Below, piece by piece: positions 1 to 64,000 of a DNA stretch of 64,000 nucleotides. The notes beneath the pieces are model-generated. The model made no database searches, was not told the origin of the DNA, and was given only the letters and a program-made list of their open reading frames with translations. The translations under genes were made by a program, and so were the position numbers. How positions within the stretch are numbered: the stretch's first letter is position 1; each line of letters opens with the position of its first letter. Source of the stretch: Pseudoalteromonas phenolica (GTDB lineage Bacteria; Pseudomonadota; Gammaproteobacteria; Enterobacterales; Alteromonadaceae); contig NZ_PNEC01000016.1 of the NCBI RefSeq assembly GCF_005886345.1, forward strand, positions 1 to 64,000, in the 5' to 3' direction.

Positions 1-16
1 CGATCATGACCCACCA
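1..16 (+). tRNA. 3' end of a tRNA cut by the window start
   Basis: The first 16 bases end in the same acceptor half (ATGACCC) and CCA tail as the two complete tRNA-Lys genes that follow. The bases just before the acceptor differ slightly from those genes. It is probably the upstream member of a tRNA tandem. Its anticodon lies outside the window, so its identity cannot be read. Confidence 0.6.
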
Positions 17-45
17 CCTACTTTAAATACTGATATCCTTTGAGC

Positions 46-121
46 GGGTCATTAGCTCAGTTGGTAGAGCAGTGGACTTTTAATCCATTGGTCGATGGTT
101 CAAGTCCATCATGACCCACCA
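46..121 (+). tRNA. tRNA-Lys (anticodon TTT)
   Basis: A 76-base cloverleaf with acceptor stem GGGTCAT/ATGACCC, D-arm AGCTCAGTTGGTAGAGC, anticodon loop CTTTTAA (anticodon TTT, reading AAA/AAG), T-arm around GGTTCAAGTCC and an encoded CCA end. It is identical to the copy at 149-224. The spacing of 27 bases suggests one tRNA transcript that also includes the partial tRNA at the window start. Confidence 0.97.
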
Positions 122-148
122 TCTCAAAATTCTAATTCCTATCTGTAT

Positions 149-224
149 GGGTCATTAGCTCAGTTGGTAGAGCAGTGGACTTTTAATCCATTGGTCGATG
201 GTTCAAGTCCATCATGACCCACCA
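149..224 (+). tRNA. tRNA-Lys (anticodon TTT), second copy
   Basis: A 76-base gene identical to the copy at 46-121, including the TTT anticodon and the encoded CCA. The flanking spacers differ, so this is a tandem gene duplication of the tRNA only. Confidence 0.97.
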
Positions 225-250
225 TACATCTTCATGTTCATTAAATATTA

Positions 251-287
251 ATAATCCTGCACTAATCGCGTCACAGACTAGGATTAT
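251..287 (+). other. Inverted repeat between tRNA-Lys and nadA
   Basis: ATAATCCT at 251-258 and AGGATTAT at 280-287 form an 8-bp inverted repeat with a 21-base gap. There is no T-run after it, so it is not a clear terminator. It lies just upstream of the TATAAT at 302 and could be an operator for nadA. Confidence 0.3.
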
Positions 288-301
288 CCACTGCAATTTC
301 G

Positions 302-307
302 TATAAT
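302..307 (+). promoter_or_regulatory. Possible -10 box of the nadA promoter
   Basis: A perfect TATAAT hexamer lies 37 bases before the nadA start codon. No good -35 box is visible 16-18 bases upstream, so the promoter may need an activator or the match may be chance. Confidence 0.35.
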
Positions 308-344
308 TCGCGTCAATTTTGCAAAGTGCACTAATGGTCGAGAA

Positions 345-1388
345 ATGAGTTTAGCAGAACAAATTATGCCAGAGGATTACATCTTTCCTCCAAAGCCGGC
401 GCCACTTAACGACGCCGAGAAAGCTGAATATAAAGCACGTATTAAACAACTTCTAATAGATAAAAATGCTGTATTAGTTGCGCATTATTATACTGATCCT
501 GAGATCCAAGCATTAGCTGAAGAAACAGGCGGCTGTGTTGCTGATTCTTTAGAGATGGCACGTTTTGGTGCAAATCAAGAAGATAAAGACATCATCATCG
601 TAGCGGGTGTTCGCTTTATGGGCGAAACGGCCAAGATCTTAACGCCGAACAAAACCGTTGTTATGCCAACTCTTGCAGCAACCTGCTCACTCGATGTGGG
701 TTGTCCAATTGATGAGTTCTCAAAATTTTGTGATCAACACCCAGATCGCAAAGTCGTGGTTTATGCGAATACATCAACAGCTGTAAAAGCACGTGCAGAT
801 TGGATCGTAACATCTTCTTGTGCTTTAGAAATTGTTGAACATCTGGACTCTGAAGGTGAAAAAATCATTTGGGGTCCTGATAAGCATCTAGGCTCTTACA
901 TTCAGAAGAAAACTGGCGCTGATATGATCATGTGGAATGGTGCATGTATCGTTCACGATGAGTTCAAGACTAAAGCGTTAAAAGATATGAAGGCACTTCA
1001 TCCAGATGCAGCTGTGTTAGTTCACCCTGAATCACCTGCAGAAATAGTAGATCTTGCTGATGCAGTAGGTTCAACAAGCCAGCTAATTAAAGCAGCACAA
1101 GAGATGGATAATCAAAAGTTCATCGTTGCTACTGACCGCGGTATTTTCTACAAAATGCAGCAGTTATGTCCTGAGAAAGAGTTCTTTGAGGCGCCAACAG
1201 CCGGTGAAGGTGCAACGTGTAAAAGCTGTGCTCACTGTCCTTGGATGGCGATGAACGGCCTTAAAGCAATCGAAGAAGCACTTGTTAGCCCAGAAGGTAA
1301 AGAAGTATTTGTTGATATGGACTTACGTGAAGGAGCGCTACGCTCACTAAATCGTATGTTAGATTTCTCTTCTAACTTGAAGAAGTAA
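345..1388 (+). CDS. nadA: Quinolinate synthase NadA
   Basis: NadA condenses iminoaspartate with dihydroxyacetone phosphate to give quinolinate in de novo NAD synthesis. It is a cytosolic [4Fe-4S] enzyme. The 347-residue product has the normal length for the family. The cysteine-bearing motifs expected for the cluster are present: [16 protein letters not shown] and [10 protein letters not shown]. The family segments HYYTDPEIQ and MGETAKIL are also there. The ATG is preceded by GAGAA, a weak ribosome site. The gene stands alone between tRNA genes; the partner nadB is not in the window. Confidence 0.97.
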
Positions 1389-1393
1389 TCAAA

Positions 1394-1434
1394 TTTGCCG
1401 ATATGTTAAGCAGTTAGATTAGCATATTGGCAAA
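1394..1434 (+). other. Hairpin downstream of nadA
   Basis: TTTGCCGATATG (1394-1405) can pair along its full length, with one G-U, with CATATTGGCAAA (1423-1434). The hairpin is strong but is followed by AAAA rather than a T-run, so it is not a standard intrinsic terminator on this strand. It may protect the nadA 3' end. Confidence 0.4.
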
Positions 1435-1489
1435 AAAGCTTGCTTAAGTGTGGTGCTTTACTTAGTATAGCTTCGCGCTAAGGCGCAGT

Positions 1490-1581
<92 letters not shown>

Positions 1582-1774
1582 TCTTTCTATTTAAGTTCTG
1601 TTTTATTCCCTTACATTGGTACAATGTGTTAAATTCTTTATTCCTATCTTAATGGCTTTCGATTAGAATAACTTCAATCCTTTAAATTAACTTAAATGTC
1701 GTTGAGCGAATACTTGCTAACTAATTGACATATTTAGGTTGTTTCGTACTAGTCGATGATCGATTGGAAGTATT

Positions 1775-2806
1775 ATGCAAGAAGAGCTACTTAACTCAGT
1801 CATAAAAATAACCAAAACTAGAGATGTTGATTCTCTCGAATATAGTTTGATTTCTACTATTCAAGAGTTTATTGGATGTGAAGAAGTTGGTATTTATAAA
1901 GATCTGCAGGTTCAGGGGAAGTTGGTAATTGAACGCAGTTTATGTTTAAAAGTACTACCTCATGATGACTTTCTTTGGGAAGACAGAGACGTAGTTCAAG
2001 AGCCGCCATCAGAGCTGGTTTCTTGTTTACAATCTGCATGTATCATCACTGTTCAATCTGCGGATGGTACAGAGCGACGCTGGTTGCCTATTACGTTGCA
2101 AGAGAAACCAATTGGCGCACTTGCAATTGTGAGTAAGGGGTTAAGCAGCTCAGATCAGGTCTTATTGAATGCTTTTTGCCGTATTTTTGAAAATTATTTA
2201 AGTATCTTGCACGAAAATGAACGAGATAAGTTAACTGGCCTTCTCAACCGACAAACGTTTGAAAAGAAGCTAAAGCAGCTGTTAGAAAAACAATTAATAG
2301 ACCATCACAAGACAAGCTTTCCAAATGAAAATCGAAAACGAATTTTTGGGGCGACTTCATGGCTTGCCATGGTAGATATTGACCATTTCAAAAAAGTTAA
2401 TGACAACTATGGCCATGTCTGTGGTGATGAAGTTTTATTATTGCTAGCGCAAAAAATGCGTCAATACTTTCGCTCCAGTGATTTGATATTTCGTTTCGGT
2501 GGTGAAGAGTTTGTTTTAGTCTTTGAGCCATGTGACTTTGATGCAATGAAAGCTAAAATTGATCAGTTTATGGAGCTAATCAGACAAACTCATTTCCCAT
2601 TTGTTAAAACCATGACGGTGAGTATAGGTATGTCTAGGATCAGCCCTTATGACTTTCCTATAACGGTTTTAGAACAAGCTGATAAAGCGCTTTATTACGC
2701 AAAAGAAAATGGCCGAGATAAGTTGTGTTTCTTTGAGCAACTAATAGACGATCAACTGATTGATGAAAAAAATAGTGATGAAAGTAACGATATAGACTTA
2801 TTTTAA
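1775..2806 (+). CDS. Diguanylate cyclase with N-terminal GAF-like domain
   Basis: The C-terminal half (about residues 150-330) is a GGDEF domain that would make cyclic di-GMP from two GTP. The active-site motif is GGEEF at residues 242-246, a functional variant. RSSD at 233-236, five residues before it, is an intact RxxD product-inhibition site. The DKLTGLLNR segment that opens the domain is present. The N-terminal 140 residues have the length and pattern of a GAF sensor domain, with no transmembrane segment, so the protein should be cytosolic. No EAL domain is present. The gene is monocistronic, ended by a hairpin at 2836. The input ligand is unknown. Confidence 0.9.
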   Translation: MQEELLNSVIKITKTRDVDSLEYSLISTIQEFIGCEEVGIYKDLQVQGKLVIERSLCLKVLPHDDFLWEDRDVVQEPPSELVSCLQSACIITVQSADGTERRWLPITLQEKPIGALAIVSKGLSSSDQVLLNAFCRIFENYLSILHENERDKLTGLLNRQTFEKKLKQLLEKQLIDHHKTSFPNENRKRIFGATSWLAMVDIDHFKKVNDNYGHVCGDEVLLLLAQKMRQYFRSSDLIFRFGGEEFVLVFEPCDFDAMKAKIDQFMELIRQTHFPFVKTMTVSIGMSRISPYDFPITVLEQADKALYYAKENGRDKLCFFEQLIDDQLIDEKNSDESNDIDLF

Positions 2807-2835
2807 AGACTACATTCGCATCAGTTTTTTAATGA

Positions 2836-2869
2836 TTAAACCCCATAACTTGTTATGGGGTTTAATTTT
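2836..2869 (+). terminator. Terminator after the GGDEF gene
   Basis: TTAAACCCCATAAC and GTTATGGGGTTTAA are perfect complements around a very small loop. They are followed by TTTTA, as in an intrinsic terminator. Confidence 0.75.
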
Positions 2870-2993
2870 ATCTAGATAAATATTGTTTACTAGATCCCTG
2901 TCACTATATTGTTTTTCATAAATAAATTACACTCAGCCCTGTGTTATATTTACCTTGTATTCAACATGCACTGGAACGCAGAGGCTTGTCATC

Positions 2994-5900
2994 ATGTTAC
3001 ATATCATTCAGTCAAATCGCATGGAGGCGTTGCAAGCGCAACTCCATAAAGTATTAGACACCGCGCCTTTAGACAGTATTTTTAGTAAAGAAATTATTCT
3101 TGTTCAGTCACCTGGTATGTCGCAATGGTTAAAGCTGGGGGTGAGCCAACATTCAGGTTTGGCTGCGCAACTCGATTTTCCATTGCCTTCAAGTTTTATT
3201 TGGCAGCTATATCAGACCTTTCTACCGCAAGTACCAAAAGAGTCGCCTTTTAACAAAGCGAACTTAACTTGGAAGCTGATGACCTTGTTGCCTGAGCAAC
3301 TCGGATTATCTGTGTATGAGCCTCTTAAACTTTATTTAGAAGATGATGAAGCTGGCAAAAAGCGTTTTGCTTTGTGTGAAAAAATTGCCGACGTGTTTGA
3401 CCAATATTTAATGTATCGTCCTGAATGGTTAGACACTTGGGAGTCGGGCATGGACGAGTTGCCAGACGTGGATGTTTCTATTGCGCCTTGGCAGCCTGAC
3501 TTATGGCGAAAGCTTGTTTTATTAACTGAAGACTTAGGACAAAGTCCTTATCACCGAGCCAACATGCATGGCATGTTAATCGAAGCATTAGCTGGAGCCT
3601 CTTCAGAGCAGTTACCCCAGAGAATAAGCTTATTTGGTCTGTCAGCCATTCCAAGTAGCCAGCTTGAGATTTTCCAAGCGCTAGCTCAGAAAACCAATGT
3701 GTTGCTATTCTTGTTCAATCCGAGTGAACACTATTGGGGCGATGTGGTTGATGAAAAAACACAGGCTAAAATAGCCGCTAAATTTGTAAAATATCCAGAG
3801 CTCGAAGCGCAATCAGGGGAATACTTCCAAATCGGTAATCCTCTTCTATCGGCATGGGGTAAGTTAGGCCGTGATTACTTCGAACAGCTGCTGCAACTTG
3901 ACGCCTCATGGATAGACGGTTTTGTCGAAGACTTTAGCGATAACGTATTGGGCAAAGTACAAAAAGAAATTTTCGATTTATCGTTTAAAGGCGAAACCCT
4001 AGTCGAAAACACACAGTGGTTTATAAACCAAGAGGGTCAATTATCCATCGAAGAAGATGATAACTCTATTGTGTTTCAAGGCTGCCATACGCCACTTCGT
4101 GAAATTGAACGTTTACACGACCATATATTAGCTTTGATGCACGAAGATCCAAGCCTTACGCCGAAAGACTTTATTGTTATGATGCCAGATGTAGCTAAAT
4201 ACAGTCCTTATATTGAGGCAGTATTTGGCGGGGCAACTGCAGAGCGCTATATACCTTACTCTTTGGCTGACTTGGCCATTGATCAAGAAAAGCCGGTGAT
4301 CAATTCATTTTTGTCTCTGGTTGATTTACCTTTTAGCCGCTTTGGCGTATCAGATATCTTAGATTTATTTGCTGTTGAGCCAATTGCGAAACAATATCAG
4401 TGTAGTGAAGATGAATTTGAGCAGTTCAGATTTTGGCTTGAAGAAGTAGGGGTACGCTGGGGTATTAACGCAGAGCATAAGGCCGAGCATGAACTGCCAA
4501 AAATGCAGCTTAACACCTGGCAACAGGGCTTAAATCGTTTATTGCTTGGCATTGCTATGAGCGATGAGTCTTTAGAATTTGAAGGCATTTTCCCAAGCGA
4601 TCAAGTTGAGGGCATGGCCACTGAGTCGCTCAGTAAACTGATTCACTTTATTGATGATTTAATAAGTCACAAAAACACCTTGAGTGAACATAACCCACTT
4701 GATATCAAAGCCGTACAGCTCAAATCACTGATAAAGACTTTTTATCACCCAGATTCAGATCAAAGCTGGGATCTGCAAGTGCTCAATAAAGTAATTGAAA
4801 CTTTACAGACCCACTTTGACAATAAAGATATGCTTGAAGCGGTAAGCCCCGAAATCATCAGTTATTGGGTCAAACAAGGGGTCGCACAGAAAGGGGTCGG
4901 GCAACGTTTTCTTGTGGGCGCTGTTAACTTCTGTACACTAATGCCAATGCGTGCTGTGCCGTTCAAAGTCGTTTGTCTACTTGGCTTGAACGACGGTGAC
5001 TATCCGCGAAGTGTTCAGCCGATAGGCTTTGACCTTGTATCGCAAAGTCAGCGTAAAAAAGGTGACCGTTCACGTAAACTCGATGACAGGTATCTATTTT
5101 TAGAAGCATTATTGAGTGCGCGAAAACAACTCTTACTCAGTTACGTGGGGCGCTCATGCTACAACAACGAGCCGCAAGTTCCGTCAATTTTGGTCAGCGA
5201 ACTTATTGACTACATTGACCGTTGTTTTTATATCGAAGGCAAAGCGTGTAAACCTTCTACGCACCTATTAAACCAAGCCACACTGCAGCCATTCTCTACG
5301 TTAAATTATATTGAGAGCGATCAACAAAGCTTTAATCCCACTTGGTTGATTACAAAGGCTACTAAAGAGCCTTCGAGCAATGGAAACAACACGAGTTTTA
5401 ACGAAGGCCTGCCAAGCCTGTTTGATACAACAGATCATGAAGTAGATATCAATCAGTTAATCCGAGCCGTTTTAAATCCACAAGCAGCGTTTTATCAACA
5501 ACGTGTGGGTGTGCGTTTATATAATGCAGAAGAAGTGATTGACGACGATGAGCCATTTGCACTCGATGCTTTGTCTCGCTATCAATATCTAGATGAATTA
5601 CTAACAGACTCTCTGAATGATTCAGAAAAAGCGCCTGAGCAACTTTTACAACGAGGCGACTTGCCACAAGCCGAAGTGGGTAAAGTGCAACTTGGTCAAT
5701 TACAGCAAAGGATCACACCCCTAGCTGAGCGTATAAAAACAACACTCACCTCACCTTCAGAGCCAGTTGAAATTGATATCGACTGCGGTGCAATAAAACT
5801 ACAAGGATGGCTCGATAATCTCTTTACGTCGCAACAAATCTTTTATCGCCCAGCAAGTATTAAAGCGAAAGATAAACTAAGAGCGTTTATTTACCACTGT

Positions 5901-6278
5901 GCAGCGAATTGTATGGGGCAATCGGTCACGACTTCTGTTTATGGTTTAGACGAGCAAGTTAGCCTTGCGTCGTTAGAGGCAGAAGAGGCAAAAACCGAGC
6001 TACAGAAATGGGTCAATTTTTACATTTCGCTTATGAGCAGTCCGCAACCTTTCTTTGTTGCATCTAGTTATGAATATGCGCTCACTGAAGACATCAATAA
6101 AGCGGCCAATAAATTTAACGGTGGCCAATATATCGGCATGGGCGACAGCGAAAACCCTTACGTGGCGCTCGATTTTAAAAATCTATTTGATTTTGAAGCT
6201 GAATTTGTCAGCTTAAGTAAATCGTTATTTGGCAAACTGATTGACCTTGCGAAGGAAGAAAAATATGCAAATGCTTGA
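2994..6278 (+). CDS. recC: Exonuclease V subunit RecC
   Basis: RecC is the scaffold and Chi-recognition subunit of RecBCD, which resects double-strand breaks. The 1094-residue product is close to E. coli RecC in length. Its N-terminus MLHIIQSNRMEAL matches the family start, which is why I place the start at 2994 and not 39 bases upstream. The inactive helicase fold is suggested by segments such as VQSPGMSQWLKL and LLGLNDGDYPRSV. The last 14 bases overlap recB, so the two are translationally coupled. The ptrA gene that lies between recC and recB in E. coli is absent here. Confidence 0.95.
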   Translation: MLHIIQSNRMEALQAQLHKVLDTAPLDSIFSKEIILVQSPGMSQWLKLGVSQHSGLAAQLDFPLPSSFIWQLYQTFLPQVPKESPFNKANLTWKLMTLLPEQLGLSVYEPLKLYLEDDEAGKKRFALCEKIADVFDQYLMYRPEWLDTWESGMDELPDVDVSIAPWQPDLWRKLVLLTEDLGQSPYHRANMHGMLIEALAGASSEQLPQRISLFGLSAIPSSQLEIFQALAQKTNVLLFLFNPSEHYWGDVVDEKTQAKIAAKFVKYPELEAQSGEYFQIGNPLLSAWGKLGRDYFEQLLQLDASWIDGFVEDFSDNVLGKVQKEIFDLSFKGETLVENTQWFINQEGQLSIEEDDNSIVFQGCHTPLREIERLHDHILALMHEDPSLTPKDFIVMMPDVAKYSPYIEAVFGGATAERYIPYSLADLAIDQEKPVINSFLSLVDLPFSRFGVSDILDLFAVEPIAKQYQCSEDEFEQFRFWLEEVGVRWGINAEHKAEHELPKMQLNTWQQGLNRLLLGIAMSDESLEFEGIFPSDQVEGMATESLSKLIHFIDDLISHKNTLSEHNPLDIKAVQLKSLIKTFYHPDSDQSWDLQVLNKVIETLQTHFDNKDMLEAVSPEIISYWVKQGVAQKGVGQRFLVGAVNFCTLMPMRAVPFKVVCLLGLNDGDYPRSVQPIGFDLVSQSQRKKGDRSRKLDDRYLFLEALLSARKQLLLSYVGRSCYNNEPQVPSILVSELIDYIDRCFYIEGKACKPSTHLLNQATLQPFSTLNYIESDQQSFNPTWLITKATKEPSSNGNNTSFNEGLPSLFDTTDHEVDINQLIRAVLNPQAAFYQQRVGVRLYNAEEVIDDDEPFALDALSRYQYLDELLTDSLNDSEKAPEQLLQRGDLPQAEVGKVQLGQLQQRITPLAERIKTTLTSPSEPVEIDIDCGAIKLQGWLDNLFTSQQIFYRPASIKAKDKLRAFIYHCAANCMGQSVTTSVYGLDEQVSLASLEAEEAKTELQKWVNFYISLMSSPQPFFVASSYEYALTEDINKAANKFNGGQYIGMGDSENPYVALDFKNLFDFEAEFVSLSKSLFGKLIDLAKEEKYANA

Positions 6279-9200
6279 TCCAACAGTTATGCCTTTGGTT
6301 GGGCAAAACTTAATTGAAGCCAGTGCGGGGACGGGTAAAACTTATACCATTACAGGTTTGTATTTACGTTGTTTACTGGGTTTGACCGTACCTGAGCAAG
6401 AAAGCATGCCATTAAACGTTGAGCAAATCTTAGTGGTGACCTTCACAGATGCGGCAACCGCTGAGATCAGAGACCGAGTAAGAAAACGCATTGTCGAAGC
6501 GCGCGATGTGTTACTCGGCAAAGAATCAAAAGACGACCTCATTCTTCGAGTGTTAAAAGACGTCAAAGACAAAAAACAGGCTTTTACGTTACTCGATGCT
6601 GCGGCCAAATCAATGGATGAAGCCGCGATTTACACCATTCATGGTTTCTGCCAAAAAATGCTGAAACAGCATGCTTTTGAATCGAACATGGGTTTTAACC
6701 AAACGTTTGTACTCGACAGTGCAGATTTAATCGACCAAGCAGTAAAAGACTATTGGCGCAGTTTTATTTACCCGCTCGATACCGATACCACTCAGACTAT
6801 TTTAGAGCATGTGCCAAACCCGCAATCTCTGAATAGTAAAGTGAGTAAACTGCTGAGTAAGGGTAATATCACTATAACACCAAGTTATGACTTAGATGAT
6901 GTGCTGGCCACTAAAGCGCAATACCAGCAACAAGCACAAACATTTAAAAGTGCGCTGTTAGCAAGCGACTTCTTTACTGCATTGGATAGTTCGGGCCTTG
7001 CGAAAAACAAAGCGCCTGGGCGAGTAGCGAATATTGCGGCTTTAATTGAATACTGCCAATCGGATAATTGGTATTTTGAATTTGGCTCTGCAAAGCATTC
7101 ATTCAACTTGTGGAGTGAAGAAACGCTGTCAGACAGCCAGTATTACAAGAAAGGGCAAGCGCCGATGTCGCATCCCTTGCTTAAATCGTTTACTGAAATG
7201 TTTGCACTGCACCAAAAGTTACAAGAAGGGTTACCGCTGGGCATAGTGCAACAAGCGTCGAAGCAAGTTGCATCCTTATTAGAAAAACAAAAACGAAAGC
7301 AGGGTGTTTTAACGCCTGATGATTTGCTTACTCAGTTGCATGCTGCACTCACTGCTGAACAAGGCGAGCTATTAGCTGAGAAAATTGCCACGCTTTTCCC
7401 AATGGCGATGATCGATGAATTCCAAGATACGGATCCCATTCAATACGGTATTTTTCAATCGATTTACGGCACGCGCGAAACGACTACTTTGACCATGATC
7501 GGCGATCCAAAGCAGGCGATTTATGGGTTTAGGGGCGCAGATATTTTCACCTATATCCATGCCAAAAAGCAGGTGCAAGACTCACATCAATATACCCTTG
7601 CAACTAACTTCCGCTCTGCAAAAGGCGTGGTCGATGCGGTTAACAGTATTTTCAAACAAAATGAAAATAGCTTTATCTATAACAAAGACATTCCGTTTGA
7701 AGCCGTGGCTGCAAATGGCAAAAAGCCCGGCGAAGGCTTTGAGCTAAGCAATGAGCCTGCAGCACCATTGTGTTTTAGCGTTTTAAAAGATGCCTCTGAG
7801 GTCACCAGTAAAGGCGTGGCGCATCCAGCACTGGCCGAGCTTTATGCCAGTAAAACCGCAATGCTTTTGAATCAAGCACAGCAGGGGGCAGCCACAATTG
7901 CGGGATTACCTGTGGCGGCAGGAGATATTTGTTTTTTGGTACGAGACAGAAATGAAGCGGCTTTGATAAAACATGCTTTAACCAATAAAGGCATAGACAG
8001 TGTGTATCTTGCCAGAGAAAGTGTCTTCCAGCAGCCAGTTAGCCAAGCCTTGATGCAATTTTTGATGGTGCTTCATGGTCCATACGACGAAGCTCTATTA
8101 AGAGGAGTTTTGGCCAGTGATTTATTTGGTTTGAATTACCAGCAAATTTTTGCATTGCAGAACGAATCAGACAACCTTAAAGCAGCTCAAAATCATGTAA
8201 CACATAAAACCTGGCAGGAGTATTTATTACAGTTTTCTAAGCTAAAAGCTTTGTGGTACAAAAAGGGCGTGATGGCCATGCTTGAGCAATTGTTGGTTGA
8301 GAATGACCTCCCTTTGCTTTGGCAACAAAAAGGCCATCACGTAGAGCGTTGGTTAACGGACTACCGTCACCTTGCAGAGCTCTTGCAGCATAAGCAAATT
8401 GAACTAGAAGGCACACAGCGGGTTTTACGTTGGTATGAAAAGCAGTATACCGAGTCGTTAAGCGATACTGCACAGGTACGCTTAGAAAGCGATGAGAACC
8501 TAGTTAAAATCATCACCATGCACGCTTCAAAAGGATTGGAATATCCAATAGTGTATCTACCATTTGCCAGCGGCTATCGTGAAGCGAGCGAAGCGATTTA
8601 CCATAAAGACGACACACTGATGTATGACTTATCTAAATCCGATGGCGCAATGCAACAGGCTGAAAAAGAGCGTTTAGCTGAAGATATTCGTCTTTTGTAT
8701 GTAGCCCTTACACGCGCTGTGCATCACTGCGATGTGGGTATGTATAACCTAGCAGAAGGGCGCAGCAAAAAGCCAGGTATTACTCGCACAGCCCTAGGTT
8801 ATGTGCTTTTTGCTCCAGATATTATGACCTTTGCAGAACAGTGGCACGCGCGACTTGATGCACTTTGTACAAGTGATGCGAATTTACAGGTCGCTTATTT
8901 TGATATTAATGCTTTGCCAAGCGAAAGTTACACACCAGCTCAACAAGCGCAGACGATTGATTGTGCTGTAAAAGCGGTGTCAGCGAATATAGAACGAGAT
9001 TGGCGAGCAACCAGCTTTAGCCAGTTAACCTATCATCAAGATCACGATGACAGACCATTAGGGGCAATAGATGAAAACCACTTGCTTGACCTGCCATTGG
9101 CAGAAAGCCAAGAAACACTAGATGCCTACACCTTTCCAAAAGGTGCAAAAGCGGGTAGCTGTTTACACGAAATTTTTGAGTTAATTGATTTTAGCGAGCC

Positions 9201-9834
9201 TGAAACGCCGCAAGTACCGAACCTGACACTAGAAGAAGCAGTAAAACAGACGCTGGATAAATTTGGTTTTGAAGAAAAGTGGCAAGCACCGGTCAAACAA
9301 TGGGTATCAGCGTGTCTGGCATGCAAACTTAATAATAATTTAGCGCTAAAAGACATAACGCCTGCACAGCGTTTAGTGGAGATGGAGTTTAATTTACCTC
9401 TCGCACCATTAGACCAAGTGACGCTGAATAATATTGTCACAAACATCACCCAGCATCCGAGTAACCTTAAATTTGATAATGTCAAAGGGCTACTCAAAGG
9501 CTTTATAGATTTAATCTTCGAGCATCAGGGCAAGTATTATATTCTTGATTACAAATCCAACTATTTAGGCGATGCACCGAGCGACTATGCCAGCGATAAC
9601 CTAGTGCAAGCTATGAACGCGCATCAATATCATCTGCAATATATGATTTATACCGTGGCACTTCATCGCTTACTTAAAGCACGCTTACCTAACTATGAGC
9701 CAGAACAACATTTAGGTGGCGTCTATTATGTTTTCTTACGCGCCATGGGCGACGGAGAAGGGGTGTTCTTTAAACAACTATCACTCAGTGAACTCGAACA
9801 GTTAGATGCCTTATTTTTACAAGGAGCAGCATAA
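6265..9834 (+). CDS. recB: Exonuclease V subunit RecB (helicase-nuclease)
   Basis: RecB is the 3'-5' helicase and the nuclease of RecBCD. The 1189-residue product is near the usual length. Visible motifs are Walker A ASAGTGKT (residues 19-26), the UvrD-type Walker B DEFQDTDPIQ, GDPKQAIYGFRGAD, the motif around TMHASKGLEYPIV and RLLYVALTRAV. The C-terminal RecB nuclease segment carries GFIDLIFEHQGKYYILDYKS with the catalytic D and DYK. I chose the ATG at 6265, which follows GGAAGAA; it overlaps recC by 14 bases. Its TAA stop shares a base with the recD ATG. Confidence 0.96.
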   Translation: MQMLDPTVMPLVGQNLIEASAGTGKTYTITGLYLRCLLGLTVPEQESMPLNVEQILVVTFTDAATAEIRDRVRKRIVEARDVLLGKESKDDLILRVLKDVKDKKQAFTLLDAAAKSMDEAAIYTIHGFCQKMLKQHAFESNMGFNQTFVLDSADLIDQAVKDYWRSFIYPLDTDTTQTILEHVPNPQSLNSKVSKLLSKGNITITPSYDLDDVLATKAQYQQQAQTFKSALLASDFFTALDSSGLAKNKAPGRVANIAALIEYCQSDNWYFEFGSAKHSFNLWSEETLSDSQYYKKGQAPMSHPLLKSFTEMFALHQKLQEGLPLGIVQQASKQVASLLEKQKRKQGVLTPDDLLTQLHAALTAEQGELLAEKIATLFPMAMIDEFQDTDPIQYGIFQSIYGTRETTTLTMIGDPKQAIYGFRGADIFTYIHAKKQVQDSHQYTLATNFRSAKGVVDAVNSIFKQNENSFIYNKDIPFEAVAANGKKPGEGFELSNEPAAPLCFSVLKDASEVTSKGVAHPALAELYASKTAMLLNQAQQGAATIAGLPVAAGDICFLVRDRNEAALIKHALTNKGIDSVYLARESVFQQPVSQALMQFLMVLHGPYDEALLRGVLASDLFGLNYQQIFALQNESDNLKAAQNHVTHKTWQEYLLQFSKLKALWYKKGVMAMLEQLLVENDLPLLWQQKGHHVERWLTDYRHLAELLQHKQIELEGTQRVLRWYEKQYTESLSDTAQVRLESDENLVKIITMHASKGLEYPIVYLPFASGYREASEAIYHKDDTLMYDLSKSDGAMQQAEKERLAEDIRLLYVALTRAVHHCDVGMYNLAEGRSKKPGITRTALGYVLFAPDIMTFAEQWHARLDALCTSDANLQVAYFDINALPSESYTPAQQAQTIDCAVKAVSANIERDWRATSFSQLTYHQDHDDRPLGAIDENHLLDLPLAESQETLDAYTFPKGAKAGSCLHEIFELIDFSEPETPQVPNLTLEEAVKQTLDKFGFEEKWQAPVKQWVSACLACKLNNNLALKDITPAQRLVEMEFNLPLAPLDQVTLNNIVTNITQHPSNLKFDNVKGLLKGFIDLIFEHQGKYYILDYKSNYLGDAPSDYASDNLVQAMNAHQYHLQYMIYTVALHRLLKARLPNYEPEQHLGGVYYVFLRAMGDGEGVFFKQLSLSELEQLDALFLQGAA

Positions 9835-11771
9835 TGGAACAAACCGACTTATTTGCTCAACCTGCATTCACTGCTCCTTTTGAACATCAAAGCTTTATCG
9901 GGCTTTTAATCGAGCAAGAAAAACTGCTGCACAGCGATATCGCGCTGGCGACATTACTCAATGGGTCCAAAATTGATGACGCATTTTATCTAATCTTGTT
10001 ATTACTGAGAGCGCAAAGACAGCAACACAGCTGCTTGGAGTTAGAGCAGATTGACTGGCAAAACCCATTTTCGCTACCAGTAAAATTACAAGGCGAAAAT
10101 GTGTTAACCGCGCCTTGGTCTGATGACAAACAAGCTGCGATAAAAGCGTTAGCGTCACACGCAGCTGTGGGTGACGATAAACCAATGAGGTTATTGAATA
10201 ATAACTTATATTTAGCCCGTTACTTTGACTACGAAGCAAGCCTTGCTGAAGCTTTCCAAGCGTTGAACAACAATAAAGTGACCTTGAACCTGGACACACT
10301 CACTGAATTACTCAATCACTTCTTTGATGATCAAGATGACATTGATTGGCAAAAAGTGGCGTGTGCGATGGCTGCATTAAATCGCTTTTGTGTGATCACC
10401 GGGGGCCCGGGTACAGGTAAAACCACCACTGTTACTAAGTTGTTGGCAATTTTACAGTCGCTGTATCGCAGTGCACCACTGAGTATTAAACTGGTAGCGC
10501 CAACCGGTAAAGCCGCAGCGCGCTTAACAGAGTCTATGATAGGTGCGAAGAAAAAGTTAATCGAAAGCGGCATGATAGATGGCGGGTTGTTTGATTTGTT
10601 GCCTGAGCAAGCGCAAACCATACATCGCTTACTGGGAGTTGTGCCGCATACTCATCACTTTAGGCATAACGAGCACAACCCGCTGCACTTAGACCTACTT
10701 ATTGTCGATGAAGCGTCGATGATAGATTTACCCTTGTTAACTAAATTAGTCAAAGCGTTACCATCTCATGCTCGTTTAGTCTTACTTGGTGACAAAGACC
10801 AACTGGCCTCAGTCGATACAGGTAATGTGCTAGGGGACTTATGTGAGCATCTAAAGTTGGGCGAGCAGCCCCATTACTCACAAAACTGTGTAAATGCACT
10901 CAAGCAAATTTGTTTTAATAATGCGACAAAATTATACGAAAAACCGAGTCATTTTTTGCTTTGCGACAATATCGCATTTTTACAGCAGAGCCATAGATTT
11001 AATGCCCAAAGTGGTATTGGTCAATTGGCACAAGCGGTGAACAATAACGATCAGAGGCATTTACAGCAGACAATTCAGCATGGCTTTGAAGATTTAGAAT
11101 TGTATGACTTCAGTAATGATGCCTATCATGCGTTAATCGAAAGAGCGGCAGGGCATTACCAAAACTACTTACGCCTCATTCAAAGTAAAACAATTTTGAA
11201 TGCCGAAGATGTGCAAGCAGTGCATCATGCTTTTAGCCAGTACCAGTTACTTGCAGCGGTGAAAGAAGGCCCTTATGGAGTAAATGCACTGAACCAACGT
11301 ATTGAGCAGAGGCTGCATCAAAGTGGTTTAATTGATTTAACCCAGCGCCAATATGCGGGCTTGCCAATTATGATCACCCAAAACGACTATCAGCTTAATT
11401 TATTTAATGGTGATATTGGGGTTTTAGTGAATTATCAATCAAATAGTTCTGCATCGGCGAGTTTAAAAGCCGTGTTTGTTGATGAGCAAGGTCATGTTCG
11501 AGATTTCTATCCGAATAGGTTACCTAGGCACGAGAAAGTCTATGCTATGACCATACACAAATCTCAGGGCTCTGAGTTTGCGCATACCGCCATGTTGTTG
11601 CCGCCAATGCAAAGGGCACATTCAGGTATTAACAGACAGTTGGTTTACACCGGGATCACCCGAGCAAAACAAAAATTTGAGCTGGTGGCACAAATGTCGG
11701 TTTTAACTCTTTCATTGTCTAGACAGTTACAACGTTGTTCAGGCTTAAGGCAGAGATTGCAGACAAGTTAG
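9834..11771 (+). CDS. recD: Exonuclease V subunit RecD (5'-3' helicase)
   Basis: RecD is the fast 5'-3' motor of RecBCD. The 645-residue product carries Walker A GGPGTGKTTT from residue 190, the Walker B-like LLIVDEASMIDLPLL, LLGDKDQLASVDTG and the C-terminal motif VYAMTIHKSQGSEF with YTGITRAK. It starts at an ATG that overlaps the recB stop by one base, after AAGGAG. This completes a compact recCBD operon. Transcription probably ends in or after the repeat element that begins six bases downstream. Confidence 0.96.
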   Translation: MEQTDLFAQPAFTAPFEHQSFIGLLIEQEKLLHSDIALATLLNGSKIDDAFYLILLLLRAQRQQHSCLELEQIDWQNPFSLPVKLQGENVLTAPWSDDKQAAIKALASHAAVGDDKPMRLLNNNLYLARYFDYEASLAEAFQALNNNKVTLNLDTLTELLNHFFDDQDDIDWQKVACAMAALNRFCVITGGPGTGKTTTVTKLLAILQSLYRSAPLSIKLVAPTGKAAARLTESMIGAKKKLIESGMIDGGLFDLLPEQAQTIHRLLGVVPHTHHFRHNEHNPLHLDLLIVDEASMIDLPLLTKLVKALPSHARLVLLGDKDQLASVDTGNVLGDLCEHLKLGEQPHYSQNCVNALKQICFNNATKLYEKPSHFLLCDNIAFLQQSHRFNAQSGIGQLAQAVNNNDQRHLQQTIQHGFEDLELYDFSNDAYHALIERAAGHYQNYLRLIQSKTILNAEDVQAVHHAFSQYQLLAAVKEGPYGVNALNQRIEQRLHQSGLIDLTQRQYAGLPIMITQNDYQLNLFNGDIGVLVNYQSNSSASASLKAVFVDEQGHVRDFYPNRLPRHEKVYAMTIHKSQGSEFAHTAMLLPPMQRAHSGINRQLVYTGITRAKQKFELVAQMSVLTLSLSRQLQRCSGLRQRLQTS

Positions 11772-11776
11772 CCCTT

Positions 11777-11990
11777 TAATACCAACCCTCAATAATACTC
11801 AATCATTTTGAGGGACTAAAACTGACGCTAACTTTGTTAGAAACTTCTTATTTACGACTGCATGGATGCAGAAGGTAGAGCAATGCAGGAGCAATTGCCG
11901 AGAACAACTAAATAGCAAAATTTCCGCCTAGTTACCGACAAGTTTTCCTTGCCTCAAAATAGGTAGCTTAATTAAAAGGATTGGTATAAA
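11777..11990. repeat. Intergenic MITE-like or repetitive element
   Basis: The 285-base gap between recD and the next gene is mostly filled by a segment bounded by near-complementary ends: TTAATACCAA at the left and TTGGTATAAA at the right. It holds no open frame of note. Several internal stretches look structured, for example the TGCATGGATGCA area and CTCAATCATTTTGAG. I recall similar intergenic elements ending in TTGGTATAA from Pseudoalteromonas genomes, but I cannot confirm copy number. No second full copy is seen in this window. Confidence 0.5.
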
Positions 11991-12056
11991 TTGACAATGA
12001 GGCGAAAAGTGTGGTTTTAATTTAGTGTTATAACTCTATTTATAAGTAGAACTAAA

Positions 12057-12569
12057 ATGAAAAAATTAGACCAACACTTAATCAAATATGCGCTCTACCA
12101 TCGCGATGAGCGCAATATTTTAACCCATTTTTTGGGCGTGCCGCTGATTGTATTTGCGGTAATAGGCCTATTGTATTTTCCTTTAACGTCAGTCAACGGT
12201 CTTCTGATCACCCCAGCATTGATTATTGCGATACTCGCCATGCTGTTTTACTTAGCTTTAGATATTAGATTAGGGCTACTCATGAGTGGCTTATATTTAT
12301 TAGGGCTTTGGGGGGTAGACAGTATTTTTGAAAGCATGAACGCGCAAACGGCGAGTTTCTATGGGTTATTTGTGGGGCTATTCGTTATTGGTTGGATAAT
12401 TCAATTTATCGGTCACTATTATGAAGGCAAAAAGCCAGCATTTGTTGATGATTTAATAGGTTTATTAGTTGGGCCATTATTCGTTGTGGTCGAGTTACTA
12501 TTTAAACTTGGCCTACTTAAAAGCTTAGAAGCCCGCATAATTGAACATGCAGGCCCCTACAGAAATTAG
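12057..12569 (+). CDS. Mpo1-like (DUF962/YGL010w-type) membrane protein
   Basis: The 170-residue product looks like the DUF962 family, whose yeast member Mpo1 is an Fe-dependent dioxygenase acting on 2-hydroxy fatty acids in alpha-oxidation. The N-terminus holds HRDERNILTHFLGVP, with the spaced histidines and asparagine typical of the family, and QFIGHYYEGKKPA supplies another histidine near residue 122. About four to five hydrophobic segments indicate an inner-membrane protein. The bacterial substrate is unknown. It is a single gene. Confidence 0.8.
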   Translation: MKKLDQHLIKYALYHRDERNILTHFLGVPLIVFAVIGLLYFPLTSVNGLLITPALIIAILAMLFYLALDIRLGLLMSGLYLLGLWGVDSIFESMNAQTASFYGLFVGLFVIGWIIQFIGHYYEGKKPAFVDDLIGLLVGPLFVVVELLFKLGLLKSLEARIIEHAGPYRN

Positions 12570-12596
12570 CAATTTGATGAAACTGTGAGACTTGCT

Positions 12597-13556
12597 CTAG
12601 ATAGAAATGCGGGTCTCAAGTTTACTGCCTTTAACAATGGTAATGTCATTACAGTTAATTCTGACTTTACCATTTTCTGATTCAAGCATGTAAGCAAATT
12701 CAGGACATATATCTAAACACGCATCAGCTAATTGTTTTCTTGCTCTGTGCAACATGATATTCATATTATTCATTTGAATACCTAATGCTTTAGTTAACTC
12801 TTCTCGATACATCCACCCTTGTAACTCTGGCTCTAACCCAGCTTGTTTGTCGAGAATACGAGTTCTAGCAAGGAGTAAAAGAAGGTAATGATGTGAGCGA
12901 GTACCTAAGTCAACTGTTTCACCAGCTACATTAAGTGTAAGTTGTGTATTTTCTTCATCTAAACTTACTGCGAAAGATAATGCATATTGAATATTTTGCG
13001 CCACTTCACTTTTAATTTGTTTAGTCATAGTCGACGGGCTAGAGCAATAAAATTGCCACTGATCATTAAAAATGCTGATCAGCCCTCCATCAATCAAAAC
13101 TTGTCTATCATTTGTGAATAGGTCTTCTAAAAACCAGTAATTCAACATGCCATCAAAATAAGCAATATGCGTGGCTTCTTGTTCATTAGGAAGCAGCAGT
13201 TGATCTTTAATTTCGATGACCTTATTGGTATTAGACTGAGAAACTAAAAATTGACAATCAGTACTTAAATCGCCGACTACAAAAGAGTTTCTTCCCGGGC
13301 CCGCAAAGTCAATTTTATCGTTTAGGCATAATTGATATGGTAAATTTTTACATATTTTCTTTTCGTTGATCCAAATACCATTGGTACTCACATCTCTGAT
13401 CAGCCAATTCCCTTGATTATGTTCAATAATGGCATGGTGGCGAGAAATTTCAGGCATATTTATTAGCGTATCAACGTTATATTTGAAGCGCCCAACGGTG
13501 TGGTAACTTTTCAAATAAACCTTTTCAAGCTTTTGTTCATCAATGAGATAAGCCAT
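12597..13556 (-). CDS. FHA-domain protein with C-terminal winged-helix-like region
   Basis: The N-terminal 100 residues form a forkhead-associated domain, which binds phosphothreonine. The conserved GR (in HTVGRF), SRHHA and DVSTNGIWIN motifs are present. A C-terminal region (about residues 215-310) resembles a trans_reg_C/OmpR-type winged helix, with GWMYREELTKALGIQ, LHRARKQLAD and a final KVRI strand. Together this suggests a phospho-dependent transcription factor, although no receiver domain or kinase is encoded nearby. It is divergent from the CBS-domain gene at 13843, with about 286 bases between them. The target is unknown. Confidence 0.8.
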   Translation of the reverse strand: MAYLIDEQKLEKVYLKSYHTVGRFKYNVDTLINMPEISRHHAIIEHNQGNWLIRDVSTNGIWINEKKICKNLPYQLCLNDKIDFAGPGRNSFVVGDLSTDCQFLVSQSNTNKVIEIKDQLLLPNEQEATHIAYFDGMLNYWFLEDLFTNDRQVLIDGGLISIFNDQWQFYCSSPSTMTKQIKSEVAQNIQYALSFAVSLDEENTQLTLNVAGETVDLGTRSHHYLLLLLARTRILDKQAGLEPELQGWMYREELTKALGIQMNNMNIMLHRARKQLADACLDICPEFAYMLESENGKVRINCNDITIVKGSKLETRISI

Positions 13557-13842
13557 AAATGCTTCCTTTTCTAAATTTAACTAGAATAATAATATCCGTG
13601 AAACAATCTGCTGATATAAAATTCTAGTTTATCAGCGCAATATTATTTAGCTTGTCAGTATACATATTGAACTCATTAATTTTTAGAGAAAAGTTCAAAT
13701 TATAGTAACCAATATTGAGTCTATGCTTTTTTCAGAAAAGAAGCGATTACACTAGGTTACACTTCTTGCGTAATTAGATTTCCTGAGCCATATTTTTATT
13801 TACATAATCGAAATAAACTTGGTGTGTAGAAGTAACAAATGG

Positions 13843-14427
13843 GTGAGTTTAAAAATAGACACAGTTGAGTTAAAAGGAGTGTATCAATTCTGCGATCATT
13901 TCGACTCTGAAAAACTAGATCTTAAGAGTAGTGCCCTTAAGATAGTGACCGATTTTACCCGACGAACGCCGCAAGTTATTTTAAAAGACGTAGATGTTGA
14001 TCATGCCTTATTCATGATGGTAAATGGTCATGTTAGGTCTAAGTTAGTAATAGACCATGACGATACTTTTTTAGGAGTCATTAATTCTCGTGATTTAACG
14101 GGTAGAAAAGTGCTGACTGTGGCGCAGAAACGTAACCAGTCTCGCAATGATCTGACTGTTGAAGATTTAATGACAAAAAAATCAGATCTGCGTGCGATGC
14201 CTTACTCAATGGTAGAAAACTCTAAAATAGGCGATGTACTCGAAACGCTTAGAGGGTTAGGTCATCAACACATTTTATTGGTTGATGAAAAAGGTAACTT
14301 AAGAGGAATGATCTCAGCCAGTGATATTGCTAGGGCGTTACATATTCCAGTTAATATTCTTCAGACAGCGCATTCATTTAAAGAAATCTTCGAAATTATT
14401 CATGATCACCAAGAAGTCACAGCTTAA
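13843..14427 (+). CDS. CBS-domain-pair protein
   Basis: The product of about 194 residues carries two CBS motifs. One spans the region around ALFMMVNGHVRSKLVID and FLGVINSRDLTG. The other spans VEDLMTKKSDL through HILLVDEKGNLRGMISASDI. CBS pairs bind adenine nucleotides and regulate attached or partner proteins; no catalytic domain is fused here. The start is uncertain. I prefer the GTG at 13843 (reading MSLKIDTVELKG), because the upstream in-frame TTG at 13819 would add residues of no family character. A strong terminator follows. Confidence 0.8.
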   Translation: MSLKIDTVELKGVYQFCDHFDSEKLDLKSSALKIVTDFTRRTPQVILKDVDVDHALFMMVNGHVRSKLVIDHDDTFLGVINSRDLTGRKVLTVAQKRNQSRNDLTVEDLMTKKSDLRAMPYSMVENSKIGDVLETLRGLGHQHILLVDEKGNLRGMISASDIARALHIPVNILQTAHSFKEIFEIIHDHQEVTA

Positions 14428-14435
14428 ATGATATA

Positions 14436-14470
14436 AAAGTGTCTCAAAATTGAGACACTTTTATTTTTTA
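14436..14470 (+). terminator. Terminator after the CBS-domain gene
   Basis: AAAGTGTCTCAA and TTGAGACACTTT form a perfect 12-bp stem, followed by TATTTTTT. The core 20 bases (14439-14458) are a perfect palindrome. Confidence 0.85.
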
Positions 14471-14551
14471 AGCTGTTTCAGTTTCGACACAATATAGTAT
14501 TATCTCCAACCTGAAAAATATAAAAATCATTAAATAACAATAAATTAAATC

Positions 14552-14568
14552 TTGGCTCGATAGTTGAT
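14552..14568 (+). promoter_or_regulatory. Candidate sigma-54 promoter for the export operon
   Basis: TTGGCTCGATAGTTGAT matches the sigma-54 consensus YTGGCACG-N4-TTGCW at all but two core positions. The GG (14554-14555) and G (14566) have the required 10-base spacing. Transcription would start near 14579, just before the GGAG of the HlyD-family gene. The operon encodes its own NtrC-type activator, which supports the call. Confidence 0.6.
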
Positions 14569-14601
14569 TTAAGTTACCCAGTTCAACTATTGGAGTCAGC
14601 T

Positions 14602-15858
14602 ATGGATACGAAGAGAACCTCACAACCAAAACCTGCAATTAAGCGATATTGGTACTTACCAGTTATATCTTTGATCGCCCTAGCCATTTACCTTTCAAAG
14701 CAGTTTTTAGGCGATGCTTCTTATTTTGTCGCACGAGATAAATTACAAATGGCTAACGTACAGCACGGAGACTTCAAAATTGAAGTTAGGGGCTCTGGGG
14801 TTTTAAAGCCAAAATCACTGCAATGGAGTGCAGCGCAATCTAGAGGCAGAGTTCAACAGTTACTTGTAAAGCCTGGAGACAGTGTAGTGCAAGGTCAGAA
14901 AATTGCGGAGTTAGAAAATGTCGAACTGCTGAGTGAACTAGAGAAAATTCAATGGGAACTTAAAGCCATTAAGGCTGAAAATAATGCCGCTGCTGTTGCA
15001 CAACAAGCTCAACAACTTGATCTTGAAAATGCCGTTATGGAAGCTGAGTTTAATTACAAAAGCTCAAAACTAAAACTTGATGCAGAGCAATCGTTACTAG
15101 ATCAAGGCAAAGGCTCATTGTCTGCATTAGATTTTAAACGCACTCAACTTGCTGTTAAGCAACAGTATGCTCGCTGGCAGGCACAAATAAAACGTGCTGA
15201 TAAAATGCAACAAAACTATCAAGCTAGCGAATTAGCAAGACAAGCACGTCTTGAGCAGGTTGAAAATAACCTCAGAAAAGCACAGCAGCAGGTAAGTGGC
15301 TTAACGATCACAGCGGGTATCTCTGGCATAGTTCAAAAGCTGCCGATTGAACTTGGTCAGCAACTTAATAGCGGTGAAAATGCAGCCTTAGTGATAGATC
15401 CAGCTTCACTATTTGCTGAGATAAACATTCAAGAAATACAAGTCAAAGACGTTGTGATGGGTCAACCCGTTACCATTGATACCCGCTTTAATAAACTCTC
15501 TGGTGAAGTGCAGCGTATTTCACCGCTATCTGAAAATGGTCTAGTGGCAGTGGAGGTGGGAATTATCTCTGAACTGCCTAAGGAAGCGCGCTCAGATCTC
15601 AATATTGATGGTTACATTGAAGTGACAAACATCAAAAACACGCTTTATGTAAAACGCCCTGCATTTGCACCAAAAAATCGTACGGTAGATCTGTTCAAAA
15701 CGACCAGTGACGGTGCGTTTGCACAAAAACATGAAGTCAAACTTGGCACCAGTACTGCCAAATATATTCAAATTCTCTCTGGTCTTAACCCAGGCGATCA
15801 AATTATTATCTCTGACACCAGCGCATGGGCATCTCATAGCAGTGTCAAAATACAATAA
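14602..15858 (+). CDS. HlyD/MacA-type periplasmic adaptor of an ABC exporter
   Basis: The 418-residue product would link an inner-membrane MacB-like permease to an outer-membrane channel. One N-terminal transmembrane anchor (about residues 18-34) follows a basic start. A lipoyl-like half-motif appears around VQQLLVKPGDSVVQGQKIAE. A long alanine/glutamine-rich coiled coil spans about residues 95-225, and barrel-sandwich and membrane-proximal domains follow. I set the start at 14602, after TTGGAG, not at the in-frame TTG 12 bases upstream, which lies in that ribosome site. It is first in a five-gene operon. The substrate is unknown; a TolC partner is not in the window. Confidence 0.88.
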   Translation: MDTKRTSQPKPAIKRYWYLPVISLIALAIYLSKQFLGDASYFVARDKLQMANVQHGDFKIEVRGSGVLKPKSLQWSAAQSRGRVQQLLVKPGDSVVQGQKIAELENVELLSELEKIQWELKAIKAENNAAAVAQQAQQLDLENAVMEAEFNYKSSKLKLDAEQSLLDQGKGSLSALDFKRTQLAVKQQYARWQAQIKRADKMQQNYQASELARQARLEQVENNLRKAQQQVSGLTITAGISGIVQKLPIELGQQLNSGENAALVIDPASLFAEINIQEIQVKDVVMGQPVTIDTRFNKLSGEVQRISPLSENGLVAVEVGIISELPKEARSDLNIDGYIEVTNIKNTLYVKRPAFAPKNRTVDLFKTTSDGAFAQKHEVKLGTSTAKYIQILSGLNPGDQIIISDTSAWASHSSVKIQ

Positions 15859-15885
15859 TATCAATAGGTTTAAAAAGGATCTCTC

Positions 15886-16593
15886 ATGTCATTATTAAGT
15901 TTAAGTAACATCAATAAATCATTTTTAACTGAAGACATTGAAACCCATGCGTTAAGTAATATTAATCTTGAAATAGCACAAGGTGAGTATGTTTCCCTAT
16001 CTGGCCCTTCTGGCTGCGGTAAAACTACCTTGTTGTCTATTTTAGGCTTACTAGACACCGCAACTAGCGGACAATATTTATTTAATGGTCAGGATGTCAC
16101 GGGTTTTAGTCGAGATAAACGGGCTAAGATCCGTTGTTATGACATCGGCTTTGTTTTTCAGTCTTTTAATTTAATTTCTAGTCTCACAATCAGTGAAAAC
16201 ATCATGTTGCCGCTGACTTACCAAAATGATGTCTCTAAGAGCTTGATGCAAACTAAGGTGGATGAAGTATTGGAACGTGTTGGTATGCAACATCGTGCGA
16301 ATCACTTTCCTTCTCAGCTGTCTGGTGGTCAACAGCAAAGAGTGGCCGTTGCAAGAGCTTTGGTGAACGATCCTAAAATTATCTTTGCCGATGAGCCAAC
16401 AGGTAACTTAGACAGTCAAAATGCAGAAAAAGTGATGGCGTTATTTGACCAGTTACATCGAGATGGCAGCACGATTTGCATGGTGACGCATGACCCTCGC
16501 AGTGCTCAGATGGCGCAGCGACAAGTTAGTATTCTTGATGGCACATTAGTCAATGATGTCATGCTTCATTCCGTCGAAAAAGTACCAGCGTAA
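15886..16593 (+). CDS. ABC transporter ATP-binding protein (MacB/LolD type)
   Basis: This 235-residue nucleotide-binding subunit would power the exporter formed with the adaptor and permease around it. Walker A GPSGCGKTT begins at residue 40, the signature LSGGQQQR at 145, and Walker B IIFADEPTGNLDS is around 165-177; the switch histidine is in MVTHDPRS. The length and the MacB/LolD-type signature place it in the lipoprotein/macrolide-export branch, with ATPase and permease as separate genes. The ribosome site is AAGGAT before the ATG. The stop lies 10 bases before the permease start. Confidence 0.93.
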   Translation: MSLLSLSNINKSFLTEDIETHALSNINLEIAQGEYVSLSGPSGCGKTTLLSILGLLDTATSGQYLFNGQDVTGFSRDKRAKIRCYDIGFVFQSFNLISSLTISENIMLPLTYQNDVSKSLMQTKVDEVLERVGMQHRANHFPSQLSGGQQQRVAVARALVNDPKIIFADEPTGNLDSQNAEKVMALFDQLHRDGSTICMVTHDPRSAQMAQRQVSILDGTLVNDVMLHSVEKVPA

Positions 16594-16603
16594 GGAGCAC
16601 AGT

Positions 16604-19024
16604 ATGTGGCTTGATATTAAGTATGCACTCAGACAATTACTTCAGTCGCCTAAATTCTCAGCCTTGACGCTGCTGGTGCTTATTGGCGGGCTATTTGTCA
16701 GCTTGTATAGTTTTTCATTCTTGAATTCAGTGCTATACAAAGATTTACCTTTACCCGAAGGCGATACCATTTTACATATATCTTCTCAATCACAAGAAGA
16801 TGCAGACCTAGATCCTATGCCGGCTTGGGAAACCGCGAATCTAATCGAATCACAAACCAGTTTCGCGCAGATAGGTCGTTATGTATCAACATTTGGGCAT
16901 ATATTATTTGAACAAACATCTAAACGACTTAGTTTAGAAAAAGTAGACAGTAACTTCTTTGAGTTTGCAAAAGTTCAACCATTAATGGGACGTACACTAC
17001 AAGCTGAAGACTACCAAGCCGGTGCAGAACCTGTGGTGGTGTTAAGTTATGTTATTTGGCAGAGCACTTTTAATGGTCAGCAAGATATAGTTGGTCAAAT
17101 TATAAATCTTAATAATCAATTAACGACGGTTATAGGCGTTATGCCTGAAGGTTTTGCGTTTCCAGTCGCAGGTAGAGCTTGGCAGCCTTTATCTTTGCAA
17201 TATAGACAGCCACAAATGAGCAACGATGAGTGGCTTAGTGCCTATGGTCGTTTAAATAAAGGCACGTCTGTTGAGCAAGCCGAAACTGAATTATCTAGCT
17301 TGTTAAAAGGGTTTTATGCTCAGAAGCAGCAAGCACTGGGCCGTGACTATGAGCCAAGAACAGTTGCGATTACATCGTTTCCGAGTGCACAAGTAAATGG
17401 TGCGGGTGGTATTGTTTTTACCTTTATCAATGGTGTTGCACTATGCATATTATTACTCGCTTGTATCAATGTTGGTAACTTATTGCTTGCTAGAGCGTTA
17501 GAGAAAAATAAAGAGACGGCGATCCGTGCTGCGTTAGGTGCCCCCACAAAGCGTTTAATTTCTCAGTTAATGTGGGAGGGGAGCATTTTAACCATTCTTG
17601 GTTCTGTGTTAGCGGTTTTATTAGCAGGAGCTGCCCTGAGTTATACAGAAATCGTTTTACAAAGTCATATGGCTGATAACCTTGCATTCTGGTGGCATTG
17701 GGGAATGGATACTGACACCTTATTCGCAGCCTTAGTGTTTGCAATAGTGACGCTTTTCTTTGCTTGTTTCTTACCTGCGTGTAAAGCAGCAACACAAGAT
17801 ATGAATGCCACTCTACGAGATGGTACAAGAGGAGCTCAAGGTAAAAAAGCGGGTCGACTTTCTAAAGTATTATTGACCGCACAAATATTTTTAATTTCTA
17901 CCCTAATGCTTATTGGCGGGTTATCTGCGTTTTTATCCCAAACTATTATTAATATGGATATGGGCGTCGACTTCAAGAATAGTCTAGATGTGAATTTAAC
18001 GTTAGATGAAAACCGCTATACCTCTGCAGAACAAAAACTTACTTATTATCAATTACTAAAAGCTGAACTTGAACAACAAGATAGTATTAGTGATGTGTCT
18101 CTCAGTGCTTATTTGGGGAAGAAACCTGTCTACCCAGAAGGTCAAATCATTGAAAGAGATCAGGATAAACCACAAGTAGATGTAATTGAGCTGATTGGAA
18201 ACACACAAAGCTACGGTCCGTATTTGCTAGAAGGTCGTCACCTTGAAGAGCAAGATCATCGCAATGCCATGCGAACGGCTGTGATCTCAGATTCAATGGC
18301 AAAACGGTACTGGCCGAATGCCAGCCCAATTGGAGAGCAAATAGACGTTGAACTTAAATCAGGTAAAGAGACGCACACAATTGTTGGAGTTGTGACAAAC
18401 AGAATGAATGTATCGTCTCTATTCGCTGCACTCGATAAAGAAGACGAAATTTATACATCGGCGTTACAGGGTGAAGTTGGGCCTTTAAGAGTGACATTAA
18501 AACACTTTGGAGATAGCCAACAAGCACAGACCGATTTCTATCATGTATTTTACCGTTTAGATCATGCGTCAGATCCAGGCTATTTCAGATCGAAAGAAGA
18601 TGACTTTGGCATGCTGCACAAAATGGCTAAAACAGCGTTCTTTATTACTTTTGGATGTGCTTTCTTTGCATTGTTTTTAGCATTAACAGGTATTTATGGC
18701 TTAAGTGCGGGTACCGTTTATCAACGTTACAATGAAATTGGTATTCGCCGTGCTGTTGGTGCGACTGATAGAGCGATAGTCAGTCTGTTCGTAAAGCAAG
18801 GCAGCAAATTGTTGGTATTAGGAAGTGGTTTAGCCTTGTTATTTTTTGTCTTGATTGCTTATCTGTTTCATAATTTTACGGAACAGCTCGTGCCAGCTTA
18901 TATATATCCTATGCTCGCATGCGTTGTAACAGTCTTGGTGGCCAGTGCAGTGTTACTAGCCATTTATTTCCCGACTAGAAATGCGGTAGTATTGGAGCCA
19001 AGCCAAGTGCTTCGCTATGGGTAA
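16604..19024 (+). CDS. MacB/FtsX-type ABC transporter permease
   Basis: The 806-residue permease begins with MWLDIKYALRQLLQSPKFS, the usual start of this branch, so I set the ATG at 16604 after TAAGGAG. It has one transmembrane segment near the N-terminus, a MacB-type periplasmic core and an FtsX domain around residues 270-410. A second periplasmic region and a second FtsX set lie at the C-terminus (NEIGIRRAVGATDRAIV), giving about eight membrane segments. This long two-FtsX layout differs from the four-segment E. coli MacB. It works with the ATPase and adaptor upstream as a mechanotransmission-type exporter. Confidence 0.9.
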   Translation: MWLDIKYALRQLLQSPKFSALTLLVLIGGLFVSLYSFSFLNSVLYKDLPLPEGDTILHISSQSQEDADLDPMPAWETANLIESQTSFAQIGRYVSTFGHILFEQTSKRLSLEKVDSNFFEFAKVQPLMGRTLQAEDYQAGAEPVVVLSYVIWQSTFNGQQDIVGQIINLNNQLTTVIGVMPEGFAFPVAGRAWQPLSLQYRQPQMSNDEWLSAYGRLNKGTSVEQAETELSSLLKGFYAQKQQALGRDYEPRTVAITSFPSAQVNGAGGIVFTFINGVALCILLLACINVGNLLLARALEKNKETAIRAALGAPTKRLISQLMWEGSILTILGSVLAVLLAGAALSYTEIVLQSHMADNLAFWWHWGMDTDTLFAALVFAIVTLFFACFLPACKAATQDMNATLRDGTRGAQGKKAGRLSKVLLTAQIFLISTLMLIGGLSAFLSQTIINMDMGVDFKNSLDVNLTLDENRYTSAEQKLTYYQLLKAELEQQDSISDVSLSAYLGKKPVYPEGQIIERDQDKPQVDVIELIGNTQSYGPYLLEGRHLEEQDHRNAMRTAVISDSMAKRYWPNASPIGEQIDVELKSGKETHTIVGVVTNRMNVSSLFAALDKEDEIYTSALQGEVGPLRVTLKHFGDSQQAQTDFYHVFYRLDHASDPGYFRSKEDDFGMLHKMAKTAFFITFGCAFFALFLALTGIYGLSAGTVYQRYNEIGIRRAVGATDRAIVSLFVKQGSKLLVLGSGLALLFFVLIAYLFHNFTEQLVPAYIYPMLACVVTVLVASAVLLAIYFPTRNAVVLEPSQVLRYG

Positions 19025-19039
19025 GGAATAACAAAAAGA

Positions 19040-20443
19040 ATGGCAAATATTTTAGTGGCTGACGATGATATTAATATCATCGCCAGCTTACAGTTTTTAC
19101 TCGATGATCATGGTTTTGATGTGCAAGGGGTAACATCTATTGAAGCCGCTAAAACCCAATTAACACAACATAACTTTGATCTTGTCATGCTGGATATGAA
19201 CTTCCATCGGGATACTACCTCAGGCAATGAAGGTACTGAATTTATTCAGCAAATGAATGAATTGTTGACCGATAAACTGCCGCCGATTATTGCCATGACT
19301 GGTTGGGCAACCATAGATATTGCGGTTGCTGCATTGAAGGCTGGTGCAAAAGACTTCGTGCAAAAACCATGGCAAGATGAAGCACTCATCAATACCATTC
19401 AAACCCAAATTAAACTGGCTGAAAGAGAGCAACAACTTGAACTCGCAAAAGACGAGAACAGCCAATTAATACAAGACCTATATCTTCAACATGATGATCT
19501 CATTGCAGAATCAGCAGTGATGCAGCAATTGCTAAAACAAGCACAGAGCTTAGCAAAAAGTGATATGAACATTTTGATCACAGGTGAAAACGGCACGGGG
19601 AAAAGTTTACTTGCAAGCAAAATTCATCAGTTTTCACAGCGTGCTTCAGGGCCCTTTGTTAGTGCAAATATGGGCGCGATTGTAGAAAGTTTATTTGAAA
19701 GCGAGCTATTTGGTCACGTAAAGGGCGCGTTTACAGATGCCAAACAAAACCGTGCAGGGCGCTTTCAAATGGCGCAGCAGGGCACATTATTTTTAGATGA
19801 AATAGGCAATATTCCGCTTGCCCAGCAGGCAAAATTGCTGCGCGTTCTCGAAGAAAAGCAATTTGAACCTGTGGGTTCAAGCAAAACCCAATGTGCTGAT
19901 GTAAGATTAGTTTCTGCGACCAATACAGATCTTGAGTCTGCTATTCAAGCTGGGTCATTTCGACAAGATTTATTTTATCGCTTAAATACGGTTACCTTGC
20001 ATATGCCAGCGTTGAAAGCGCGCAAAGATGACATAGTGCCATTGGCTAATTACTTTGTTGCGAAACACAGTAAGCATTATGGTAAAACCGATGTTTGTTT
20101 ATCTGAGTGTGCTAAAGCTGCATTACTTGCATATCACTGGCCGGGTAATTTAAGAGAGTTAAGCCATTGTATAGAGCGTGCACTGTTTTTAAGTGACAGA
20201 AGTATCACAGCTGAAAGCTTGAATCTCAGCGTAACAGGTAATGATGCCCAGCAAAATTCCCCAACATCGGAGCCAGAAGAAAACATAATCACTCAACCTA
20301 ATTTAACTTTAGATGAAATAGAGTTTCAGGCAATGGAACAAAGACTTAAACACTTTGCAGGGAATGTCACCGAAACAGCCAAATCTTTGGGTCTTAGTCG
20401 CAGTGGCTATTACCGTCGTTTAGCTAAATACGAAGCGCAATAA
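19040..20443 (+). CDS. NtrC-family sigma-54-dependent response regulator
   Basis: The 467-residue regulator has a receiver domain (acidic pocket DDD at residues 8-10, phosphoacceptor D52 in VMLDM, lysine in VQKPW). A central AAA+ domain follows, with Walker A GENGTGKS and the Walker B-like TLFLDEIGN. A Fis-type helix-turn-helix ends the protein (NVTETAKSLGLSRSGYYRRL). The sigma-54-contacting loop reads GAFTDA (residues 229-234) instead of GAFTGA. It probably activates its own operon from the sigma-54-like site at 14552. It is followed one base later by its partner kinase. Confidence 0.93.
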   Translation: MANILVADDDINIIASLQFLLDDHGFDVQGVTSIEAAKTQLTQHNFDLVMLDMNFHRDTTSGNEGTEFIQQMNELLTDKLPPIIAMTGWATIDIAVAALKAGAKDFVQKPWQDEALINTIQTQIKLAEREQQLELAKDENSQLIQDLYLQHDDLIAESAVMQQLLKQAQSLAKSDMNILITGENGTGKSLLASKIHQFSQRASGPFVSANMGAIVESLFESELFGHVKGAFTDAKQNRAGRFQMAQQGTLFLDEIGNIPLAQQAKLLRVLEEKQFEPVGSSKTQCADVRLVSATNTDLESAIQAGSFRQDLFYRLNTVTLHMPALKARKDDIVPLANYFVAKHSKHYGKTDVCLSECAKAALLAYHWPGNLRELSHCIERALFLSDRSITAESLNLSVTGNDAQQNSPTSEPEENIITQPNLTLDEIEFQAMEQRLKHFAGNVTETAKSLGLSRSGYYRRLAKYEAQ

Positions 20444-20444
20444 C

Positions 20445-21800
20445 ATGCAATTTTTTAAGCGCTTAAAAACGAAAGCGGTTGATCATAAACAGCAACAGAC
20501 TCGGTTATTATTGGGTTTGTCGATCCCTATGATTTTAGTGTCGTTTTTTAGTTTATTTTACGCCGGGATAAACACCTATTTGCTGGCGTTTTTCAGCATC
20601 ATTGCCATGTTAGGGTTATTTTATGTGGTGTATGCCACACGAAATAACATAGACAAACAACAACAGCTTATTAGTAACTTATTGGCGGCTTTGATTGAAG
20701 AAGATTACACAATGCGTGGAAATTTACAGCAAGATGCCGCCATCGCACCGTTACTGAAACTAATCAACACGCTCGCAGATAACTTACAAACCAAGAGTCG
20801 GCAAGTATCTGAAAAACAGGTCCTGATCGATAAAATTTTAGATCAGGTTCAAGCGATGTGCTTTGCTTACGACATTGATCAAAGTATTGTGATGGCAAAT
20901 CATGCCGCGCATACCCAGCTATTTTTAGGTCAAGAGTTAGAAGCTTGTTCACTTCAAGATTTCAATTGGATGAAATCACTCACTGAGAAAAACTCAGCGG
21001 TAGTCACGTTAAACACGACACAGTTACAAGGTGAGTATTTTGCATTTAAAGATAAGTATTTAAGCGCTGGCAACCCACAGACGCTGTTGCTTTTAATAAA
21101 AGCTGAGCAAATACTAGATGAACGTAAGCAGCAAGCTTGGCAAGATCTATTACGCGTATTAAGTCACGAACTTAATAATTCACTCACGCCAATTGCGACA
21201 ATCAGCCGTAGTCTTAATAAGAAAATTCAACAATGTGAATTTCCTAAACAATCTCAGTTCCAGCAAGGACTTGAAATAATTTCCGAGCGGGCAAGCTCTT
21301 TGCAGGCCTTTATTACCAGTTACCGTGAATTGGCTCAATTACCAAAGCCGAGTAAATCAGCTACCACAGTACAAAGTTTATTTGATCCGATCTTGCCTTT
21401 GTTTGATTGTGAATTTACTTATAGCGAAAATTGGCCAAAACCTGCCTCACAGTTAGTGCTGAATGTTGATAAAAAACAGCTTCAGCAAGTGCTTATCAAT
21501 CTGATAAAAAATGCCATTGAAGCCAATACAGCAAATAACCAACAAGGCATTGAACTAAACCTTGAGGCAAGCGATGACATGTTGAAAATTAGCATCCGAG
21601 ATTTTGGGCAGGGGATCGCTAATTTTGATAACTTATTTGTGCCTTTTTATACCACCAAGCAGCAAGGCACTGGCTTAGGCTTAGCATTAAGTCGACAGAT
21701 AATGCTTAACCATGACGGGCAATTACAATTAGAGAATCATCTTGATCAAGGTGCAATCGCAACCGTGACTTTGCCAGTGTTGCAAAGAGATAACGAATAA
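20445..21800 (+). CDS. Sensor histidine kinase (partner of the NtrC-type regulator)
   Basis: The 451-residue protein has two N-terminal transmembrane segments (about residues 22-68) with almost no periplasmic loop between them, and a PAS-like region. The H-box is SHELNNSLTP with phosphoacceptor H241. The catalytic domain has an N-box (NLIKNAIEAN), a G1 box (DFGQGI) and a G2 box (GTGLGLALS). The short loop suggests that it senses signals within the membrane or from the exporter itself. The start is one base after the regulator stop, so they are co-translated. Confidence 0.92.
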   Translation: MQFFKRLKTKAVDHKQQQTRLLLGLSIPMILVSFFSLFYAGINTYLLAFFSIIAMLGLFYVVYATRNNIDKQQQLISNLLAALIEEDYTMRGNLQQDAAIAPLLKLINTLADNLQTKSRQVSEKQVLIDKILDQVQAMCFAYDIDQSIVMANHAAHTQLFLGQELEACSLQDFNWMKSLTEKNSAVVTLNTTQLQGEYFAFKDKYLSAGNPQTLLLLIKAEQILDERKQQAWQDLLRVLSHELNNSLTPIATISRSLNKKIQQCEFPKQSQFQQGLEIISERASSLQAFITSYRELAQLPKPSKSATTVQSLFDPILPLFDCEFTYSENWPKPASQLVLNVDKKQLQQVLINLIKNAIEANTANNQQGIELNLEASDDMLKISIRDFGQGIANFDNLFVPFYTTKQQGTGLGLALSRQIMLNHDGQLQLENHLDQGAIATVTLPVLQRDNE

Positions 21801-21856
21801 CTGGTAATTCATACAGTATTTTGGCATTATGCCAAAAAAATAAATGAGAATGTGCT

Positions 21857-22378
21857 TTGGCAGTAATCTTAGGCATAGATCCCGGTTCAAGATTTACCGG
21901 GTACGGTGTGATTGATCATCAAGGAAGTAAGTTTACCTACTTAGGCAGTGGCTGTATTAAAGTGGGGGAGCATGATTTTCCGACCCGATTAAAAATGATC
22001 TTCCAAGGTGTCACTCAGTTGGTGGAGCAATTTAACCCGCAAAGCTTTGGCATAGAGCAAGTGTTTATGGCACATAATCCAGACTCTGCATTAAAACTAG
22101 GGCAAGCCCGAGGCGCTGCGATTGTGGCCGCTACTATGCAAGATATACCCGTATATGAGTATTCAGCTAGGCAAGTAAAACAGGCGGTAGTAGGTACAGG
22201 CGGCGCTAAAAAAGAGCAGGTCCAAGAAATGGTCAAACGTATCCTGAAGCTACCAGGAACACCGCAAGCCGATGCAGCAGATGCATTAGCCATTGCCGTT
22301 TGTCATGCACATTCTGAGCAAAATTTAATTCGTTTAGCTGGTAACGCCAGTAAAACAGTTCGTCGAAGATTAAGGTAA
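21857..22378 (+). CDS. ruvC: Crossover junction endodeoxyribonuclease RuvC
   Basis: RuvC resolves Holliday junctions by paired nicks. The 173-residue product begins [19 protein letters not shown]7, the glutamate in FGIEQVF and the aspartates in DAADALAIA form the acidic active site. The start is a TTG. The two ATGs just upstream (21844, 21850) are out of frame, and no other in-frame start fits the conserved N-terminus. It heads ruvC-ruvA-ruvB. Confidence 0.97.
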
Positions 22379-22383
22379 TAAAC

Positions 22384-23001
22384 ATGATTGGAAGACTAAA
22401 CGGCATACTATTAGAAAAACAACCACCGGAGATTTTACTTGATGTAAATGGGGTAGGTTACGAAGTTCAAATGCCAATGACCTGTTTCTATGAGTTACCT
22501 AATGTTGGCGAGCAAGCAGCGATTTACACGCATTTTGTGGTACGTGAAGACGCCCAGTTGTTATTTGGCTTTAATCATAAAAAAGAGCGCGCTTTATTTC
22601 GAGAATTGATAAAAGCCAACGGTGTTGGTCCAAAACTCGGTTTAGCGATTTTATCGGGTATGTCAGCTGAGCAATTCATCCACTGTGTGAACAACGAAGA
22701 TGCGACCACTTTGGTGAAAATTCCGGGGGTGGGTAAGAAAACCGCTGAACGTTTAGTGCTCGAAATGAAAGACAGGCTAAAAGACTTTGGCAATGATTTA
22801 TTAACCCCGTTTAGCGATAATGCAGTGATAGCACCGCAAGAAGATCCGACTGTTGCCAATAATCCGACCGATGATGCAGTTGCTGCCTTACTCGCGTTAG
22901 GCTATAAATTAGCGCAAGCACAAAAAGCGGTGAAAGCGGTAAGCCAACCTGATATGAACACTGAAGCGCTGATCAAAGAAGCGCTTAAATCTATGATGTA
23001 A
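22384..23001 (+). CDS. ruvA: Holliday junction branch migration protein RuvA
   Basis: RuvA binds four-way junctions as tetramers and loads RuvB. The 205-residue product has the N-terminal OB fold ([19 protein letters not shown]), two helix-hairpin-helix motifs ([15 protein letters not shown] and [16 protein letters not shown]) and a C-terminal RuvB-binding domain ([16 protein letters not shown]). It starts five bases after ruvC and ends seven bases before ruvB. Confidence 0.97.
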
Positions 23002-23008
23002 AAACCTT

Positions 23009-24016
23009 ATGATTGAAGCTGATAGACTGATTGAACCCAGTGTTCAAGGCAATGAAGAAGTAATTGACAGAGCCATAAGACCTAAGTTACTCGATGACTA
23101 CACAGGTCAGCCCCATGTGAAAAAGCAAATGGAGATTTTCATTGAGGCGGCGCGCTCACGTCAAGAAGCACTCGATCATCTTCTGATTTTTGGCCCACCA
23201 GGTCTGGGTAAAACAACGCTTGCCAATATTGTTGCTAACGAGCTTGAAGTGAATATTAAGACCACTTCGGGTCCTGTACTCGAAAAAGCCGGTGACTTAG
23301 CAGCATTGCTTACCAATTTAGAAGAAGGTGATGTGCTGTTTATTGACGAAATTCACCGTTTGAGCCCACAGGTTGAAGAAATTCTTTATCCTGCAATGGA
23401 AGACTATCAGCTTGATATTATGATTGGCGAGGGGCCTGCAGCACGTTCGATTAAACTAGACCTGCCGCCATTTACACTGATCGGTGCCACCACGCGCGCT
23501 GGTTCTTTAACTTCACCGCTGCGTGACCGTTTTGGTATTGTGCAGCGCTTAGAGTTTTACTCAGCTGCCGATTTAGCGACCATTATTTCTCGTTCGGCAT
23601 ACTATTTAGATCTAGCAATTAGCCCGGAAGGTGCCGATGAAGTGGCACGTCGTTCACGCGGCACACCACGTATTGCTAACCGCTTACTGCGCCGAGTTAG
23701 AGACTTTGCCCAAGTAAAAGGCGACGGTAAAGTCAGTCAAGATATTGCCAAGCAAGCCCTCGATATGGTCGATGTCGATAAATGCGGCTTCGACTATATG
23801 GATAGAAAATATTTGCTAGCCCTGATTGAAAAATTTGCTGGTGGCCCAGTCGGCCTAGATAACATTGCCGCGGCGATTGGTGAAGAGCGCGAAACCATAG
23901 AAGACGTAATTGAACCATTCTTAATTCAACAAGGCTTTATTCAGCGCACGCCGAGAGGGCGTATAGCATCAAATGCCGCTTATTTACATTTTGATTTGGC
24001 ACCAAAACAAGACTAA
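23009..24016 (+). CDS. ruvB: Holliday junction branch migration helicase RuvB
   Basis: RuvB is the AAA+ hexameric motor of branch migration. The 335-residue product has Walker [10 protein letters not shown], Walker B LFIDEIHR, sensor 1 IGATTRAG, the arginine-finger region SPLRDRFG and a C-terminal winged helix ending in the family motif FIQRTPRGR. It is the last gene of the ruvCAB operon and meets the convergent gene at 24043. Confidence 0.97.
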
Positions 24017-24020
24017 GAAA

Positions 24021-24037
24021 TAAACCCTTGGGTTTTA
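24021..24037. terminator. Possible bidirectional terminator between convergent genes
   Basis: TAAACCC and GGGTTTA form a short perfect stem in the 26 bases between the stops of ruvB and the minus-strand gene. The T and A runs are short, so termination may be partial. Confidence 0.4.
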
Positions 24038-24042
24038 GAACT

Positions 24043-24576
24043 TTAATCTGGTTGAGTCTCATTTGGTCGAGACTCGACCCAACGTAAATCCCTTATCCAT
24101 TTCACCATATTAGGGTAGCCCGCTTCAGGGCACGTCATTTGCCATGCCTTTAATAGTGGAAAGCCAAACCCATTACCACTTTCAAAGTCATTAATTAACG
24201 TATTATTGGCGCCGCGATACGAATCACTGTGAAAAATAATATCTAGTGGGATAGATAAATGCTTAGCAGCTGCGACAGCCCAAGCTGTGGCCGCCATTTC
24301 TTCTCCATACATGGCTTGCTTTTCTCTGCCTACCAGCAAACCGTTTTTAAATATATTGCCTTTTAAGCACTCTCTAAAAATAGGTTCGCACACAGCAACA
24401 TGACCAGCTTCATGCAATATGTCTCCGGGGAAAAGAAGTTTGTCTTTATCAATCAATAACACGCCATGTTTGAGTATTAACCCGGGTAATAAAGTCTTTT
24501 CAGTAATGGGCTGAAGCTCAAAGGCCAGCTCTATTTCAGTTAAAAAATTTAAAATCGTTCTTGTGTGATCGATCAT
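24043..24576 (-). CDS. Uncharacterised protein with HEAGH (HExxH) motif
   Basis: The 177-residue product has no signal peptide. The motif DILHEAGHVAV contains HExxH, which in zinc metallopeptidases binds zinc and supplies the catalytic glutamate. A further glutamate-rich segment, YGEEMAATAWAVAAA, lies about 45 residues later and could give the third ligand. The start is at 24576, because AAGGAG sits seven bases upstream; the in-frame TTG 21 bases further out overlaps that site. I do not recognise a named family. It may be a cytosolic peptidase-like protein or an inactive relative. Confidence 0.75.
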   Translation of the reverse strand: MIDHTRTILNFLTEIELAFELQPITEKTLLPGLILKHGVLLIDKDKLLFPGDILHEAGHVAVCEPIFRECLKGNIFKNGLLVGREKQAMYGEEMAATAWAVAAAKHLSIPLDIIFHSDSYRGANNTLINDFESGNGFGFPLLKAWQMTCPEAGYPNMVKWIRDLRWVESRPNETQPD

Positions 24577-24653
24577 GAGCGAACTCCTTTGACTCAAGCC
24601 TTTCGACTTTCCCTTTATTAAGTTATCAACTCTAAAGGCACCAGTGCAATAGA

Positions 24654-24767
24654 GTGTAATGGACTGTAAGCGTAGTCGAACCTTGTATATCTAAATTGGT
24701 AAAAGTGATTGTGTAACATATGTGTGTATTTTTTTAGGTAAAGTTAGCAAGGTGTAATGAGCTGTAA
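24654..24767 (+). promoter_or_regulatory. Pair of direct repeats upstream of the tail-collar operon
   Basis: GTGTAATGGACTGTAA (24654-24669) and GTGTAATGAGCTGTAA (24752-24767) match at 14 of 16 bases, 98 bases apart. A third partial GTGTAAT lies at about 24787. They sit in the 260-base gap before the operon and may bind a regulator. Confidence 0.35.
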
Positions 24768-24837
24768 TTAGGGATTTTTTATATTTGTGTAATTGTATAG
24801 TGGCTTAAATTATTTATTTCAGAATAAGGAACAGGTA

Positions 24838-25554
24838 ATGCAACGCCGCAATTTTTTAAAAACTTCGGCTTCGGTCGTTGGACTAGTTTTAGCACCAGCT
24901 TCTGTAACTGCATTGGCAGCCAATGCTGAACTAAATACGTCAAAATTGACTCGACGGATAAGTCAACAAGCCCTTAAAGATTTATCGATTAGCTTTCCTG
25001 AAATGACCATGACATCACCATCAGGGCAAGATGTCACTTTTGAACTCAACCCCTTAGCAGCCAGATATTATCCAAATGGACTATTTGTACTTTTTGAACA
25101 CACAGACGAAATTTACATATATGACCAAGTTGGACAAGTGCTTGGCAGTATTCCACTAAATCTAAAATATGGCTTAATCAAAGACTTTGCCGTTGATGAA
25201 GATAATCAGTTGGTATTCTTAGTGACCGGCCCAGGCACGATTAAGGTGATAGGCTTTGATGGCGGCCATTATGGTGATGTGGGAAGCCAAGGTCTCAATC
25301 ACTTTGAACAATTAAACGGTATTAAATCAATTACCCTAGATGATTCTGGGCGTGTACATGTTCTTTGTAGCCAGTCTAATTCAATAAAAGTATTCGATAA
25401 CTCAGGGACTTTGCTCTATAGCTATAGCGCTAAGTCGTTGCTTTCAAAACCAACCTTGCATCAATTGGATGGACAGAGCGAAATAAAGGTTGTTGGCGGA
25501 CAGTTTAAAGACAGAGAGTGGTTTTTTGCACCCAGTGGCCAGCCAATTGGGTAA
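24838..25554 (+). CDS. Tat-exported protein with NHL/propeller-like repeats
   Basis: The 238-residue product starts with a twin-arginine signal, QRRNFLKTSASVVGLVLAP, cleaved near ALAAN, so it is folded before export to the periplasm. The mature part has repeated strands like those of a beta-propeller: FALFEHTDEIYIYD-type, LVFLVTGPGTIKVIGFDG and VHVLCSQSNSIKVFDNSG. It is shorter than a full six-blade domain. The start at 24838 follows AAGGAACAG; the upstream in-frame ATG has no ribosome site and would bury the Tat motif. It is the first gene of the ten-gene operon, four bases before the next. The function is unknown. Confidence 0.78.
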   Translation: MQRRNFLKTSASVVGLVLAPASVTALAANAELNTSKLTRRISQQALKDLSISFPEMTMTSPSGQDVTFELNPLAARYYPNGLFVLFEHTDEIYIYDQVGQVLGSIPLNLKYGLIKDFAVDEDNQLVFLVTGPGTIKVIGFDGGHYGDVGSQGLNHFEQLNGIKSITLDDSGRVHVLCSQSNSIKVFDNSGTLLYSYSAKSLLSKPTLHQLDGQSEIKVVGGQFKDREWFFAPSGQPIG

Positions 25555-25558
25555 AAAA

Positions 25559-26200
25559 ATGCAACGCATGATAAATGGGGTCATTGGTTTTGCTAAATTA
25601 GACAAAACCTTAGATGCACAGCAAGCACTTGATGAGCTTAACAAGTTAGAGCAACTTGACTGGCATACCCATGTAAACAAAACGTGTTATCAGGGGGAGT
25701 GGGATGTGGTTGCATTAAGGGCTCGGCATGAGCATTTAGAATGCCATCCTATTTTGCAGTGCTTTTCTTTAGAAGGGCCGCAAACATCTTGGATGAATTT
25801 ACCGATTTTAGAGCGTTTGACGTGTATGAAGGCGTTTATTAATTTACTCCAGTGCCCAGTAAGATCTGCGCGCTTGATGAGGTTAAAACCTCAAAGCCAA
25901 ATTTTACCGCATTCTGATAACCATGTTTCGATTGAGTACGGTGAAGCGAGATTACATGTCCCTTTGTCTCATGGTGATGACGTCGGTTTTTATGTTGAAG
26001 AGCAATGTGTTCCTATGAACTCAGGAGAGCTTTGGTACATCAATACCCATCTGACTCATCGAGTGACAAACAATAGCAACAAAAGCAGAGTAAATTTAGT
26101 AATCGATTGTGATGTTAATGAATGGTTAGCATGTTTGATTAAAAACAAGCAAAGAAATATAGACATTAATTATACCAATTTAACGCACGTTACAGGATAA
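25559..26200 (+). CDS. Aspartyl/asparaginyl beta-hydroxylase-like 2OG-Fe(II) oxygenase
   Basis: The 213-residue protein carries the iron facial triad of this family: H118 and D120 in LPHSDNHVSIEYGEARLHVP, and H167 in THLTHRV. The arginine in KSRVNLVIDC is placed to bind 2-oxoglutarate. Family members hydroxylate Asp or Asn side chains in proteins or small molecules. There is no signal peptide, so it acts in the cytosol. The start (25559) is four bases after the previous stop and has a weak ribosome site, suggesting translational coupling; a second ATG lies nine bases on. Its substrate may be encoded in this operon (inference). Confidence 0.85.
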   Translation: MQRMINGVIGFAKLDKTLDAQQALDELNKLEQLDWHTHVNKTCYQGEWDVVALRARHEHLECHPILQCFSLEGPQTSWMNLPILERLTCMKAFINLLQCPVRSARLMRLKPQSQILPHSDNHVSIEYGEARLHVPLSHGDDVGFYVEEQCVPMNSGELWYINTHLTHRVTNNSNKSRVNLVIDCDVNEWLACLIKNKQRNIDINYTNLTHVTG

Positions 26201-26205
26201 GGATC

Positions 26206-26718
26206 ATGGTGCAATTTACAATTCCGCAAGGGCTGCATATTCGCCCCTCAAAGCCAAGTGATACACCTTTTATAGAAAAACTGCACAGAGAAGTAAGGCA
26301 AGATCTGCAATGTATAGAGGGTGAACAGGACTTTATTGAATCAATAGTCGACATGCAGCTGAAAGCCCAAACACAAGGCTATGGTGCTCAGTATCCTAAC
26401 GCAATGTATTTCATTATTGAAAAAAATGGAGAACCGATAGGGAAGGCCACCCTTGATTTTGGTCATAATGAGATTCGCTTAATTGACATAGGCTTTTTAA
26501 TCGCAGCTCGAGGTCACGGCTTTGGCCGAGCAATTATCCAGTCTTTTCAGCATTGTGCTGCTCAATCAGCAGTCCCTTTAACGCTTTCTGTCTTAAGCCA
26601 CAACTTGGTTGTGAAACGCTTGTATTTAGAGTTGGGATTTCAAGTTTCTGAAGTTCAGTCACCATACGAGCTCATGATTTGGTATCCCCCTGCGATGAAG
26701 CAAATTGTAGGCGTTTAA
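26206..26718 (+). CDS. GNAT-family N-acetyltransferase
   Basis: The 170-residue protein begins with a GNAT-type strand and helix (LHIRPSKPSDTPFIEKL). The acetyl-CoA pyrophosphate loop is visible as ARGHGFGRAII, followed by the typical end VKRLYLELGFQVSEV. It would acetylate an amine on a small molecule or protein. It starts five bases after the oxygenase gene, after AAGGATC. The substrate is unknown. GNAT genes next to tail-collar genes are a recurring arrangement as I recall it. Confidence 0.88.
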   Translation: MVQFTIPQGLHIRPSKPSDTPFIEKLHREVRQDLQCIEGEQDFIESIVDMQLKAQTQGYGAQYPNAMYFIIEKNGEPIGKATLDFGHNEIRLIDIGFLIAARGHGFGRAIIQSFQHCAAQSAVPLTLSVLSHNLVVKRLYLELGFQVSEVQSPYELMIWYPPAMKQIVGV

Positions 26719-26776
26719 TCGCGTTCGTTAATGGGACGGGCTTTTTCTTAAATAAAAATATAAAGAGTAGCAAGAA

Positions 26777-27070
26777 ATGGAAATAGTAACGCATGATTTG
26801 ATGCACTCGTTAGTGGGTGAAACAGTAAACGTATTTTCAGTGCAAAATGAACAACAGGTTGGTGAGCTTGAAATAGCTAATGTAGAGACCGGTAAAATAA
26901 ATACTGAGGAGTTTTCTTCATTCAGTATTTCCCTTCATGGTGATCCGAATAACCAACTTCCTCAAGATAACTATTTATTTAAGCATAGTGCGTTTGGTGA
27001 ATATCCGATGTTTATGAGCATTTATGACGTTGATAAATATCAGATTGTTATTTCGCGTAAGCGTAGTTAA
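26777..27070 (+). CDS. Small DUF6916-like protein
   Basis: The 97-residue protein has no signal peptide. It resembles the small DUF6916 proteins that I recall beside tail-collar genes. The visible pattern is an N-terminal ...HSLVGETVNVF, a middle FSISLHGDPNNQLPQDNY, and a C-terminal Y/F-rich strand region ending VISRKRS. It lies 58 bases after the GNAT gene and 41 before the first collar protein. Its role is unknown; a structural or chaperone partner of the collar proteins is possible. Confidence 0.65.
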   Translation: MEIVTHDLMHSLVGETVNVFSVQNEQQVGELEIANVETGKINTEEFSSFSISLHGDPNNQLPQDNYLFKHSAFGEYPMFMSIYDVDKYQIVISRKRS

Positions 27071-27111
27071 ACAGTGGGTTAAACCCAATTTAAAAGTAAG
27101 GAGTGGTTTTT

Positions 27112-27660
27112 ATGGTTAATCCGTATTTGGGCATGATGCAGATGGTTGCCTTTAATTTTCCACCTGTTCATTGGGCATCATGTAATGGCGCATTGATTAA
27201 TATCCACGACAACCCCGCGTTATTTTCATTACTCGGAGATACGTTTGGTGGTAATGCTCGAACGAACTTTGGCTTACCAGATATGCGCGGGCGAGCGCCT
27301 GTTTATCAAGGCAAGTATGGCATTATGAAGCAAGGGCAAAAAAGTGGCTTTGAAGAGGTTACTCTGACAAATGCGCAAACAGGGCACAATCATGACTTTC
27401 AAGTTAGCTCAGCAGAAGGTGATAGCTTTTTACCCTTTAGTAACGCAAATCCTTCAACGCGTTACACAATATCTACAGCTAATACAACTTTTCCAAATGG
27501 GGTTAAGAAGTTTTATGCAAACAACTCTGGTGGGCTGGATACTTTATCGTCTCAAAGCATGGGTACTGTGGGGTCGAATTCGCCACACACTAACCTTCAA
27601 CCGAGCATGGTTATTGGTTTTATTATTGCGCTGAATGGTACATATCCGCCTAGAAATTAA
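27112..27660 (+). CDS. Tail-collar (MdpB-type) protein 1
   Basis: The 182-residue protein has the collar domain of phage short tail fibres and of microcystin-dependent protein MdpB. Visible are NPYLGMMQMVAFNFPPVHWA, the turn ALFSLLGDTFGGNARTNFGL, PDMRGRAPV, TGHNHDFQV and a final strand MVIGFIIALNGTYPPRN. The ATG at 27112 follows AAGGAG. No signal peptide is present. It differs from its two neighbours at the C-terminal half. No phage head, tail-tube or packaging genes surround it. Confidence 0.88.
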   Translation: MVNPYLGMMQMVAFNFPPVHWASCNGALINIHDNPALFSLLGDTFGGNARTNFGLPDMRGRAPVYQGKYGIMKQGQKSGFEEVTLTNAQTGHNHDFQVSSAEGDSFLPFSNANPSTRYTISTANTTFPNGVKKFYANNSGGLDTLSSQSMGTVGSNSPHTNLQPSMVIGFIIALNGTYPPRN

Positions 27661-27675
27661 GCAAAGGAGCAAAAT

Positions 27676-28203
27676 ATGAGTGATGCATATTTGGGTGAAA
27701 TTCGCATGTTTGCAGGCGTGTTTTCACCTAACCACTGGTCATACTGTGCAGGCCAGCTACAAGCAATAACTGATAATGCATCTTTATTCAGTTTATTGGA
27801 CACTAGGTACGGGGGTGATGGTCGAACTACTTACGGTCTTCCTGATATGCGAGGGCGAATCCCTGTAGGTGATGGGCAGGGGCCAGGCTTGACAAATTGG
27901 GTATTAGGGCAAAGCTTTGGTGTGGAGCAAGTTGTGTTGTCAACCTCACAGTTACCTGCTCACAATCACACAGTTCAAGTAGCCAGTGCTGCGTCAGAAT
28001 TACAAGCACCAGTTGATGGGCAGTCTTTCATTGGTAGTGAATTACACTTTTTACCAGACTCAACGGCAGGGTTAAAAACAACTTCTTTTAGCAGCCAAAC
28101 CATAAGTACAACAGGTGGTGACAAGCCGCACGAAAATAGAATGCCCATGTTGTATCTTGGTTTTATAATTTGCATGAACGGTATATACCCGTCTCGTAAT
28201 TAA
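27676..28203 (+). CDS. Tail-collar (MdpB-type) protein 2
   Basis: The 175-residue paralogue has the fullest family sequence of the three: AYLGEIRMFAGVFSPNHW, SLLDTRYGGDGRTTYGLPDM, RGRIPVGDGQGPGL, LPAHNHTV and a C-terminal LGFIICMNGIYPSRN. It starts 15 bases after copy 1, with AAAGGAGC. Members of this family trimerise in phage tail fibres. In bacteria outside prophages their role is unclear. No export signal is seen. Confidence 0.9.
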   Translation: MSDAYLGEIRMFAGVFSPNHWSYCAGQLQAITDNASLFSLLDTRYGGDGRTTYGLPDMRGRIPVGDGQGPGLTNWVLGQSFGVEQVVLSTSQLPAHNHTVQVASAASELQAPVDGQSFIGSELHFLPDSTAGLKTTSFSSQTISTTGGDKPHENRMPMLYLGFIICMNGIYPSRN

Positions 28204-28215
28204 AGGAGTAATAAG

Positions 28216-28764
28216 ATGGATCCATTTATTGGTCAGGTTGATATGTTGCCTTACACCTTCGCGCCAGTGGGCTATACGTTCTGTGTTGGGCAATTTGTTG
28301 ATATCTCACAAAATCAGGCATTGTTTGCGGTTATAGGTACTACCTACGGCGGCAATGGTCAAACCAACATGCAAATGCCGGATTTACAAGGTAGAAGTCC
28401 AACCATGTTTGGTCAAGCACCGGGGTTGTCTCCGGGGGATTTAGGTGACAAAGTTGGATTACCTGATGTTGTACTGATGGAGAGCCAATTACCTTCTCAC
28501 ACTCACGAGTTATACGCTGGTAAAACGATTAAAGCAGGTTTGGTTGATAGATCGAACGGTACAGGTTTACTCTCTGCGGCAAGAGCAACAACAGGGGGTT
28601 TAGCCCGAGTTTATTCATCAGATGATTCGGGAGGGTCAAACATTACCCTTAACCCACAAGCGGTATTAAACAGTGGACAAAATCAAGCACACGAAAATAG
28701 ACAGCCATATCTAGCTATACAATTCTGTATTTGTATAGATGGCATATTTCCTCCAAGAAGTTAA
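28216..28764 (+). CDS. Tail-collar (MdpB-type) protein 3
   Basis: The 182-residue paralogue shares DPFIGQVDMLPYTFAPVGY, the TYGGNGQTNMQMPDLQGRSP turn, LPSHTHELYAG and a final IQFCICIDGIFPPRS. It is the most divergent of the three at the collar loop, where PDMRG becomes PDLQG. It starts 12 bases after copy 2, after AAAGGAGT. The three copies in a row suggest a hetero-oligomer rather than redundant copies (inference). Confidence 0.88.
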   Translation: MDPFIGQVDMLPYTFAPVGYTFCVGQFVDISQNQALFAVIGTTYGGNGQTNMQMPDLQGRSPTMFGQAPGLSPGDLGDKVGLPDVVLMESQLPSHTHELYAGKTIKAGLVDRSNGTGLLSAARATTGGLARVYSSDDSGGSNITLNPQAVLNSGQNQAHENRQPYLAIQFCICIDGIFPPRS

Positions 28765-28768
28765 AAAT

Positions 28769-29926
28769 ATGCCCCTCATTAAGTGGTTAAGTGTTTGTTT
28801 ATTATTCCTATGTAGCAATGCCGTTGTTAGCAGCGACTTTGCTACTGTGGTTGACGAGCCCTTTTTGTCTTTTTATAACCAATCTGGATTGGTCAAGCTT
28901 TATGAGACTGACAGAGAAGGGATTTATCAAAGTAATGTGGGGATAGAGTTATTTTTAAATAAACGCATTATCGTTGAGACAAAAAAGTATTATTTTAGCC
29001 AGTTAAATGAGACTCAAGGTGTCAGTAAAATTCAGATACTTGCTGAATTAGAGCACACTCAAATAGTCTTATTAACTGCAAAAGCAGAGCTATTTATTCA
29101 AGTATTTAATTCGTTAAAGAACGAATTAAATGTTGTTCAGGTTCAACCTGATTTTGCCATTGTTAAAGAATCAAGCTTCAGTAAACAAATACAAGAACAA
29201 CCATTTAAGCTTGATGCGATTACATTAAAAGATTTACCCCTATCATCTTGCTCATCGCCTACATCTAAGCGTATTGCCATAATTGATGATGGCTTCAATT
29301 TTGAGCATCCCTTACTTTCTGACTTGGACTTCATACTCGCGTACGATGCGGATAAAAGAGCCACCTCCAAAATGTTTCAGCAAAATGGCCACGCCAGTAT
29401 GGTTACAGCAACAATTGCTCAACAATTATCGGATGGTCAATCGCCGGTTACAGCTCAATATATCGCACTGCAGCAATCTAGTACGCTCACTTCAGCCATG
29501 ATATTAGCATTTAGTATTTCTCAAAAGATGAACGCGCACATCATCAACACCAGTTGGACTTTACCTTTTTTGTCAGACTTTCTTTCTAAAGTGATTGATC
29601 ATGGCTTAGTAAATGGTGGGGTCGATTTTGTGGTGGTGTCGGCAGGAAATAAAGGCCAGCCGGCATGTGAGTTTAATCATCTGGCAAAAATTCAAGGGGT
29701 CACTATTGTAGGTGCACATACTACTGAGGGGACGATTTCAGGGTTTTCAAACTATGGCCAATGTGTAGATATCTACGCGCCAGGAAAGGTTATTTTGAGC
29801 CACAAAAAAGGCACCTTAAAAGCGCTCGGTACTTCTTCTGCTGCGGCTATGGTGTCGGGTGAGCTTGCTCGACTGTTAAGTTGTGGCTTAACAAAAGCAC
29901 AAATACACAAAAAGTTAAAAGCTTAA
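28769..29926 (+). CDS. Secreted S8-family serine peptidase (subtilase)
   Basis: The 385-residue protein has an N-terminal signal peptide (MPLIKWLSVCLLFLCSNAVVS). After about 130 residues of likely propeptide comes the subtilisin-fold domain. Its triad is D173 in IAIIDDGF, H208 in QNGHASMV and S356 in LGTSSAAAMVSG. The last motif has Ala where most subtilases have Pro after the catalytic serine region, a tolerated variant. The start at 28769 lies four bases after collar gene 3, after AAGAAG. It probably acts in the periplasm or outside the cell, perhaps on a product of this operon (inference). Confidence 0.88.
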   Translation: MPLIKWLSVCLLFLCSNAVVSSDFATVVDEPFLSFYNQSGLVKLYETDREGIYQSNVGIELFLNKRIIVETKKYYFSQLNETQGVSKIQILAELEHTQIVLLTAKAELFIQVFNSLKNELNVVQVQPDFAIVKESSFSKQIQEQPFKLDAITLKDLPLSSCSSPTSKRIAIIDDGFNFEHPLLSDLDFILAYDADKRATSKMFQQNGHASMVTATIAQQLSDGQSPVTAQYIALQQSSTLTSAMILAFSISQKMNAHIINTSWTLPFLSDFLSKVIDHGLVNGGVDFVVVSAGNKGQPACEFNHLAKIQGVTIVGAHTTEGTISGFSNYGQCVDIYAPGKVILSHKKGTLKALGTSSAAAMVSGELARLLSCGLTKAQIHKKLKA

Positions 29927-29977
29927 AAGTAATAAGACTTTTTTAGATTCAATTTGCATTTATCAAGGAGTAAAGAT

Positions 29978-31165
29978 TTGCAAGGGTATAAAAAATTAGA
30001 CTCGGCTGAAGTATCAGAAAGCTTGCCCATCGACTTTTCAAGTAAGTACAGTGAAAACTTTCCAAAGCTGCTAAAAGCCCTTGGGGTTTCTTTGGTAGTG
30101 ACTAGTTACCATGCACATTCTGTCATGTTAATACGCAGCAAAGATGGCAAATTAAACTGTGGAGTAAAAAAGTTTATACGTCCGATGGGAGTCACAGTTA
30201 GTAAGGATAGGCTAACAATTAGCACTGCGTATCGAGTTTTAGATTTTAAAGCTAGCCCTCAGTCTTATGAAACTGTGCAACAAGGCAGTTTGGATGACCT
30301 CACTGCAATGTCTAAAAAACTCCAAGATAAAGAAAGAGACAACGACGCTTTTTTGACCATGAGGAAAGAGCAAATTGCTGCTATTAAACAAAGTGACGTG
30401 CTTTATACAGAGCGAGCTTCATTATCTACTGGCATGATAAATACCCATGATATTGCTTGGGGAGATGAAGGGTTATGGGTTGTTAATACAAGCTTCTCGT
30501 GTTTGGCGACCCTGTCACCAGAGTATGGCTTTAAGGCCCGTTGGAAGCCGCCTTTTATAAGTGAATTGACGCCCGATGATAAATGTCATTTAAATGGTAT
30601 GGCTATGTTAAATGGTGCTCCTAGGTATGTGACCACTTTTAATACGACTGATGAGAAGGACTCATGGCGAGAAGAGTTAAATGGGACACTGATTGATGTT
30701 AAAACCAACGAGCTCCTTTTAACTGGCCTTTGCGCGCCGCACTCACCAAAGTGCCACGATGGAGCAGTATATTTATGCGATTCTGGTAGGGGGCAAGTTA
30801 TTCGTTTTGACCCTCTTAATCATACAAAAAATGTGGTGTGTACTTTACCGGGGTTTACCAGAGGACTCATTGTGTTTGGTGACTTGATTATAGTGGGCAC
30901 AAGTAAAATGCGTCGCTCTGACGCTGTGCAAACGTATCCCTTAGCAAAGCAAATGCAGCCTGACGAAACACAGTGCGGTATTTGGGTTTTAAATAAGCAT
31001 AACGGCGAAATAATCTCTCACATTATATTTAGCGGTGACGTAGAACAGCTCTACGATATCGCGGTTATTCCCGAGTCTACCTACCCTGAGTTAATGAGTG
31101 CGGACGATGCAGTTTCAGCACATTTGTTTGAATTCTCAAAGGAACTAGTCAATGAAAAAATCTGA
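29978..31165 (+). CDS. TIGR03032-family protein
   Basis: The 395-residue protein matches the pattern of TIGR03032, a propeller-like family of unknown function. The segments are [78 protein letters not shown] and [20 protein letters not shown]. There is no signal peptide. The start is a TTG at 29978, seven bases after AAGGAG; the in-frame codon at 29954 has no ribosome site. The last 14 bases overlap the giant gene, so the two are translationally coupled. I recall TIGR03032 genes in other clusters with oxygenases, but no function is established. Confidence 0.82.
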
Positions 31166-34100
31166 TATGACGGCAACTATTATTGGTGCCATGATCCCGT
31201 CTTTGTTACATGCAAGCCCGAGTATTCAATATCATGAATTGTCGACTGTTAAAAGCTATGAAAACTCAGAACTTACGTCTTTGATGCTTTCGTCTTCGCA
31301 CTATTTTAAAGATTCATCTGTTGAGCAAAATAATCGAGTGACAACCGCCTTAGACTTCACATCGCAAAAAGTATCAGCAGCAAAAGATGATTATAAAAAG
31401 TACGCCACTTTGTCCTTTTTACAAGAACAAGGTTTACTGGAAAGTGACGGCATGGAATTAATGCACGTCAGTGGCGAGGTGAACTTAAACAAAGAGCTTG
31501 CAGCATCTTGCAGAATAGCATCTTGGCCTAGCTCATATAGTTGCACTCAAGCTTTCGGAAGTGAAGCCAGTTGTGCACAATCCGGCGGAGTATGGTACCC
31601 AGACACTGATAACTGTACTGTAGCAGCATCTCCAGATCCTGACATCAACTTAAGAGGTAACGGTAGCTCAATCACCTCTGGGGACACCACCCCAAGTGCC
31701 GCAGATCATACTGATTTTGGCTCACATCAAACTGAGGCCAGTAATTTTACCCGCACCTTTACCATAGAAAATATCATTGCATCCTCTACGCTAACTTTGA
31801 GTGGCGCTTCATCGGTTAGTATTTCTGGCTCCAGTGACTTTTCAATATCCAGCCAGCCTGGCTCAAGTTCTTTAAATGGGATAACCAGCACGACATTTGT
31901 TGTTCAGCTAGACCCGACCACGGTTGGCTCACCTGAAGCGACAGTGACGATTTCTAGTGATGACCCAGATGAGGGGAGCTATACTTTTAAAGTTGGCGCA
32001 ACGGTGACGGCTGCAAATACGGCACCTGTTATAGATTTAGATACGGTTACTGGTGGTAATAACAGCTCGTCCTCCTTTAGTGAGGGGGGCGGGGCTGTTG
32101 GTATCTCTAACAGCGCCAGCATCACCGATGCTGAATCAGATACCATTAAAACAATTACGGTATCTCTGACAAACGACCAAGATGGAACTTCGGAAGGACT
32201 AAATGTTTCGGGCGCAGCGCAAAATGCTTTAAATGGGGTTTCGGGCAGCTCAGATATCACCCTGCAAGATACCATTTCGATTACAGGGGCGACTGCAACA
32301 CTTGCCCAAGTGCAAACATTTTTAGACGCCATAACTTATAACAATACGTCGTCAACGCCTGATACAACTGCTAGAAATGTAACGGTCGTCGTCAACGATG
32401 GTACTGATGACAGCTTATCACGCACCGCAACGGTAAGTGTCGCGAATGTCACTTCTACTTCATCATCAGGTGCATCGTTCGATACCACAACCGGTGCTAA
32501 TTTAAATCCAGCGATTTTATTCACCAATGAGAATGAATCTCTAACTATAGCTCAAACATCAAATGTGACAGGGTCTACAGCGGATGGTGGCGGTGGTACT
32601 GATACCTTGAATGTCTCAGATGGTGTGGATATCAGTGGACTGACAGCGTTAACAAACTTTGAGACATTAGAGGCGACAAACAACGGTCACTTAACCTTAA
32701 GCGAGGCTCAGCATGAGTCATTTACCACCATAAATGGTGCGGGAACTAACCAATTTACACTTAGCAGTGCTGATGGCAATGCCGTTATTACTGGTGATGC
32801 AGATATCGAAACGTATGTGTTGAGTGCCGAGTTTACCTTTATACTGGGCGGTGCTGCGCAAAATGTCACGGGCAGTAGCTCAGCTGATACAGTTGCAACA
32901 GGCTCGTTGACGGCAACAGGTACTTTGGCGGGTAGTGGGGGGACCGATGTATTACAGCTGAGTAACGGTGCCAATATTGCAGGTGCGACAGTAAGTAGTT
33001 TTGAAACTCTGACCGTGGATGCCAACGCATCTGTGACAATGACTGAAGCGCAACATGATGCTTTTAGTACGATTAACGGCAGCGCGTCGGAAAGCATTAC
33101 CATCTCTGTGGCAACCGATGGCCTGACGGCAGCGAGCGCAATCGAAACTTATGTGCTGGGCGCGGTAAATAGCATTACGCTGAGTTCAGCCTCACAAAAC
33201 GTTACCGGTAGCAGTGGTAACGATACTATCGACATAGCAGCATTGACTGTAACGGGGACTTTGAATGCGGCCGGAGGCACAGATACCTTATCAATGAGTT
33301 CTGGTGCCAGTATTGCGGGTGCGACGGTATCTAACTTTGAAAACCTGATATTAGCCAGTGGTGCCAGCGTCTCTATGACAGCTTCTCAGCCAGCACTCTT
33401 TGGTGGTATCATAACTGCGGCGGGTACTGAAACCATCAATATTTCAGGGGATGGTAATTTTACCACGCTTGCCAATGTAGAGAGTTTCTCGGTCGGTGAC
33501 TCTTCGATTAATAGCCGTACAGTGACCGTTGCGGCCGCTGACACTTCTGTGACGGCATCGTCTTCTACTGATGCCGTCACATTTAATGTGGGGACGCTCA
33601 GTTATACTGGCGCGCTGACTGGTGATGGAACAACGGCAGATACTGTGTCGCTGTCTTCTGGCGCTAATATTTCGGGTGGTACGCTTGCAAACATAGTTAA
33701 CCTGACCCTAGCCAGTGGTGCATCAGTGACGATGACGCCTTCGCAAAATGCGTCTTTTAGCGGTACTGTCACAGCGTCAGGTTCGGAGACCATCACAATT
33801 TCTGGAGACGGTAACTTTACAACGTTATCGGGTATAGAGACTTACTCGGTTAACGATGATAGTACTAACAGCCGTACTATCACAGTGACCAATGCGTCAG
33901 CGACGATTGACGCGACAGCGACCAATGACGCTATTACATTTGATATTGTCGGAAGTGCTTTTAATGGTTCGCTTAAAGGTGACGCAACGACCGGTGATAC
34001 AGTGAGTGCCTCTGATGGTGCTGACGTGAGCAGCGGTGGCTTTACCAATATTGGTACCTTGTCACTGGCAAGTGGTGCGACCGTTACCGTTGATGTATCC

Positions 34101-37100
34101 AATGTGAACAATAATTTTACTACCGCGATTACCGGTGCTGGTGGCTCAGAAACGTTAAAGCTGGTGGATGGAGGCACGTTCAACTTCGCCAATACCATTG
34201 TCTCTGAAATCGAAAACCTGGCAATTGGTACCAACAATATCTTCACTATTACACTGACTGATAACTTTGATTCCGATGGCAACTCGGTCACTGTCTCCAA
34301 TGCCTTTGGCTTAGCGCTCAGCAACGCTATCACGCTGGACGCCAGTGCACTGAGCGGCGATACCCTGAACATGACAGCAACAGACTTTGATGGTAGCGAT
34401 ATCATTACTGGCGGTAGCGGCACAGATACGATTCGCCCAGGTGGTGGAACCGATACTATGACAGGTAATGCCGGCAATGATAACTTTGTTGGTGATGCGG
34501 CTGATCTCAATGGTGATAGGATTACCGACCTGAGTGTGGGTGATATTATAACCATTACCGGTGTGACTGGCCTGACAACCAGCAACGTACGATTTAATGG
34601 CACCAGCACGTTGCAGGTAGATACCAATGCCACTGACTTTAGCGCTGTTGAAATCGCCATGAGTTTGACAAATTCTCCTGCGAACTCGCTCGACTTTACC
34701 GTTGCAGATAGTGGTGCCAATACCAATATCACCTTTATTGCGCCGAACGACGTGCCTGCATTTAGTAATCTCAATAGTGGACAGACCTACACTGAGAACG
34801 GCACTGCTGTGGTTATCGATTCAAATGTGGTTGTGGCTGACACCGAACTCGATGCACTTGACGGCGGTGCGGGTAACTACAATAATGCAACCCTGACGAT
34901 TTCACGTAATGGAGGCGCAAGCTCACAAGATGTGTTTTCCAACAATGGGTTGCTGGGCACCCTGACCGAGGGCAATACATTTACCTATAACGCCACAACA
35001 GTGGGTACCGTAACCACAAATACGTCTGGTACTCTGGTCCTGACCTTTAACACCAGTGCGACTTCTGCCATTGTCGATTCTGTATTGCAGAATATTACCT
35101 ATCAGAACATCTCAGATGCGCCGCCAGCGTCGGTAACGCTTGACTACACCTTCAACGATGGCACGGCAAACAGCACCGGCACAAACCAGGCAGTAGTCAA
35201 TATTACGGCTGAAAATGATCTCCCCACGGATATCAGCCTGACCGCGACCGCGATTAACCAGTCGGCAACTGGGGCAAGTTCGAACGTCGGTAACTTTATT
35301 ACAACAGATGCTGACACCGATGACAGCCATACATACACTTTGGTGAGTACAGGTGCAAATGGTAATTGTACAGCAGATACCAATAATGGCAGCTTCCAGA
35401 TAAACGGTTCTAGCTTGCAAACTCAGGCTGCGTTGACTGCTGGCAATTATATCGTTTGTGTGCAGACCAATGACGCTACAACCACATTCCAAAAATCGCT
35501 CACGATTACTGTTAACGATGATGTTGCGCCCAATGCGCCTTCTACACCAGATCTGGATGCAAGTTCTGATAGCGGTTCATCAAGTACGGATAATATCACT
35601 AACGACACAACGCCAACCTTGAGTGGTACAGCGGAAAGCGGCTCAACGGTTAAGCTATACAGCAATGAGGTTGGCGGTGGAACAACTGTGATAGGTACGG
35701 GCACGGCGACAGGTGGCAACTGGCAAATAACCACAAGTGCTTTGACGGCAGGTACGACACACGCTATCACTGCAAAGGCAACGGATGCCAGCAGCAATGA
35801 AAGTGCCTCTTCAAGCAGCCTAAATGTTACAATTGATTCCACAGCCCCATCGGCTCCAAGTACACCAGTTCTGGCCGCAGCCAGTGATACCGGTAGCTCA
35901 AATACTGACAATATAACTAATGATACGACGGCAACATTTACGGGCACGGGTCCGAATAATGGCGCAATTACGCTGATTTCTAGTATTGATGGTACCGTGG
36001 GAAGTGCGACTGTGACGGGTGGCAACTGGACGATTACGAGTTCAGCCCTGAGTGCCGGAACACACACTATGACCGCCCGTTCAACTGATACGGCGGGTAA
36101 TACCGCGGATAGTACTGGCTTGTCAGTTTCAGTAGACACCAGCGTCAGTGCGCCCAGTATCACCACGCCAATCGAAGGGGATGGCCGCGTCAATGCCGCA
36201 GAAGACAGCGACGTGCTGATCGCCGGTACCGGTGCTGAGGCGGGCAACAGTGTGACGGTGAGTATCACCGATAACAGCAGCACGGTGACCCGTACAGTCA
36301 CAGCCGATAACAGCGGTAACTGGACCCTGAGCGGCAGTGAGCTGGATGTCAGCGGCCTGAACAATGGCACCCTGGCGGTGTCGGCCACACAAACCGATAC
36401 GGCAGGCAATACCTCCTCAGCAGCCACACAAAGCATTACTTTGGATAACAGCGCGCCGACAGCATTGACCATCACCACGCCAATTGAAGGGGATGGCCGG
36501 ATCAATGCTGCAGAAGACAACGACGTGTTGATCACGGGGTCGGGTGCAGAAGCGGGCAACAGCGTCACGGTTTCTATCACCGATAACAATTCATCCCTAA
36601 GCCGAACGGTGTCTGCAGACAGTTCAGGTAACTGGACAATCAGTGGCAGTGAGTTTGATGTCAGTGCATTTTATAATGGCACGTTGACGATTTCTGCGAC
36701 TCAAACAGATACAGCGGGCAACACTTCAAACTCAGCTAGCAGCGCGATTACTCTAGATAATACCGCCCCAACAGGCCAAAGTACTGCATTAGATCAAACG
36801 TTAATAAATGCAAGCAATGAAGCGGCTCTAAGCTTTACGTTATCAGGACTTGAAGGCACAGGAAGCTTCACTTATCAAGTTAGTGACGGAACCAACACTG
36901 TATCTTCAAATAGCGCCGTAGCAATTAATGCAAGTAGTCAGCAAGTGACAGATGTAGATGTGAGTAGTCTCTTGGAAGGTACGTTGACACTTTCTGTGAC
37001 TGTAACAGACAGTGCTGGCAATTCGGGTACAGCTGTCACAGCAACCGTGACTAAAAAGTATAATATAGCCCCAGTGTTATCTGGCTTACCAGTGACAAGC

Positions 37101-40100
37101 ATAAACGAAGATTCAGAGTATAGTTTTACGCCGACACTCACAGATACAGATACTAATGATATCCACACTTTTAGTATCACTAACATGCCTAGCTGGGCAT
37201 CATTTGATACCCAAACAGGTAAATTATCTGGTACGCCTACAGATGCGAATGTTGGTACCACTGAAAATATCACTATCTCAGTAGACGATGGCACTGATTC
37301 AGCGAATCTTACTGCATTTAGCATTGAAGTTATTAACACCAATGATGCCCCGACAGGACAAGATACCAGCTTTACTTTAGATGAAGGCGCAACTTTATCG
37401 AGAGATTTAAACAATGGTTTACTGACCCTGGCTAGTGATGATGATAGCGACAGTGGCGATACATTGACTGTTTCTGCAGTTACTCAGCCACAATATGGAC
37501 AATTAATACTTAACTCTGATGGTTCATTTAGTTATGTGCACGATGGCAGTGAAAATCACAGTGATAGCTTTACTTATCAAGTGAATGACAACAACAGTGC
37601 AAACTCATCGGCTTACACGGTTTCACTCACGATTACGCCAGTTGCTGATGCGCCTACTACGGTGAATGACACCGCAACGACAGATGAAGACACCGCAGTG
37701 ACGATTAATCTGTTAGCAAATGACTCTGATCCTGAAGGGGATATGGTGAGTTCTTCTGCGGCAATTGTTATTCATCCTAGTAATGGCTCTGTTTCAATTA
37801 CCAATGGTGTCGCAACATATACGCCAACGGCAAATACAAACGGCCAAGATACTTTCACATATACAGTGAAAGATGCAGCGAATAACACCTCAGAGCAAGC
37901 AACCGTAACAGTGACTGTAAATGCAGTGAATGATGCACCGGTTGCTGCGAATAAAACCATTTCAGTCACTGAAGATACAGCTTCTGAAGCCACTAATTTG
38001 AGAACGCTAGCAACGGATATTGAAGACACAACACCGACTGGAGATTTAGGTATTGTTGCAGAGCCTACAAAGGGAAGTGTGAGCTTTGATCAAAGTGCGG
38101 GCACATTTACATACACGCCAAATTCGAACGAAGTAGGACAAGACTCTTTCACTTACACAATTAAAGACAGTGACGGTTTAGTGTCAAATACTGCGACCGT
38201 CACAGTTAATATTGGTGCTGTGAATGATAGACCTGTTGTTGGTGATGACTCGGTTACCACCGACGAGGATGTGTCAGTCACTCTGAATATTCTTGCAAAT
38301 GACTTAGATGTTGAAGATTCAGGCTTTAACGGTGCGAATGTTTCTTTAGAAGATCAAGGAAATGGTGCTGGAGAGTATACTAAAGCGACTGTCTCGATTA
38401 ACACAGACGGCACACTTAATATTGCTCCGAAACAAGACGAAAATGGCAGCTTTAGCTTTACTTATACGTTGACAGACAGCGAAGGTCTAGCATCTGAAAC
38501 TGCAACAGTCACAGTTACTTTAACCGCCGTGAATGACGCGCCAGTAGCCGTCGATAACACTGTTGAGATCCAAGAAGATGGTTCTTATGAAGTTAACGTT
38601 TTAGGTAATGATACTGACGTAGATGCAAACGACAGCTTCGACTTAAGTAGTGTGAAAGTAGTGACCGCAGCACAAAATGGTCAAACGGTCGTTAATGCCG
38701 ATGGTTCAATTACTTACACGGCTAATGCAAATTATTATGGTAATGACACCTTTACCTATACGGTAGCGGATGCAGCAGGTGCTGTTTCGAATGAAGCCAC
38801 AGTTACTATGACCATTAACTCTGTCAATGATGCACCTATTGCCACAGCTCAGTCAGTTGATTTAGATGAAGATGGATCATTGGTTATTATGCCTGCAGCT
38901 ACCGATCAAGAAAATGACGATTTAACATTCTCGATTGCCACCAATGTGACAAGCGGTACATTGATACAGCAAACTGAAACAACTTGGTTGTACACACCAA
39001 ATGCAGACTTTAATGGTGCGGATAGCTTCACCTTTATTGCCAATGATGGGACTGATGATTCATCTGAGGCTACTGTTAGCATTACTGTCAATGCTGTAAA
39101 TGATAAACCAGTTGCTTCAGCGCAAAGTGTTTCAGGAGATGAAGATACTGATATCACCATTACACTTGCCGCGACCGATACTGAAAATAGTGAGCTAACT
39201 TATAGAATCGAGACTGCGCCAGTAAGTGGCTCAGCCTCATTAGTTGGTAATGTCGTCACCTACAGAGGTGAAGCAGATTTCAATGGTTCAGATAGTTTTA
39301 CTTTCGTAGCTAACGATGCAGAGTTAGATTCGAACGAAGTAACGGTGAGTATTACCATTGACAGTGTGAATGATGCACCGACTATTTCAGGTTCGCCAAG
39401 TAGCACTGTCGATGAAGATACCAGCTTTGACTTTACACCATCAGCCAATGATGTTGATGGCGACGATCTAACATTCTCGATTGTAAATAAACCAAGTTGG
39501 GCTAGTTTTGACAGCACAACAGGGCAATTAAGCGGTACTTCAGCGAATAGCTTCGTTGGAGTCTACAGTGATATTCAGATATCGGTGAGCGATGGCACTG
39601 AAACCACTGCATTGTCTTCATTTAGCATCACAGTTATAAACACCAATGATGCACCGGTTATTTCGGGCAGCCCTGCAACTTCTGTCGATGAAGATTCGGC
39701 ATACAGCTTTACACCGGCTGCAAGCGATGTGGATGTGGGCGATAACCTCACATTTGCTATCAGCAATCAACCTAGTTGGGCAAGTTTTGATACTTCGACG
39801 GGCACCTTGTCAGGAACTCCAACGAATGATGATATAGGTAGTTTTGCCAATGTCATAATCAGTGTTTCAGATGGCACAACCAGCTCTGCACTCGATGCAT
39901 TTACTATTACAGTGAATAATACCAATGATGCACCGATTATTTCGGGCAGCCCTGCTGCTTCTGTTGATGAAGATTCAGCATACAGCTTTACACCGACGGC
40001 CAGCGATGTGGACGTAGGTGATAACCTGACATTCTCGATCACCAATAAGCCTAGCTGGGCTAGTTTTGATAGTGCAACGGGGACCTTGTCAGGTACACCA

Positions 40101-43100
40101 ACAAATGATGATGTGGGTAAAACAAACAATGTTGTGATTGCGGTATCGGATGGAACAGTCGCAGTTGAATTAACCGCGTTTAATTTAACGGTTAATAACG
40201 TCAATGATTCGCCAGTAGGTAGTACATACAGCTTTACTTTAGATGAAGCTGCACTGCTGAGTGTTGATGCCCAGTCAGGTCTATTAAGTTTGGCCACCGA
40301 TGATGATTTAATTCACGGTGATAGCTTACAAGTTTCACTTGTAGCTCAACCACTTTATGGACAGCTTAGTTTAAATACCGATGGAAGCTTCTCTTATCAG
40401 CATAATGGTGGAGAAGATCACGCTGACAGTTTCACTTATCAAGTAGTGGATAGCGCAAATGCCACATCTGCAACTTATACAGTTACATTGACAATAACAC
40501 CTGTGGCAGATGCGCCAATTACACAAGATGACAATGCTTCAACGAATGAAGACACGGTTGTGAGCATTAATTTATTGAGTAATGATTCGGATGCTGAAGG
40601 TGATATGGTTGCGTCTTCTACAAGTACTGTAACTCAACCGACACTAGGCTCAGTCTCTGTTAACAACGGAGTAGCAACCTATACGCCTAATAAGGATGTT
40701 AATGGTACAGATACTTTCACCTACACAGTGTCCGATGCAGAAGGTAATGAGTCGAATACGTCGACAGTAACAATTTCTATTGCTGCGGTGAACGATAAGC
40801 CAATTGCTAGCAACTTTACTGTTAACCTTGATGAGGACGCTGCAGCAACCGTTTTTGTTATCAGAGAAAACACCTCAGACATTGAAGATGGAACCCCTAG
40901 TGGCGAGTTAGTTGCGATTTCGCAACCTAGTAAAGGTCAAGTGAGCTTTGATCAGCAAGCTGGCACTTTCACTTATTCACTTAATAGCAATGAAAATGGT
41001 GTAGATAGTTTCAACTATACCGTTGCAGATAGTGAAGGGCTGGTATCTGAGCAAGCGACAGTGACCATTAACATTGGTGCAGTCAATGACAGGCCTGTTG
41101 CTCAGGATGACAATGTTACAACTGATGAAGATGAGGCTGTTACTTTGGATATCCTAGCAAACGATAGTGATGTCGAACAAAGTGAGTTTAATGGTGCAAA
41201 TGTATCCTTAGAAGACCAAGGTAATGGCACTGGGGATTATGCCAAAGCCGTTGTCACTATCAATGCGGATGGGTCGCTTAATATTGCACCTAAGCAAGAT
41301 GAAAACGGTGAATTCAGCTTCACTTACACCTTAACTGACACTGATGGCCTGACATCGGAGCCTGCCACAGTGACAGTGACATTAACACCAGTTAATGATG
41401 CACCAGTTGCGGTAGACAACACAGTTCAGCTGCAAGAAGATGGTCAGTTTGAAGTAAATGTACTTGGCAATGATACCGATGTTGATGATGGTGTAGACCC
41501 GTCATCAGTTGTAATTGAATCTGGCCCAGAATTTGGTCAGGCCACGATCACTTCAACAGGCTCAATTGTTTACGTCGCCAACGAGAATTATTTTGGTGAT
41601 GATGCATTTACCTACAGTGTGAAAGATTTTGCAGGTGCAAAATCGAATATTGCAACTGTGAATCTTCAAGTAGATGCTATCAATGATGCACCAGTTGCTG
41701 AAGCACAATCATTGACAACATCAGAAGATACCAGTTTAACAATTACACTGAATGCATCGGATACAGAAAACAGTGCACTGACTTATCGTATTACTGAAGA
41801 TGTTACCAGTGGTAATCTGGTTCAACAGTCTGCGACACAGTGGCAATATACGCCAAGTCAAAACTTTACGGGTTCTGATTCATACACCTTTGTGGCAAAT
41901 GATGGTGAATTAGATTCTGAACCAGTGGCGGTTTCAATCACAGTAACTGCAGTAAATGATGCGCCAATTTTAGATGGGCAATCACTGGCAACAAATGAAG
42001 ATAGTGTTTTAGATATTAGTCTAACTGCCAGTGACGTGGATAGCACAAATATTACTTATCGTGTGGCTAGTTCACCGAGTAATGGTTCTGCAGAGATCAA
42101 TGGTGGGGTTGTTACTTATACGCCAGACACGAACTTTAACGGTAATGATAGCTTTACGATTGTCGCGAACGATGGAGAGCTTGACTCAGAGCCTGCAACT
42201 TTCTCTGTGAGTGTCTCTGCAATTAACGACGCGCCTGTGATATCAGGCTCGCCACTTACACAAGTAAATCAAGATACTGTGTATAGCTTTACGCCTATTG
42301 CGCAAGATCTTGATAGCGAAACACTTAGTTTTAACATATCTAACAAACCCAACTGGGCTCAATTTGATAGTGCTACAGGTCAGTTATCAGGCTTACCATC
42401 AAGAGGGGATGTTGGCGTATTTGAGAATATTGTAATCTCAGTATCTGATGGCGAGTTAACTGCATCACTTTCAGCATTTAACATTAATGTTGCCTATGTC
42501 AATGCGGCACCAATTGCGAATGCGATGTCAATTTCGCTAGAAGAAGATACGTCAACTTCACAAAACTTCAGCGCTACCGATAGCGATGGAGACTATTTAT
42601 CGGTCTCGATTATTAGTCAATCTCAGCAAGGTACAGTAGTTGTTCAAGGCACAAGCTTTACTTATACACCTGAGGCTAACTTTAATGGCAGCGATAGCTT
42701 TACTTACAGTGTATCTGATGGTGCGTTGACTAGTGCCGAGCATACTGTGTCTATCATAGTTAATAGTGTGAATGATGAACCAGTTGCAAATGCAGATAGT
42801 TTTAGCTTTGATGAAACTGACACTAATACCTATTTATTGGATGTTTTAGCAAACGATTCAGATATTGAAGATAGTCAACTAAACATAATAGGGGCTAGGG
42901 CTTCAATAGGAACTGTTAGCATTGTGGATGGTAAGCTTAGTTTTGTTGCACCTGCTGACGTATTAGGACAAATAGCACTCTCATATGTAGTATCAGATAA
43001 TGATAATGGCACAGCTCAAGCTGAAGTTGAATTAGTAATAAATTCTGTATTAGGTTCCGCACCAGTGATTACTGTTCCAAGTGATATCACAGTGGATGCA

Positions 43101-45749
43101 ACTGGGCTATTTACCAAAGTTGATATTGGTACAGCTACGGCATTAGATTTTAACAATAATCCTATAGCAGTTTCTCTTGTTAATGGAACAAATCTATTTT
43201 CGCCAGGAAGTCATTTAGTATATTGGCAAGCGACAGACAGCCAAGGCTTGCAGTCCATAGCAACACAAAATGTATTTGTAAACCCATTAGTATCTTTGTC
43301 TAAAGATTCTCAAATTGCTGAAGGTCAAAATCATGAGATTACACTCCATTTGAATGGTCCTTCTCCTGTTTACCCTGTTATTGTGCCCTTCAATGTTTCA
43401 GGTCAAGCAGATTCATCGGACCATGATTTAGTTTCTGGTGAGGTAACGATTGCCCAAGGCACTGAAGCTGTGATTGGCTTTTCGGTATTTGAAGACGCCC
43501 TTGGCGAAGGTAATGAGTCTTTTGTAATTACACTGTCTGACTCTGTGAACGTAGGTGCGAAATCATCCACATCAGTGACGATTGTAGAAGAAAATGTAGC
43601 TCCGGAATTGTTTGTTACTGTTTCGCAAAATGGTGAACAGCGATTGCTAGCCGAAATAAATAATCAGCCGATTGAGCTAGTTGCAAGCGCAACAGATACA
43701 AATCCTAATGATAGCTTAACTATTGAATGGACTGCAGTTGATTCTGACGTAATCAATTTAAGTAGTGATGCTAATACATTCGAGTTCAACCCAGAACAAA
43801 TGTCAGCAGGTATTTATCAATTCACAGTGTCAGCAACAGATAATGGAGAACCTAGTCTATCTTCTGCAGCAGATGTCTATGTTGAACTTATTGAAAGGCT
43901 TTTACCTTTAACATCACAGGATACAGATGGTGACTTAATACCAGATGATCAAGAAGGTTACTCTGACAGTGATAACGATGGTATTCCTGATTTCCAAGAT
44001 GCGATTACAGACTGTAACGTGATGCAAGAACAAGCTGGCGAGTCCAGTCAATTCTTAGTTGAGGGTGAACCTGGTGTTTGTTTACGTAAGGGGGCCACTG
44101 TTGCTCAAAATAACACTGGCGGTGTGCAATTGTTAGAAAATGAACTGCCTAGTGATGAAAGTGCACTTAACATTGGTGGCTTATTCGACTTTATAGCAAC
44201 GGGATTACCACAAGCAGGTGATACTTACAGTATTGTAATTCCGCAGAGAAGGCCAATTCCACTCAATGCAGTATATCGTAAGTTAAAAGGGGGCGAGTGG
44301 GTTGATTTCATCAACGGCAATGGCAACCAAATTCTCTCAGCAACGGGTGAACCGGGTTATTGTCCTCCACCAGGCAGTAATGAATGGACTGAGGGTCTAA
44401 CTGAAGGTGACTGGTGTGTGCAATTGCAAATTGTTGACGGGGGACCAAACGATGATGATGGTATTGCTAACAGAGCTGTGGTTGACCCCGGTGGTATTGC
44501 AGTCCCTAAAACTAGCAATAACTTACCACAAGCTCAGTCTGATGAAGTAACAATTCGCTCTGGTGAAGCGATTATTATTGATGTATTGAATAATGACAGT
44601 GATGCGGATAATGATACGCTGACAATAACGGGAGCGAGCGTAGATTTTGGCTCGGTCGTGATTGAAGATAATAAGTTGGTTTACACTCCGCCAAATGACT
44701 TAATTGGCCAAGCAATTATTCAGTACAGCATTTCTGATGGCAAAGGCGGTACATCTAATAGCACTGCTACAGTGAACTTGATAGTAAATAGCGCACCAAC
44801 AGCAGCTCTTGATATTGCAAATACAAATGATAAAGCAACTATCACTATAGATGTTTTAGCAAATGACACAGATAAAGATGGAGATGAGCTAAAGCTTGTC
44901 AGTGCAACTGCTCAGCATGGTGAAGCACAGGTTAATCTCAATGGTACACTGACGTATGTGCCAAAAGTTGGTTTTAATGGCATTGATGTTATCAAGTACA
45001 CCTTAAAAGACAGTAAAGGCGCACTTTCACAAGGTGAAGCGCGTGTTACCGTCACAGCCCATCAAAGTGTTGCGATTGAAAACAAATCATCAGGTAGCCT
45101 AGGAGGGGCAGTTATCATCATGATTTCAATTTTATTAATGAGAAGAAGGAAGACCTTACTACCAAGCTTTGCGTTAATTACATCTAGTTGTTTAATTAGC
45201 TCTGAAACGATGGCATCTGATTGGGGGATAGAAGCTGGAGTCGGGCAAGCGAAAGCTGATTACTCAACGACAAACGTAGATGGAGTCACAGAAGTCATGG
45301 TTGACGACAGCAGTAATAGTTGGTCAGCTGGTGTCTATTATCAACTTACTTCCGATTGGTCTACTTCATTACGCTATATCGACTTAGGGCAAGGAAGAGT
45401 CTCTTTTAAAGGGGAGTCTCTAACGCCGGGTTCAGTCCACCATAGCGTCGCTGAACAAGCACCAAATTTTTCTGAAGGCTTTGCACTTCAAGCCAAATAT
45501 AATTTCTTAACGTTTGGTCATGCTCGAATTGGCGCTTTCTTAGGAGCTTACAAATGGGAGTACAAAGTCGAAAGCGTGAGAAATAACCAACTGATAAAAA
45601 GCGAGATGGATGGCACAGACTTATATTATGGTGTTGGGATGAGCTATGCATTAACAGACTCTCTTAGTGTTCAACTTGATTATAGTCACTTTAATCTAGA
45701 GCCTGAGTCTGTCTCAGATCTTCAGCTCGGATTATCGTATCGCTTCTAG
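31152..45749 (+). CDS. Giant tandem-95/Ig-like repeat protein fused to an OmpA-like barrel
   Basis: The 4865-residue protein starts with a signal peptide (cleavage near LLHAS). In order it has: a choice-of-anchor D-like domain (about 162-287); beta-strand repeats of about 112 residues (447-1000); a short RTX-like Gly/Asp run (1083-1110); Ig-like modules (1457-1873); many cadherin-like tandem-95 domains with VNDAP linkers and DED(T/S) motifs (1977-3960); a HYR-like and a Calx-beta-like domain (3967-4150); TSP3 repeats [13 protein letters not shown] (4256-4283); a choice-of-anchor U-like domain (4284-4453); and two more cadherin-like domains. A GlyGly-CTERM-like anchor, SSGSLGGAV...LLMRRRK, is at about 4646-4668. 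A second signal-like stretch and an eight-strand barrel ending LSYRF follow. It is probably a calcium-binding surface adhesin. The gene overlaps the TIGR03032 gene by 14 bases. Confidence 0.88.
32560..34130 (+). repeat. Beta-strand repeats in the giant gene (period about 336 bp)
   Basis: About five copies of a roughly 112-residue unit occur here. Typical motifs are NVTGSS..DT, GTL..GGTD.L.LS.GA.IAGATV and MT..Q...F.TI.G. The offset between copies at 32865 and 33201 is 336 bases. The pattern suggests a beta-solenoid stalk. Confidence 0.75.
36141..36770 (+). repeat. GC-rich duplicated Ig-like module (period 312 bp)
   Basis: Two adjacent modules start with the same [10 protein letters not shown] motif and share ATCACCACGCCAAT at an offset of 312 bases (104 residues). 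The first copy is more GC-rich than the second. Confidence 0.8.
37345..39540 (+). repeat. Super-repeat copy 1 (multi-domain block)
   Basis: A block of tandem-95 domains corresponds to the block at about 40207-42400. Matching points at 37371/40233, 37741/40603, 38331/41193 and 38532/41394 all have an offset of 2862 bases (954 residues). After a two-residue deletion in copy 2, the offset is 2856 at 39390/42246. Confidence 0.85.
40207..42400 (+). repeat. Super-repeat copy 2 (multi-domain block)
   Basis: The second copy of the 2.2-kb domain block aligns with 37345-39540 at a constant offset of 2862 bases, then 2856 after a deletion. It has diverged at many third positions, so the duplication is not recent. 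Between the copies lie two further SGSP-type domains with a 279-base (93-residue) period. Confidence 0.85.
45087..45221 (+). other. Junction: GlyGly-CTERM-like anchor, basic cluster, second signal-like segment
   Basis: In frame within the giant gene: SSGSLGG, a hydrophobic stretch, MRRRK, then [21 protein letters not shown] with an AxA-like end before SDW. The RRRK can serve both as the end of the first anchor and as the basic start of a signal peptide. No stop codon separates the two halves. Confidence 0.7.
45101..45140 (+). promoter_or_regulatory. Possible internal translation start inside the giant gene
   Basis: AGGAGGGG (45101-45108) is a strong Shine-Dalgarno match. It precedes two in-frame ATGs at 45120 and 45138. 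Spacing to the first is 11-13 bases, longer than ideal. The same bases encode the Gly-Gly of the anchor, so the match may be a by-product of coding. Confidence 0.35.
45222..45749 (+). other. C-terminal OmpA-like beta-barrel segment of the giant gene
   Basis: About 175 residues of alternating strands ([63 protein letters not shown]) end in LGLSYRF. A terminal phenylalanine is the usual signal for outer-membrane barrel insertion. The length fits an eight-strand barrel. Confidence 0.75.
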
Positions 45750-45772
45750 CAACAGAGCGTTAAATCAATAAG

Positions 45773-45799
45773 AAAGCCTTACTAATGTAAGGCTTTTTT
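45773..45799 (+). terminator. Terminator of the tail-collar/giant-protein operon
   Basis: AAGCCTTAC and GTAAGGCTT form a 9-bp stem with a TAAT loop, followed by TTTTTAT. It lies 24 bases after the giant gene stop. Confidence 0.85.
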
Positions 45800-45966
45800 A
45801 TGGTCAGTATTAATTTAGCCTGTAGTAACAATTTTCATAAGTATGATTCTTTAATTGATTAGCGATAAAAAGCCCGATTAGATTTAGTTTCACCAGCAAA
45901 TATTTACCTCTTTATAAACATCTATTAATACTGCTTATTGTGAATATTTATTCTGTTAATTTTCAG

Positions 45967-45982
45967 TTTACGTAAACGTAAA
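45967..45982 (+). promoter_or_regulatory. Palindromic operator candidate, LiuR-like
   Basis: TTTACGTAAACGTAAA is a perfect inverted repeat, TTTACGT-AA-ACGTAAA. From memory it resembles the site of the MerR-type regulator LiuR, which controls branched-chain amino acid use in Alteromonadales and, as I recall, gltBD in some species. Assignment to LiuR is tentative. Confidence 0.5.
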
Positions 45983-46029
45983 GGTGGTGATTTAAGTGAC
46001 TTAACACAACCTTTATTAAATATCCTTTA

Positions 46030-46049
46030 AAATGTCACCGGTGTCATTT
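46030..46049 (+). promoter_or_regulatory. Second palindrome upstream of gltB
   Basis: AAATGTCACCGGTGTCATTT is a 20-base dyad with matching arms AAATG/CATTT and core CACCGGTG, with one symmetric mismatch. The regulator is unknown. Confidence 0.4.
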
Positions 46050-46251
46050 GTTTTTTGTTTGTCATAATTTAACATATTTGATGTTTTTTACTTCTATTGG
46101 TGAATTTGTCAGACCAATGAGAAATATTCAAGTTAATGAATATCTATTCATAATTTTGTTGACTCTATTTTAAAACAAAGCTAGTTTTGAATATCTGTCG
46201 GAACAATCGTCTTGTTCATTTCCGACCATAGATGTAGCAGGGGAGGGGTGC

Positions 46252-52135
<5,884 letters not shown>

Positions 52136-52165
52136 ATAACAAGGCAATAAAAAATGATTTAAATA

Positions 52166-52193
52166 GGTCGTAATGTAAGTTGTGGCCTTTTTT
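52166..52193 (+). terminator. Terminator of gltBD
   Basis: GGTCGTAA pairs with TTGTGGCC using three G-U pairs, across a six-base loop, and is followed by TTTTTT. Confidence 0.6.
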
Positions 52194-52388
52194 ATGAATA
52201 AAGCATTTGTTTCATACAAAACAGCTTCGCACTACTGCAATATTAAGGCATTAAAGAGATAGTTTCATAATGTACTATATGTAACTAATACAGATTTCTT
52301 TATATATTTAATTAATGTACTTTCAGTAAATAAAAACGCCACGAATCGTTAAATTAGTAGCGCTAAAAAGTTTTAAGCTAAACGAGTA

Positions 52389-53189
52389 TTAAAACTCTCT
52401 TGGAGACACAAAGGTCCCGTTTTGAATTTCTTCAAATGTTTGCACAGCTAGATTATCTAAGGGAGAGAGTGAGCGACCTCGGCTTGTAATTTCATGGGTT
52501 ACAGGAAGTATGTCTATATCTTCAAACCCTGACATTTGTGCTACTTTTGCAAACGTATACGCATGCTTAAATTTCTTCTGTTTAAAAAAAATACTGACCA
52601 AACTGCTATAAACTTCAAGCTTAGGTTGTTGACCAGCTTCGTTTAACTCTAAAACACGGTAAAGTAAGTCTACTGTCTTTTCATCATCAAATTTAGCGTA
52701 GTAGGTTGCCAAGAAAAACTGTATTTCAGCATCATTTTTAACATTATCTTGGTCCTGCATGTTTAGCAGCTTGTTCATTGCAAAGCGGCTGTTGTTTCTT
52801 GACCAATGATAATAAAGTAAACCAGGGTGGTTGGTTTGCTTTGTATCTTGAAAAATACGATTCATTTCTTTGAGGCTTGTTAAATGACCTTCAACGCGTG
52901 AAGTGGTTTTTTCTTTTAACTTTATATGTTCTATTTTTGCTGCAAGGGATACACACGAATTATAAGACTCTAATTTTTTTAATAAATCGTACTTATTATC
53001 GTCAGTTGGTGTTTTATATTCGTGGTAGCGAGCAAAAATTAAATCAGCACGCAAGTCTTTACAGTGACTATCTTTATTCAAGTCTTCACAAAATCCCGGA
53101 GTTTCTTCGCATACCTTACTTAAAGTTAAAGGTTGCTCACAGCCTACAAGTGTAAAAATACTTAGTATGAGCAGCGTCCTGAATGCCAT
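52389..53189 (-). CDS. DUF2989-type lipoprotein
   Basis: The 266-residue product has a lipoprotein signal with lipobox LVGC (lipidated at C17), so it is probably anchored to the outer or inner membrane on the periplasmic side. The following QPLTLSKVCEETPGFCEDLN and the helical, TPR-like repeats fit the DUF2989 family, which I recall in Alteromonadales. The helical part includes PKLEVYSSLVSIFFKQKKFKHA and YTFAKVAQMSGF. No function is known. It is divergent from the GAPDH gene. Confidence 0.82.
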   Translation of the reverse strand: MAFRTLLILSIFTLVGCEQPLTLSKVCEETPGFCEDLNKDSHCKDLRADLIFARYHEYKTPTDDNKYDLLKKLESYNSCVSLAAKIEHIKLKEKTTSRVEGHLTSLKEMNRIFQDTKQTNHPGLLYYHWSRNNSRFAMNKLLNMQDQDNVKNDAEIQFFLATYYAKFDDEKTVDLLYRVLELNEAGQQPKLEVYSSLVSIFFKQKKFKHAYTFAKVAQMSGFEDIDILPVTHEITSRGRSLSPLDNLAVQTFEEIQNGTFVSPREF

Positions 53190-53330
53190 CTTGCTTCCTC
53201 TTTTTTCTTTTTCAAATAGTTTAGCCTAATGAATTAGACAGTAACAGTGGAGAATCATAGCAGTTTAAATTAGAATAGCAGTGCCCCAGAGGGCTATCCG
53301 TTCAAAAAATTGTTTAATTAGGCAGAAAAA

Positions 53331-54776
53331 ATGACCTTATCTCACGAGCAAGAATATCAAAATAGCTGGCAAGAACGCCAAGATTATGCTGAAAACATGC
53401 AACCAATCATTGGTCGTTTGTACCGTAACAGGGGGGTTGAAATCTCTGTTTATGGTCGTCCACTTGTAAATACAAGCACAATCGACGTGATCAAAGCTCA
53501 CAAGACTGTGGCACGTTTCGAAGAAAGCAAACTACGCTTACGTGAAAGTTTCCCATTCCTAGAAGCTATTAGCAAAATGGATTTAGCACCTGCGCGTATC
53601 GACCTAGGCAAACTAGCTTATGGTTATGTTCACAAAAATGCAGGCGAAGGTCGTTCAATTGAAGAATACCTAAATGCTGAATTAGTTGACATCGTTAACA
53701 AAGGTGAAAATCAAGAGCCTCGCGATGTTGTTCTATACGGTTTTGGCCGTATCGGTCGTTTATTGGCACGTCTACTTATCGAGCGTGGTGGCTCTCACAC
53801 TGATCTACGCTTACGTGCTATCGTTGTTCGTGGTGGCCGTGACGGTGACCTTGAAAAGCGTGCAAGCCTTTTACGTCGTGATTCAATCCATGGTCCTTTC
53901 AATGGTTCAATCACAGTTGATAACGAGCGTAATGCAATCAAAGCTAACGGTAACTACATCCAAGTTATCTATGCGAACTCTCCAGATGAAATCGATTACA
54001 ATGAATACGGTATCAACAATGCACTTATCGTTGATAACACAGGTATCTGGAAAGACAGAGATGGCTTAGGCCTTCATCTTAAGTCAAATGGCGCTGCTAA
54101 AGTACTTCTTACTGCTCCTGCAAAAGGCGATATCAAAAACGTAGTTTATGGTGTTAACAATAGAGACATTCTTTCTGAAGATTCAATCGTTTCAGCTGCG
54201 AGCTGTACAACGAATGCAATCACACCAACACTTAAAGCACTTAATGACAAGTACGGCATTCAGAATGGTCACGTTGAAACAGTTCACTCTTACACTAACG
54301 ACCAGAACCTGATCGATAACTACCACAAAGCAGAGCGTCGTGGTCGTGCAGCAGCACTGAACATGGTTATCACTTCAACAGGTGCGGCTAAAGCTGTTTC
54401 TAAAGCACTACCTGAACTTGAAGGTAAGTTAACTGGTAATGCTATCCGTGTTCCTACGCCAAACGTTTCAATGGCAATTCTTAACCTAAACCTTGAAAAA
54501 GAGACAACGGTTGAAGAGTTAAACGAGTACTTACGTGAAACATCACTTTATTCTGACCTTCGTGATCAAATTGATTACACAGCGTCAACTGAAATCGTTT
54601 CTACTGACCTAGTAGGTAGCCGTTACGCAGGTGTTGTTGATTCTCAAGCAACAATTGTTGATGGTAACCGTGTTGTACTATACGTATGGTACGATAACGA
54701 GTTTGGTTACAGCTGTCAGGTTATTCGTGTTATGCACGATATGGCTGAGGTTGAATACCCAAGCTTACCTCGCTAA
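53331..54776 (+). CDS. Glyceraldehyde-3-phosphate dehydrogenase, long form
   Basis: The 481-residue protein is a GAPDH with about 130 extra residues at the N-terminus. The NAD-binding GFGRIGRLLARLL begins near residue 137. The catalytic cysteine is C292 in SAASCTTN and the activating histidine is H319 in VHSYTNDQ. The extension (TLSHEQEYQNSWQERQDYAE... FLEAISKMDLAPARIDLG) is not part of the standard fold but is found in a marine gammaproteobacterial branch as I recall. The cofactor choice and direction (glycolytic or gluconeogenic) cannot be read. A terminator follows. Confidence 0.93.
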   Translation: MTLSHEQEYQNSWQERQDYAENMQPIIGRLYRNRGVEISVYGRPLVNTSTIDVIKAHKTVARFEESKLRLRESFPFLEAISKMDLAPARIDLGKLAYGYVHKNAGEGRSIEEYLNAELVDIVNKGENQEPRDVVLYGFGRIGRLLARLLIERGGSHTDLRLRAIVVRGGRDGDLEKRASLLRRDSIHGPFNGSITVDNERNAIKANGNYIQVIYANSPDEIDYNEYGINNALIVDNTGIWKDRDGLGLHLKSNGAAKVLLTAPAKGDIKNVVYGVNNRDILSEDSIVSAASCTTNAITPTLKALNDKYGIQNGHVETVHSYTNDQNLIDNYHKAERRGRAAALNMVITSTGAAKAVSKALPELEGKLTGNAIRVPTPNVSMAILNLNLEKETTVEELNEYLRETSLYSDLRDQIDYTASTEIVSTDLVGSRYAGVVDSQATIVDGNRVVLYVWYDNEFGYSCQVIRVMHDMAEVEYPSLPR

Positions 54777-54790
54777 TAGCGAAAAGTAAT

Positions 54791-54817
54791 AAAAAGCCAG
54801 CTTTTGCTGGCTTTTTT
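54791..54817 (+). terminator. Terminator of the GAPDH gene
   Basis: AAAAAGCCAGC and GCTGGCTTTTTT form an 11-bp stem with a TTTT loop, ending in a T-run. Confidence 0.9.
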
Positions 54818-54955
54818 AGTTTTTGAACTTAAATCAGTGTGATACTCTTTACAAACTATTTTTACAAGTGAATTACACTTCCTAAACGATAAAGACAAAA
54901 ATTTCATTTTTGTCTGAGACTTTTGCGTCGTTAATTTATAAAAAGAAGGTTACGG

Positions 54956-56083
54956 ATGAAAATCACCAGTAATTTTGACAGTGGTAATATCAAGGTGCTT
55001 GCGAGCAACGAGCCACTCGATATTCAACTAGCTATCAACAATGATAATGAATCTGAATTTTTTCAGTGGTTTCATTTTCGTTTAGAAAGTACTCCTTTTT
55101 TACAGCATAAAATGCAAATTGGTGGTCTAGAAAAATCAGCTTACCCAGAAGGGTGGGATGACTATCAAGCAGTGGCATCATATGATCGCCAAACTTGGTT
55201 CCGTGTTCCTACATCATACGAAAACGGTACCCTTACTATTGATTTCGAACCTGAGCAGAGTCATACCTACTTTGCTTATTTCGCCCCTTATAGTTATGAG
55301 CGTCATTTAGACTTACTATACTGGGCGCAAAGCCATGATGCATGTGAAATTGAAACACTTGGCGAAACGCTAGATGGTCGTGACATTAGTTTGCTTACAA
55401 TTGGTGAACCTGAAGAAGGTAAAAAGAAAATTTGGATAACTGCCCGTCAGCACCCTGGCGAGACAATGGCAGAGTGGTTTGTAGAAGGCTTACTTCATAA
55501 GCTTCTAGATGACGAAGACCCGCATGCAGCAGCGTTACTTTCAAAAGCTGTTTTCTATATTGTTCCAAATATGAACCCTGATGGCAGTGTTCGTGGTCAC
55601 CTTCGTACAAACGCAGTGGGTGTTAACCTTAACCGCGAGTGGGCTGAACCAAGCCTTGAAAAATCACCAGAGGTTTTCCATGTGTTAAATAAGATGCATG
55701 ATACAGGCCTAGATATGTATTTAGATATTCATGGTGACGAAGCACTGCCTTATAACTTTGTTGCTGGTAGTGAAGGTATCCCAAGTTATGACGCACGTTT
55801 AGAATCATTAGAAAACGATTTTAAAGCAGCACTTCTTACTATCACACCTGAGTTTCAAGATGAGTTTGGCTATCCAAAAGACGCGCCAGGTGAAGCTAAC
55901 TTAACAGTTGCATCTTGTGCCGTAGGTGAGGCGTTTAAAGCGCTGGCTTACACGATTGAAATGCCGTTTAAAGATAATGCGAATCTACCAGACCCATATT
56001 ACGGTTGGTCTGACAGACGTTCATATCAATTTGGTCAAGATACATTAGCTGCAATTGTTTCAGTTGTAGATAAATTAAGATAA
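54956..56083 (+). CDS. M14-family cytosolic-type carboxypeptidase
   Basis: The 375-residue enzyme has an N-terminal beta-sandwich-like domain (about residues 1-120), then a zinc carboxypeptidase domain of the cytosolic carboxypeptidase (CCP/AGBL) branch. Zinc ligands are H166 and E169 in RQHPGETMAEW, and H259 in YLDIHGDEALP. NMNPDGSVRGHLR and GVNLNREW supply substrate-binding residues, and E335 in YTIEMPFKDN is the likely catalytic base. No signal peptide is present. Eukaryotic relatives remove C-terminal glutamates from tubulin; bacterial substrates are unknown. It is a single gene with its own terminator. Confidence 0.92.
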   Translation: MKITSNFDSGNIKVLASNEPLDIQLAINNDNESEFFQWFHFRLESTPFLQHKMQIGGLEKSAYPEGWDDYQAVASYDRQTWFRVPTSYENGTLTIDFEPEQSHTYFAYFAPYSYERHLDLLYWAQSHDACEIETLGETLDGRDISLLTIGEPEEGKKKIWITARQHPGETMAEWFVEGLLHKLLDDEDPHAAALLSKAVFYIVPNMNPDGSVRGHLRTNAVGVNLNREWAEPSLEKSPEVFHVLNKMHDTGLDMYLDIHGDEALPYNFVAGSEGIPSYDARLESLENDFKAALLTITPEFQDEFGYPKDAPGEANLTVASCAVGEAFKALAYTIEMPFKDNANLPDPYYGWSDRRSYQFGQDTLAAIVSVVDKLR

Positions 56084-56100
56084 TAATCAACAGTAAAATC

Positions 56101-56130
56101 AAAAGGTAGTACTTAGGTACTGCCTTTTAT
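56101..56130 (+). terminator. Terminator of the carboxypeptidase gene
   Basis: AAAAGGTAGTAC pairs with GTACTGCCTTTT (one G-U) across a TTAG loop. The T-run is within the stem base, so strength is moderate. Confidence 0.65.
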
Positions 56131-56154
56131 GTATAAAAACAATGAGGATGAGTT

Positions 56155-57888
56155 GTGGACACATTTGGACAGTTTCTAGATAATCTAGATGGCATGTTGG
56201 GGGGAGCAGCTTGGTTCCCATATGTATTACTTGGTGTGGGTTTATTCTTCACCATTTATCTTAAATTCCCACAGATCAGATATTTCAAACACGCTTGTAA
56301 GGTTGTAACCGGTAAGTTTGATAAAAAAAGCCACGAAGGTGATACAACGCATTTCCAAGCACTTGCTACTGCGCTTTCAGGCACCGTTGGTACGGGTAAC
56401 ATAGGTGGTGTGGCACTGGCAATTTCAATTGGTGGTCCCGCGGCACTATTTTGGATGTGGATGACCGCATTCTTCGGTATGACCACTAAATTTGTAGAGG
56501 TTACCTTATCTCACAAATATCGTGTTAAAACAGATGATGGCACGATGGCTGGTGGTCCAATGTACTACATGGATCGTCGTTTGAATATGAAGTGGTTAGC
56601 AGTCTTGTTTGCCGTCGCCACTGTAATTAGTTCTTTTGGTACAGGTAGCTTGCCGCAAATCAATAATATCGCTCAGGGTATGGAATCAACCTTTGGCTTC
56701 GAGCCTTGGCATACGGGCGGTGTGTTATCTATCTTGCTTGCTCTTGTTATTTTGGGTGGCATTAAGCGCATTGCTGCAATCACTTCTCGCGTTGTACCAC
56801 TAATGGCAGCCGTTTATATCATTGGTGCATTAGCAGTTATCTTCTACAACATTGAAAATATTGCACCATCTTTTGCAGCTGTATTCACTAATGCTTTCTC
56901 GGGCTCTGCTGCAGCGGGTGGCTTCTTAGGGGCATCATTTGCTTACGCTTTCAACCGTGGTGTAAACCGTGGTTTATTCTCTAACGAAGCAGGGCAAGGT
57001 TCTGCACCAATTGCACACGCATCAGCTAAAGCGGACGAGCCAGTATCTGAAGGTATGGTGTCAATTCTTGAACCTTTCATCGATACTATCATCATCTGTA
57101 CTTTAACAGGTTTAGTTATTCTTTCTTCCGGTGTATGGACTGAAAAGTTTGAAACACAATTTGAACGTTCATCAATGGTCATTGTAAAAGGTCAGTACTC
57201 TGAAGATAAGGAAGAAAACCGCCAATCTCTATATAAGTATTTAAATGGCCATAAAGACCATGGCGTAGAGCTTTATAATGGCGAACTTCATTCAATACAG
57301 GGGAAAGCGGTAGAGAAGGATTTTACTATTATACATTCTCGCTCAATTGCTGAAAATGTGCGCTTCGGTTTAACTGAAAAACACGTTTACACGGGCACTA
57401 TTGAGATTAAAGATGGTATGCCAGTCGATACAGATATTATGGTTACAGGTAAATCATTAGTCCACTCTGCTGAGCTTACAACTAAAGCGTTTAGCCGAGG
57501 CTTCTTTGGTGAAAATGGTAAATATATCGTATCAATAGGCTTGTTATTATTTGCTTTCTCGACAGCAATTGCGTGGTCTTATTATGGCGATCGTGCGATG
57601 ATTTATCTACTTGGTAGCAAATCAGTGATGCCTTACCGTGTATTTTATGTCGCAGGCTTCTTCTGGGCATCATTTGCAGACACGACTTTAGTTTGGAAAC
57701 TAGCGGCAGTTGCAATCGTTGTGATGACATTGCCTAACTTATTCGGTATTTTCTTACTTCGCAAAGAAATGAAAGAATCTGTTGTTGATTATTGGGATAA
57801 ATTCAATAAAGAGCACCCTGAAGAAACTAATAAGAATTCTGAGAATGATCAAAATCAAAACTTTAAGCAACAAGTAGAAGAAAAATAA
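56155..57888 (+). CDS. AGCS-family sodium:alanine/glycine symporter
   Basis: The 577-residue inner-membrane protein shows the AGCS pattern: [49 protein letters not shown] and about ten membrane helices. These proteins take up alanine or glycine with sodium. It is longer than the usual 450-500 residues. A hydrophilic insert at about residues 333-440 ([20 protein letters not shown] onward) lies between two helices near the C-terminal third. The start is a GTG preceded by GAGG. A strong terminator follows at 57940. Confidence 0.92.
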
Positions 57889-57939
57889 TCATCATGTAGT
57901 TTCTAATTATAAGACTTTTTGTATAAAAACGAGTAAAAT

Positions 57940-57966
57940 GGCGTCTTCTGAGACGCCTTTTTTGTA
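57940..57966 (+). terminator. Terminator of the symporter gene
   Basis: GGCGTCT and AGACGCC form a perfect 7-bp GC-rich stem with a TCTG loop, followed by TTTTTT. It lies just before the ribosome site of the next gene. Confidence 0.85.
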
Positions 57967-57982
57967 TCAACAGGAGTCATAT

Positions 57983-58309
57983 ATGGCAATAGTTTCTTGT
58001 CCAAGTTGTAACGAGTCTATTTCAAGTAAAAACAAGGTTTGTCCACACTGTGACCTTCAGCTCGGAGAAGTCAGCGATGAGCAATTAGCTCGCATTGCTG
58101 CACGTAAAAGAGTTAAAAAACAACAGATGTTTATGAACCACTCTTTTCTAGCATTGATCCTTTTCCTCGGTGGTTTCTTATATCTTTATTCACGCCAACC
58201 AGCACCTGATTCAATTGAAATGTGGTTAACCAGAGGCGCCATCGCTATAGGTTGTTTTTGGTATTTAGTAAACAGAATTATTTTAGTGTATTTAAAAAAG
58301 AAAAAGTGA
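57983..58309 (+). CDS. Small zinc-ribbon membrane protein
   Basis: The 108-residue protein starts with a zinc ribbon, CPSCNESISSKNKVCPHC, then a short helical, basic stretch and two transmembrane segments (about residues 50-67 and 80-97), ending in a run of lysines. I chose the ATG at 57983, preceded by AGGAG; the in-frame codons upstream run through the terminator. It lies one base before yeaC. The function is unknown. It may be an adaptor that binds nucleic acid or protein at the membrane. Confidence 0.8.
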   Translation: MAIVSCPSCNESISSKNKVCPHCDLQLGEVSDEQLARIAARKRVKKQQMFMNHSFLALILFLGGFLYLYSRQPAPDSIEMWLTRGAIAIGCFWYLVNRIILVYLKKKK

Positions 58310-58310
58310 C

Positions 58311-58592
58311 ATGAACATAGACAGCTTAGTAAATAATTTAACACCCGAATTATTTGAGCGTTTGCAGTATGGGGCCTCAACAGGTAAGTGGCCTGATGGC
58401 ACTCCTCTGACAGAAGCTCAAAAAGAGCAAACAGTACAACTCGTTATGCTTTATCAGGCGAAAGTAGCCAAGACTAATGAACAATTCACCATCAACGCAG
58501 AAGGGGAAATGGTTCAGAAGTCCAAAAGAGAACTACAACAAGAATTTAAAAAAGAAAATGAGATAGCTAGGTTCAGTGAAAATGATCTTTAA
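58311..58592 (+). CDS. yeaC: YeaC-like DUF1315 protein
   Basis: The 93-residue protein matches E. coli YeaC in length and pattern: MNIDSLVNNLTPELFERLQY, GKWPDGTPLTEAQKE, QLVMLYQAK and MVQKSKRELQQEF. It is cytosolic and its function is unknown. It starts one base after the zinc-ribbon gene, and its last 11 bases overlap the DUF349 gene, which suggests a three-gene operon. Confidence 0.88.
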   Translation: MNIDSLVNNLTPELFERLQYGASTGKWPDGTPLTEAQKEQTVQLVMLYQAKVAKTNEQFTINAEGEMVQKSKRELQQEFKKENEIARFSENDL

Positions 58593-61251
58593 ACACCTAT
58601 TTACACCAAAATGGAAACACCCAAAAACTGAAGTAAGACTTCAGGCACTTAAAAAGCTAGAGCAAGACAAGGATGCCGATGTTTTAAAGACGATGGCATT
58701 AGAAGATAACTCGACTGAAATCAGACAAAAAGCCTTAAATAAATTAAATAGTTTGAGTCTTTGGTGGCAAGCTTATAAACAAGACCAAGCGCTTAAAGAC
58801 CTAGCAGAACAACATATCAGCAGCGCAGTATTAAACGGTAAAAGTGAACTTGATAGTACTATTCGCCAAGAATATGTAGATCGATACGCATCGAAAAGAG
58901 TGCTAGAAAAATTAGCTTTCTCTGAATCAAGCCTAGAAGTTCGCGTAAAATTATTAAAACGCCTTGCTCAGCCTAAACTGATAGAGCAGAGCTTTAAGCA
59001 AGACGATGAACAACTGCAGTTGCTGCTTTTACCTTTGGTCGAGCAATACGGGTTACAAAAGCAGTTATTAAAATCAGCGAAAGGTGATGCAAAAGCGGCA
59101 CTTGAGCAAGCCCTTGAGCAACAAAAACTGGCAAAAGAAAAACCAGCTGAAATACTTGCGCAAGTCAAAATGATCTTGGCAAAGCTCAACGCATTGAGAG
59201 ATAAGCACGATTACAAAGCAGTAAACAGCCAATTCGGAATTTTAACTGAGCAGTGGGAAGGTCTAGAGCTGTCTTGGTTAGATGAGGAAGCGGTTAAAGA
59301 AAATCAACAAAAATACAGGGCAATAGAAACGCGTATTTCTTCACATTTGACTGCTTTGAAAACGGAGTTTGAAGCAGCAGAAAAAGCTGAGCAAGTGAAG
59401 CGAGAGAAAGAGGCGTTCCTGACAGAAGTTGAGTCACAATTGAATCTAGCTGAACAAACGTTAGCTAATGCACTAGAACGATTAGATGTCTCAAAACAGA
59501 CGGAGTTAGAGACTCAGCTTACTCAGGTACGAAGTAAAATAACATCTAGTGCGTACGGTTCTGAGCTTGTTAAGCATTTAGACTCACTTGCAGACTTTGA
59601 AAGTCAATTAAAGCAATTACCTGAACTGGTTGTTGCAAACCAAGCTGCCCAAATTGCACTTGACGCACTTGCGAATGTCACGCCATCAACAGAGTTGAGT
59701 GAGCTTGATGACACTTTAAATTTGCAAAAATCGGCTTACAACAATGTGAAAAGCATTATTGAACAGTTACCAAACACATTAAAAAAACCAGCAAAAGCAA
59801 AGCTCAGTGCGCTAAGCAAGCAATTTAAATCAGCCATGGCTGAACAACTTGATGCGCAACAAAATGAACTTAAACAAGCTAGACGTAAAGCCAAAGATGT
59901 CCAACGACTGCTTGAGCAAGGCCGAAGTAAAGTAGCATTTGGCGTGTTTAAAGGATTCAACGAGCACTTCGAGCGTTTAACTGCAGCAAACCAAGCACAG
60001 CTTGAACCGCTTCGAGAGCAAATTGCTGCGCAGTTAGATGATATTCGTGATTGGCAAAAGTATGCGTCAGCACCAAAACGTGTAGAGCTTTTAGCTGCGT
60101 TAGATGAGCATATTGAAAGCTGTGATTTAGCGCCTAAGCAACGTGCTGAGTTAGTTAAAAAGTTGCGTTCACAATGGCATGAATTAGGCCGAGTTGATAC
60201 TGACGAAGAGAAGCAACAAGCGAAGCAATTCGATGAAAAACTTGAGCTGCTATTTGCACCTTGTCGTGCATTCTTTGCTGAGCAAGAGCAACAACGTGAA
60301 AAAGCAAAACAAGCACGTGAAGCTTTGATTAAACAAATGTCAGAACTCGCCGCAACAGACACATCAGTAGAAGGGTTTAACAGGCGTGAATATGAAAGCC
60401 AGTTTAATAAGCTAAATAAACAGTGGCGTGCAGCAGGCAGTGTTGACAGTGACGTATATAAATCACTGAATAATGCATTCAAAACCCAAGCCAAACTGAT
60501 TGGTGATGCGATCCGTTCACAACATGAACACAATGCTCAGTTAAAGCAAGGTCTAGTTGATAAAGCGGCTGAGCAAATTGTTGCTGAGGATTTAGCACAA
60601 GCGTGCGACGTATTGAAATCGTTACAAAAGCAGTGGCAAACAATCGGTTTTGCAGGTAACAAGAAAGAAAACCAGTTATGGCAAGCTTTCAGAGAGCATA
60701 ACGATGCCGTATTTGCCAAGCGCAGTGCGGAATTTGAATCTCAAAAAGCAGAAAAAGATGCATTAAACTCTGAGCAGCAGCAAAAATTTGATGAGATTAA
60801 GTCACAGTTGCCTGAAAACGGCAGCGAGGCTGAAATCAAAAAGTTGATTTCTCTATTATCCGAAATTGACTTTCTGCCAACAGTCAAAAAGCAAGCTCAA
60901 AAGTTCATTTCTGAATTACAACAGAGGTTAGTTGAGCTTGAGCAGCTTGCCAATACTGCTAGATTCGATGCATTAAAAGTGGCACTTGAAAATGGTGCTT
61001 CGGTCCCTGCTGAGTTTATTAGTAAGATCGATGTGAATTTGTCTAGTGAGCAGTTGATTTTACGACTTGAAATCTTATCTGAAAAAATGAACGATGAGAG
61101 CTCAAGCCCAGAGCGTATGACAGAACAAGTTGCTATGTTAGATGATAAATTGCAAGGTCAAAACGTAGATTTTGATTATTATTTATCTGCATACTTATCA
61201 AACACGCCTAATACTGAATTACAGTCAGAAAGATTGCTTAAACTTCTTTAG
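58582..61251 (+). CDS. DUF349-domain coiled-coil protein
   Basis: The 889-residue protein opens with MIFKHLFTPKWKHPKTEVRL, typical of this family, so I prefer the ATG at 58582 over the GTG six bases upstream. After a HEAT-like N-terminal region it consists of repeated DUF349 helical units, seen as LRSQWHELGRVDTDEEKQQ, NKLNKQWRAAGSVDSDVYKS and LQKQWQTIGFAGNKKENQLW. The protein is rich in Gln, Lys, Glu and Ala, with no signal peptide or membrane segment. Its role is not known. It overlaps yeaC by 11 bases and ends at a strong terminator. Confidence 0.88.
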   Translation: MIFKHLFTPKWKHPKTEVRLQALKKLEQDKDADVLKTMALEDNSTEIRQKALNKLNSLSLWWQAYKQDQALKDLAEQHISSAVLNGKSELDSTIRQEYVDRYASKRVLEKLAFSESSLEVRVKLLKRLAQPKLIEQSFKQDDEQLQLLLLPLVEQYGLQKQLLKSAKGDAKAALEQALEQQKLAKEKPAEILAQVKMILAKLNALRDKHDYKAVNSQFGILTEQWEGLELSWLDEEAVKENQQKYRAIETRISSHLTALKTEFEAAEKAEQVKREKEAFLTEVESQLNLAEQTLANALERLDVSKQTELETQLTQVRSKITSSAYGSELVKHLDSLADFESQLKQLPELVVANQAAQIALDALANVTPSTELSELDDTLNLQKSAYNNVKSIIEQLPNTLKKPAKAKLSALSKQFKSAMAEQLDAQQNELKQARRKAKDVQRLLEQGRSKVAFGVFKGFNEHFERLTAANQAQLEPLREQIAAQLDDIRDWQKYASAPKRVELLAALDEHIESCDLAPKQRAELVKKLRSQWHELGRVDTDEEKQQAKQFDEKLELLFAPCRAFFAEQEQQREKAKQAREALIKQMSELAATDTSVEGFNRREYESQFNKLNKQWRAAGSVDSDVYKSLNNAFKTQAKLIGDAIRSQHEHNAQLKQGLVDKAAEQIVAEDLAQACDVLKSLQKQWQTIGFAGNKKENQLWQAFREHNDAVFAKRSAEFESQKAEKDALNSEQQQKFDEIKSQLPENGSEAEIKKLISLLSEIDFLPTVKKQAQKFISELQQRLVELEQLANTARFDALKVALENGASVPAEFISKIDVNLSSEQLILRLEILSEKMNDESSSPERMTEQVAMLDDKLQGQNVDFDYYLSAYLSNTPNTELQSERLLKLL

Positions 61252-61272
61252 CACTAAGTAATTTCTATAAAA

Positions 61273-61300
61273 AAAAACCACGCAACAGCGTGGTTTTTCG
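61273..61300 (+). terminator. Terminator of the DUF349 gene
   Basis: AAAAACCACGC and GCGTGGTTTTT form an 11-bp stem with an AACA loop. Both arms carry A/T runs, so it may act in both directions; the minus-strand gene at 61354 ends nearby. Confidence 0.85.
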
Positions 61301-61353
61301 TTTTTATATACTTTCAAAATCATCTCTAGAAAAAACGAGGTCACAGATTGAGG

Positions 61354-62250
61354 TCAATTCAAAACCTCATTCAGAGCAGTATCAAGTGTTTTAAACTTGA
61401 ATTTAAAACCTTGCTGTTCGAGCTTTTCAGGGATGACATTTTGGCCATAAATTAATAAGTCGGACATTTCACCAAAGAGCAGTTTCAAAACAAATTCTGG
61501 CATAGGAAACAAAGCTGGGCGTTTTAAGTTTTTTGCGAGTATTTGAGTAAAATTAGTATTACTAACAGGCTCAGGGGCTGTCAGGTTAAACGCACCATGG
61601 GCATTCGGCTCATTAAGTAAGAATACGATGGCGTTGGTCATGTCATCGATATGGATCCAAGACATCATTTGTTTGCCTGATGCCATTTTGCCACCCAATC
61701 CTAACTTAAAAGGGGGGAGCATTTTATCCAAAGCACCACCTTGTTTACTCAACACAATACCTGTTCTCAGTAGGCAGACTCTCACAACAGGTGATTGTGC
61801 CTGTAGTGCGAGTTCTTCCCATTGTTTACAGAGTTGATGGCTAAATTCAGGGTAGGTTGAAGAGTATGACTCTGCGACAACATTCTCTGCAGGTTGACGA
61901 CCATAAAATCCAATAGCACTTCCAGAAATAAACACTTTAGGCGGATCGTCACTGGCATTTATTTTAGTGACGATCTGCTCGGTGATACCTAAACGGCTTT
62001 GAAAAATTCTTTGCTTTTGTTGAGCGCTCCATCGTTTGTCTGCAATGGGCTCTCCAGCAAGATTAATAACTGCATCTAAATCATCAAAGTTTGAATCTTC
62101 AAGGTCATCTATAAAATTGATTGAATTTGGTAATGTGCATTTAGCTTTGTTTATGTTTCTAGTTAAAGCTATTAGTTCGTGCTTGTCAGCGAGCATTTTA
62201 CAAAGTGCGGAGCCAATTAACCCCGTTGCACCTGTTATCAGTATTTTCAT
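61354..62250 (-). CDS. TIGR01777/YfcH-type NAD-dependent epimerase-like protein
   Basis: The 298-residue protein has the Rossmann nucleotide motif GATGLIGSAL at residues 7-16. The family segments NLAGEPIADKRWSAQQKQRI, SGSAIGFYG and MSWIHIDDMTNAI identify TIGR01777 (E. coli YfcH). The biological substrate is unknown. The C-terminus includes the DUF1731-like region ALFPMPEFVLKLLFGEMSDL. It is a single gene, divergent from the AI-2E-family transporter. Confidence 0.92.
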   Translation of the reverse strand: MKILITGATGLIGSALCKMLADKHELIALTRNINKAKCTLPNSINFIDDLEDSNFDDLDAVINLAGEPIADKRWSAQQKQRIFQSRLGITEQIVTKINASDDPPKVFISGSAIGFYGRQPAENVVAESYSSTYPEFSHQLCKQWEELALQAQSPVVRVCLLRTGIVLSKQGGALDKMLPPFKLGLGGKMASGKQMMSWIHIDDMTNAIVFLLNEPNAHGAFNLTAPEPVSNTNFTQILAKNLKRPALFPMPEFVLKLLFGEMSDLLIYGQNVIPEKLEQQGFKFKFKTLDTALNEVLN

Positions 62251-62360
62251 CCTACAACCTTAGCGCTTATATATAGTTTTGATACGTTAAAAATCATTGA
62301 TGGATCAATTAAGTATTGTTGAAGTAGAATAAATGTAAACTTGTTTTCGAAGGAATTTAT

Positions 62361-63401
62361 GTGTCGTCTCTTCAAGGTTTAAGTAAAAGCTTGGTGATTA
62401 TCGCATCACTGTTTATCATTTTGGCCGGCCTTAAACTGGCCACGGATATCATTGTACCATTTATATTGGCTGCATTTATCGCAATCATATGTAATCCGTT
62501 ATTACGATTCTTTGCCCGTTACAAAGTGCCTAAAGGCATTGCGATCTTACTCATCATGTTAATGATAGTTGCTGTTGGCTCTAGTTTAGCTGGCCTCGTA
62601 GGTCAATCTCTGAATGATTTCTCGCAACAATTGCCACAATACAGAGAAGAACTTCAAGGTCGATTTGTTTGGTTGGTTGATACTGCCGCACAATATAATA
62701 TTTTAATCGACAAACAACAGCTGATTGCTTTGTTTGATCCCGGTAAAATGATCGATATGGCCACCAATATGCTGACTGGCTTTGGTGCGGCTATGGCCAA
62801 TATCTTTTTAATTATCTTAACTGTGGTGTTTATGTTATTCGAAGCGCCGATGATCAATAAGAAAGTACATTTGGCGTTAGACGATCCTGAAATGCGACAA
62901 AAACAAATTGACAAGTTTCTTGAATCTATTAATTCTTATTTGGCTATTAAAACACTAGTTTCTTTAGCAACAGGCTTTTGTGCAGCCTTGTTACTTTGGG
63001 TATTAGATGTCGATTACTTCGTATTATGGGGCGTAGTGGCGTTTTTATTAAACTATATCCCTAATATCGGCTCTATTATTGCTGCAGTGCCTGCAGTTTT
63101 AATTGCACTTATTACCCAAGGCCCTCTAGTGAGTGGTTTTGTAGCACTCGGTTATGTCGCAATAAACACCATTATGGGCAATGTTATAGAGCCAAAATAT
63201 ATGGGGAAGGGATTAGGATTATCTACTTTAGTCGTATTCCTGTCTTTAATCTTCTGGGGCTGGTTGTTTGGTACAGTTGGTATGTTGCTATCAGTACCAT
63301 TAACTATGGTGGTGAAAATTGCCTTAGAAAATAGTGAAGAAGGGCAGTGGTTGGCTACTATGCTCGGCAGTGGTGAAGAAACAGAATCAAAGCTCAGTTA
63401 A
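62361..63401 (+). CDS. AI-2E-family (TqsA/YdiK/PerM-like) membrane transporter
   Basis: The 346-residue inner-membrane protein has about eight helices and the family motifs VPFILAAFIAIICNPLL, LLNYIPNIGSIIAAVPAVLI and a C-terminal GWLFGTVGMLLSVPLTM. Members export autoinducer-2 or act as ion antiporters; the substrate here is not known. The start is a GTG after AAGGAATTT; the overlapping ATG at 62359 is out of frame. Its stop overlaps the stop of the convergent gene by three bases. Confidence 0.9.
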   Translation: MSSLQGLSKSLVIIASLFIILAGLKLATDIIVPFILAAFIAIICNPLLRFFARYKVPKGIAILLIMLMIVAVGSSLAGLVGQSLNDFSQQLPQYREELQGRFVWLVDTAAQYNILIDKQQLIALFDPGKMIDMATNMLTGFGAAMANIFLIILTVVFMLFEAPMINKKVHLALDDPEMRQKQIDKFLESINSYLAIKTLVSLATGFCAALLLWVLDVDYFVLWGVVAFLLNYIPNIGSIIAAVPAVLIALITQGPLVSGFVALGYVAINTIMGNVIEPKYMGKGLGLSTLVVFLSLIFWGWLFGTVGMLLSVPLTMVVKIALENSEEGQWLATMLGSGEETESKLS

Positions 63402-63413
63402 TATCTGAGCTTT
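63389..63413. terminator. Bidirectional terminator across two overlapping stop codons
   Basis: AAAGCTCAG and CTGAGCTTT form a perfect 9-bp stem. The seven-base loop contains the stops of both convergent genes (TAA at 63399-63401 and, on the minus strand, at 63398-63400). Confidence 0.65.
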
Positions 63414-63805
63414 AAGTCTTCAATGTGACGTTGGTATAAACGAATTTTACATTCTTTGTATGCGATAGCTGCTTTAGTTGAGTTAGGCATTTTGTGTAAG
63501 TAGCGCCAGCGGCAGGAATCTTCTATATAGTTATCTTTATGCTTCAAGCTTCTGCGAATAATGGGTAGAAGCTGAGTGTTACCTGTATCCTCTTCTAACT
63601 CTTCCATATCCATGACAATTTTATTGATCCAAATAGTACGCTCTCGTTCTAATGTTTCAATATTTGTATCGAGGCACTTAATAAAATACCGAGCTTCTGC
63701 AGGTGAGTTACTTGTTATTGGCGCACACTCTCGTAATTCATAAGCGCTAGCACTCAGTGAAGCAATAGGAAAAAGTATGCAAAGCGGTTTTATCAAATTA
63801 ATCAT
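63398..63805 (-). CDS. Small secreted protein with conserved cysteines
   Basis: The 135-residue product has a signal peptide (MINLIKPLCILFPIASLSASA, cleaved near AYE). The mature part has four cysteines, in LRECAP, FIKCLD, EDSCRWRY and YKECKIR, and is largely helical. The end (C then about 18 residues to C, then RxxxYQRHIEDL) resembles LprI/DUF1311 proteins, which inhibit lysozyme, but the match is weak. Its ATG overlaps the end of the histidine kinase gene by eight bases, so the two are probably one operon. Confidence 0.75.
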   Translation of the reverse strand: MINLIKPLCILFPIASLSASAYELRECAPITSNSPAEARYFIKCLDTNIETLERERTIWINKIVMDMEELEEDTGNTQLLPIIRRSLKHKDNYIEDSCRWRYLHKMPNSTKAAIAYKECKIRLYQRHIEDLKLRY

Positions 63806-64000
63806 ATTTAAACTCTATGATAAATTGTGCTCCACCTATCAGAGCAGAATCTATATTAATAGTTCCTTGGTAATCATTAATGAGGTCGGCGACAATTGCG
63901 AGTCCAACACCATGTCCACTTTCATAAGTATCAAGGCGAGCTCCACGCTGTAATAATTTTTTGCGATCACTAGGCTCAATTCCTGGACCGTCATCATTAA
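63798..64000 (-). CDS. C-terminal end of a sensor histidine kinase (cut by the window edge)
   Basis: The last 67 residues are visible. They read NDDGPGIEP (G1 box), ARLDTYESGHGVGLAIVADL (F/G2 boxes) and a closing strand GGAQFIIEFKYD. This is the ATP-binding end of a PhoQ-like kinase. The start, sensor domain and any response regulator lie beyond position 64000. The stop overlaps the start of the small secreted protein gene (ATGATTAA). Confidence 0.9.
   Translation of the reverse strand, partial: NDDGPGIEPSDRKKLLQRGARLDTYESGHGVGLAIVADLINDYQGTINIDSALIGGAQFIIEFKYD

Follow-up and report, generated by a model that had tools for sequence, protein, structure and literature searches.

The classical case of an NtrC-type activator that is fed back from the operon it drives is glnA-ntrB-ntrC (glnALG). 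Sigma-54 promoters carry GG and GC-type dinucleotides ten bases apart, within the consensus TGGCAC-N5-TTGCW, and the enhancer dyads of NtrC-type activators typically lie roughly 80-200 bp upstream of the start; pspA, glnA and flgB are all expected to carry promoters of this kind. Among exporters of the general type considered here, MacB of the MacAB exporter is one fused ATPase-permease, working with MacA.

A 2025 survey found FtsX-type permeases (COG0577) to be enriched among predicted sigma-54 targets, including those of Gammaproteobacteria, and called the link new (PMC12316311). Aspartate at the same glycine of the GAFTGA loop is also on record: the NorR mutant G266D can still activate through sigma-54 and is freed from repression by its sensing domain (PMC2941729), a naturally occurring GAFTDA activator, DVU2106 of Desulfovibrio, is listed with target operons (PMC4641369), and VfmH of Dickeya, likewise GAFTDA, brought down no sigma-54 in a pull-down (PMC10714721), so that the GAFTDA form is no guarantee of sigma-54 use. 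Among the literature matches listed, with subscription journals mostly outside coverage, none dealt with sigma-54 control of the Pseudoalteromonas exporter operons described below or with their enhancer code.

A five-gene exporter operon

The window is the whole stretch of DNA analysed, 64,000 nucleotides of a contig of Pseudoalteromonas phenolica. Five consecutive genes (Table 1) specify an adaptor, an ATPase, a permease, a response regulator and a histidine kinase, and their order, together with intergenic gaps of 27, 10, 15 and 1 bases, agrees with one transcript. The preliminary description had made the regulator and kinase the last genes of an exporter operon, which the gene order confirms. 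The adaptor scored 88.8 bits against TIGR01730, under the cut-off of 94.9, and the permease matched TIGR03434 at 3.1e-151, under the cut-off of that model as well. A scan of genome contigs found a single relative, an adaptor of P. phenolica S3663 with 99% identity to that of the window.

Table 1. Features of the exporter operon and the region before it, with positions in the window
Feature	Position	Strand	Basis or detail
Terminator-like hairpin after CBS-domain gene, with T run; core is dyad 1	14433-14464	+	terminator scan
Putative enhancer dyad 1, TGTCTCAAAATTGAGACA	14440-14457		centre ~130 bp before predicted start
Putative enhancer dyad 2, TGTTTCAGTTTCGACACA	14474-14491		centre ~96 bp before predicted start
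Candidate sigma-54 promoter (-24 GG, -12 GA), TTGGCTCGATAGTTGAT	14552-14568	+	sequence and comparison with relatives
Predicted transcription start	14579-14580	+	-24/-12 spacing
GGAG ribosome-binding site for ATG 14602	14592-14595	+	sequence
HlyD/RND_mfp periplasmic adaptor, 418 aa	14602-15858	+	PF13437 2.4e-13; TIGR01730 3.1e-25
MacB/LolD/DarD-type ABC ATPase, 235 aa	15886-16593	+	PF00005 1.8e-34; DarD model 1.8e-72, below cut-off
MacB_PCD-FtsX permease, duplicated (ADOP)-like, 806 aa	16604-19024	+	PF12704 2.3e-34; PF02687 4.7e-24
NtrC-family response regulator, 467 aa	19040-20443	+	PF00072 2.9e-20; PF00158 1.7e-68; PF02954 2.5e-10
Histidine kinase, 451 aa; H box at 240, HATPase	20445-21800	+	domain search, hydropathy scan

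The regulator combines a receiver, a sigma-54 AAA+ domain and a Fis-type helix-turn-helix, the domains of an NtrC-type response regulator. Its AAA+ domain contains GENGTGKS at residue 182 and GTLFLDEI at 248, which we take to be Walker A and Walker B, and GAFTDA at residue 229 in place of GAFTGA, while the helix-turn-helix includes SRSGYYRR at residue 453. A simple hydropathy scan of the kinase predicted two membrane helices (21-39 and 46-64) with six residues between them, making an outside ligand-binding domain unlikely; the scan is rough, as it gave one, two or no helix among the kinases of relatives.

Two observations concern the neighbourhood of the operon. The terminator scan listed no intrinsic terminator in the 56 bases between the kinase gene and ruvC (21800-21857), and an induced transcript might continue into ruvC and the genes beyond. 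On the other flank, 12597-13556 of the minus strand specify an FHA-domain protein with a C-terminal part lacking an assigned domain.

The candidate sigma-54 promoter

TTGGCTCGATAGTTGAT had been proposed as a sigma-54 promoter with GG-N10-G spacing, lying about 50 bases before the first gene and serving a start near 14579. Direct reading confirms the spacing: GG at 14554-14555 is followed by ten bases and then by G (14566) and A (14567), the A standing in place of the usual C of the -12 element. The distance to the adaptor ATG at 14602 is 50 bases, and the start expected from the -24/-12 spacing falls at the same position as that proposed, which would leave a leader of ~23 nt. The ORF listing gives TTG 14590 as the adaptor start, a less likely choice because it overlaps the GGAG ribosome site.

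Sites were scored against the consensus TGGCAC-N5-TTGCW, with weights of our own choosing and a maximum of 15.2. Over both strands of the 64 kb, 21 positions scored at least 12.7, TTGGCTCGATAGTTGAT among them, so that the match alone is weak evidence; a score of 11.7 was reached in 11 of 1920 mononucleotide shuffles of related upstream regions, with the -12 G 28-70 bases from the start. As the sequence match by itself stands barely above chance, the case for the promoter is made by position and conservation. In a search of 40 genomes of the genus, the control genes scored as they should: the best-scoring site lay 48-63 bases before the start in 30/30 pspA loci, 62-79 bases in 30/30 glnA loci and 48-51 bases in 29/30 flgB loci, and 26 of the 30 pspA loci had TTGAT, which is thus a usual form of the -12 element in the genus. 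The genome contains an rpoN gene, and no sigma-70-like match was found on the plus strand from 13500 up to 16683.

Conservation among related exporter operons

Comparison was made with 83 HlyD-anchored Pseudoalteromonas loci, the window included, which were picked by similarity to its adaptor; 80 of the adaptor matches listed were fetched as operons, and three further operons of the window's genome were added. A locus was called linked when an NtrC-type regulator lay anywhere in the fetched stretch, a loose rule by which L273 and L281 count as linked even though their regulators are convergent and several kb off. For 16 of the 19 loci in which no regulator was seen, ~6 kb of extra upstream sequence was fetched. 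To qualify, a site had to score 11.7 or more and have its -12 G 28-70 bases upstream of the adaptor start; this threshold, the distance range and the half-site classes used below were fixed after the first alignments had been viewed. The counts leave out L252-L255 (second fetches of L051, L102, L108 and L109), L279 (contig end) and L256-L264 (other genera), and the near-identical L022 and L023 stand outside the 83.

Qualifying sites were present in 57/64 regulator-linked operons, 36-53 bases before the start, and in 0/16 checked unlinked ones, in a sample drawn from the matches listed (Fisher 9e-12, a value inflated by relatedness). When adaptors were clustered at 55% identity, the count was 17/21 linked clusters against 0/8 unlinked (Fisher 1.2e-4). 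The unlinked L065, L079 and L086, for which the upstream 6 kb had not been fetched, had none either (0/3). The seven linked operons without a qualifying site were L106, L109, L249, L251, L272, L273 and L281; L106 has GG-N10-G with a score of 10.2, and four of the seven have a good match further off, at 76, 106, 140 and 305 bases. In the closest two relatives, L022 and L023, a 39-base block, running from one base before the site into the leader, is unchanged; the stretch from dyad 2 to the promoter is about half diverged in L023, with the half nearer the promoter unchanged. The earlier account had named conservation upstream of orthologues as a check on its promoter, and these counts and this block, with the rpoN gene and the lack of a sigma-70-like match in the region searched, support a sigma-54 promoter at the site.

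Outside the genus, some adaptor match was found in 277/369 genomes of the class, only a few of them close. Of nine such loci fetched, six carry a site within the 28-70 base range (L257, L258, L259, L261, L262 and L263), two carry one at another distance (L256 and L260) and L264 has none; L256 and L261 have strong sites, yet no regulator in the fetched stretch.

The -12 elements of the 57 exporter sites were TTGT (15), TTGA (14), CTGC (12), TCGC (9), TTGC (3), TGGC (2), GTGC (1) and CTGA (1). Exactly one base departs from TTGC in 53/57 of them, and flgB has TTGC in 29/30 loci. Separately, L034-L037 and L039 (the same as L062-L065 and L067), which have no NtrC-type regulator, share the upstream motif ATGCAAACTTTTGTAAACTTT, and the four of them for which the upstream 6 kb was fetched have weak kinase matches there, suggesting that these exporters may be under a different control system.

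Putative enhancer dyads and the recognition helix

The two putative enhancer dyads (Table 1) are an addition to the preliminary description. Their centres are 34 bp apart, and both lie within the usual range of NtrC-type enhancers. In the 4.57 Mb genome the strict dyad pattern has just one match besides these two, within a coding sequence that we read as ubiB. With up to two mismatches allowed there were 89 and 87 matches genome-wide against 111 and 98 for the reversed control, and since mismatched dyads are no commoner than the control, no regulon beyond the operon itself is claimed.

The hairpin around dyad 1 has 14 pairs, 4 GC, a loop of 4 and 15-nt arms with 100% complementarity. Its counterpart in L023 differs in an outer stem pair, where both bases have changed, and in an inner pair, which no longer forms. 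L043-L046 likewise show, by eye, a dyad within a hairpin with a T run, so that one element may be both terminator and enhancer.

At least one dyad with at least 6/7 paired arm bases was found in 35/57 operons that have a site and none in 22/57, several of which carry looser pairs; the 35 include L068, L070 and L274, whose dyads are unlike those of the family. Where dyad pairs could be recognised in relatives, the two dyads were mostly separated by 30-35 bp, and by 23 bp in L082. In 13 hand-picked cluster values, the dyad closer to the promoter lay 58-59, 69-71, 80-82 or 93 bp from it. A Rayleigh test on these values at 10.5 bp gave p ~2e-4, with the best fit near 11.5 bp; since the values were picked by hand and the operons are related, the helical phasing is suggestive only.

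Across the 49 operons with a readable helix, the class of half-site largely tracks the amino acid that immediately precedes YRR/YRK in the linked regulator's recognition helix, Y or W going with TGTnTCR and F or I mostly with TCCCA. Operons whose regulators have GY, AW, GW or SY averaged 2 to 4.5 TGTnTCR half-sites each, where mononucleotide shuffles gave 0.14, while those with AF, TF or AI had mostly TCCCA, at means of 2 to 4 compared with 0.13. AY (L083) had both classes and AL (L280) one TCCCA. SL and SM regulators had next to no half-sites of either class, and a third class, based on GTCCG, is seen in several of the SL relatives. The exceptions to the rule were L083, L051 and L068 (all Y), of which the last two also carry one TCCCA each, and L110 (AI), with neither class. 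Because half-site class largely follows the helix residue, the linked regulator probably acts on its own operon, and this correspondence is the best evidence for it, to be taken with caution as the classes were defined after the sequences had been viewed. With the two dyads, it supports the earlier proposal that the operon is activated by its own NtrC-type regulator. It would also amount to a testable DNA code for Fis-type domains, predicting which regulator runs which pump.

The GAFTDA loop

The loops of the 64 linked regulators read GAFTDA (49), GAYTDA (2), GAFTDS (2), GSFTDA (1) and GAFTGA (3), with 4 partial and 3 without sequence, so that aspartate takes the place of the glycine in 54/57 readable loops. 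The GAFTGA cases are L068, L103 and L284, the last of which is read from its C-terminal sequence as NtrC and not as the linked regulator. The conservation of sites before operons linked to GAFTDA regulators argues well, on comparative grounds, for a loop of this form being functional with sigma-54.

Aspartate is found at this position in 6/16 full-length activators of the window's genome. A pairing of GAFTDA with -12 GA or GT instead of GC was considered and rejected, as pspA has TTGAT or TTGTA in 30/30 loci, although L016, which adjoins pspA in this genome and is taken to be PspF, has GAFTGA. An exclusive association of GAFTDA with exporter regulators, in either direction, is only partly right: in this genome 6/6 GAFTDA activators adjoin an exporter, and so do two with GAYTGA (L008 and L011). 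A further sigma-54-type activator, L015 (G000:C127:42154-42645), has lost the GAFTGA loop and reads ELFGYAGFDESAAP, as in sigma-70-type members.

Proposed mechanism and alternatives

Taken together, these comparisons, all of them computational, make it very probable that the sigma-54 promoter at 14552-14568 drives the operon 14602-21800 and is activated, with feedback, by the operon's own NtrC-type regulator acting at the dyads. The signal would probably be felt in or at the membrane, given how short a loop joins the two membrane helices of the kinase; sensing of the exporter itself by the kinase is a guess, made on the model of Bce modules. The kinase would phosphorylate the regulator at the predicted Asp52, and the regulator would bind the dyads ~130 and ~96 bp before the start and form a ring, which would loop to the polymerase at 14552-14568. 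The GAFTDA loop would then remodel sigma-54 and transcription begin near 14579. The transcript would yield more adaptor, ATPase and permease, for a presumed exported substrate, and more regulator and kinase, giving positive feedback. Most regulator-linked exporters of the genus appear to follow the same plan with dyad sequences of their own, which would keep the circuits apart.

Positive autoregulation, already proposed in the preliminary description, is probably right and likely here because the regulator and kinase come last; the argument for feedback is one from gene order. It seems to belong to this layout and not to the whole family: where relatives have the regulator upstream or divergent, the 300 bases preceding it contain no good sigma-54 site in L100, L252, L253, L255, L249 and L250, and one in L254 (12.7, at 50 bases). 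In odd layouts, over the same distance, L272 scores 11.0 at 59 and L273 13.2 at 190. These 6/7 relatives suggest that the circuit can probably run without feedback, and they lend something to the alternative that survives best, in which the operon's regulator is the activator but it and the kinase are made mostly from a separate promoter, with negligible feedback. Because a strict sigma-54 promoter is silent without its activator, basal regulator must come from elsewhere and another promoter is needed for it; the promoter scan found no convincing one inside the operon. We nevertheless consider this alternative unlikely. Permease, regulator and kinase genes are joined by gaps of 15 and 1 bases. 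Beyond the permease and as far as the kinase end, the terminator scan listed nothing terminator-like on the plus strand; it did list three sites inside the permease, no more than shuffles would lead one to expect. Over the 300 bases preceding the regulator gene, no sigma-54-like site scores above 11.0, the value reached at 148 bases.

Activation of the sigma-54 promoter by another regulator of the genome, the linked one working elsewhere, is less probable again, and we give it little credence. With 16 full-length sigma-54-type activators in the genome, cross-regulation is possible, but half-site class largely follows the helix residue of the linked regulator across clusters, the strict dyad pattern is confined to the operon save for the one match in a coding sequence, and the presence of the promoter tracks regulator linkage. 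The weakest alternative, an accidental GG-N10-G and a sigma-70 promoter that the regulator serves through its altered loop, could draw on the 21 equally scoring positions in 64 kb, the site included, on the pull-down with VfmH (PMC10714721) and on damaged-loop members such as TyrR that work with sigma-70 (PMC3162934), but it is highly improbable given the lack of a sigma-70-like match on the plus strand between 13500 and 16683, the counts of 57/64 and 0/16, and the activity of NorR G266D with sigma-54 (PMC2941729).

In the window's genome (G000; activator loci L001-L016, further loci L100, L110, L249-L251 and L285-L293), 8/16 full-length sigma-54-type activators adjoin HlyD-ATPase-permease exporters, and no HlyD match was found in the 15-20 kb stretches around the other eight. 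A large share of the sigma-54 network of this genome may thus serve export. It is a tentative idea, which we hold to be somewhat more doubtful than probable, that sigma-54 in Pseudoalteromonas has become to a considerable extent a private-line exporter system, built on HlyD-ATPase-permease operons that have expanded in the lineage. Each of these would have its own GAFTDA activator and kinase and be insulated from the others by a code in which a single residue of the recognition helix determines the enhancer sequence, and the GAFTDA loop would be a working and perhaps specially tuned form of the kind that surveys filtered by motif discard.

Comparison with known systems

The glnA-ntrB-ntrC operon of enteric bacteria is alike in having a sigma-54 promoter, paired upstream enhancers and the activator and kinase last. 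It differs in that its output is glutamine synthetase, whereas the operon described here specifies an ABC exporter and an activator with GAFTDA, and in that the promoter scan of the window identified no sigma-70 promoter that would supply basal expression. BceRS-BceAB of Firmicutes similarly joins an FtsX-type ABC exporter to a two-component system whose kinase has no outside domain, but with OmpR-type regulators and no sigma-54.

MacAB and the darobactin exporter DarBCD share the adaptor, the MacB/DarD-type ATPase and the MacB_PCD-FtsX permease, but the proteins of the window fall below the curated cut-offs for MacB, DarB, DarC, DarD and ADOP. An assignment to MacAB was rejected because ATPase and permease are separate genes, the permease is ADOP-like, and the scores are below the MacB and MacA cut-offs; DarBCD was rejected on scores of 37.5 bits against a cut-off of 700 (DarB), 68.9 against 450 (DarC) and 243.3 against 375 (DarD).

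DVU2106 has the same change of loop residue but is single-component, with operons labelled cell division (PMC4641369), and NorR G266D has it as a laboratory mutant (PMC2941729). The 2025 survey worked at the level of gene families and kept only GAFTGA activators, so that the exporter GAFTDA regulators would escape it, which suggests that surveys requiring GAFTGA would overlook an exporter-linked class (PMC12316311). The type of circuit proposed here is thus already known, and what the present comparison would add to it is the family-wide pattern, the putative enhancer pair, the helix code and the GAFTDA loop.
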